From Coleofasciculus sp. LEGE 07092 (GTDB lineage: Bacteria; Cyanobacteriota; Cyanobacteriia; Cyanobacteriales; Coleofasciculaceae), in the NCBI RefSeq assembly GCF_015207375.1, contig NZ_JADEWY010000079.1:1-32817 (forward strand): a DNA stretch of 32,817 bases, in the 5' to 3' direction. The notes beneath the pieces are model-generated. The model saw only the letters and a program-made list of their open reading frames with translations. It searched no databases and was not told the DNA's origin. Numbering within the stretch: the stretch's first letter is position 1; each line of letters begins with the position of its first letter. Positions 1 through 32,817 of this stretch are shown here, in pieces. A program made the position numbers and the translations under genes.

Positions 1-154
1 GGGAAAGAATAAAACAGACATCTTCTTGAATACAGCACTACCCCCTACACCCCATAAAATTAGACTCGGTATAGGCAGCAATGGGTCAATTCCTTGACAA
101 GTGTCTACTACCTTACTCCCTAAGCCAAAAGACCGAACGACTCGGAGCATTAGC

Positions 155-529
155 TTAGGACAAATGTTTGCGCACGGTTCCCTCAGCAATCTGGCTAATT
201 CCAGGTAGACGTGGTAACTTACGCTGCCACAAACGCACCATCAACCCAACACTCACCAAAAAGTAACCTGAGGTGAGCATCCCATTCATAAATAATAGGC
301 GTAAGCTCCAAAACTCTGAAGCCTGTGCCCCTGACAATAATAAAATGTACCCTAGCAACCAACCAAAAGCCAAGGTAACGGACAAGCGACTTATACGTTG
401 CTGTTCTTGCGTCCCTTGGCGGCGGTAAAGTGTCCACAGTGCCGGGAAAAAACCGATGACTGGTATCAGGTATACAAATAGCTGCAAGTGTGTTAGGTCT
501 TGATTCTCTAGAGGATCGACTTGGTTCAT
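155..529 (-). CDS. Small multi-pass membrane protein, conserved-looking, unknown function
   Basis: A 124-residue protein starting at an ATG (CAT at 527-529 on the plus strand). Three hydrophobic stretches are visible: about residues 17-34 (LFVYLIPVIGFFPALWTL), 49-66 (around LAFGWLLGYILLLSG) and 79-98 (LLFMNGMLTSGYFLVSVGLM). Basic residues flank them, as expected of an inner- or thylakoid-membrane protein. The C-terminus is soluble and basic. I see no catalytic motif. It lies downstream of the peptidoglycan-binding gene on the same strand, but a stem-loop in the 113-base gap makes co-transcription uncertain. The family is not recognised; a role should not be assigned from sequence alone. Confidence 0.75.
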   Translation of the reverse strand: MNQVDPLENQDLTHLQLFVYLIPVIGFFPALWTLYRRQGTQEQQRISRLSVTLAFGWLLGYILLLSGAQASEFWSLRLLFMNGMLTSGYFLVSVGLMVRLWQRKLPRLPGISQIAEGTVRKHLS

Positions 530-547
530 CGGGGTTACAGAGAAGAA

Positions 548-594
548 GGAATAGGGAGCCTTAAGTTTCTAAGATTAGCATTCTCCCCTATTCC
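548..594. terminator. Stem-loop between two minus-strand genes, possible terminator
   Basis: Arms GGAATAGGGAG (548-558) and CTCCCCTATTCC (583-594) pair with one bulged base around a 24-base loop. On the minus strand the stem is followed by a pyrimidine-rich stretch (TTCTTCTTCTCT), so it could end transcription of the peptidoglycan-binding gene. There is no clean T-run, so a dispersed repeat is the alternative. Confidence 0.4.
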
Positions 595-642
595 CCAGCG
601 TAGCGAACTCCCTACTTACCCCATTTTAGAGGTGGCAGCGTC

Positions 643-1761
643 TCAACTCAAACCCAAGGCTTTCCAGGTTTTTTGACCGACGACTCCATCGGCTTCTAAA
701 CCGTTCGCCTTTTGAAAAGATCGAACCGCCTCTTTTGTTCCTAAACCAAAGACGCCATCAATTGCGCCTGGATTGAATCCTTTTTCTTTCAAACGTTTCT
801 GTAGTTGCTCGATAACCGGACCGCTCGATCCTTCCTGCACCAATTGCAGGGAAACTGAGGAACCCTGAGTTTTGTTCAGCTCATCGCCTGGGACTATAGT
901 CGCGTAGAAGACGTAATTGTTACTCATCTCGTAGCGCCGATCTTGTTTGATTAGCTTCATGAACTGTCGATGTCCCTCACGGGTGCGCCCCACTAAGCAA
1001 CCTGCACTGGCATAGTAGACGTTGTTGTAAGGCAGATCATAACCCCAGTGCTGATTGATGCCGAAGTATCCGGTGTCAAGTTTGTCGCCCGTGCGCTGGT
1101 AATCTTTGTTGAAGTCTCGGTGTACTGTTACTGTACCCCCTGTTTGTACGAGTGCTTCATGACGATCAGAGCCATGGGGTCCGACGCGCCACGCTTTGTA
1201 CTGACCGAATTTGATTCTGGCAGCTCCAGCCGCATTCATCGGGCGCTGAGTATAACGATTTCCGGGTTCGGTTGTGGCTTCCCAGTTGCCGATGATGGCA
1301 GGAACACCATCCAGAATCTGAATGACCATCCGGCGGTCGTTAAAATAGTTGGGAGCATCACTGTTGAGGGTGCCGTCGGCATTCATGCCTTCGACGTAAA
1401 CGATGTTGTACTGCCTGATTCCCTGAAAAATCTCATAGCTTTTGCTTTGCATATATTTGACGATCAGACTGGCTAGGTCTTTACCCAGATTCAGTTCGGG
1501 GGTTGGTAACTCCTCTACCTTGGTTTCAATCAGCTTTTTGGCAGTGATAGCGCCTAAGTATTCTGCTTCGTTGGACTGGGTTAGGGCTTGAAATCGCTTG
1601 AGTGCTGCGGCAGAAATGGGACCAAATGCACCGTCTGCTGGGGGGTCTAAAAGGTTTAAACTGATGAGTCGAATCTGAACCTGAGTAGCGAGTTCTTTGT
1701 CAGTGGCGATCGCATCTACCGTATATTTTTGATCGCTGTTGAGAAAGTCCTGTAGTTTCAT
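643..1761 (-). CDS. Peptidoglycan-binding protein with an L,D-transpeptidase-like core
   Basis: A 372-residue protein with a PG_binding_1-type domain at each end: residues about 20-75 (ADGAFGPISAAALKRFQ) and about 307-370 (IDGVFGLGTKEAVRSFQ). The core (about 95-295) has H238 followed 14 residues later by S252-A-G-C255. That is the spacing of the L,D-transpeptidase (YkuD) signature H-x14-17-[ST]-H-G-C, but with Ala in place of the second His. A VHRDFNKD segment (about 213-220) is also rich in polar candidates. No signal peptide or membrane helix is visible, which is unusual for a wall enzyme. It may be a cytoplasmic or lysis-exported wall hydrolase/transpeptidase, or a catalytically altered relative. 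The start is an ATG with no strong ribosome-binding site. The domains at the ends are secure; the catalytic reading is inference. Confidence 0.75.
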   Translation of the reverse strand: MKLQDFLNSDQKYTVDAIATDKELATQVQIRLISLNLLDPPADGAFGPISAAALKRFQALTQSNEAEYLGAITAKKLIETKVEELPTPELNLGKDLASLIVKYMQSKSYEIFQGIRQYNIVYVEGMNADGTLNSDAPNYFNDRRMVIQILDGVPAIIGNWEATTEPGNRYTQRPMNAAGAARIKFGQYKAWRVGPHGSDRHEALVQTGGTVTVHRDFNKDYQRTGDKLDTGYFGINQHWGYDLPYNNVYYASAGCLVGRTREGHRQFMKLIKQDRRYEMSNNYVFYATIVPGDELNKTQGSSVSLQLVQEGSSGPVIEQLQKRLKEKGFNPGAIDGVFGLGTKEAVRSFQKANGLEADGVVGQKTWKALGLS

Positions 1762-1891
1762 GATTGTAAAAGATGTGAAGTTTGTATCGGAAGTAACTTC
1801 AGCATCTCCATAGTTTATTCTCGAAATGTATTACTTCAAAGAGACTGTTAGCTTTCTTCAGAAAAGGACGGGTTGACTAGACACGAAGTGG

Positions 1892-4282
1892 CTATAGGAC
1901 TAGCAATGTTTCCTCAATGTGCGATCGCACCTCAGGAGTTAGCTCCGAACTGGTATGGAGGCAATCTACTAGTAACTGATTTGCCTCATAGTACTGCCAG
2001 AGCAATCGCCTTTGTTCTTGGCTAAACTGCCAACTATGACCTAGATTCTGATGCTCACTGATTAGGCTGATAAATTGCTCTGTCCACCCTTGATGGTTTC
2101 TTTCCCACCAGAGGTTCAAGGGTTCTGCACCGTTTTCGGGAAGTTGAGCTTGCAGAGCTCCCAGCAACCCCTGTAACTCCCGAAGAGAGGTAGGAGCAAC
2201 AGCTAAGTCAAAGTGGAGGACACAATCAACTGTATGATTAAGAATGTAGCCACGGCTTAATGCTGGTGCAAGACTATCCTCAGGGGGTCTGGCATTAAAG
2301 TTAAAGGCACAGTCTTGATGCAGGGTAAAGTCTGGATCAAGGGACAATGCTAGGGAAAGGCAATGGGACAGGGGCAAGTAAAGTCGGTGAGGAAAGGAAT
2401 TGTTAACCCAGTCAGGGTTAAGGGCATTGGTTAAGTAATCATCGAGGGTTAGAGCGAGGGAAAAGAAAAAAGCTCGCACGGCTGTTGGTTTGTACTGCCC
2501 TGAGATTGACTCCGATTTATTATCAATCCACTGGAGGAATTGTAGTAATTTTTCATCGGGAGGCAATAGCCGATCGATTTGTTGCTTCATCAGCCTCATC
2601 AAGTCATCTGCCCGCCGCAACATTTCTGTCGCCAGTAAAAAAATATCTCGCCAACGTTTCCCGGTGATATGGGTGACTAATTTTTTTAAAACCTGATGGT
2701 TATCTGTTTCTAAATCAGCCGTGGTAGTCAGATGCTGGGCTGTGAAATAAGATTGAAAACTTATATGGGAGAATGAGTAAATTCGGCGCGATCGCTCGAT
2801 TAATACTCCATGTTGTTGTTCAATAGATTTTAAGACCGCTTGACTATCAAGCTGCAATGCCACTGGGTCAGTTTTACCATTTAATACTGATAGCTGCCGT
2901 AGATAGTCAGCAATGTATTGTTCAGCTTGGCTTTGCTCAAAGAAGTATTCTTCTTGCTCAAAGGTCGTTGCCCCTAATTGATTGAGTAATTTAATCTTAT
3001 CTGCCAGAGACAATTTCTGATACGCTTGATCTCGTCTTACCCCTTTTGATCGATCCCATTTAACCAGTAGAATATCTATTCCTTCCTGATATAGCTTGCC
3101 ATTTTTGATGGGAAAAGAGGCTTTAGATTGGAAGACTAAGCAGGCGAGATTGAGTAACAAAGGCGTCACTGCCAGTTCTCGAATTTTAAAATTATCTGGC
3201 TTCTCGAGTTGTTCAATAAACTGAGAAGCCTTAACTAAGCCCTCTTCCTGGTTTTTTGGGGATACTGCCACAAAGTATTTGTTGACAAAAGCGGCAATTT
3301 GGTAGTTGGTAAAATTCGCAATTTCAACTTCTGTAAATCCTTGAAACCGATATAGATTAGCAGCAAGGCGACAGGTAATTATAAAGGAATTTTTGTAATA
3401 GCGCTGAGATAGGCGACGTATTTCTTTGATAACGTGATGGAGTTCAGACTCTTGAACCTCATCTAAGCCATCTAGCAAAAATAACAGTCTGCCTTGAGTT
3501 AGTAATACTTTTACCTCGTCTGCTGAGACACCACAGAGGGCTAATTCTTGGCAGATGTAATGTTCTAAACTGAAATTATTTAGATCAGTCGCATCTTCTA
3601 CAAAGAATTTTAACTCGATATAAATCGGTAGTCGATCGGATTGTAATCTGCCGTGATTGCACTGAAGGGTAACAAACTTCAAAAAGGTACTCTTACCAGT
3701 CCCTGGCTTGCCTAGCACCATTAGTTTGGAGTATTTTGCCAGGGCTTCGCTTGCCAAAACTCGTGTCTGAACTATCTCGTCTGCATTCAACGGATAAACG
3801 GTATTCGTGTCTTGATCAAAATTCAAGTCTTGTAGCAAGTCGGGAATCTCTAGCCATCGTCGGTTAGGGATATCTTCGAGTACATAGAGATCAACGTAAA
3901 TATCAGTCAACTTGATCGGCTGAGGCAGATCTAACATCTGCAAGGTACTACACTGAGAGTCTATCTTCTCCTGACACTGCGATCGCACCCGTTCGACTAA
4001 AATATCAATATTAACGGTAGTCTGTTTATAATCACTCATTGTCTGGAGTAACTCTGGTTCAGTGTTTTGGGCAATCTGTTGCCAATCTAGATCTAACTGA
4101 AAGCAGATCTCAATAAAGACTCGTCTATCAACTGCTCGCCCTGCGAAAAATCGTCCTATGGACTGCCGAGTCTTTAGACCAACTTCCCCAGCGAGGAATT
4201 CTTGCGTCCAGTGCTTACGAGCCATGGATTCTTTGGCTCTGATTATGCCTTTAGCATTGGCGTGGAGGGATCGAGATACCAT
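1892..4282 (-). CDS. HTH-NACHT NTPase (STAND-class, NLR-like)
   Basis: A 796-residue protein. Residues about 22-70 form a helix-turn-helix-like segment (WTQEFLAGEVGL...IGRFFAGRAV), common at the front of cyanobacterial NACHT proteins. The NTPase has Walker A GKPGTGKST (191-199), Walker B LLFLLDGLDEV (266-276) and a sensor-1-type strand SFIITCR soon after. After that come helical segments and a long C-terminal region with no leucine-rich or WD repeats that I can see. NACHT proteins are signal-responsive ATPases that switch or oligomerise on sensing; several bacterial ones are antiphage (bNACHT). The ATG is preceded by a strong AGGAGGAGAG ribosome-binding site at 4291-4300. The frame is intact and the key residues present. 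Defence is an inference; transcriptional control through the HTH is an equal alternative. The gene faces away from the small-gene cluster beginning at 4671. Confidence 0.9.
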   Translation of the reverse strand: MVSRSLHANAKGIIRAKESMARKHWTQEFLAGEVGLKTRQSIGRFFAGRAVDRRVFIEICFQLDLDWQQIAQNTEPELLQTMSDYKQTTVNIDILVERVRSQCQEKIDSQCSTLQMLDLPQPIKLTDIYVDLYVLEDIPNRRWLEIPDLLQDLNFDQDTNTVYPLNADEIVQTRVLASEALAKYSKLMVLGKPGTGKSTFLKFVTLQCNHGRLQSDRLPIYIELKFFVEDATDLNNFSLEHYICQELALCGVSADEVKVLLTQGRLLFLLDGLDEVQESELHHVIKEIRRLSQRYYKNSFIITCRLAANLYRFQGFTEVEIANFTNYQIAAFVNKYFVAVSPKNQEEGLVKASQFIEQLEKPDNFKIRELAVTPLLLNLACLVFQSKASFPIKNGKLYQEGIDILLVKWDRSKGVRRDQAYQKLSLADKIKLLNQLGATTFEQEEYFFEQSQAEQYIADYLRQLSVLNGKTDPVALQLDSQAVLKSIEQQHGVLIERSRRIYSFSHISFQSYFTAQHLTTTADLETDNHQVLKKLVTHITGKRWRDIFLLATEMLRRADDLMRLMKQQIDRLLPPDEKLLQFLQWIDNKSESISGQYKPTAVRAFFFSLALTLDDYLTNALNPDWVNNSFPHRLYLPLSHCLSLALSLDPDFTLHQDCAFNFNARPPEDSLAPALSRGYILNHTVDCVLHFDLAVAPTSLRELQGLLGALQAQLPENGAEPLNLWWERNHQGWTEQFISLISEHQNLGHSWQFSQEQRRLLWQYYEANQLLVDCLHTSSELTPEVRSHIEETLLVL

Positions 4283-4323
4283 AATTATAGCTCTCCTCCT
4301 AAATTATAATTAAGTGTAAATGA

Positions 4324-4341
4324 TACAAATTTGTACAAATT
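4324..4341. promoter_or_regulatory. Operator-like palindrome upstream of the NACHT gene
   Basis: TACAAATTTGTA at 4324-4335 is a perfect 12-base palindrome. TACAAATT then recurs at 4334-4341, so half-sites are reiterated. It lies 42 bases upstream of the NACHT start and about 15 bases from a minus-strand TATAAT, where a repressor could block the -35 region. The NACHT protein has its own HTH, so autoregulation is possible, but nothing here proves binding. Confidence 0.4.
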
Positions 4342-4384
4342 CACACCTGAATCTGCTGTTGCTGATACTTGAAGGAAATAACTC

Positions 4385-4406
4385 CGTAGACTGATATCAG
4401 TCTACG
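4385..4406. repeat. Perfect 22-base palindrome in the divergent spacer
   Basis: Each arm is CGTAGACTGAT or its exact reverse complement, with no loop. It sits about 100 bases upstream of the NACHT start and 265 bases upstream of the plus-strand cluster. It could be a dimeric-regulator operator, a cruciform site or a dispersed cyanobacterial palindrome. With no spacer and no T-run it is a poor terminator. Confidence 0.6.
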
Positions 4407-4670
4407 ATATTTCAAGAACATTCTTTCATGACTTTACAAAAAACAGAGTTTTAAGTAGAATTAAAACTTTTCTACTTCTCAAAAAAAAATAACTTAACTT
4501 TTGTTGCATATTCATACAAAATCAAACAAATTAACCTTAATCATACTTAACAATACATCGGGAAGTAACATGAATTAACACATCGGTGTTCTACAGTCTA
4601 AGGTATAGACTCTGCGGAGATCTGTGAAGACGCTCTCAGACCTTAACCTGTCACCCATGGAGGTACTCCT

Positions 4671-4940
4671 ATGCAGTTACAGAAAGGACTAGACAAAAAT
4701 AAATCAATTGAATCAGAATTCAACCACGTCAAAATTGACTTCAATCAAAAGGTTGTTCAGGAGTTACTCAAGCAACTGTTTATTATCAAGGAGATAGTAG
4801 TCTTACTGGAAACCTATAGCCATGAATTAACTTCGATTCAACAGCTAGATTATCTAGAGATGATTCACGAATCTGTCCAAGAAATGACTCAAGCGTTGAA
4901 TGAGACGCTAGAGGATTTTCATCACGAGATTGATCGATAA
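4671..4940 (+). CDS. Small helical protein resembling a partial histidine-kinase dimerisation domain
   Basis: An 89-residue, almost wholly helical protein. A strong GGAGGT site lies five bases before the ATG (4660-4665), so translation is well supported. Residues about 44-82 (LLETYSHELTSIQQLDYLEM, then IHESVQEMTQALNETLEDF) look like the second half of a cyanobacterial HisKA/DHp hairpin, which typically reads LLxxYSxxL...YLxxIQxSVxxMTQLLNDVL. The segment that would hold the phospho-accepting H-E-F/L-R-T-P motif is replaced by QELLKQLFIIKEIV, without the His. No ATPase domain follows. It may therefore be a dimerisation decoy or adaptor for a kinase, or a relic. The family resemblance is read by eye, so function is inference. 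The next gene begins 52 bases downstream, suggesting co-transcription. Confidence 0.65.
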   Translation: MQLQKGLDKNKSIESEFNHVKIDFNQKVVQELLKQLFIIKEIVVLLETYSHELTSIQQLDYLEMIHESVQEMTQALNETLEDFHHEIDR

Positions 4941-4992
4941 ACCTTGGCTGGGCGTACTCAATAGCTGGATCAAGTTTAATGAATCAGGAAAA

Positions 4993-5244
4993 ATGAGGCA
5001 TTCAGACGGAAGAGAGTTAATCATGCCAAGTATAGATTTTATTTCTTTGCAAGTGATTGAAGAAGAAATTGAAAATACTTTGGATAGTTATCGACAGGGA
5101 TACTATAAATCAACCTTTTCAATTCCTGAATTTAATCAAGAATTACTGTCCTCTGTTCTGAGAACCTTTGCTAATACTTACAAGCCCCTGTCAATCAAGC
5201 AGCGTCTCCCTCATCGTTCCCTTGCAGTATTGCCCGTGGATTGA
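4993..5244 (+). CDS. Small unknown protein of the 4.7-5.8 kb cluster
   Basis: An 83-residue acidic-to-neutral protein. I chose the ATG at 4993 because AGGA lies four bases before it. The ATG at 5023 with GGAAGAGAG upstream is nearly as good, while the in-frame TTG at 4930 overlapping the previous gene is less likely. It begins with a helical acidic stretch (VIEEEIENTLDSYRQGYY) followed by a second helix (ELLSSVLRTFANTY). This two-helix layout weakly recalls ComFB-type late-competence proteins, but the match is too thin to name. No membrane helix or metal motif is visible. Its place between the kinase-like fragment and the DUF1830 gene suggests one transcript. Confidence 0.5.
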   Translation: MRHSDGRELIMPSIDFISLQVIEEEIENTLDSYRQGYYKSTFSIPEFNQELLSSVLRTFANTYKPLSIKQRLPHRSLAVLPVD

Positions 5245-5330
5245 TATCACGGTAAAGTCTGAGTTTTATAGTCTTTTGCCAGGAATATCTTTATGAGGTA
5301 ATCCCTGGTTGTTATCCCATTTACCCTTTA

Positions 5331-5624
5331 ATGATAATGTTTAATCTTCTATCAACTGAATACAACTCTCGGATTCTTTGCTACTATATGAATGCCACCC
5401 CTTCTATTCAGATTATTCGGATTGCGGATAGTCCTAACTTGAGTTTTGAGCGTGTGGTTTTTCCTCTACAACGTCTCTTTTTTGAAGCCCTACCTCAAGC
5501 CCATTTAGAGATCTATAAGAATAAATTCGGCGTTGCTACTCTATCCGCGAGTCTTTTGTGTGACTTCTTGCGGGTTGAACAAGAGATAGAAACTGATAGA
5601 ATGAGTTATCTAAGCACCCGATAG
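5331..5624 (+). CDS. DUF1830 family protein
   Basis: A 97-residue protein recognised as DUF1830, a small family essentially restricted to cyanobacteria. The hallmark run is ILCYYMNATPSIQIIRI followed by FERVVFPLQRLFFEALPQAHLEIY, covering most of the family's usual length. Function is unknown; no catalytic residues or membrane helices stand out, and it appears to be a small beta-rich soluble domain. The ATG at 5331 is used, but one at 5337 is equally possible, since no clear ribosome-binding site separates them. It is third in a same-strand run of small genes, 86 bases after the previous one and 18 bases before the membrane peptide gene. Confidence 0.8.
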   Translation: MIMFNLLSTEYNSRILCYYMNATPSIQIIRIADSPNLSFERVVFPLQRLFFEALPQAHLEIYKNKFGVATLSASLLCDFLRVEQEIETDRMSYLSTR

Positions 5625-5642
5625 ATTTCTACTTCGCAAATA

Positions 5643-5828
5643 ATGGGGACTCAAGCAAGCTTCATTCTCAAAGTTTTAATGCTCTCAGGAGGAGTTTCAC
5701 TATTAATCAAGTATGGAGGTTCAGGCTTACCCATTGCGCCTACATCACTGAACGCCCTGATAGCCATACTCACACCTACCTTTATTTTAGCGATCGCACT
5801 CTTGTGGCGAGGGTGGAACTATCGGTAG
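5643..5828 (+). CDS. Two-helix small membrane protein
   Basis: A 61-residue protein with two hydrophobic segments, about residues 7-24 (FILKVLMLSGGVSLLIKY) and 36-55 (LNALIAILTPTFILAIALLW), joined by a Gly/Pro-rich turn (GGSGLPIAP) and ending in a basic tail. This composition is typical of small conserved cyanobacterial membrane peptides of unknown role. It starts 18 bases after the DUF1830 stop, so translational coupling is likely. A HIP1 octamer lies inside the gene. A perfect palindrome follows the stop codon. It could alternatively be a toxin-like peptide, but no antitoxin partner is evident. Confidence 0.65.
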   Translation: MGTQASFILKVLMLSGGVSLLIKYGGSGLPIAPTSLNALIAILTPTFILAIALLWRGWNYR

Positions 5829-5847
5829 ATTCATCAACAAAAACGCT

Positions 5848-5875
5848 GTAGAGACGGGATATATCCCGTCTCTAC
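5848..5875. repeat. Perfect 28-base palindrome between convergent genes
   Basis: The left arm GTAGAGACGGGATA is followed directly by its exact reverse complement. Palindromes of the form GTAGAGACG...CGTCTCTAC are common dispersed intergenic repeats in filamentous cyanobacteria. This one sits between the stop at 5828 and the convergent stop at 5887, so it may also terminate transcription in both directions. It is followed by AAAA on the plus strand but has no T-run. Confidence 0.75.
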
Positions 5876-5886
5876 AAAATGTAGAC

Positions 5887-7956
5887 TTAGGCAGAAACAA
5901 TATAGTCTGAGTTGATAGCACTCACCTGGTTAGCATCCAGCAATGCCTGATACACCATTGCGGCAACTTCAGCACGAGTAGCATCGTTGGTGGGGTTCAG
6001 TTGCTTGACTTTAGGATAATTCACCACAATCTGCTTCTTGGTTGCCGTTGCCACTTCGTCTGTGGCATAGTCAGGAATAGCATTACGGTCGTCGTAAGTC
6101 TCCAAAGCGTTAGTGTCGTTTTCTGATAAGCCCAGTCCGTTCACTAAGGAAACAAGGACTTGAACCCGTTGTACCTTTTCACCTTGACGGAAGGTATTGT
6201 CAGGATAGCCGACCAAAAAACCACCGCGATAGGCTTGTTGAATAACCTCCTTTGCCCAAGATTTGTCACTAACATCGAGGAAATTTTTGGCATCCCGTGT
6301 GGGTGTGGGATTGAAGGCTTTGACTAGCAAGGCGGCATATTGAGCGCGGTTCATCTTCTCATCAGGTTTAAAGGTGCCATCACCAAAACCACTGATAAAT
6401 CCTTTGGCTAGCAATCCTTCAATGAAAGGTTTTGCCCAATGATTCTGAATATCAGCAAACTCATCTCCACCTTGATTAGCGCTGACAATGTAAGGAGACG
6501 TGATAGCACTCACTTGGTTGGCATCGACTAGTGCCTGATACACCATGGCTGCGACTTCGGCACGGGTAGCATCCTGGGTGGGATTGAGTTGCTTGACGTT
6601 GGGGTAATTAACGGCAATCTGCTTTTTAGTCGCCGTTACCACTTCATCTTTAGCATAGTCAGGAATGGCAGTGCGATCGCTGTAGGCATTCAATGCATTC
6701 GCATCAGTTGCTGATAAACCCAATCCGTTTACTAGAGAAACAATAACTTGGACACGCTGCACGTTATCGTTGGGTTTAAAGGTGTTATTCGGGAAACCCG
6801 AAAGAAATTCACCCCGATAAGCTTGTTGAATGACATCTTTTGCCCAAAAATCACTGGCAACATCCGTGAAGGTGGTAGCGTTGCGCTTGACTGGAGGATT
6901 GAAGGCTTTAACGAGTAATGCCGCATACTGGGCGCGAGTCATCTTCTCATCGGGCTTAAAGGTGCCATCCGTGAAGCCGCTGATGAATCCTTTGGCAAGT
7001 AATCCTTCGATGAACGGTTTTGCCCAGTGGTTTTGAATGTCTGGGAAGGTAGTGATAGGTTCTTGTTCGTCGCCATTACCAGTACCTGTTCCTTCAATAG
7101 TAATCGGTCCGTTGACTTTAGCTGCACTTAAAGTATTACCATAAGAAACTAGGGTACTCTTGCTGGAATTAAGAACGTCAAACTTACCGTTATTGCGAAA
7201 GATATTATTTCCCGGATCTTGTTTGCTTTTCCCTAAATTCGGCTCGGCATTGCCAGTAACCGCTAAACCGTATTCTTCGTTATTTTCAATGCGATTGTTT
7301 CGTAATATGGGTTTGGCATCCACCGACACACCGATTCCGAAGCGATTTTCGGAAATGAGATTATCGGTAACTTTCGGTGCAGCACTGCCGTCAATGCTAA
7401 TACCGTACCCGGCTTTTTTACAGCTATTGTCTCGGATTTCACCCTGAGCATTCCGGGTAAAGGAAATGCCATTACCCCCGTTATCAACGAATGTATTTTT
7501 GACGACGATGGGTTTAGCATCACCAGTCGCTAAAACTCCTTCGCGATCGCATTTGGTAAAAGTACAGTTGGTAACGGTAGGATTCGTCGATTCAATCCAG
7601 ACTGCCGTACCCCGGCTAGCTTGGTTGGTAAAGGTAACTCCTCGAAGTTCGGTATTATTTGCCAGTAACAGGGTGGCGTTTTGCTTGGCAAGGGTAGGGC
7701 TAGTATATTCTCCACTTCCTTGAATAAGAATACCGCTGCCTTTATTTCCCTCATTGCCTATAACTTTGACACCAGATGGCACTTCTAAGGGAAAAACTTC
7801 ACCATTAGTAGTATTGTAAGTTCCCGTAGCTAGTTGAATGGTCGTATCGGTTTGAGCTTGTTTGAGTGCTTTTGTGATTGTTTTAAAGGGTGCTGATTGA
7901 CTACCTGCAGCATTATCATTACCGGTCGCTGGATTGACGTAAAATGTTTGAGCCAT
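5887..7956 (-). CDS. DUF1565/beta-helix protein with two triple-SLH arrays
   Basis: A 689-residue protein. Residues 1-285 form a DUF1565/right-handed parallel beta-helix region (start FYVNPATGNDNAAGSQSAPF, then repeated N-x-I/F-x-x-N-x-x-G-I units). A Gly/Thr-rich linker leads to two tandem blocks of three S-layer-homology repeats, 303-493 and 499-689, nearly alike. Both begin DIQNHWAKPFIEGLLAKGF and end in the same VSAI...YIVSA motif. SLH domains bind peptidoglycan-linked wall polymers, so the beta-helix (often polysaccharide-binding or -cleaving) would be held at the envelope. No Sec signal peptide follows the Met, so export would need another route or a missed start. The block is a DNA duplication of about 573 bases. 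Enzyme activity is not shown. Confidence 0.88.
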   Translation of the reverse strand: MAQTFYVNPATGNDNAAGSQSAPFKTITKALKQAQTDTTIQLATGTYNTTNGEVFPLEVPSGVKVIGNEGNKGSGILIQGSGEYTSPTLAKQNATLLLANNTELRGVTFTNQASRGTAVWIESTNPTVTNCTFTKCDREGVLATGDAKPIVVKNTFVDNGGNGISFTRNAQGEIRDNSCKKAGYGISIDGSAAPKVTDNLISENRFGIGVSVDAKPILRNNRIENNEEYGLAVTGNAEPNLGKSKQDPGNNIFRNNGKFDVLNSSKSTLVSYGNTLSAAKVNGPITIEGTGTGNGDEQEPITTFPDIQNHWAKPFIEGLLAKGFISGFTDGTFKPDEKMTRAQYAALLVKAFNPPVKRNATTFTDVASDFWAKDVIQQAYRGEFLSGFPNNTFKPNDNVQRVQVIVSLVNGLGLSATDANALNAYSDRTAIPDYAKDEVVTATKKQIAVNYPNVKQLNPTQDATRAEVAAMVYQALVDANQVSAITSPYIVSANQGGDEFADIQNHWAKPFIEGLLAKGFISGFGDGTFKPDEKMNRAQYAALLVKAFNPTPTRDAKNFLDVSDKSWAKEVIQQAYRGGFLVGYPDNTFRQGEKVQRVQVLVSLVNGLGLSENDTNALETYDDRNAIPDYATDEVATATKKQIVVNYPKVKQLNPTNDATRAEVAAMVYQALLDANQVSAINSDYIVSA
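5890..7050 (-). repeat. Intragenic duplication of the triple-SLH block
   Basis: Two direct copies, about 6478-7050 (residues 303-493) and 5890-6462 (residues 499-689), each encode three SLH repeats of equal length with the same order of motifs. Only a few residues separate them. Many third positions differ, so the duplication is not brand new. It doubles the anchoring module of the same protein. Confidence 0.8.
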
Positions 7957-8000
7957 AATTAAAGAGTTAAACTCAGCTAGTATAAAGCCTTGGATTTTAG

Positions 8001-8035
8001 GGAGTGGGGAGTAGGGAGTGGGGAGTAGGGAGTAG
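8001..8035 (+). repeat. Tandem heptanucleotide repeat GGAGTRG x5
   Basis: Five uninterrupted seven-base units (GGAGTGG, GGAGTAG, GGAGTGG, GGAGTAG, GGAGTAG) lie in the 136-base gap between the metallophosphoesterase stop and the SLH-gene start. They resemble the short tandemly repeated heptamers (STRR) known from filamentous cyanobacteria, although the unit is not one of the named ones as I recall them. Confidence 0.75.
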
Positions 8036-8092
8036 GCTTTCGCCGTGAGCGTTTGCCTAACGGGAGTAGGTAAGAAAACTCAATGAACTTCA

Positions 8093-8989
8093 TTAGCTTA
8101 ACAACGGCTTTTGATGAGTGTCATCCTGCATTTGGGTGAAAGATTTTTGGTGAAACGGTACTCCCGGCTCTAGGGTAATTACTGTAACTTCTGGGGGACA
8201 ATGCCAGCGTCCGGGGGGAAAAGTACCCAGCCCCCGATTGACATATAAATGATTACTTCCCACCTGATGCAGTCCCTGACTCCATTGCCAATGTTTGACC
8301 ACTCTGGGCCACTTCGCTTCCAAAAAGGGTATCCAGGGCCAGAGGAATTTGGGAATTTTTTCCCGTGAGGCATGAAGCCAGCTCGGAACTGAGCCAACCC
8401 CTGGAATGACAACTTGACCGCCGTGGGTGTGACCGGATAGTTGCAAATCGACTCGCCATTGCTGCAAGGGTTCGGCACTATCTGGATTGTGAGATAAAAC
8501 AATTCGCGGGACTGTATCCTCCAACTGCTCCATTACCGGTGCAGGATTGAACTCAGACGACCAAAAATCAGGGAGTCCGACTAGAGCTAACCCTGCTCCT
8601 ACGGGGTAAACAATCTGATTCCAGAGAACTTTTATACCGACATTGGTTAACGCTGCGGAAATTTCGGCTTTTGACCGGGAAAAATGAAGGTCATGATTGC
8701 CTAAAACAGCATAGATGCCAGAGCGACTTTGCAGGCGAGATAGCCACTGTGCCAGTTTGCGAATAGGTTTAGGATTGCTGGTGACAAAATCACCGGTTAG
8801 AACCACTAAATCGGGCTTAACTTGATTACAGGCTTCAATTGCCTCAGCTAAAAGTTTTTCTGATAACAGCAACCCATCATAGTGAAAATCTGTCAAGTGT
8901 ACCAGCTTTAAACCCCGTAAGGTTTCGGGTAATTGGGCGATCGCTATTGTTAAATATTCGATACTCAAAGGTTCTGACAATATACGCAT
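8093..8989 (-). CDS. Metallophosphoesterase (YkuE/YaeI-like)
   Basis: A 298-residue calcineurin-type phosphoesterase. The full set of metal-ligand motifs appears in order: LTDFHYD (DxH), LTGDFV (GD), VLGNHD (GNHD), LSHNPD and SGHTHGGQ (GHTH). These bind two metals. The closest style is YkuE/YaeI, which acts on lipid-linked phosphates such as UDP-diacylglucosamine, but the substrate here is unknown. I chose the ATG at 8989 because it opens directly into the family's N-terminal strand; the 30 extra residues possible upstream would run into the phospholipase gene. No membrane anchor is visible. It lies 38 bases downstream of the phospholipase D gene, consistent with a lipid-related operon. Confidence 0.88.
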   Translation of the reverse strand: MRILSEPLSIEYLTIAIAQLPETLRGLKLVHLTDFHYDGLLLSEKLLAEAIEACNQVKPDLVVLTGDFVTSNPKPIRKLAQWLSRLQSRSGIYAVLGNHDLHFSRSKAEISAALTNVGIKVLWNQIVYPVGAGLALVGLPDFWSSEFNPAPVMEQLEDTVPRIVLSHNPDSAEPLQQWRVDLQLSGHTHGGQVVIPGVGSVPSWLHASREKIPKFLWPWIPFLEAKWPRVVKHWQWSQGLHQVGSNHLYVNRGLGTFPPGRWHCPPEVTVITLEPGVPFHQKSFTQMQDDTHQKPLLS

Positions 8990-9027
8990 GATACAGAAGC
9001 GTAACGAACAACAAAATAGAGGAGAAA

Positions 9028-10350
9028 TTACAACTGCCAGCGAATGATGAGGGCAAGTTTGCCTAATACGCGCTGCCACAAAGGTCGAGTTTTCCAGCCT
9101 TGCCGTTTGATCAGACGGCTTTTGGCAAATGACTTACAGAAAACATCTGCGATAAATTCTACGAGGTTAGGCTCTGCCAGGGAGAGTTGAAGTTCATCAT
9201 TGTGGAAGAGACTGCGCGGATCGAAGTTGGCGCTGCCAGTAATCACCCACTTATCATCAACGAGCATTACCTTAGCGTGCATCATGCTCGGCAGGTATTC
9301 ATAAAGTTCAATTCCTGCCGCTAGTAAGTCACGGTAACGTTCGCGGACGGCAAAGTAGACTGTTCTTTTATCGTTGTGGGGTCCTACCGTTAGAATACGC
9401 ACGTCAAGTCCCCTTTTTTTTGCCTGAATCAGTGCCTTACGAATACCGGGTTCTGGTAAAAAGTAAGGACTAGCAATCCAAATTCGTCTTTTTGCCGCTA
9501 GAAGGCTGGTATACAATAGGGCATAGATTGATGAGCGGGTAGAAGGAGCTTTCCTCACCGTGACGAGGACTGTGGAACCATCGCCTAAGTAAGGATTGAA
9601 ATTATCAGAACTCAGGCTGGCAACTCCGCCCACATAGCTCCATTGCTCCATGAACATACCTTCCAAGGTAGCGACGATTAGACCGTTGAAACAAGCCTCA
9701 AAGTCTAGCCAAGGGGAGGTTTGACCTTCCTCTTTCATCCCTTCCCAGTAATCTGACACCCCTGTGCCGCCGATAAACGCAATCTCTCCGTCAATGAGAA
9801 GCAATTTGCGATGGGTGCGGATGTTGTAAGCCAGGGGAACTCTCCAGTTAAATTTGTGGAAGAAACGGACGTTAACCCCTGCTGCCTTGAGCCGCTTCCA
9901 GTACTTCTGAGACATTTTGATCACACCCAAGCTATCGGGGATGAACAAAACCTCAACCCCTGCCTGTGCTCGCTCGGCAAGAGCATCGGCGAATTCCTCA
10001 GCACGATAACCGGGAGTAATGTAAAATGTCTCGAAGTGAATGGTACGTCGAGCCTGACGGATGGCTTCCAGCCTTGCTCGGTAAATCGAGTCAATGTCAA
10101 ACCAATAGCCGATCAACTCACCCTCAGTCATGTAAGAACCCGATATACCTGCTAGGGCAAGGGGAAAGTGGAGATCGGCTAAGTTAGGAACATCTCTAAG
10201 TTTGTATTGAACTCGTTTGCGGAAGGTTCCCCGTAGATAGAGGGCAATCAACACGAGGAATGGTAATAGTAAAAGCAACCCACCGCTCCACCAGGTTGAG
10301 ACATCTGGTTGTAATGCATTGACGGCTTTAAGCTCGGGTGGCAGGTACAA
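9028..10350 (-). CDS. Phospholipase D-family protein, cardiolipin-synthase-like
   Basis: A 440-residue protein with one N-terminal membrane helix (about 23-41, LLLLLPFLVLIALYLRG) and two PLD active sites: H180-x-K182-x4-D187 (HRKLLLIDG) and H358-x-K360-x4-D365 (HAKVMLVDD), the latter followed by TGSANFDPRS. This is the architecture of bacterial cardiolipin synthase ClsA/B, which joins two phosphatidylglycerols or transfers phosphatidyl groups. Cyanobacteria contain little or no cardiolipin in most reports, so another phosphatidyl transfer or hydrolysis is possible. Its start overlaps the end of the lipid-kinase gene by 23 bases, which argues for coupled translation. Both catalytic motifs are complete. 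Confidence 0.88.
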   Translation of the reverse strand: MYLPPELKAVNALQPDVSTWWSGGLLLLLPFLVLIALYLRGTFRKRVQYKLRDVPNLADLHFPLALAGISGSYMTEGELIGYWFDIDSIYRARLEAIRQARRTIHFETFYITPGYRAEEFADALAERAQAGVEVLFIPDSLGVIKMSQKYWKRLKAAGVNVRFFHKFNWRVPLAYNIRTHRKLLLIDGEIAFIGGTGVSDYWEGMKEEGQTSPWLDFEACFNGLIVATLEGMFMEQWSYVGGVASLSSDNFNPYLGDGSTVLVTVRKAPSTRSSIYALLYTSLLAAKRRIWIASPYFLPEPGIRKALIQAKKRGLDVRILTVGPHNDKRTVYFAVRERYRDLLAAGIELYEYLPSMMHAKVMLVDDKWVITGSANFDPRSLFHNDELQLSLAEPNLVEFIADVFCKSFAKSRLIKRQGWKTRPLWQRVLGKLALIIRWQL

Positions 10351-11233
10351 GAACAGTTAATCCTCCTGGAATACATTCAACTTCAACCGGATTCATATCC
10401 ATCAACTCACCGTCTAAAACCACTTTTTGAGGGGGTTCTGTTGTTACTTTAATGTGTTTGGCTTGCAGGTAAGCTGTATCTGGACGCTCAACCGCCGTAC
10501 CCCTCATTGCGGTTTGAAACAGTTCAATCCCAGAAGCGATCGCATCAAGGACATTGGCGGGGGCAACTATGGTAACATCCAACAGACCATCATCAACAAC
10601 GACTTCTGCCGGTCCTTGGGCGAATATTGAAAAGATGGGAGCGGCATTGGCAATAGTGACGGCGGCGGCATCAAAGGTAAACACTTGCTCGTCTGCTTCT
10701 AGATAGGTTTTGAACGAGCGAACCCCTTTACTCAACTCCTGTACGTCGGCGATGACATAAGCGAACACCCCCAAAAACTCTTTCGCGTTGCGATCGGCTT
10801 TTTCCGTAGCGTCCGCCTCAAAACCAATGCCTGCTAACGTAATCATGGGTTTGCCATTACAGAAGGCTGCATCAATAACGCGGGGATTACCATATAAAAT
10901 TGTCTCACACGCTTCCTCAATAGTCGTAGGAATCCCCAAGCTGGTAGCGAAGGCATTCGCTGTTCCCCTTGGAATCACTCCAAACGTAATGTTCGTGCCA
11001 ATTAAGGCTCCCGCCACTGCTGAAACCGTGCCATCTCCTCCAGAGGCAATAATTGGGTTAAAGCCCTGTTCCACGGCTTCTCGTGCTAATTTATCAGCTT
11101 TCACTTCTAGAGTTGTTAAGCGAATATCTAGCTGGAGTTTAGGCAGCAAAATTCCTTGAATGGCTTCTAAATCTTGCTCTGTATCTGACTGACCGGCAGT
11201 TGGTGTAAAAATTAAGCAAGCACACTGAGTCAT
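10328..11233 (-). CDS. YegS/DagK-family lipid kinase
   Basis: A 301-residue protein of the diacylglycerol-kinase catalytic family. The nucleotide-binding GGDGT motif is at residues 65-69 and is followed by PRGTANAFA (88-96). The C-terminal domain closes with LDGELM...VLVPATRA. It likely phosphorylates a diacylglycerol-type or related lipid in the cytoplasm at the membrane. The last 23 bases overlap the phospholipase D start, so the two enzymes probably form one operon; a kinase making phosphatidic acid next to a phosphatidyl-transferring enzyme makes biochemical sense. A purine-rich AGAGAGAGAAAGAG lies directly upstream of the ATG. The substrate is not set by sequence. Confidence 0.88.
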   Translation of the reverse strand: MTQCACLIFTPTAGQSDTEQDLEAIQGILLPKLQLDIRLTTLEVKADKLAREAVEQGFNPIIASGGDGTVSAVAGALIGTNITFGVIPRGTANAFATSLGIPTTIEEACETILYGNPRVIDAAFCNGKPMITLAGIGFEADATEKADRNAKEFLGVFAYVIADVQELSKGVRSFKTYLEADEQVFTFDAAAVTIANAAPIFSIFAQGPAEVVVDDGLLDVTIVAPANVLDAIASGIELFQTAMRGTAVERPDTAYLQAKHIKVTTEPPQKVVLDGELMDMNPVEVECIPGGLTVLVPATRA

Positions 11234-11418
11234 ACGCTCTTTCTCTCTCTAATCATTCAAGGGGGTGCGGGGGGTAAACGACAATTGAGAACATCAGGTG
11301 CAAGATCTCAGTGAGGAGATTCCACTAATAAAGTGACTCTAATCGTTCCAAATCCTCTCTGTCCTCTTCCTGAAGAAAGGTTTACACGCTGCCAGAAGAG
11401 AAGTTCAGAATGCCGGAA

Positions 11419-11961
11419 CTACCGAATAACTGTTCTTCTTTCTTCTTCCTTCTGCATTTCTCTTCTTCTAAACTCTTCAACTTCTAAACTTCTCTTTTCC
11501 TGAACTTTTTCAGCCTGACGCACCATCCCGATAGTTCTTGGCAACACTCCCACCAGTTGGGCAATAACTTCGTCAGGCAACTGTTGAATGATTGAGGCGT
11601 CGAAGTATCGGTGCAGCAGCATAAAGATCAGTTTGGCACGCTGTAGCGGCACGTAAGTATTCATCGCGTGTTGGGTAAACGAAATCCAGTTCTGCCGCAA
11701 CACATAAGCTTTTTGTCGTTCGCTGCGAGATTCGGGGTAAACCAGAGAGATATTGCCAACGGGTATCACGCGAGTGCAATCTGCATCAAAAAGTCCGCCC
11801 ACACCAGCACCAGGTCCAGCTAGTTCTGCATGATGGGAATGACAAATAATGATCGCATTGCCGCGAGAGCCATTTACTTTGAGGAGTTGCCCCGTTTGCA
11901 ACTGAATCAGGATTTCAGTCGGTTCAACAAGGGGTTTACAGATAAGGGCTAGCTCTGTCAT
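11419..11961 (-). CDS. Conserved-looking unknown with a Crp-like HTH segment
   Basis: A 180-residue protein. The N-terminal half has beta-rich text (ILIQLQTGQLLKVN...) with CHSHH at about 40-44. Residues about 107-150 (RAKLIFMLLHRYF...LPDEVIAQLVGVLPRTIGMV) closely follow the Crp/Fnr winged-helix layout, in which LPxxxIAxxVGxxRxTVSR is the recognition motif. Here PRTIGMV stands where RETVSR is usual. The last 30 residues are a highly charged helix (EEFRRREMQKEEERR). It may be a divergent regulator whose effector domain is shortened, or the resemblance may be structural only. The family is not recognised. It stands alone, with 185 bases to the lipid kinase start. Confidence 0.6.
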   Translation of the reverse strand: MTELALICKPLVEPTEILIQLQTGQLLKVNGSRGNAIIICHSHHAELAGPGAGVGGLFDADCTRVIPVGNISLVYPESRSERQKAYVLRQNWISFTQHAMNTYVPLQRAKLIFMLLHRYFDASIIQQLPDEVIAQLVGVLPRTIGMVRQAEKVQEKRSLEVEEFRRREMQKEEERRTVIR

Positions 11962-12884
11962 TGTCAGTTGAAAAACTAGGCTTTCTTGTTTAATTATTAT
12001 TTATCTATCCGTAATGAATAGAGCTTACTTTAATCTTTAAGCTGCTAATCAGTATCCAACTTTTTATTGTCACGCAATGCTCTAAATTCCGGATGCTTAA
12101 TTTTACTTGATGAAGGTAAAAAGCCCCGTTAATATTAAGCATATACGCCGTCAATAAGCGTAATTAGCTACCTATCTTTTTGTTATTAGGGTTAATTTTT
12201 CTTCAGCGATTGTTGGCTAAAAGCTGAGAACACAAAGTAACAGCAAGTCTCTAGCAATTAGAAGGTGTAAGCACTTATCTCGTAAAGTATTGGCAGCGCA
12301 AATAGTGTTTTTATCGAGCTAGATAGAAGACCCCTATTACACTTTGAAAAAACCTACCCTGGTGTTTTCCCCAATTTTTTTGATGAGCATAATCACTCAT
12401 CCACTATTTTATAAGGAATCGAGCTGATTCGTCTGGAAAGAAGCAAATTTGAGTGTAAAGAGTTGATGAAGAAAGGCAACGTAGCTAAACTTATTCGTCG
12501 ATGAAATAGTTCTGCTGGACTGGTACATTTGCACCTGATTGACTGACAAAACTTATGAGTAGATGCCCAGAAAGACCTCACCCTAGCCCTCTCCCCAAGG
12601 GAGAGGGAACAAGCATGGATCGGCTCCCCTGCCCCATGGGAGAGGGGTTGGGGGGTGAGAGCGTGAGACTTTGGTTAGTCAATCGCTTGCCAAACCAACT
12701 GCCGTCACGCCGTCTCTATCCTTCAGCGCCAGACTTTGCCCAACCTAGTTTGCAGCCATGAACCATGAACTCTGCAAAACGAACTATCATAAAGTTTATG
12801 GCACCGTCCATGTGCTGTGTAGTTTTCATCCCACGCTCGCAAGGGTGGGGTTTCAAACTTCCCAGGAAATTTCTATAAAAACTG
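11962..12884. other. 923-base gene-free stretch upstream of map
   Basis: I see no convincing gene in either direction. The left half is AT-rich and holds promoter space for the minus-strand gene ending at 11419. The middle has a small stem-loop, GATGAG...CTCATC, at 12382-12401. The right half holds the long imperfect inverted repeat at 12577-12659. The final 120 bases contain the map leader, with AGGAAATT at 12864-12871. The spacer is long for this gene-dense window, and an unrecognised small RNA is possible. Confidence 0.5.
12577..12659. repeat. Imperfect long inverted repeat (dispersed CTCACCC...CTCTCCC type)
   Basis: The left arm, CTCACCCTAGCCCTCTCCC (12577-12595), pairs with GGGAGAGGGGTTGGGGGGTGAG (12638-12659) with a few mismatches. 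Inside, CTCTCCC-CAA-GGGAGAG makes a second small hairpin. Such elements are scattered in intergenic DNA of many cyanobacteria and other bacteria. It has no coding capacity. Confidence 0.65.
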
Positions 12885-13673
12885 ATGCCACCGGAAACTA
12901 TTGTTCTCCTATCAAGCAGAGAAATAGCCAAAATGCGCCAAGCCGGATGCTTGGCAGCTCAACTGTTAGACTATCTAGAACCGATGGTCAAACCAGGGGT
13001 AAGCACTCTGGAACTCAATGACGAAGCTGAACGCTGGACTCAGGAGCATGGAGCCAAAAGTGCTCCCCTTGGCTACCACGACTTTCCCAAATCGATCTGT
13101 ACTAGTGTCAATGAGGTTGTCTGTCACGGTATTCCCAATGCTAAACAGATTCTTAAAGAGGGTGACATCATTAACATTGATGTAACGCCAATTGTGGATG
13201 GCTACCACGGCGATACCTCCAAAACTTTTTTTGTCGGCACTCCCTCACCCCTCGCTAAAAAGCTAGTTGAAGTAACCTATGAATGCATGATGCGGGGTAT
13301 TGCTGAAGTCAAGCCAGGATCACGCATCGGAGACATTGGAGCTGCTATTCAAGAATACGCAGAAGCCAACGGCTTTTCTGTTGTGCGAGACTTTGTAGGA
13401 CATGGTGTCAATCGCGTGTTTCATACTGCCCCTCAAGTTCCGCACTACGGCACGAGGGGAAAGGGCAAGCGCCTCCGTGCTGGTATGGTGTTCACAATCG
13501 AGCCGATGATTAACGAAGGGACATGGGAAGTTGAAGTACTCTCCGATAAATGGACGGCTGTCACCAAAGATCGCAAGCTCTCTGCCCAATTTGAACATAC
13601 CATCGCTGTGACTCAAGACGGTGTGGAAATTCTTACATCGCCAGACGAGAATGCCCAGATTAAATCGGCGTAA
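12885..13673 (+). CDS. map: Methionine aminopeptidase, type I
   Basis: A 262-residue enzyme that removes the initiator methionine from nascent proteins in the cytoplasm. The two-metal centre is complete: D99 (NIDV), D110 (GYHGDTS), H173 (FVGHGV), E206 (FTIEPM) and E237 (QFEHT), with the substrate-binding H81 in VCHGIPN. Length and the absence of an N-terminal zinc domain place it in class Ia/Ic-like MetAP1. Cyanobacteria often carry more than one copy. The ATG at 12885 has AGGAAATT about 13 bases before it. It faces the acetyltransferase gene tail to tail with 76 bases between; that gap holds arms AGATGGGG/CCCCATCT (13683 and 13726) that may end both transcripts. Confidence 0.95.
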   Translation: MPPETIVLLSSREIAKMRQAGCLAAQLLDYLEPMVKPGVSTLELNDEAERWTQEHGAKSAPLGYHDFPKSICTSVNEVVCHGIPNAKQILKEGDIINIDVTPIVDGYHGDTSKTFFVGTPSPLAKKLVEVTYECMMRGIAEVKPGSRIGDIGAAIQEYAEANGFSVVRDFVGHGVNRVFHTAPQVPHYGTRGKGKRLRAGMVFTIEPMINEGTWEVEVLSDKWTAVTKDRKLSAQFEHTIAVTQDGVEILTSPDENAQIKSA

Positions 13674-13749
13674 TGCTGAGTAAGATGGGGGGTGTTTTAA
13701 TCAACATTTAGTCTGAAAATTTTCTCCCCATCTCCCCTATCTTCTCCAC

Positions 13750-14370
13750 TTACTCCTGTCGCATTTCCCGTTGATAGTGGGGACGTGCAGGCGTACCCCA
13801 ACAAACCTGCTGGGCAGGAATGTTGCTAAATACACTGCTGCGCGTGCCAATGACGGCATTAGATCCGATTTGGACACCGGGACTTACAAAGCAATCGGCA
13901 GCAATCCAGACACCATTGCCGATGATAATTTCAGCGGTTGTTAGACTGAAGGCGGGGTCTTGGATATCGTGGCTACCCGTACAGAGAAAGCTTTTTTGAG
14001 AAATTACAGAGTGACATCCGATACGAATCCACTCCAGGCTGTACAAAACAACATCATCGCCAATCCAACTATAGTCTCCAATTTCTACCTTCCAGGGATA
14101 GGTAAAACGGGCGGTAGGTCGAATGACGACACCTTGACCAATTTTTGCCCCAAACAACCTCAGCAACCAACAACGAAAGCTATTGAAGTTGTGGATACTT
14201 AACGGAAAGGCGATCGCTTGCACCAACCACCAGAGTAAAATAAACCAGCTAGGACGCCCCCGGTCGAATCTAGATTGGTCGTATCGGCGCAAATCTACAA
14301 GAGATGTCCCATCAACAACTGACCGTTCAGTTAGGTTTGAGACATCAGTCGGTAAGTGATTAGTCGTCAT
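13750..14370 (-). CDS. WcaF-type hexapeptide acetyltransferase (HpsU-like)
   Basis: A 206-residue left-handed beta-helix acetyltransferase. The N-terminal third has a hydrophobic helix (WFILLWWLVQAIAFPLSI, about 42-59), as in colanic-acid acetyltransferase WcaF. The rest shows hexapeptide repeats (IGQGVVIRP...VEIGDYSWIGDDVVLYS...IGCHSVISQKSFLCTGSHD...IGNGVWIAADCFVSPGVQIG). The GSHD motif carries the likely catalytic His. It would O-acetylate a sugar on a lipid-linked or exported polysaccharide using acetyl-CoA. In filamentous cyanobacteria WcaF homologues serve the hormogonium polysaccharide (HpsU); I infer but cannot prove that here. It starts eight bases after the glycosyltransferase stop, a two-gene operon. 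Confidence 0.88.
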   Translation of the reverse strand: MTTNHLPTDVSNLTERSVVDGTSLVDLRRYDQSRFDRGRPSWFILLWWLVQAIAFPLSIHNFNSFRCWLLRLFGAKIGQGVVIRPTARFTYPWKVEIGDYSWIGDDVVLYSLEWIRIGCHSVISQKSFLCTGSHDIQDPAFSLTTAEIIIGNGVWIAADCFVSPGVQIGSNAVIGTRSSVFSNIPAQQVCWGTPARPHYQREMRQE

Positions 14371-14378
14371 TAGAGTTA

Positions 14379-15344
14379 TTAACGGTGTGGAGAAAAGGCA
14401 GATTGGGTCGATGACTTAGGAGGCGTTTTTGACAGTGGTGTCTGAGATCCTGAATTCTGATTTAGCTGACCGTTAAACTTGCGCAATTCATACAGTTTTA
14501 CACCAATGTGATACTCGTACTGACTCAACAGGCGACCGTAAATATAGCCCGCTTTTCCATCCAAAAAGCCCAGCCGAAGCACGTAAAAAATGACAAATCG
14601 CAGCATGGGTTTAAAGGGCATCCATACCCAAACTTTTCTTAAGAAACGCTTGCGCTGCACGGCATCGCCAAATAAATTGGCACCAATGGTGCCTGTTTCC
14701 TCTCGACGGTTGAGCATATTTAGATAGACACGGGCTTCCCAGTTGGAGTAGCGATTGTGCCGTTCTAACCAATGGTAGATATCACGAAAGTCGATATGAT
14801 CCATATCGTTTTTCAGATAGCCAACTGAACCTTGCAAGATAACGTGTTCGTGAACTTCGTTATCACCCGTATTAGGAATTTCCTCAGTACCAAGATTTTC
14901 ATAACGACCTTTTGGGTGCTTAAATAACCGCAGGTTCCAGTCAGGATACTTGCCGCCGTGACGAATCCATTTACCCAAAAAGTAGACTCGGCGGTTGATA
15001 TAGTAGCCGTTATCGTTGGGATTTTGGATGGCAATGGCAATTTCGTCCCAAAGTGCTTCAGGGATGCGTTCGTCGCAATCGACAATTAACACCCACTCAT
15101 TGCGAAAGGGCAGGTTTTCTAAGCTCCAGTTCTTCTTTTTGGGCCAGCGACCGTTGAACTTAAATTGCACCACCTGTGCGCCGTAGCTTTCCGCAATTTC
15201 TACCGAGCGATCGCTGCTTTGAGAATCGACAACAAACACCTCATCGGCTCTAGAAACGCTCGTTAAACAAGCTGGGAGGTTGGTTTCTTCATTTTTTGCC
15301 GGAATTAGAACTGAAACGGGAATTTTTGAATCAGTGGAGTTCAT
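14379..15344 (-). CDS. Family 2 glycosyltransferase, WaaE-like
   Basis: A 321-residue GT-A glycosyltransferase. The start VSVLIPAKNEETNLPACL is the nucleotide-sugar-binding strand, VDSQSSDRS follows, and LIVDCDERIP holds the DxD metal-binding motif. NWSLENLPFRNEWVL and the mid-protein HGGKYPDWNLRLF are typical of WaaE/KdtX-type transferases. The C-terminal third has an amphipathic/hydrophobic segment (KPMLRFVIFYVLRLGFLDG) that probably attaches it to the membrane, then a basic Ser/Pro-rich tail. It likely adds one sugar to a lipid-linked polysaccharide precursor. The acetyltransferase gene follows eight bases downstream. Donor and acceptor are not predictable. Confidence 0.88.
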   Translation of the reverse strand: MNSTDSKIPVSVLIPAKNEETNLPACLTSVSRADEVFVVDSQSSDRSVEIAESYGAQVVQFKFNGRWPKKKNWSLENLPFRNEWVLIVDCDERIPEALWDEIAIAIQNPNDNGYYINRRVYFLGKWIRHGGKYPDWNLRLFKHPKGRYENLGTEEIPNTGDNEVHEHVILQGSVGYLKNDMDHIDFRDIYHWLERHNRYSNWEARVYLNMLNRREETGTIGANLFGDAVQRKRFLRKVWVWMPFKPMLRFVIFYVLRLGFLDGKAGYIYGRLLSQYEYHIGVKLYELRKFNGQLNQNSGSQTPLSKTPPKSSTQSAFSPHR

Positions 15345-15634
15345 ATCTTAAAAAAACAGTAAGCTTTATAAAAATTGCTGGTTGCACTTAAAATAACCAA
15401 TTTGACCGCAAGCATACACCAGATTATTAAACTGTAAGGTAAGGTTGCTCACAGTATTAAGCAGATATGTAAAGATTTGGTGTAATTCTGTTTGTTTCTT
15501 GGGCAAGGATGACAGAGGACAGGAGCGTTAACAGGGAACGGAGAACAGAAGATTTCACAATTCATTGAGACTCGCTATACAATCCGATTGTAGGCTAACT
15601 GACAAAGGAACGCCCCAACTGCCTAGCTGCATCC

Positions 15635-16348
15635 TCAGTTTTTACCCAGATGAGAATGCAGCACTACCAAGGTTTCTGCTAGCTCGCTAAGGCGAGTTTC
15701 TAGCTCGTGCTTACGGTTGAGTAGCTGACGCAGTTTCTGATAGCGGGCGATCGCCAGACTGATACTGGGAACTTGATCGGAGGGGCAAGGTCGCGCCCAA
15801 AACTGACCGTCTGGATTTAATCCACAGAGCCGATACCCAGTACGAGGTGATTCGTAGGTAACATCAGCATTCCCTTGATTCAACGGCTCGGCTAGGACAT
15901 AATCCATCAGCCGATCAACCTCTGCACGCCGCACGCCTGCCGCCTCCTGTTCCGCTCGACGGGCATGGGACTCCAACCAGCCATCGACGATCGGTCCATC
16001 AATGTAAATGTCTTGAATTTGCCGCACAATAGTTTGCAGTTCCGTCTGCCAACCACCAACAACCCCTTGGATTTCTTTAAGCAGGTTCATTGCCAAAGCG
16101 GGGTTAGCGCTGTGGCGGTGTTCGCTGAAACTGGGGGACTTCAATTTGGGCAGGGAAGGGCTTTTGCCAGGGTTTTTGTGGGCAGGAAAAGGCTCAACGG
16201 CTATGGAGAAGGACGGGTCTCCCTCCTGTTGAGCATAATTTTCTGTAGAGTCGGTTGCTACAGCGGTAGAGGTTCTGGGGGTATTGCTTGAGTCTTCTGG
16301 TGTTAACTGATGGAGTGCCGTTTCGATCCGTCGTAGTTCTGGTTTCAT
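15635..16348 (-). CDS. Conserved-type cyanobacterial unknown
   Basis: A 237-residue soluble protein. The first 85 residues are low-complexity (Ser/Pro/Thr-rich, e.g. HKNPGKSPSLPKLKSPSFSE). After that comes an ordered part: a helix (MNLLKEIQGVVGGWQTELQTIVRQIQ), an Arg/Glu-rich helix (ESHARRAEQEAAGVRRAEVDRLMDY), a short beta segment (TGYRLCGLNPDGQFWARPCP) and a closing coiled-coil helix (YQKLRQLLNRKHELETRLSELAETLVVL). No enzyme motif or membrane segment is visible. It stands alone on the minus strand and is divergent from cobU across a 220-base spacer. I do not recognise the family. Confidence 0.7.
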   Translation of the reverse strand: MKPELRRIETALHQLTPEDSSNTPRTSTAVATDSTENYAQQEGDPSFSIAVEPFPAHKNPGKSPSLPKLKSPSFSEHRHSANPALAMNLLKEIQGVVGGWQTELQTIVRQIQDIYIDGPIVDGWLESHARRAEQEAAGVRRAEVDRLMDYVLAEPLNQGNADVTYESPRTGYRLCGLNPDGQFWARPCPSDQVPSISLAIARYQKLRQLLNRKHELETRLSELAETLVVLHSHLGKN

Positions 16349-16390
16349 GCTTACCTAATGCCAAGCTGCAAAAATCACATTCATTGAGGC

Positions 16391-16424
16391 AGGAAGCCCC
16401 TAACCTCTGGTAGGGAAGAGGACT
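16391..16424 (+). other. Hairpin resembling an IS200/IS605 end
   Basis: AGGAAGCCCC leads into a stem CCCT-A-ACC / GGTAGGG (16398-16405 with 16409-16415; one bulged A, TCT loop). IS200/IS605-group right ends commonly have GGAAGCCC before a subterminal hairpin. No transposase is nearby, so this would be a decayed end; a simple leader hairpin before cobU is the alternative. Confidence 0.25.
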
Positions 16425-16568
16425 TGCCGCCCAACCCCTTAATTTTGGCAAAACTTACTTGTGTATTTTGAGTGTTGCCTTCATTGTTTTGTATTGTGGT
16501 TATTTTAAGATAGTCTTTCGTCGCAGAATTGCTATTTTCACTGCCGATTTTCTCAAAAACTACTTCCC

Positions 16569-17156
16569 GTGACGATTCTGAATCCACCAAAACCAATAGG
16601 TCAGGTCACTCTGGTAACAGGTCCAGCGCGGTCTGGCAAAAGCGAATGGGCAGAAATGTTGGCGGTACAAACGGCAAAACGGGTTGTCTACGTGGCAACC
16701 GCACAAGCTGATTCAGATGATCTTGAGTGGCTTTCCCGGATTGAAAAGCACCAGCAGCGACGACCTGGCGAGTGGAAAACGGTGTTGGTGCCTCTGGAGT
16801 TGACGGCTACCCTTCGAGATTATGCTGAAGGCGATTGCTGCTTGTTAGTAGACTCTCTAGGAACGTGGGTGGCAAACTTTCTAGAGCAGGATGATGCAGT
16901 CTGGGAGACAACGACAAACGAGTTACTGGAAAATTTGGCACAGACTCCTGCCACGGTAATTTTTGTGGCAGAGGAGACGGGGTGGGGAGTGGTTCCCGCC
17001 TATCCCATGGGCAGAACCTTTCGCGATCGCTTGGGGCACTTAGTCCGTCGGTTGGGAGCGATTGCGAATCCTGTATACTTAGTAACAGGCGGTCACATTC
17101 TCAATCTCAGTGTTCTGGGAGAGCCGTTACAAGATTTGAAGCAATCGCTACCATAG
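16569..17156 (+). CDS. cobU: Adenosylcobinamide kinase / adenosylcobinamide-phosphate guanylyltransferase
   Basis: A 195-residue bifunctional enzyme of the cobalamin (or pseudocobalamin) nucleotide-loop assembly: it phosphorylates adenosylcobinamide and then caps it with GMP. The P-loop GPARSGKSEWAE is at about 18-29. EKHQQRRPGEW carries the guanylylated His and LLVDSLGTWV the CobU core strand, followed by VAEETGWGVVPAYPMGRTFRDRLG. Length matches CobU/CobP. The start is a GTG at 16569, with no cleaner ATG in frame. It is separated by 51 bases from the next gene, which is on the same strand. No B12 riboswitch was seen upstream. Confidence 0.92.
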   Translation: MTILNPPKPIGQVTLVTGPARSGKSEWAEMLAVQTAKRVVYVATAQADSDDLEWLSRIEKHQQRRPGEWKTVLVPLELTATLRDYAEGDCCLLVDSLGTWVANFLEQDDAVWETTTNELLENLAQTPATVIFVAEETGWGVVPAYPMGRTFRDRLGHLVRRLGAIANPVYLVTGGHILNLSVLGEPLQDLKQSLP

Positions 17157-17207
17157 AGTTAAAGACGTGGAGGGAAGCAGCTTAGGCTGCTAAGTCTGTA
17201 TTTTTTT

Positions 17208-17825
17208 ATGGCATTAGAACAACACATCAAACGCTACCTTGCCTACTGGTTTCAGTTGGGCAAAAAGATTTGGATCAACAACGGTCAAACTGCCCTGTTG
17301 CCCAAACGGATTATTGCTGACGGTCGCTACAGTCCAGAATTTGAGAGCCTTTGGCATCAGATTCTCTCACCCGAAAGTGGCGATTGTTACCTGGAAGGCA
17401 ACCCGCAAACTATTGCCGAATTGTTAACGGCGAAATGGGATATAGAGCCTTGCGCTCGTTGCGATATGCCAGTTCCCCTGGTCAATGTGGGGATACCCCC
17501 TGAAAGCTGCGCCTGCAGTGATTTACCCAACTGGCCCAATTTAGACTTGCCTGCCCCACGAGAACCCGTTAATACTCAGGAGCGCTTAAGTGCTATTCGC
17601 GATCGCTTGTACCACCGGGAAGACCACGAGGAACAACCGGAGGATAAACCCACGGCTCAACAGGAAGAGATACCTCCTCAGCGAGAGTCTTTGGACAGAC
17701 AAGAATATTTAAGGTTAGTGCGCGATCGCTCTTACGAAACCACCCAATTGCCAGAACCACGGGCGGGTTTACCCACCTCTGAACCCGAGGAACTTCCAAC
17801 ATCACTACACTCGGCTAGTGAATGA
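17208..17825 (+). CDS. Unknown protein with a Cys-x2-Cys/Cys-x-Cys pair
   Basis: A 205-residue protein. The N-terminal 110 residues look folded (MALEQHIKRYLAYWFQLGKK start; YSPEFESLWHQIL; ELLTAKWDIEPCARCDMPVP). C82-A-R-C85 and C101-A-C103 are spaced as a possible zinc site. The C-terminal half is disordered and rich in Glu, Pro and Gln, with two copies of a short motif (LSAIRDRLYHRED and LRLVRDRSYETTQ), each underlain by a HIP1 octamer. This suggests that HIP1-rich DNA shaped the tail. It is downstream of cobU on the same strand, but no cobalamin link is evident. I do not recognise the family. Confidence 0.65.
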   Translation: MALEQHIKRYLAYWFQLGKKIWINNGQTALLPKRIIADGRYSPEFESLWHQILSPESGDCYLEGNPQTIAELLTAKWDIEPCARCDMPVPLVNVGIPPESCACSDLPNWPNLDLPAPREPVNTQERLSAIRDRLYHREDHEEQPEDKPTAQQEEIPPQRESLDRQEYLRLVRDRSYETTQLPEPRAGLPTSEPEELPTSLHSASE

Positions 17826-18256
17826 GAGTGCTTGGATTGGATGGGCGATCGCTTCTACAAAGGGACTATCCAGTCTTGCGATTAGTGGATAAACCTTGAC
17901 GGATAAAGAACGAGGTTGTCTGACATGGAGGGTTCTGTGGAGAAATATACTGCCTTTTTTTTTAAAAGTCAATGATCTAGTAGCACTTTTCTGCTGACTT
18001 AAATCACTGCCTATTGGCGTTGCTTTCCATCCTGTTCGCTCTAGAGCTAAGTCATATTAACTCTCGTTTGAGAAAAAAGCTAGATTGCAGGCACTTTGTT
18101 CTCACACTAAGTTGGATCGACATCCTCCCCTATATTGCTGGCGCGATAACGGGAGTCTTCCTGGTGAATTAGATAACTGAGATAATCTTAGGCAAAGCCG
18201 GTAGGATAGGGTGAGCAATTCCTATCTCAGTGACTCAACAGCAGAGGAGACAAATC
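17826..18256. other. Gene-free 431-base spacer upstream of hemJ
   Basis: No coding region is supported in either direction. It holds a T-run (17947-17955) without a preceding stem, a HIP1 octamer near 17846, and inverted arms CTGAGATA (18177-18184) and TATCTCAG (18223-18230) just before hemJ. The hemJ ribosome-binding site GAGGAGA lies about ten bases upstream of the ATG at 18257. Confidence 0.5.
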
Positions 18257-18826
18257 ATGGCTTATTTATGGTACAAGGCATTCCACCTGATCGGCGTTGT
18301 CGTTTGGTTTGCTGGGTTATTCTACCTGGTGCGTCTTTTCGTCTACCACGCGGAAGCTTCGCAGCAACCAGAACCAGCCCAAAGCATTCTTAAACGTCAA
18401 TATGAAATCATGGAAAAACGTCTTTATCACATCATTACCATGCCAGGAATGGTGGTAACAGTCGTGATGGCAATTGGGTTGTTAACGACTGAACCTGAGG
18501 TTCTGAAAGACGGTTGGTTACATATCAAGCTGGCTTTTGTCGTCGCTTTGCTGGCTTATCATTTTTACTGCGGTCGGCTCATGCGGCGGTTGGGAACAGG
18601 AGAATGCAAGTGGACAGGTCAGCAGTTTCGATCACTCAATGAAGCACCAACAGTCCTGCTGGTAGCGATTGTCTTGCTAGCGGTGTTTAAGAACAGCCTG
18701 CCGACTGATATCACGGTTTGGGGGATTTTTGGTCTGATTATTGCTATGGCAGTTACGATTCAACTTTACGCCAAAAAACGTAAGCGGGATAAAGAAAAAG
18801 TGTTGGCAGAGGCATCTAACGGATAA
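18257..18826 (+). CDS. hemJ: Protoporphyrinogen IX oxidase HemJ
   Basis: A 189-residue multi-pass membrane protein of the HemJ (slr1790) type, which oxidises protoporphyrinogen IX to protoporphyrin IX for haem and chlorophyll synthesis. It opens MAYLWYKAFHLIGVVVWFAGLFYLVRLFVYHAEA, with the family's conserved His in the first membrane helix. Four hydrophobic segments are visible, including IITMPGMVVTVVMAIGLL, LHIKLAFVVALLAYHFYCGRL and TVLLVAIVLLAVFKNSL. I chose the ATG at 18257 because GAGGAGA sits about ten bases upstream and the protein then starts at the usual family position; an upstream in-frame start would add only a polar stub (QQQRRQI). The C-terminus is basic. It converges with the CDF gene. 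Confidence 0.9.
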   Translation: MAYLWYKAFHLIGVVVWFAGLFYLVRLFVYHAEASQQPEPAQSILKRQYEIMEKRLYHIITMPGMVVTVVMAIGLLTTEPEVLKDGWLHIKLAFVVALLAYHFYCGRLMRRLGTGECKWTGQQFRSLNEAPTVLLVAIVLLAVFKNSLPTDITVWGIFGLIIAMAVTIQLYAKKRKRDKEKVLAEASNG

Positions 18827-18960
18827 CACAGTCACTAAACAATTATTGGCGTTATCTTCTATACCTCTTGGTTTGGTGAGAAATCCAACCGAGGGGAGTC
18901 AAGAGGGTAAAATTTGAGTCTGAGCAAATATTGGCGATCGCTTTGGTGTGGTTTTCCCAG

Positions 18961-18980
18961 CAGAAAGCGATCGCTTTCTG
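18961..18980. repeat. Perfect 20-base palindrome centred on a HIP1 octamer
   Basis: CAGAAAGCGA followed by its exact reverse complement, with GCGATCGC at the centre. It lies between convergent hemJ and the CDF gene and is a reasonable bidirectional terminator stem, although no T-run follows. The HIP1 core extended on both sides is unusual. Confidence 0.55.
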
Positions 18981-19022
18981 GTTAAGAGCAGCGATCACAA
19001 TGATTAACTTTCCCTTATCTGT

Positions 19023-19075
19023 TGTGGAAAACTAACCTAATTTTGTGGAAAAGTACTCCTATCTGTGGAAAAGTA
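19023..19075 (-). promoter_or_regulatory. Three DnaA-box-like sites in tandem
   Basis: TGTGGAAAA (minus strand TTTTCCACA, the form reported for cyanobacterial DnaA boxes) occurs exactly at 19023-19031, 19044-19052 and 19064-19072, the last two extended to TGTGGAAAAGTA. Spacing is 21 and 20 bases, so all three lie on the same helical face and in the same orientation. It sits in the convergent gap just beyond the CDF stop. A DnaA-titrating site or part of an origin is possible; simple local duplication is the alternative. Confidence 0.5.
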
Positions 19076-19087
19076 AGAGGATATGGA

Positions 19088-20005
19088 TTAAAAACCAATC
19101 TGATCAGACTTGTAAGCGGGAGGTTCGACATGAATCAAAACGCGAACCGGATTAAAGCGTTCCCCTAGGCGATTTTCAACTTCCTCAGTGATTTCATGGG
19201 CACTTTCCACATCTTTGGCATCGACAATCATGTGCATTTCAATGAAAACTTGCCGCCCCAATACACCCCGAGAAGCAATGTTGTGACAGTTCACGACGCC
19301 CGGAACTTCCATGGCAATCGATTGAATCACTTCCGGTGCTATTGCTACTTCATCAACTAACCACGGCAAATTCTCTTTCAAAACCACCCAACCACTGCGA
19401 AACACTAACAGGGCAACCGGAAACGCCAGAAAAACATCTAGCCACTGTAGCTGGGGTAAATTTAACAACTGTCCTTGCCAAATGCCAATTAACCCAACCA
19501 AAACCGTAATCGTTACCCAAACATCGCTCATGGTGTGGTACGCATCGGCAATCAAAATCGGACTTCCTACTCGCTTGCCAACATTGCCCTCATAAGAGGT
19601 AACGAAGATATTGACACCCAGTACAATCAATAGCAACCACAATTCTGGAGCCGAGATATTGACAGTGGTAAGACTGCCCCCAATCCGCTTGATGGCTCCG
19701 TGAAGAATTTCAAAACAGGCAATTCCTAAAAAGGCAGCGATGCCCAACGCTCCCACCGCTTCAAATTTCTGATGCCCGTAGGGATGATCGCGATCGGGTT
19801 GGGGGGAAGAAAACCGATTGGCAATCAAACCCAAAATGTTATTGGCACTATCAGTGACACTATGCAAGGCATCGGCTTGCAAGCTCAAAGAGCCTGTTAA
19901 AAATCCCACAACTCCTTTGAGTCCCATCACCACTAGATTCAGCAGCAAGGTAATCAGCAAGACTTGACGAACTTCAGCACGGTTGTCTGTTGGCATAGGT
20001 GTCAC
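19088..20005 (-). CDS. Cation diffusion facilitator (CDF) metal transporter
   Basis: A 305-residue CDF transporter that exports divalent metal (probably Zn2+ or a similar ion) in exchange for protons at the cytoplasmic membrane. Several hydrophobic helices are visible, and both metal-site motifs are present: ADALHSVTD in helix 2 and ADAYHTMSD in helix 5, each with H-x3-D. Residues about 215-305 form the cytoplasmic domain (VVNCHNIASRGVLGRQVFIEMHMIVDA...VRVLIHVEPP) with the His/Asp residues that bind metal between subunits. The ATG is at 20005. Specificity for Zn, Fe, Mn or Co cannot be fixed from these motifs alone. Confidence 0.92.
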   Translation of the reverse strand: MTPMPTDNRAEVRQVLLITLLLNLVVMGLKGVVGFLTGSLSLQADALHSVTDSANNILGLIANRFSSPQPDRDHPYGHQKFEAVGALGIAAFLGIACFEILHGAIKRIGGSLTTVNISAPELWLLLIVLGVNIFVTSYEGNVGKRVGSPILIADAYHTMSDVWVTITVLVGLIGIWQGQLLNLPQLQWLDVFLAFPVALLVFRSGWVVLKENLPWLVDEVAIAPEVIQSIAMEVPGVVNCHNIASRGVLGRQVFIEMHMIVDAKDVESAHEITEEVENRLGERFNPVRVLIHVEPPAYKSDQIGF

Positions 20006-20227
20006 CCTAGAGAAGATTAACGTCTCTAGTTTTTAGTTTAGTTATAAAATTTACTGACAATTTTGCCCTTTAATGGTTTACACTCTCTAGACTTCTAGAA
20101 ATTTTATGGGCTTCTTGAGATTTTTTTTAACCTCACCCATCAAACGACCCCATTCTCTGGTAGATTCGTCCACGGAACTCATTTACATCTTTTAGCATTA
20201 AGAACACAAGGTTAAGATTTATTGCTT

Positions 20228-20578
20228 ATGGCAACGCCTCAACTGACTATCAATCTAGCTCAGGGTTCTGTATCCTTCGCATTCAGTCCTGACGCCGCTA
20301 GAGATTTACAAAAAGCACTCGCTCAATTAATGCAGAGCTTGAAAGCTGTTACTCAATCATCGGGTAGCAGTGGCAAACCCAATCCCCAAAAATCGATGGA
20401 GTATCGATTCAGCGATGAGGTTTTCTTGGAAGTATTCTGCAATCCCAACATTTATCCCAGTCCCTTTGCCGCCAAAGTCCTAGTGACAGTGCGGAGCGAA
20501 CGCATCCGCTTAAGTACGGAAGTCGAACTGACTCGGTTGATTGAGGATCTCAACCAGTATTTGGAACAAGTAAGCTGA
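20228..20578 (+). CDS. Small conserved-looking cyanobacterial unknown
   Basis: A 116-residue soluble protein. I chose the ATG at 20228; a TTG two codons upstream is unlikely. The N-terminus (PQLTINLAQGSVSFAFSPDA) is beta-like, followed by an amphipathic helix (ARDLQKALAQLMQSLKAV), a polar Ser/Gly linker, then beta/alpha text (EYRFSDEVFLEVFCNPNIYPSPFAAKVLVTVRSERIRLSTEVELTRLIEDLNQYLEQ). No catalytic motif or membrane segment is visible. It has a 222-base upstream spacer shared with the divergent CDF gene, and only a weak ribosome-binding site. I do not recognise the family. Confidence 0.65.
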   Translation: MATPQLTINLAQGSVSFAFSPDAARDLQKALAQLMQSLKAVTQSSGSSGKPNPQKSMEYRFSDEVFLEVFCNPNIYPSPFAAKVLVTVRSERIRLSTEVELTRLIEDLNQYLEQVS

Positions 20579-20755
20579 GATCTTGCAGTACTGGCAATCA
20601 ACCCCACCCTACCCCAAGGAGGGCAAGAGCAACTAGCGATAGCATAAGAAGTTCAAGCTTTATAAAATCTTGCCTACCCTACCTAAAATCAGCTTTTTGA
20701 GAACGGTGCAAGATGTGAGTAAGTGTACAATAGGCAGCATTTGCTAGATGGCATA

Positions 20756-21148
20756 ATGAATTCCAACACTTTTCTAGATTTAGTACAAACCAGCTTTCGT
20801 GTCTCCTTAGGGGCAACAACGTCTCTCATTGAAAGCCTGCAAGATTCTCAAAAGCGAGAAGAAAATCTGTCTCTCCTGAAGTTAGACCCAAGCCAGCAGG
20901 TGGCTGTATTCGCTGAAAAAGGGGAAAGAACCGAGCGAGAAGCCCGAATTTTCCTGGAGTATATGCTAAACCAACAAAGCCATGCGGGAAGTCCGCAAGC
21001 AACTCAAACAGCAAGGGAAAATCCGCCAGCCTCACCAACCTCTGTAGCCACACTGAAGGTACAGCAAGAGATTGAGGAGCTAACGGCGCAAATCGCATCA
21101 ATCCGAAGCGAGTTGGAACAAATGCGTAACTCCGGCTCAAATCATTAA
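20756..21148 (+). CDS. Small coiled-coil unknown
   Basis: A 130-residue protein starting at the ATG at 20756 (an upstream in-frame codon gives an eleven-residue stub with no support). The first 75 residues are helical (FLDLVQTSFRVSLGATTSLI, ..., GERTEREARIFLEYML) and recall the layout of phasin-like or granule-associated proteins, without a secure match. A Ser/Pro/Ala linker is followed by a coiled-coil helix (VQQEIEELTAQIASIRSELEQM). It is downstream of another small unknown on the same strand, 177 bases away. A stem-loop follows its stop. Confidence 0.6.
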   Translation: MNSNTFLDLVQTSFRVSLGATTSLIESLQDSQKREENLSLLKLDPSQQVAVFAEKGERTEREARIFLEYMLNQQSHAGSPQATQTARENPPASPTSVATLKVQQEIEELTAQIASIRSELEQMRNSGSNH

Positions 21149-21164
21149 CAGTCTGCACTAGGGA

Positions 21165-21217
21165 GTAGGGGTCAGGTGAAAGTGTTGGCAAGCAAAACCT
21201 GCACCTGACCCCACTAC
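21165..21217. terminator. Stem-loop after the coiled-coil gene
   Basis: GGGGTCAGGTG (21168-21178) pairs perfectly with CACCTGACCCC (21202-21212) around a 23-base loop, with outer GTAG/CTAC pairs. It lies 17 bases after the stop of the plus-strand gene. There is no T-run, so it may be a dispersed repeat or a processing hairpin instead of a true intrinsic terminator. Confidence 0.45.
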
Positions 21218-21379
21218 CTGTGAGCTGTAGCCCCAATTTTAATAGGCAATTTAAATGTTGTTTCGTTTAGACGCCTTCCTACTCTACTTGGCATTTTAGT
21301 GTTTTAGGGTTGCCGATATGATGCTGCACTGACTGGCTAGAACGAAGCTTACGTCCTCTTATGTTGTTTCTAAATTGGC

Positions 21380-21631
21380 TTAGTCGTTCTCCCACGCTTC
21401 AGAACCGATTAAATCACCAATCCGATCTCTAAGCAGGAAGTCACACTGCTCTAGCTCACATTCGACACACACCCACTCACGGGCAGGGATATACTGGCAG
21501 AGCACATAGATAGGTTGTTGACGACTCACCAGCCCTTTATCCACCAGATGACGAGCTTCTTCTTGAATTACGTCGATGGAGTAACGGACGGGAGTAGCAG
21601 ATGGCATGGTATTAACGCTCATAGGACTCAT
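21380..21631 (-). CDS. DUF4327 family protein
   Basis: An 83-residue protein recognised as DUF4327, a cyanobacterial family of about 70 residues. The hallmark run is YSIDVIQEEARHLVDKGLVS, then QPIYVLCQYIPAREWVCVECELEQCDFLLRDRIGDLIG. The conserved cysteines (C-x-Y near the centre, then VCVECELEQC) suggest a metal or redox site, but no function is known. The N-terminal ten residues before the family region are extra; ATG codons at 21631, 21622 and 21607 are all possible starts. It is a single gene with its own 250-base upstream space. Confidence 0.82.
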   Translation of the reverse strand: MSPMSVNTMPSATPVRYSIDVIQEEARHLVDKGLVSRQQPIYVLCQYIPAREWVCVECELEQCDFLLRDRIGDLIGSEAWEND

Positions 21632-21734
21632 AAGTATTAACCTGGAAAAAAATTCAACCTAGGATTAACTATAGTCGAAGAATCGGTAGCGTGAAAAGAA
21701 TTTTTGTTCCGTATAGAAAGTTACAAAGGAATTC

Positions 21735-21750
21735 TTTTTATTAATAAAAA
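21735..21750. repeat. AT-rich 16-base perfect palindrome
   Basis: TTTTTATT followed by AATAAAAA. On the minus strand it follows the GH3 terminator stem and supplies its T-run; it also lies upstream of the DUF4327 start, where it could act as a promoter or operator element. Confidence 0.4.
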
Positions 21751-21751
21751 T

Positions 21752-21798
21752 TGCCAAAGGTAACGGTGATGACAGTTCTTGACATCTACCCTTTGGCA
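21752..21798 (-). terminator. Intrinsic terminator of the GH3 gene
   Basis: On the minus strand TGCCAAAGGGTA pairs with TACCTTTGGCA (plus-strand 21752-21762 and 21787-21798) and is followed by AATTTTTATT. It is about 85 bases downstream of the GH3 stop, in the right orientation. The 24-base loop is long, and GATGACAG is repeated inside and next to it. Confidence 0.6.
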
Positions 21799-21881
21799 GA
21801 TGACAGCCTGGATTAGCAGAGTAAACCCCTGCTTAAAATTTGACACGGGTTGACAGCTTATCTTAAATTGATTAATAAACC

Positions 21882-23531
21882 TTAAATAAATTCTGTAACG
21901 TTTTGTGCGAGAGCGGCTTGGGGAAAGAGTGCTTCAAGAGCGATCGCCTGAGCTGTGGGTGTCTGTCCATAGGAGAAAACATAAGGGATAGCAGGTGATA
22001 ACTCAGGCAGAAACTGCTCCAGCACATAAGGGCTACCGTAAATTACTAGAGCTTGTAACTCTTGGGTTCTTAACAATCTCTTAAACCACTCACCTGCCAC
22101 GGCTGTCAGTCCAGCAGTACCCCGAAACGGGTTCCCCCGGATGAATAGCTGTAGCAATGTGGGTTGCATGGTTGTAGTATAACTCAAGTTTTCAGAAGGG
22201 AAAGGGGTGTTACGGTCAACCAGTTGCAATTCGTAACCTCGTTGTTGGGGTATCGCCACGGCTGGAACCTGTCGCCCTAAGACTTTGCAGGTTAAACTAT
22301 CGTCTACCACAATTAAGTTGCGAAGTGAGCGGTTGCTGTTTGGGGGTTCTGGCGGTAGCGGTAGAGAACCACCGATTCGCTGGGAATCCTGGAGAATGTT
22401 GGTGACAGTCTTTAGGGTGGCGGGTTGGGACAGTTGGTGGAGAAAAGTGGGTGGATTTTGTTGAGATAGGTTATTGACTAAACCGGGTTCTACAATTCGA
22501 TGTTTGGCTCTCCAGATACGCTCTACTGCTGAAAGAATTCGTTCATGGGAGATGCGTCCCGATGTTACGGCATTACAGACTGCCGGAATTGCTGTTTCTG
22601 GGTTGGAGGGCATCAGCAAAATATCAGCACCAGCTTCGACTGCTAAAACTGGGGCTTCGTCTGCACCGTAACGATTAGCGATCGCTCCCATCACTAGAGC
22701 ATCTGTTATGATAAGTCCCTCGAATTCCAGATTTGTCCGCAGTAACTGGGTTAAAACCTGCTTAGACAAAGTGGCAGGGTATTGCTCATCCCAGGCTGGA
22801 ATCAGCAAGTGAGCGGTCATTACAGCATCGACACCAGCAGCAATGGCGGCTTTGAAGGGGGGCAACTCTACCTGATTTAGTCGCGCTGAAGAGTGGGGTA
22901 ATACTGGCAAATCCAGATGGGAATCTGTTGCTGTATCCCCGTGACCAGGAAAATGTTTAGCCGCCGTTAAGATGGGGTAGTCTTGCGTACCCTGAATGAA
23001 GCTACACGCCAGTTGGCTAACGGTTTCAGGGGTTTCGCCAAAGGCGCGGACGTTAATGACTGGGTTCTGGGGATTATTGTTAACATCTGCGACCGGTGCC
23101 AGAATCCAGTTAATGCCAATTGCTAGGGCTTCTTTAGCGGTGATAGCTCCCATTTCTTGGGCGTAGCGTTGGGCTTTATGGGCATCGTTGCGGGCAATAG
23201 CGCCAATTGCCATGGGAGGAGGAAACCAAGTGGCACCGGTAAAGCGCTGCCCTACGCCTTCTTCGATATCTGCGGCAATGAACAATGGAATAGTAGCCCA
23301 GTTTTGGAGTTGTTGCGATCGCACTGCTAGTTCTGCTGCACTCCCGCCCAATAAAATGACCCCACCAATGCCCAAGTCTTGCACCCAACGCTGCAAGATG
23401 GCGGCAGGAGGTTCCCACGCTGGATATTGAATTTGGTGGTCAAATAAATAGCCCGATGCCCGCACGACGACCATCTGGGCGACTTGGGCTTCTAGAGAGA
23501 GGGCGCGAAAATCGGGCAGGGGCTTTATCAT
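21882..23531 (-). CDS. Glycoside hydrolase family 3 protein, NagZ-like beta-N-acetylhexosaminidase
   Basis: A 549-residue GH3 enzyme. The N-terminal TIM barrel is present with the NagZ hallmark KHFPGHGDTATDSH (the Asp/His dyad loop) and the nucleophile segment LIITDALVMGAI. The C-terminal ~200 residues form a second domain (LVNNLSQQNPP... to QALVIYGSPYVLEQFLPEL), absent from short Gram-negative NagZ but seen in two-domain relatives. It probably removes N-acetylglucosamine from wall muropeptides in recycling. I chose the ATG at 23531, which begins IKPLPDFRALSLEAQVAQM; 12 residues more are possible upstream. No signal peptide is evident, so a cytoplasmic role fits. It follows rbfA by 93 bases and ends at a terminator. 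Confidence 0.88.
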   Translation of the reverse strand: MIKPLPDFRALSLEAQVAQMVVVRASGYLFDHQIQYPAWEPPAAILQRWVQDLGIGGVILLGGSAAELAVRSQQLQNWATIPLFIAADIEEGVGQRFTGATWFPPPMAIGAIARNDAHKAQRYAQEMGAITAKEALAIGINWILAPVADVNNNPQNPVINVRAFGETPETVSQLACSFIQGTQDYPILTAAKHFPGHGDTATDSHLDLPVLPHSSARLNQVELPPFKAAIAAGVDAVMTAHLLIPAWDEQYPATLSKQVLTQLLRTNLEFEGLIITDALVMGAIANRYGADEAPVLAVEAGADILLMPSNPETAIPAVCNAVTSGRISHERILSAVERIWRAKHRIVEPGLVNNLSQQNPPTFLHQLSQPATLKTVTNILQDSQRIGGSLPLPPEPPNSNRSLRNLIVVDDSLTCKVLGRQVPAVAIPQQRGYELQLVDRNTPFPSENLSYTTTMQPTLLQLFIRGNPFRGTAGLTAVAGEWFKRLLRTQELQALVIYGSPYVLEQFLPELSPAIPYVFSYGQTPTAQAIALEALFPQAALAQNVTEFI

Positions 23532-23567
23532 TTCACTCAGAAATAGGAAAACTCCGACTGAATACAA

Positions 23568-23597
23568 GTCCCCCTTTTGAAGGGGGATTTAGGGGGA
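23568..23597. repeat. Stem-loop repeat of the TCCCCCTTTTGAAGGGGGA type
   Basis: GTCCCCCTTTT-GAAGGGGGAT folds into a short hairpin, and a second GGGGGAT follows at 23591. The pattern is a common dispersed intergenic sequence in cyanobacteria. It sits between the rbfA stop and the GH3 start, where it could modulate read-through. Confidence 0.6.
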
Positions 23598-23624
23598 TCT
23601 ATAATTTCGAGGAGAAACAGCCTC

Positions 23625-24023
23625 TTAACCTTCGGCATCGGGAATGTCGTCTTCGAGTCCCTTGCTACGTCGCTCTTCATTAAGTTGATTGAGCAGTGAT
23701 AGCATTCGATCGCCCCGTTCTAAACCTCGGTCTTCGATAAATCTCACCTCTGGAGTGCGGCGCAGACGAATCCGTTTGCCCAATTCTCGGCGGACATAAC
23801 CACTGGCGGACTGTAACCCAGCCATGGTTTCTGCTTTTGCCTCATCCGTACCATAAATTGACACGTAGATTTTGGCGTGCTGGAGATCTCCGGAAACATC
23901 GACATCGGTGATGCTCACCATACCAGCACCTACTCGGTCATCCTTAATCTCGTTCAGCAGCATTTGGCTGACTTCCTGCTGAATCAGCGAGGACACTCTT
24001 GAAACACGGCGACTTGTAGCCAT
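23625..24023 (-). CDS. rbfA: 30S ribosome-binding factor RbfA
   Basis: A 132-residue KH-like RNA-binding protein needed for 16S rRNA maturation and late 30S assembly, also linked to cold growth. The RbfA pattern runs through the whole length: [68 protein letters not shown] and a charged C-terminal tail. Length is typical. The start is a clear ATG. It is preceded 48 bases upstream by the Ycf33/DUF751 gene, a frequent neighbour in cyanobacteria, and followed by the GH3 gene, all on the minus strand. Confidence 0.95.
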
Positions 24024-24071
24024 AACGCCCCCTTTGTTACTATTGGGCAGTTGTTTGCAACGATCTCTAGT

Positions 24072-24278
24072 CTAATAAACTGGATTTAACCCTAGCATTG
24101 CCCGGAGGGTAAATATCAAGAATAGTACAGCTCCCACTAAAATACCCATGACAGCGATCGCGCTGAGGCGATTGCTGAATAAGGGCTTAAAGCGCTCGAA
24201 CAGGGCAAAGAAGATGCCCAAGGTGATGCTGATCAGGTAACGGGGGTAGCGAGAGATGTTTTGCAAAAAATCCTTCAT
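24072..24278 (-). CDS. ycf33: Ycf33/DUF751 small membrane protein
   Basis: A 68-residue protein of the DUF751 family, known in algal plastids as Ycf33 and found across cyanobacteria. It opens MKDFLQNISRYPRYLISITLGIF and has two hydrophobic helices, about 14-27 and 40-60 (LSAIAVMGILVGAVLFLIFTLRAML). I chose the ATG at 24278, which matches the family start; a further 14 residues upstream lack family character. The function is unknown, though it is expected in a membrane, perhaps thylakoid. It is upstream of rbfA and likely shares its transcript. Confidence 0.85.
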   Translation of the reverse strand: MKDFLQNISRYPRYLISITLGIFFALFERFKPLFSNRLSAIAVMGILVGAVLFLIFTLRAMLGLNPVY

Positions 24279-24438
24279 TTGCTTAGAAGAGTTTACTATT
24301 TCCCTCTTAACTGGTAGCACTTGTGAGCGAGTTCGACAAGACTGGAGCTAGAATTGACCCAATATAAGCAGCCAGTAAGGGCAGCCTAGAAGTCGGATGT
24401 CAGTGACATTAAAAGGGAGCATATTGGTAAATATAAAA

Positions 24439-24453
24439 ATCCTAAAAAAGGAT
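24439..24453 (-). terminator. Weak terminator after exbD
   Basis: On the minus strand ATCCT and AGGAT form a five-pair stem around TTTTT or a similar loop, followed by TTTTATATTT. It is five bases beyond the exbD stop. The stem is short, so this is only a candidate. An interrupted palindrome ATGTCA-G-TGACAT (24397-24409) lies just beyond. Confidence 0.35.
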
Positions 24454-24457
24454 GATA

Positions 24458-24859
24458 TTACGGTCTTTCAGCCGCGATCGCTAACCGAATCCCTTGCACC
24501 AAACGCAAGCGATCCATCACACTCACCACCCTACCATGAGGAACCCTTGCATCAGCATTAATAACCACTAGGGATTGAGAATTCGGCACAACTAGAGAAC
24601 CTACCGCACCTTCAATCTGAGAAAGTTCAATCGGCTGACGGTTCACAAAAATCTGCCCATTCCCATTAATCGTCACCGTAATTTGCTCTTGGCGCTGAAT
24701 TTCTGCGGTTATTGCTGTAGGTAAATTGACAGGCAATCCCTCAGAACGAGTTAAAAACAGCGTCGAAATGATAAAAAATGCCAAAATCGAAAAGATAGCA
24801 TCAATCATCGGCACGATATTAATCTCAAAGGGCGATTCTGATTCATCGGGAAGACGCAT
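24458..24859 (-). CDS. ExbD/TolR-family protein
   Basis: A 133-residue protein with a short cytoplasmic N-terminus, one membrane helix (about 17-36, PMIDAIFSILAFFIISTLFL) and a periplasmic domain. D20 in PMIDAIF is the conserved proton-channel Asp of ExbD/TolR. The protein normally works with an ExbB/TolQ and TonB/TolA partner in powering outer-membrane transport or cell-envelope constriction. No ExbB partner is in the window, so the assignment to ExbD or TolR is open. It lies between the clpC terminator and a weak terminator, so it probably has its own promoter. Confidence 0.85.
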   Translation of the reverse strand: MRLPDESESPFEINIVPMIDAIFSILAFFIISTLFLTRSEGLPVNLPTAITAEIQRQEQITVTINGNGQIFVNRQPIELSQIEGAVGSLVVPNSQSLVVINADARVPHGRVVSVMDRLRLVQGIRLAIAAERP

Positions 24860-24956
24860 AAAAATTACAAAATATGAATTTATTTTTCTTTAAAATTCGT
24901 CCGGAAGTTAACCCTCAATTATCCGTTACATCCGTTACCAAATCCGCTGCTAACTC

Positions 24957-24993
24957 AAAAAAAACGGTAGAAAAGGCTAACCTTCTCTACCGT
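24957..24993 (-). terminator. Strong intrinsic terminator of clpC
   Basis: On the minus strand ACGGTAGAGAAGG and CCTTTTCTACCGT form a 13-pair stem (one G-U) with loop TTAG, followed directly by eight T. Its plus-strand arms are 24964-24976 and 24981-24993. It lies 36 bases beyond the clpC stop. Confidence 0.9.
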
Positions 24994-25028
24994 CAACTTA
25001 ACGAACTGTTGGTAATGGAAAGATTGAC

Positions 25029-27497
25029 TTACTCAACGCCTTGAGGTAGTAGCTCTCGCTTTTCCCCTGGAAGAACTTTAACCTTACCTTCCTCATCAAC
25101 ATCAACGATCGCACTATCTCCTTCCTTGAGACGTGCTGAGAGGATTTCTTCGGCGAGTACATCCTCTAACAAGCGCATAATCGCCCGACGCAGGGGTCTT
25201 GCACCATAAGATGGACTGTACCCTTCTTCCACCAAGCGTTCCTTAAACCGATCCGTAACCTCCAGGTCAATTCCCTGTTCAGTCAGGCGAGTAAAGACCT
25301 CACGCAACAAGATATCGCAGATTTCCTTGATTTCGTCCTTCGACAACTGACGGAAGACGATAATTTCATCCAGACGGTTGAGGAATTCTGGACGGAAGTA
25401 CTGCTTGAGTTCTTCGTTCACCAAAGAACGGATGCGGTTGTACTGAGATTCAGCTTCATTGTCACTCAACTCGAAGCCCAAACCGCCGCCACCTTTCTCA
25501 ATCACCTTAGAACCGATGTTCGAGGTCATAATCAGTAGGGTATTCTTAAAGTCTACTGTTCGACCCTTAGCATCCGTCAGACGTCCGTCTTCTAAGATTT
25601 GCAGCAGCATATTGAAGACATCGGGGTGCGCTTTCTCGATTTCGTCGAATAGCACCACAGTGTAAGGACGGCGACGCACGGCTTCGGTAAGCTGCCCACC
25701 TTCGTTATAGCCGACATATCCCGGAGGCGAACCAATCAGCTTGCTGACGGTGTGGCGCTCCATGTATTCGGACATATCCAAGCGAATCATCGCTTCTTCA
25801 GAACCGAAGAAGTAGGACGCCAGGGCTTTTGCCAATTCTGTTTTACCAACTCCTGTTGGACCAGAGAACACAAAACTAGCAATCGGGCGGTTGGGATTCT
25901 TCAATCCTACCCGTGCGCGACGAATAGCGCGGGAAACAGCTTTAACGGCATCCTCTTGACCAATCAAGCGCTGGTGCAGGGTATCTTCCATGTGCAGCAG
26001 CTTCTCAGATTCGGACTCGGTGAGCTTGTTCACCGGTACACCCGTCCAAGATGCCACAATGTGGGCGATATCTTCCTCATCCACTTGGGGGGAAGCATCT
26101 TCATTGCCGCCTTCTGCCTTCTTATTCTGAGCAATCGCCCGAATTTCTGCCTTAATTTCCATTTCGCGATCGCGCAATTCTCCCGCCCGATCAAAATCTT
26201 GGGAGCGAACTGCATCATCTTTTTCTTTGAGAACCTGACGCAGTTCCTTATCCAACTCCTTTGCTGCGGGGGGCAGTTGAGAGTTAATCAAGCGGACGCG
26301 GCTGCCAGCTTCATCGATCAAGTCAATCGCCTTATCCGGCAGGTAGCGATCGGAGATATAACGGTCTGAAAGCTTCGCCGCTGCTTCTAATGCTTCATCC
26401 AAAATTTTCAGCTTGTGATGCTGCTCGTAGCGTTCGCGCAACCCATAAAGAATTTCAATTGTCTCTTCTACTGTGGGTTCGCCGACCATCACGGGTTGGA
26501 AACGCCGTTCTAGTGCCGCATCTCGTTCGATATGCTTGCGGTACTCATCTAGAGTTGTTGCCCCAATGCACTGAAGTTCACCTCTAGCCAATGCGGGTTT
26601 GAGGATATTCGCCGCATCAATTGCTCCTTCAGCCGCTCCCGCCCCAATTAGGGTATGAACCTCGTCAATCACCAGAATTACATTTCCGGCTTGACGGATT
26701 TCATCCATGATTTTTTTGAGGCGCTCTTCAAACTCACCCCGGTACTTGGTGCCTGCAACCAGTAGACCAATATCGAGGGTAACAACCCGTTTTTCTTCTA
26801 AGATATCAGGGATATCATTGTTGGCGATGCGTTGGGCTAGTCCTTCGGCGATCGCGGTTTTTCCGACACCCGGTTCCCCAATCAGCACAGGGTTGTTTTT
26901 CGTGCGGCGTCCCAAAATCTGGATGACCCGCTCAATTTCTTTGGCACGTCCTACGACCGGATCAAGCTTACCTTCACCAGCCATTTGGGTGAGGTTGCTG
27001 CCAAATTCATCCAGGGTTGGTGTCTTGGTGCGACCGGTGGACGCGCCACTGGTGACTTCTGCCGTTTCGCCCAGCATCCGAATCACTTGGGTTCTCACCT
27101 TAGTTAGGTCTACCCCTAAGTTTTCCAAAACTCTAGCCGCCACCCCTTCACCTTCCCGGATCAACCCCAGAAGTAAGTGTTCAGTGCCGATATAGTTATG
27201 CCCAAGTTGACGGGCTTCTTCTAACGACAGTTCTAAAACTCGTTTAGCTCTTGGGGTAAACGGTATTTCTACCGCTACGAAGCCGGAACCTCTACCAATG
27301 ATTTTCTCGACTTCAATCCGGGCATCTTTGAGGTTGACACCCATCGATTTGAGGACTTTGGCAGCGACGCCAGTTCCCTCCCCAATCAGACCTAGAAGGA
27401 TTTGCTCTGTGCCGACGAAGTTATGCCCCAGGCGACGTGCCTCTTCCTGGGCTAGCATAATCACCTTAATGGCTTTTTCTGTAAAGCGTTCAAACAT
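25029..27497 (-). CDS. clpC: ATP-dependent Clp protease ATP-binding subunit ClpC
   Basis: An 822-residue AAA+ unfoldase that feeds substrates to ClpP. The two N-terminal repeats (about 1-75 and 77-150) carry [14 protein letters not shown] and [17 protein letters not shown]-1 has Walker A GEPGVGKT (207-214) and [16 protein letters not shown]/coiled middle segment follows (about 415-450, [19 protein letters not shown]). AAA-2 has Walker A GPTGVGKT (546-553) and [16 protein letters not shown] at 673-675 is the ClpP-docking tripeptide. Length and layout match plastid/cyanobacterial ClpC, an essential quality-control protein. It is a single gene ending in a strong terminator. The ATG is clear. Confidence 0.97.
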
Positions 27498-27650
27498 GGC
27501 GTATTTCCATCACCTGTTGCGTGCCCGTGTACGCTGATTCTAGCATAGGGGACTAGTCCGGCTGTCGTTTTAGAGACAACCGGCGGCACGAATATAGGTC
27601 TAGATTCCCCTACCTGCTGAGTAGGGATTTTAGGAATCCAGCATTTTCCG

Positions 27651-27676
27651 TTAACAATTTTTTAATGCATTGTTAA
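27651..27676. repeat. TTAACAAT inverted repeat upstream of clpC
   Basis: Arms TTAACAAT (27651-27658) and ATTGTTAA (27669-27676) flank a ten-base AT spacer. It is five bases after the rimI stop and about 155 bases upstream of clpC on the same strand. It could be a regulator site for clpC or an end signal for rimI. Confidence 0.35.
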
Positions 27677-27681
27677 TCGAT

Positions 27682-28341
27682 TCAAAGATAATCAATCCTC
27701 TCTGCCTGCCTCGCATCCGACAGTTGCCAACCCCACTCGGACAGGCGGGGGATGATTTGTCGGTAACAGTCGCTAAGGATTTTCTCAAATTCCAGGTCTT
27801 GCAGACCCTTGCGCCAAAGAATCAGGGCATCTTCGCCCGTATCTTTGTAATAGCGTCGGCGTCGTCCCGCTTCCGTGAAGCCAAACTTTCGGTAAAGTGA
27901 CAGGGCTACCTGATTAGAAGGTTTTACCTCTAGAGTTGCCCACTCTAATTTATGCTCTTTTGCCTCTTGAAGCAAGGTGTGCAAAAGGAGTTGACCGATC
28001 CCTTGACCCTGGTAGTTTGGATGCACCGCCAGAATAGTAATATGCGCCTCCTCTAAAATTGACCAATAACAGCCTAATCCCACTAAGGAATTTGGCATAT
28101 TCGGCGTTGTTTCAATCTCGGATGTTACCGAGTATTGAGTTGAGACGGCACAGGCGTTACTACCTCGTGCCTGCTCATTCGACGCGCTCTGCGCCTCTAA
28201 AACCAGCAATTGACTGTTGGGACTCTCTAACTCGCGCTCGTAACCCGATCGCGTCCAAAGACCCCCAAAACAAAGCTGGTCTAACTCTACAGCCGCATTG
28301 AGCTGCGCTGCTGTCAGCGGCTTAAGTTCTAAGAAAACCAC
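27682..28341 (-). CDS. rimI: Ribosomal-protein-alanine N-acetyltransferase RimI (GNAT)
   Basis: A 219-residue GNAT acetyltransferase. The acetyl-CoA motif A is HPNYQGQGIGQLLL, preceded by AHITILAV and followed by ATLEVKPSNQVALSLYRKFGF, matching RimI, which acetylates the N-terminus of ribosomal protein S18. The stretch between the N-terminal domain and motif A is longer than usual (SASNEQARGSNACAV...), as in several cyanobacterial forms. I chose the GTG at 28341, which gives the family-like start VFLELKPLT and has GAGG upstream; a TTG nine bases earlier is possible. It is divergent from lysA across about 76 bases, with shared promoter space. Confidence 0.85.
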   Translation of the reverse strand: MVFLELKPLTAAQLNAAVELDQLCFGGLWTRSGYERELESPNSQLLVLEAQSASNEQARGSNACAVSTQYSVTSEIETTPNMPNSLVGLGCYWSILEEAHITILAVHPNYQGQGIGQLLLHTLLQEAKEHKLEWATLEVKPSNQVALSLYRKFGFTEAGRRRRYYKDTGEDALILWRKGLQDLEFEKILSDCYRQIIPRLSEWGWQLSDARQAERIDYL

Positions 28342-28417
28342 AGCCCTCAATTGTACACTGTTTAACGGGGCGCTCTGTCGTGCCTGTACATGTCAATTTA
28401 AGGATAGTAATACCATT

Positions 28418-29836
28418 ATGCTATTGAGTGACCCGACTGGGGTGCAAAATTCTGGACTTCGATATCTTCCCTCTCCTGATCATGACAGGGAGGTTCGTTC
28501 GCCCAATCAAGAGCTGCTGCCACTAACGGCTACCGTCAACAGCCAGGACTGCCTAGAAATTGGGGGCTGTGATGTGAAATGCTTAGTCGAGCAATTTGGC
28601 TCTCCCCTTTACATTTTGGATGAGGTGACATTCAGAACCGCTTGCCGTCAGTATCGGGATGCCTTTGCTCGTTACTATCCCGCTCAGTCTCTGGTTCTCT
28701 ATGCTTCTAAAGCTTGGAATTGTCTGGCAGTTTGTGCCCTTGCAGCATCAGAAGGCTTGGGGATCGATGTCGTATCGGGAGGCGAACTCTACACAGCTCT
28801 AGAAGCTGGCGTTTCGGCTGACCAACTTTACCTCCACGGGAATAACAAGTCCAAGGCTGAGTTGAAACTAGCTGTTGAGAGTGGCTGCACGATTGTTGTC
28901 GATAACTGGCTAGAGTTACACAATTTAGTGAACCTCGTAGAGACAAGGCAGGCAACGTCTCCCCAACCGATTCCGATGATGCTGCGAATGACGCCAGGGA
29001 TCGAGTGCCACACCCACGAGTACATTCGCACCGGTCATCTTGACAGCAAGTTTGGCTTCGATCCCAATGAGTTGGAGGCGGTTTTTGCCTTTGTCAGCCA
29101 ACAGCCCACCTTGAATTGCATCGGCTTACACGCCCACATTGGTTCTCAGATTTTTGAGAGCCAACCCCATCAAGACTTGGCGGGAGTTTTGGTGGACTAC
29201 ATGAGTAAAGCTTCTGGCTACGGTTTGTCGATTCAAGAATTGAATGTGGGAGGGGGCTTGGGTATTTGTTACACCGAATCCGATGATCCCCCCACTATTG
29301 ACGACTGGGTGAAAGGGGTTTGCGAAGCCCTGATTAGTGCCTGTGAAGAGCGGCAGTTGCCCCTACCCAGGCTGCTATCGGAACCCGGACGATCAATTGT
29401 TGGTTCAGCCTGTGTTACGGCTTATACCATAGGAAGTCGCAAGGTTATTCCTGGAATTCGCACTTATTTAGCTGTGGATGGTGGGATGTCAGATAATCCG
29501 CGCCCGATTACTTATCAGTCGGTTTACAGGGCTGTTGTTGGCAATCGGATGTCCGCGCCCCTTACAGAAACCTTGACTATTGCTGGCAAGCATTGCGAAT
29601 CAGGGGATGTGATCATCAAAGAAGCGCCCATGCCCACCACCGAACCAGGTGATGTGTTTGTCGTGATGGGTACGGGTGCCTACAATTACAGTATGGCTTC
29701 TAATTACAATCGCCTGCCCCGACCCGCAGCGGTATTGGTTAATGAGGGACAAGCGGAATTGATTGTGCAGCGAGAAACGTACCAGGATTTAATCCGCTTT
29801 GATCGCTTGCCAAAGGGACTGGCTCAAGAGGGGTAA
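28418..29836 (+). CDS. lysA: Diaminopimelate decarboxylase
   Basis: A 472-residue PLP-dependent enzyme catalysing the last step of lysine synthesis, from meso-diaminopimelate, which is also a wall precursor. The PLP lysine is in YASKAWN (about residue 98), followed by HAHIGSQ, the phosphate-binding NVGGGLG, the C-terminal-domain EPGRSIVG, and CESGDV, where the cysteine lines the substrate pocket. The start ATG at 28418 is preceded by AAGGA about 15 bases upstream; a longer reading would overlap rimI and is rejected. The N-terminal extension before the barrel is about 40 residues. It is the first of three plus-strand genes and is followed by cdaA after 225 bases. Confidence 0.94.
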   Translation: MLLSDPTGVQNSGLRYLPSPDHDREVRSPNQELLPLTATVNSQDCLEIGGCDVKCLVEQFGSPLYILDEVTFRTACRQYRDAFARYYPAQSLVLYASKAWNCLAVCALAASEGLGIDVVSGGELYTALEAGVSADQLYLHGNNKSKAELKLAVESGCTIVVDNWLELHNLVNLVETRQATSPQPIPMMLRMTPGIECHTHEYIRTGHLDSKFGFDPNELEAVFAFVSQQPTLNCIGLHAHIGSQIFESQPHQDLAGVLVDYMSKASGYGLSIQELNVGGGLGICYTESDDPPTIDDWVKGVCEALISACEERQLPLPRLLSEPGRSIVGSACVTAYTIGSRKVIPGIRTYLAVDGGMSDNPRPITYQSVYRAVVGNRMSAPLTETLTIAGKHCESGDVIIKEAPMPTTEPGDVFVVMGTGAYNYSMASNYNRLPRPAAVLVNEGQAELIVQRETYQDLIRFDRLPKGLAQEG

Positions 29837-30061
29837 GGGTCTGGGAATGGGATAGATAGGCTTCGCTGTATTTTCCGTTAACTCAATTGTGATAAGCTAA
29901 CCGTTTACCCTTTAGAGTGCAAGAGGGAAGCATTTTTGCATCTGTCCCCAACCAATGACTTCTCTTTTGACTGACAATTCATCGCAACTCGTGGGTTTAT
30001 CTCGTTAAAATCAAGCCAGAGTCAAGCATCTCCATCGCTAAGCGTTTATTGAAGTTTATCA

Positions 30062-30985
30062 ATGCCTCCGTCGTCGTCGGGTCTTGTTTCTGACCCTGGC
30101 TGGGTTCAGTCCTTGTTGCTTCACAGCATCGATGTCGGATTGGTTCTAGCCCTCACCTATTTGGTACTCCTGATTATTGGAGAACGCCGCACCTTGTGGA
30201 TGGTTCGGGGGTTGATTGTCCTGATGCTAGCTGCAGCAGTGAGCAATCGACTGGGGTTGACGCTTTTGAGTTTTGTGCTAGAAAAGTTGGTGGTTGGCTC
30301 GGCGGTGGCAATGGCTGTAATCTTCCAGTCAGAATTTCGCCGATTTCTTGAGCAGTTGGGGCGGGGAGAAATAGTGCAGTTGTTTCAAGCCAAACGACGC
30401 CCTATCCCCAAGCCCGACAGCGTCATTGATGAAATTGTGGACGCCGTTAAGGAATTGTCTCAAAATCGCACCGGTGCTCTGATGATTATGGAAACAAACG
30501 GTCCGGTTGACGAGCGGGATTTTTCGGTACCGGGTGTTCAGCTCAATGCAGAAGTTTCTAAAGAACTGCTGCAAACCATCTTTCAGACAACGACGTTGCT
30601 GCACGATGGAGCCGTTTTGATTCGGGGTTCCCGCGTGGCTGCTGCTGGGGTAATTTTGCCGCTTTCCGAGCGCACGGCTTCGCGGCAACTTGGTACGCGC
30701 CATCGGGCAGCAATGGGAATTACCGAGCGTGTCGAAAATTGCCTGTGTATAGTTGTATCGGAAGAGACGGGTTCAATTTCTTTGGCAGAAAGAGGAGGAC
30801 TTAACCGACCTTTAACTAGCTCTAAACTCAAAGAATTGCTTGAGACTCGATTTTCGAAGGCTGTTGACCGCGAGGCAGTTGCCCCTGGTTTGCGAAGTTT
30901 AGGTCGCCAAGTTAAACATCGGGGACGAGACTTGATTTCCCGTTTCTTTCGTCGTCTGCCACCAACGTCTCATAAGAAGAAATGA
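30062..30985 (+). CDS. cdaA: Diadenylate cyclase CdaA (DacA)
   Basis: A 307-residue membrane enzyme making the second messenger c-di-AMP from two ATP. Three hydrophobic helices occupy about residues 22-40, 47-64 and 66-88. The DAC domain has the DGA motif ([11 protein letters not shown], 182-184) and the RHR motif (GTRHRAAMG, 213-215), both intact. The C-terminal tail is very basic ([24 protein letters not shown]). In cyanobacteria c-di-AMP governs potassium and osmotic balance and day-night fitness. The gene overlaps uppS by four bases (ATGA), so the two are translationally coupled. It lacks a close CdaR partner here. Confidence 0.94.
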
Positions 30986-31740
30986 CTGTCATGCAACCTA
31001 GCGTATTAAATTTGAAAGAGCTACCCAGCGACCTCGATCGCAACCGCCTGCCTAGGCACGTGGCGGTAATTATGGATGGCAACGGTCGCTGGGCTAAACA
31101 CCGAGGACTACCCCGAATAATGGGGCATCGCCAGGGAGTAGATGCCCTGAAGAAGTTGCTGCGCTGCTGCAAGGATTGGGGAATTGAAGCGCTCACGGCT
31201 TATGCCTTTTCGACGGAAAACTGGGGGCGTCCCTTGGAAGAAGTGGACTTTTTGATGACCTTATTTGAGCGGGTGTTGATGCGAGAACTCCAAGAGATGA
31301 TCGAGGAGAATGTGCGGATTCAGTTTGTGGGGAATTTAGCCGCCTTGCCGCGATCGCTTCAAGACCAAATCGAACGATCTATGACGGCAACCCAAGGCAA
31401 TAGCGGCATTCAGTTTACCGTTGCCACCAACTACGGGGGACGTGAGGAGATTTTGCAAGCGTGTCGGGCGATCGCCACTCAAGTCCAGCAAGGTAAAATT
31501 CAACCGGATGAGATTGACGAGGCACTGTTTTCCCGCTATCTTTATACCGCGAATGTCTGCGATCCCGACTTGCTAATCCGTACCAGTGGAGAGATGCGCC
31601 TCTCAAATTTCCTGTTGTGGCAGATGGCTTATGGCGAACTTTACATTACCGAGGCTCTTTGGCCTGATTTTGACCGAACTCAGTTTCATCAGGCATTGTC
31701 GGCTTATCAGCAACGCCATCGGCGATTTGGTAAGGTCTGA
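30982..31740 (+). CDS. uppS: Isoprenyl transferase (undecaprenyl-diphosphate synthase)
   Basis: A 252-residue cis-prenyltransferase building the C55 lipid carrier for peptidoglycan and other glycans. The FPP/Mg site D32-G-N-G-R-W ([17 protein letters not shown]) is intact, with [23 protein letters not shown] and the closing [15 protein letters not shown]. Length is usual. The ATG at 30982 overlaps the cdaA stop as ATGA; a second ATG nine bases on is possible. Ends four bases before the convergent DUF3143 stop. Whether it is the sole cis-prenyltransferase cannot be told from this window. Confidence 0.95.
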
Positions 31741-31744
31741 GCTA

Positions 31745-32017
31745 TTAAGGACCTGAGAAAACCGCAGCATCTATATCTTCACGACTGAGAGAATACTTGA
31801 AGGAGCGCACAATATCGCGCCCTTCTACTGTGGCATTCATGTAGCGTACAGTTAACTCTTCAACATCCAGGCATAGTTCCGCTTTCCAAGTCCCTCGCTC
31901 AAGATACCAGCAATGTAGCTCATTGCGGTCTTGTTCACATCCTTGGGAGCGCAACCACTCCTCGATTTCAGGAAGGGGATGGTTGTAAAGTGGGGTATCG
32001 GCTGATGGCAGCATCAT
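31745..32017 (-). CDS. DUF3143 family protein
   Basis: A 90-residue protein recognised as DUF3143, found mainly in cyanobacteria and some algae. Hallmarks are LYNHPLPEIEEWLRSQGCEQ, HCWYLERGTWKAELCLDVEELTVRY and the closing RSFKYSLSREDIDAAVF. The W-x-L-E-x-G-x-W core suggests a small beta sheet. Function is unknown. The start may be the ATG at 32017 or the next codon at 32014. It lies 138 bases downstream of a J-domain gene on the same strand, a neighbour pair I believe is recurrent in cyanobacteria, so a chaperone-linked role is possible but not shown. Confidence 0.85.
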   Translation of the reverse strand: MMLPSADTPLYNHPLPEIEEWLRSQGCEQDRNELHCWYLERGTWKAELCLDVEELTVRYMNATVEGRDIVRSFKYSLSREDIDAAVFSGP

Positions 32018-32155
32018 AGGGCGTTTTCAGTGTGGCACTTTGGATTTAAACAACTCAGCAATTGAAAATTTAAACAGGAAAAATTCAAGAGAAATAATGA
32101 TTTTGGCGACTCAATGACTGCAATTTAACTAATCAATTATTTCTGCCATGCTGCA

Positions 32156-32764
32156 CTAGTTAGCTATGGGAAATTTGGGAGTTGTTGCAGTATCATTTGT
32201 TACCCACAGTTCTTCTCCTGGAGGTTGAGAGGAGGGATGATTTAACTGGTATTCGGTGGGTAAGCTGTAATTGTGTATCCCCGATACTTGCAGGGCAGAA
32301 TCTCCTCGGGTTAAGCCAATCACGATCGCAAGTAGCAGGCAACCCACAAAAGTCAGCCCCAAAACGAACAGGGCAAATAATTCGCCTGCCGAGAGAGGGC
32401 GATCGGTTGGATCAAGATAGGCAGAGGATGAGTATTTCGGGCGTGGTTGGTTAACGGGATGGTTGAAACCTGGAGGTGGCTGAATCACGCTATAGCGCGA
32501 GTAGCCAATTTTTTGGTCATACAAAACTCGTCGTTCTGGATTGCTCAGAGTGGCATAGGCTTCATTAAGCTGTTGAAACTTCACCGTTGCCGTGTCTGTC
32601 GGTAAGTCAGTTGTATCGGGATGGTAGCGTTTGCTGAAGTCCCGATAGGCACGTCGGATTTCTAGAGGTGACGCACTAGGGTGTAACCCCAAGATTCCAT
32701 AGTAAGTAGTCGGATGGGTTATTATTCGATTCCGAATGGTTTTTCTTACCCGGTCTTGAGCCAC
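32156..32764 (-). CDS. J-domain protein with a membrane anchor
   Basis: A 202-residue type III J-protein. The J domain (about 17-87) opens TTYYGILGLHPSASPLEIRRAYRDFSKRYHPD with the HPD tripeptide that stimulates DnaK ATPase. A Pro-rich linker follows (PPPGFNHPVNQPRPKY), then one hydrophobic helix (about 132-149, LFALFVLGLTFVGCLLLAIVIGL) and a polar tail, so DnaK would be recruited to a membrane. The start at 32764 is a GTG with AGGCAGGA about 12 bases upstream. The window ends 53 bases beyond, so a longer upstream start cannot be excluded, but the J domain is whole. Confidence 0.87.
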   Translation of the reverse strand: MAQDRVRKTIRNRIITHPTTYYGILGLHPSASPLEIRRAYRDFSKRYHPDTTDLPTDTATVKFQQLNEAYATLSNPERRVLYDQKIGYSRYSVIQPPPGFNHPVNQPRPKYSSSAYLDPTDRPLSAGELFALFVLGLTFVGCLLLAIVIGLTRGDSALQVSGIHNYSLPTEYQLNHPSSQPPGEELWVTNDTATTPKFPIAN

Positions 32765-32817
32765 TATAGTTCCATCCTGCCTCTATATTTATCTTATTTT
32801 AAGGGATTGGTTGGTTG

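Follow-up and report, generated by a model that had tools for sequence, protein, structure and literature searches.

DNA replication is started by the protein DnaA, whose control in cyanobacteria is poorly known. The closest described systems are clusters of DnaA boxes that lie outside the origin in Escherichia coli and Bacillus subtilis. At datA of E. coli, all essential boxes face one way, with an essential IHF site between them; IHF is required and HU is no substitute. The cores of DARS1 and DARS2 are each described as three boxes at fixed spacing, with box I opposing boxes II and III (both systems as presented in PMC5742627). Because datA and DARS2 need IHF, E. coli biochemistry is not simply transferable. 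Titration by chromosomal boxes has recently gained support in E. coli, according to PMC12371093. In B. subtilis, several intergenic DnaA-box clusters (DBCs) lie outside oriC. One passage of a review states that removing six clusters leads to early initiation, whereas another passage of the same review gives the clusters no significant role in initiation (PMC5295017).

In cyanobacteria, clusters of TTTTCCACA are described as marking origins, and the origin of Thermosynechococcus elongatus as separated from dnaA (PMC4674748). The same source reports that domain IV of Cyanothece DnaA bound paired TTTTCCACA boxes but did not clearly bind a single box. Several cyanobacterial lineages no longer depend on DnaA for replication or have lost dnaA altogether, and the passages of Ohbayashi 2020 on this loss and on roles that DnaA may have in transcription name no sites of the kind described here (PMC7198777). 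Within the open-licence literature, we found no title or abstract reporting extra-origin DnaA-box clusters in cyanobacteria.

The locus described below is, like datA, an extra-origin cluster of boxes that all face one way. It differs from datA, with its wider box intervals and IHF site (PMC5742627), in packing three boxes into 50 bp at intervals of two helical turns. It shares with DARS1 and DARS2 a three-box core at fixed spacing but carries all three boxes on one strand. Like the DBCs, it is intergenic and outside oriC; unlike them, the cyanobacterial sites occupy two loci with fixed neighbors and strict spacing throughout the class. A further difference is that the E. coli control sites keep a conserved distance, whereas the distance of the cyanobacterial triplets from dnaA is not conserved.

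A box triplet in a convergent gap

The window, by which we mean the whole 32,817-nucleotide stretch of DNA that was analyzed, is contig 65 of a 296-contig draft genome (6.71 Mb) of Coleofasciculus sp. LEGE 07092. The nine-mer TTTTCCACA occurs in it three times, on the minus strand throughout, and these are the only exact TGTGGAAAA boxes in the whole window. The earlier note had described same-orientation copies 21 and 20 bp apart, the last two sharing TGTGGAAAAGTA, within a convergent gap, and all of this was found as claimed. The features are as follows.

18257 to 18826, plus strand: hemJ (protoporphyrinogen oxidase HemJ), left neighbor; TIGR00701 over cut-off
18827 to 19087, no strand: convergent intergenic gap holding the triplet, 261 bp, delimited by gene ends
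18981 to 19008, no strand: possible accessory stretch GTTAAG...GATTAAC, with similar stretches seen by eye at the matching place in the six related hemJ/CDF loci
19023 to 19031, minus strand: predicted DnaA box 1 (TTTTCCACA), invariant at 7/7 hemJ/CDF loci
19044 to 19052, minus strand: predicted DnaA box 2 (TTTTCCACA), starting 21 bp from box 1, invariant at 7/7 hemJ/CDF loci
19064 to 19072, minus strand: predicted DnaA box 3 (TTTTCCACA), starting 20 bp from box 2, invariant at 7/7 hemJ/CDF loci
19088 to 20005, minus strand: CDF zinc-efflux transporter gene (Cdf31 type), right neighbor, with its stop codon at 19088 and the triplet following its 3' end; NF052602 over cut-off

The number of copies is less unusual than had been estimated. 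The expectation of 0.25 nine-mers per window given earlier rose to 0.53 in dinucleotide-preserving shuffles, 3 of 100 of which held at least three copies anywhere in the window. The improbable part is instead the clustering of the boxes. The 6.71-Mb genome has 102 exact copies of TTTTCCACA and 40 of its reversal; at the density of the former, the expected number of same-strand triplets spaced by 20 to 22 bp is about 5e-8.

To judge conservation, we used 79 loci gathered by the hemJ protein alone and thus blind to the boxes, since the relaxed search pattern used below itself requires three TGTGGAA. A CDF gene lies near hemJ in six of the 79 loci, each of which has the triplet at the CDF 3' end with spacings of 21 and 20 bp, so that the triplet is indeed kept beside hemJ in relatives. 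In Symplocastrum torsivum (L035), hemJ is 1.4 kb off, beyond a further open reading frame, and the triplet remains beside the CDF gene. Across the window and the six loci, invariant columns made up 27/27 of the box positions, 6/23 of the linkers, and 4/60 of the flanks (box versus linker, seven sequences, P = 1e-8). Together with the fixed context, this difference between box and linker columns points to conservation by selection. We therefore describe the triplet, a close group of three consensus boxes away from oriC, as a conserved extra-origin cluster of predicted DnaA boxes.

The probability that the triplet arose by chance, or through a 20-bp unit recently duplicated in tandem, is negligible. 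Regular spacing would fit such an origin, and in the dnaA-less genome G109 the word does lie in a perfect tandem repeat of 21-bp units. However, the expected number of chance triplets is minute, Tandem Repeats Finder called no array at the window's triplet, and whole units there are not alike head to tail. A recent duplication is ruled out for the window locus because the linkers differ between copies and species while the boxes are invariant over seven loci.

We found no sigma-70 promoter-like or terminator-like match within positions 18700 to 19300, and a terminator or promoter reading was dropped. A phage source was also dropped, as positions 18800 to 19120 had no match among 50,697 phage records. 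Several other sequence features lie near the boxes. A stretch similar to the window's GTTAAG...GATTAAC (18981 to 19008) is found equally far to the left of the triplet in the six related hemJ/CDF loci. Positions 18934 to 18980 contain a pair of GCGATCGCTTT copies at a distance of 33 bp as well as a 20-bp palindrome that includes GCGATCGC, which we take to be the HIP1 word. An imperfect 24-bp repeat occurs at 18835 and 18920.

The earlier note had raised the possibility that the triplet is part of an origin, unlinked to dnaN here. The lack of linkage was borne out: dnaN and dnaA are both on contig C279, in the order dnaN, five exact boxes (5476 to 5591), dnaA. The origin reading itself was rejected because this conventional cluster lies on another contig. 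GC skew within the window revealed no switch that stood out from the window's other swings. Clusters of TTTTCCACA do mark cyanobacterial origins as described in PMC4674748, and the boxes of the dnaA-dnaN region are likewise set at multiples of the helical turn. But those origins adjoin dnaA or dnaN, often have boxes on both strands, and use one-turn spacings too, whereas the group of sites to which the triplet belongs has spacings of 20 to 22 bp only. We consider it very improbable that the triplet belongs to an active or relict replication origin.

Two other kinds of box arrangement were encountered. On contig C252, a back-to-back pair of boxes (L112:1131-1148) forms the palindrome TGTGGAAAATTTTCCACA. 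Rich clusters of boxes in mixed orientation lie away from dnaA and dnaN in genomes of 2.5 to 3.3 Mb (L176, L177, L178, and L179), and these are perhaps origins separated from dnaA, as in T. elongatus.

Two loci with fixed neighbors

Triplets of the exact nine-mer with free spacing (9 to 39 bp) were found in 52 of 386 genomes of the phylum, all of them in the window's class. A relaxed triplet (three TGTGGAA, 19 to 23 bp) was found in 174 of 388 class genomes and 90 of 160 genera; the reversed control gave one match in each search. The free spacings cluster at multiples of the helical turn (90 triplets, with overlapping ones counted apart). The sites differ in which multiples they use: all 30 spacings at guaA/CDF sites are 20 to 22 bp, and 33 of 40 at DUF2811 sites are 21 to 22 bp (six are 11 to 12). 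Among 76 spacings at dnaA-dnaN sites, 28 are 11 to 12 bp, 32 are 20 to 22 bp, and nine are 30 bp.

We classified by neighboring genes 134 distinct sites among the matches listed, after merging those with identical core and 20-bp flanks. Most of them fall at two loci of fixed orientation. Locus B lies beside guaA (always left, plus strand) and/or the CDF gene (always right, minus strand) and accounts for 44 of the 134 sites among the matches listed, the window's triplet included. Locus C accounts for 58, which lie 206 to 632 bp from a match to DUF2811 (PF10929); with the boxes read in the TGTGGAA direction, the DUF2811 gene is invariably a left-hand, minus-strand neighbor. Eight sites are at dnaA or dnaN, and one adjoins hemJ only. 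Nine of the remaining 23 share a right-hand neighbor with guaA/CDF sites, and 14 were left unplaced. Both kinds occur once in the window's genome. The window's own site consists of three exact boxes; C86:3449, upstream of a DUF2811 gene, combines a pair of exact boxes with one further TGTGGAA. This DUF2811 gene is located as follows.

L111, 2911 to 3132 (contig C86 of the window's genome): DUF2811 gene (PF10929), with the boxes upstream

To the right of the class-C (DUF2811) boxes lies ATAAGAATTGCAAA, which resembles the GTTAAG...GATTAAC stretch of the window.

Locus B is far from universal, and many dnaA-bearing genomes are without it. Its triplet was found at none of 29 guaA loci examined in genomes hand-chosen mostly for lacking strict triplets. 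Relaxed triplets are scarce or missing in families f6, f25, and f26. Groups of boxes nonetheless occur upstream of DUF2811 in three f6 genomes and in two genomes of 2.7 to 2.8 Mb (G401 and G036).

The arrangement of genes bears on whether DnaA controls transcription of a neighboring gene from this site, a role that it plays from non-oriC boxes in other bacteria according to PMC7198777. The position of locus C upstream of DUF2811 would suit such a role. However, the window's locus B has no promoter-like match around it and lies between two gene ends, for which reason a promoter element is unlikely, and both its left and its right neighbors change while the triplet stays. On this evidence, transcriptional control is improbable.

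Two positional explanations were also rejected. A fixed distance from dnaA did not hold, as the sites range from about 4% to 50% of the chromosome in the complete genomes placed. A polar fork barrier was set aside because triplet orientation relative to the expected fork follows no rule in single-contig genomes, as worked out by hand arithmetic with the origin taken at dnaA and equal arms:

G398: locus B against the fork, locus C with it
G027: loci B and C with the fork
G011: locus C with the fork, locus B too near the antipode
G099: locus B against the fork
G515: locus C and a second site against the fork
G066 and G002: locus C against the fork
G121: locus C with the fork

Boxes and the presence of dnaA

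Thirteen near-complete genomes of the class, all from the window's order, lack a full-length dnaA; six have no TIGR00362 match and seven have weak ones. Genomes less than 90% complete were set aside (G442, G453, G558, G598, and G614, with no dnaA match, and G564, with a weak one). The triplet was present in 23 of 49 dnaA-bearing genomes of the order versus one of the 13 without dnaA (P = 0.011, falling to 0.001 if the tandem repeat described next is left out; no correction for kinship), an association that is weak when taken alone. The sole match among the dnaA-less genomes (L189:4144-4203, in G109) is a perfect 21-bp tandem repeat of 2.9 copies containing TTTTCCACA. None of the 13 therefore carries a genuine triplet.

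The region upstream of DUF2811 was compared between 16 dnaA-bearing and four dnaA-less genomes, from a hand-chosen set of 30. The best three-box score (maximum 27) was at least 20 in 15 of the 16 dnaA-bearing genomes and 18 in G076. Reversed-sequence controls scored 15 to 20, a range whose best value G107 and G139 merely equaled. Two of the dnaA-less genomes that have DUF2811 showed nothing (G054, 17; G374, 15), and two held remnants (G183, 23; G147, 21). In alignments with the dnaA-bearing G143, which is of the same genus and has intact boxes, G183 has one good box and two damaged ones. The first box of G147 is lost in a gap, and its DUF2811 frame has two stop codons. Within a single family, the boxes are kept in G121, G368, and G326 and absent in the dnaA-less G054 and G374; dnaA is present in G368 and G326, and none was found in G374. 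This decay, seen at the DUF2811 site and not at the window's own locus, supports the view that DnaA uses the class-C boxes and, given that the two sites are built alike, those of the window as well.

It is decidedly improbable, in turn, that a different DNA-binding protein uses the same word. Single copies of the word are abundant even without dnaA, as such a protein would predict. But the nine-mer and its helical phasing are identical to those at dnaA-dnaN clusters, including the window genome's own, and the absence of a genuine triplet from the 13 dnaA-less genomes and the erosion of the DUF2811 site in dnaA-less relatives would not be expected if another protein were responsible. Lone copies of the nine-mer are poor evidence of DnaA boxes because their excess over the reversed word persists in the dnaA-less G054 (112 versus 19, compared with 102 versus 40 in the window's genome). 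Counts of single TGTGGAAAA versus the reversed word were 47 versus 27 in G183 and 37 versus 26 in G147, a smaller excess than in G054, in a comparison that also covered G143.

A proposed DnaA control site and the DUF2811 gene

We think it reasonably probable that the triplet is an extra-origin DnaA-binding site, either titrating or datA-like, that restrains re-initiation. The boxes point the same way at intervals of two helical turns; each would hold one DnaA molecule, and the three molecules could stack cooperatively along a single face of the DNA. The site could then draw DnaA from the pool available to oriC, which is the titration proposed for the B. subtilis clusters. Alternatively, a datA-like complex might promote hydrolysis of DnaA-ATP. 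Either way re-initiation would be restrained, and the site would be one of two such conserved loci in the genome, the second being that upstream of DUF2811.

Since domain IV of Cyanothece DnaA binds paired boxes, three in-phase boxes should form a strong cooperative site. A titrating or datA-like site is favored because of this paired-box binding, the position between gene ends, the one-way boxes of datA, the effect of removing clusters in B. subtilis, and the support for titration in E. coli. DnaA binding is the firmer part of the proposal, and a negative effect on initiation is more weakly indicated. As a group, locus B sites keep no position near oriC, their distance from dnaA ranging widely in complete genomes by hand arithmetic. 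Of the readings offered in the earlier note, the genome comparison thus favors DnaA boxes and a titrating site over an origin.

DnaA could also bind the triplet with the opposite outcome, raising DnaA activity through DARS-like nucleotide exchange, or could serve chromosome organization there. We regard this as unlikely. The three-box cores and fixed spacing of the DARS sites resemble the triplet, and the freedom of position relative to dnaA is compatible with such roles. However, DARS box I opposes boxes II and III in the description of PMC5742627, whereas the window's three boxes face one way, as likewise do all triplets that our pattern search could find.

The restraining site proposed above may be part of something larger. 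Somewhat speculatively, the two triplets fixed across the class (guaA/CDF and DUF2811) could be datA-like sites of a separate cyanobacterial system of DnaA control, with the DUF2811 protein as a dedicated partner or regulator of DnaA, and lineages abandoning DnaA-dependent replication would lose the system. The triplet, which many cyanobacteria retain in the same gene neighborhood, probably helps decide when DNA copying may start. Two conserved sites of about 50 bp and one small gene, all of which tend to follow dnaA, would offer direct handles on replication timing.

The DUF2811 protein, encoded outside the window, is a candidate DnaA-linked protein that strengthens the DnaA reading and may prove a larger discovery than the triplet. 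From its sequence we guess that it is a ribbon-helix-helix protein, a guess to which the AlphaFold model, too poor to be informative (mean pLDDT, 58; pTM, 0.33), gives no support. Searches returned no solved relative (best E value, 0.72) and, among Pfam families, only DUF2811 itself with a meaningful E value, and we found no paper on DUF2811 in the open-licence literature.

The distribution of the gene is more telling. DUF2811 is missing from 12 of 334 good genomes, and 10 of the 12 are among the 13 genomes without dnaA (10/13 versus 2/321 others; Fisher P = 4e-15, not corrected for kinship). The remaining two, G399 and G485, are draft genomes that have dnaA. An open DUF2811 frame without dnaA in G054, G183, and G374 counts against a strict rule. 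Because the ten genomes belong to four groups (f9, f14, and two genera of f6), DUF2811 was lost at least about four times. These absences do not reflect general decay, since guaA, used as a yardstick, was strongly matched in 29 of the 30 genomes chosen.
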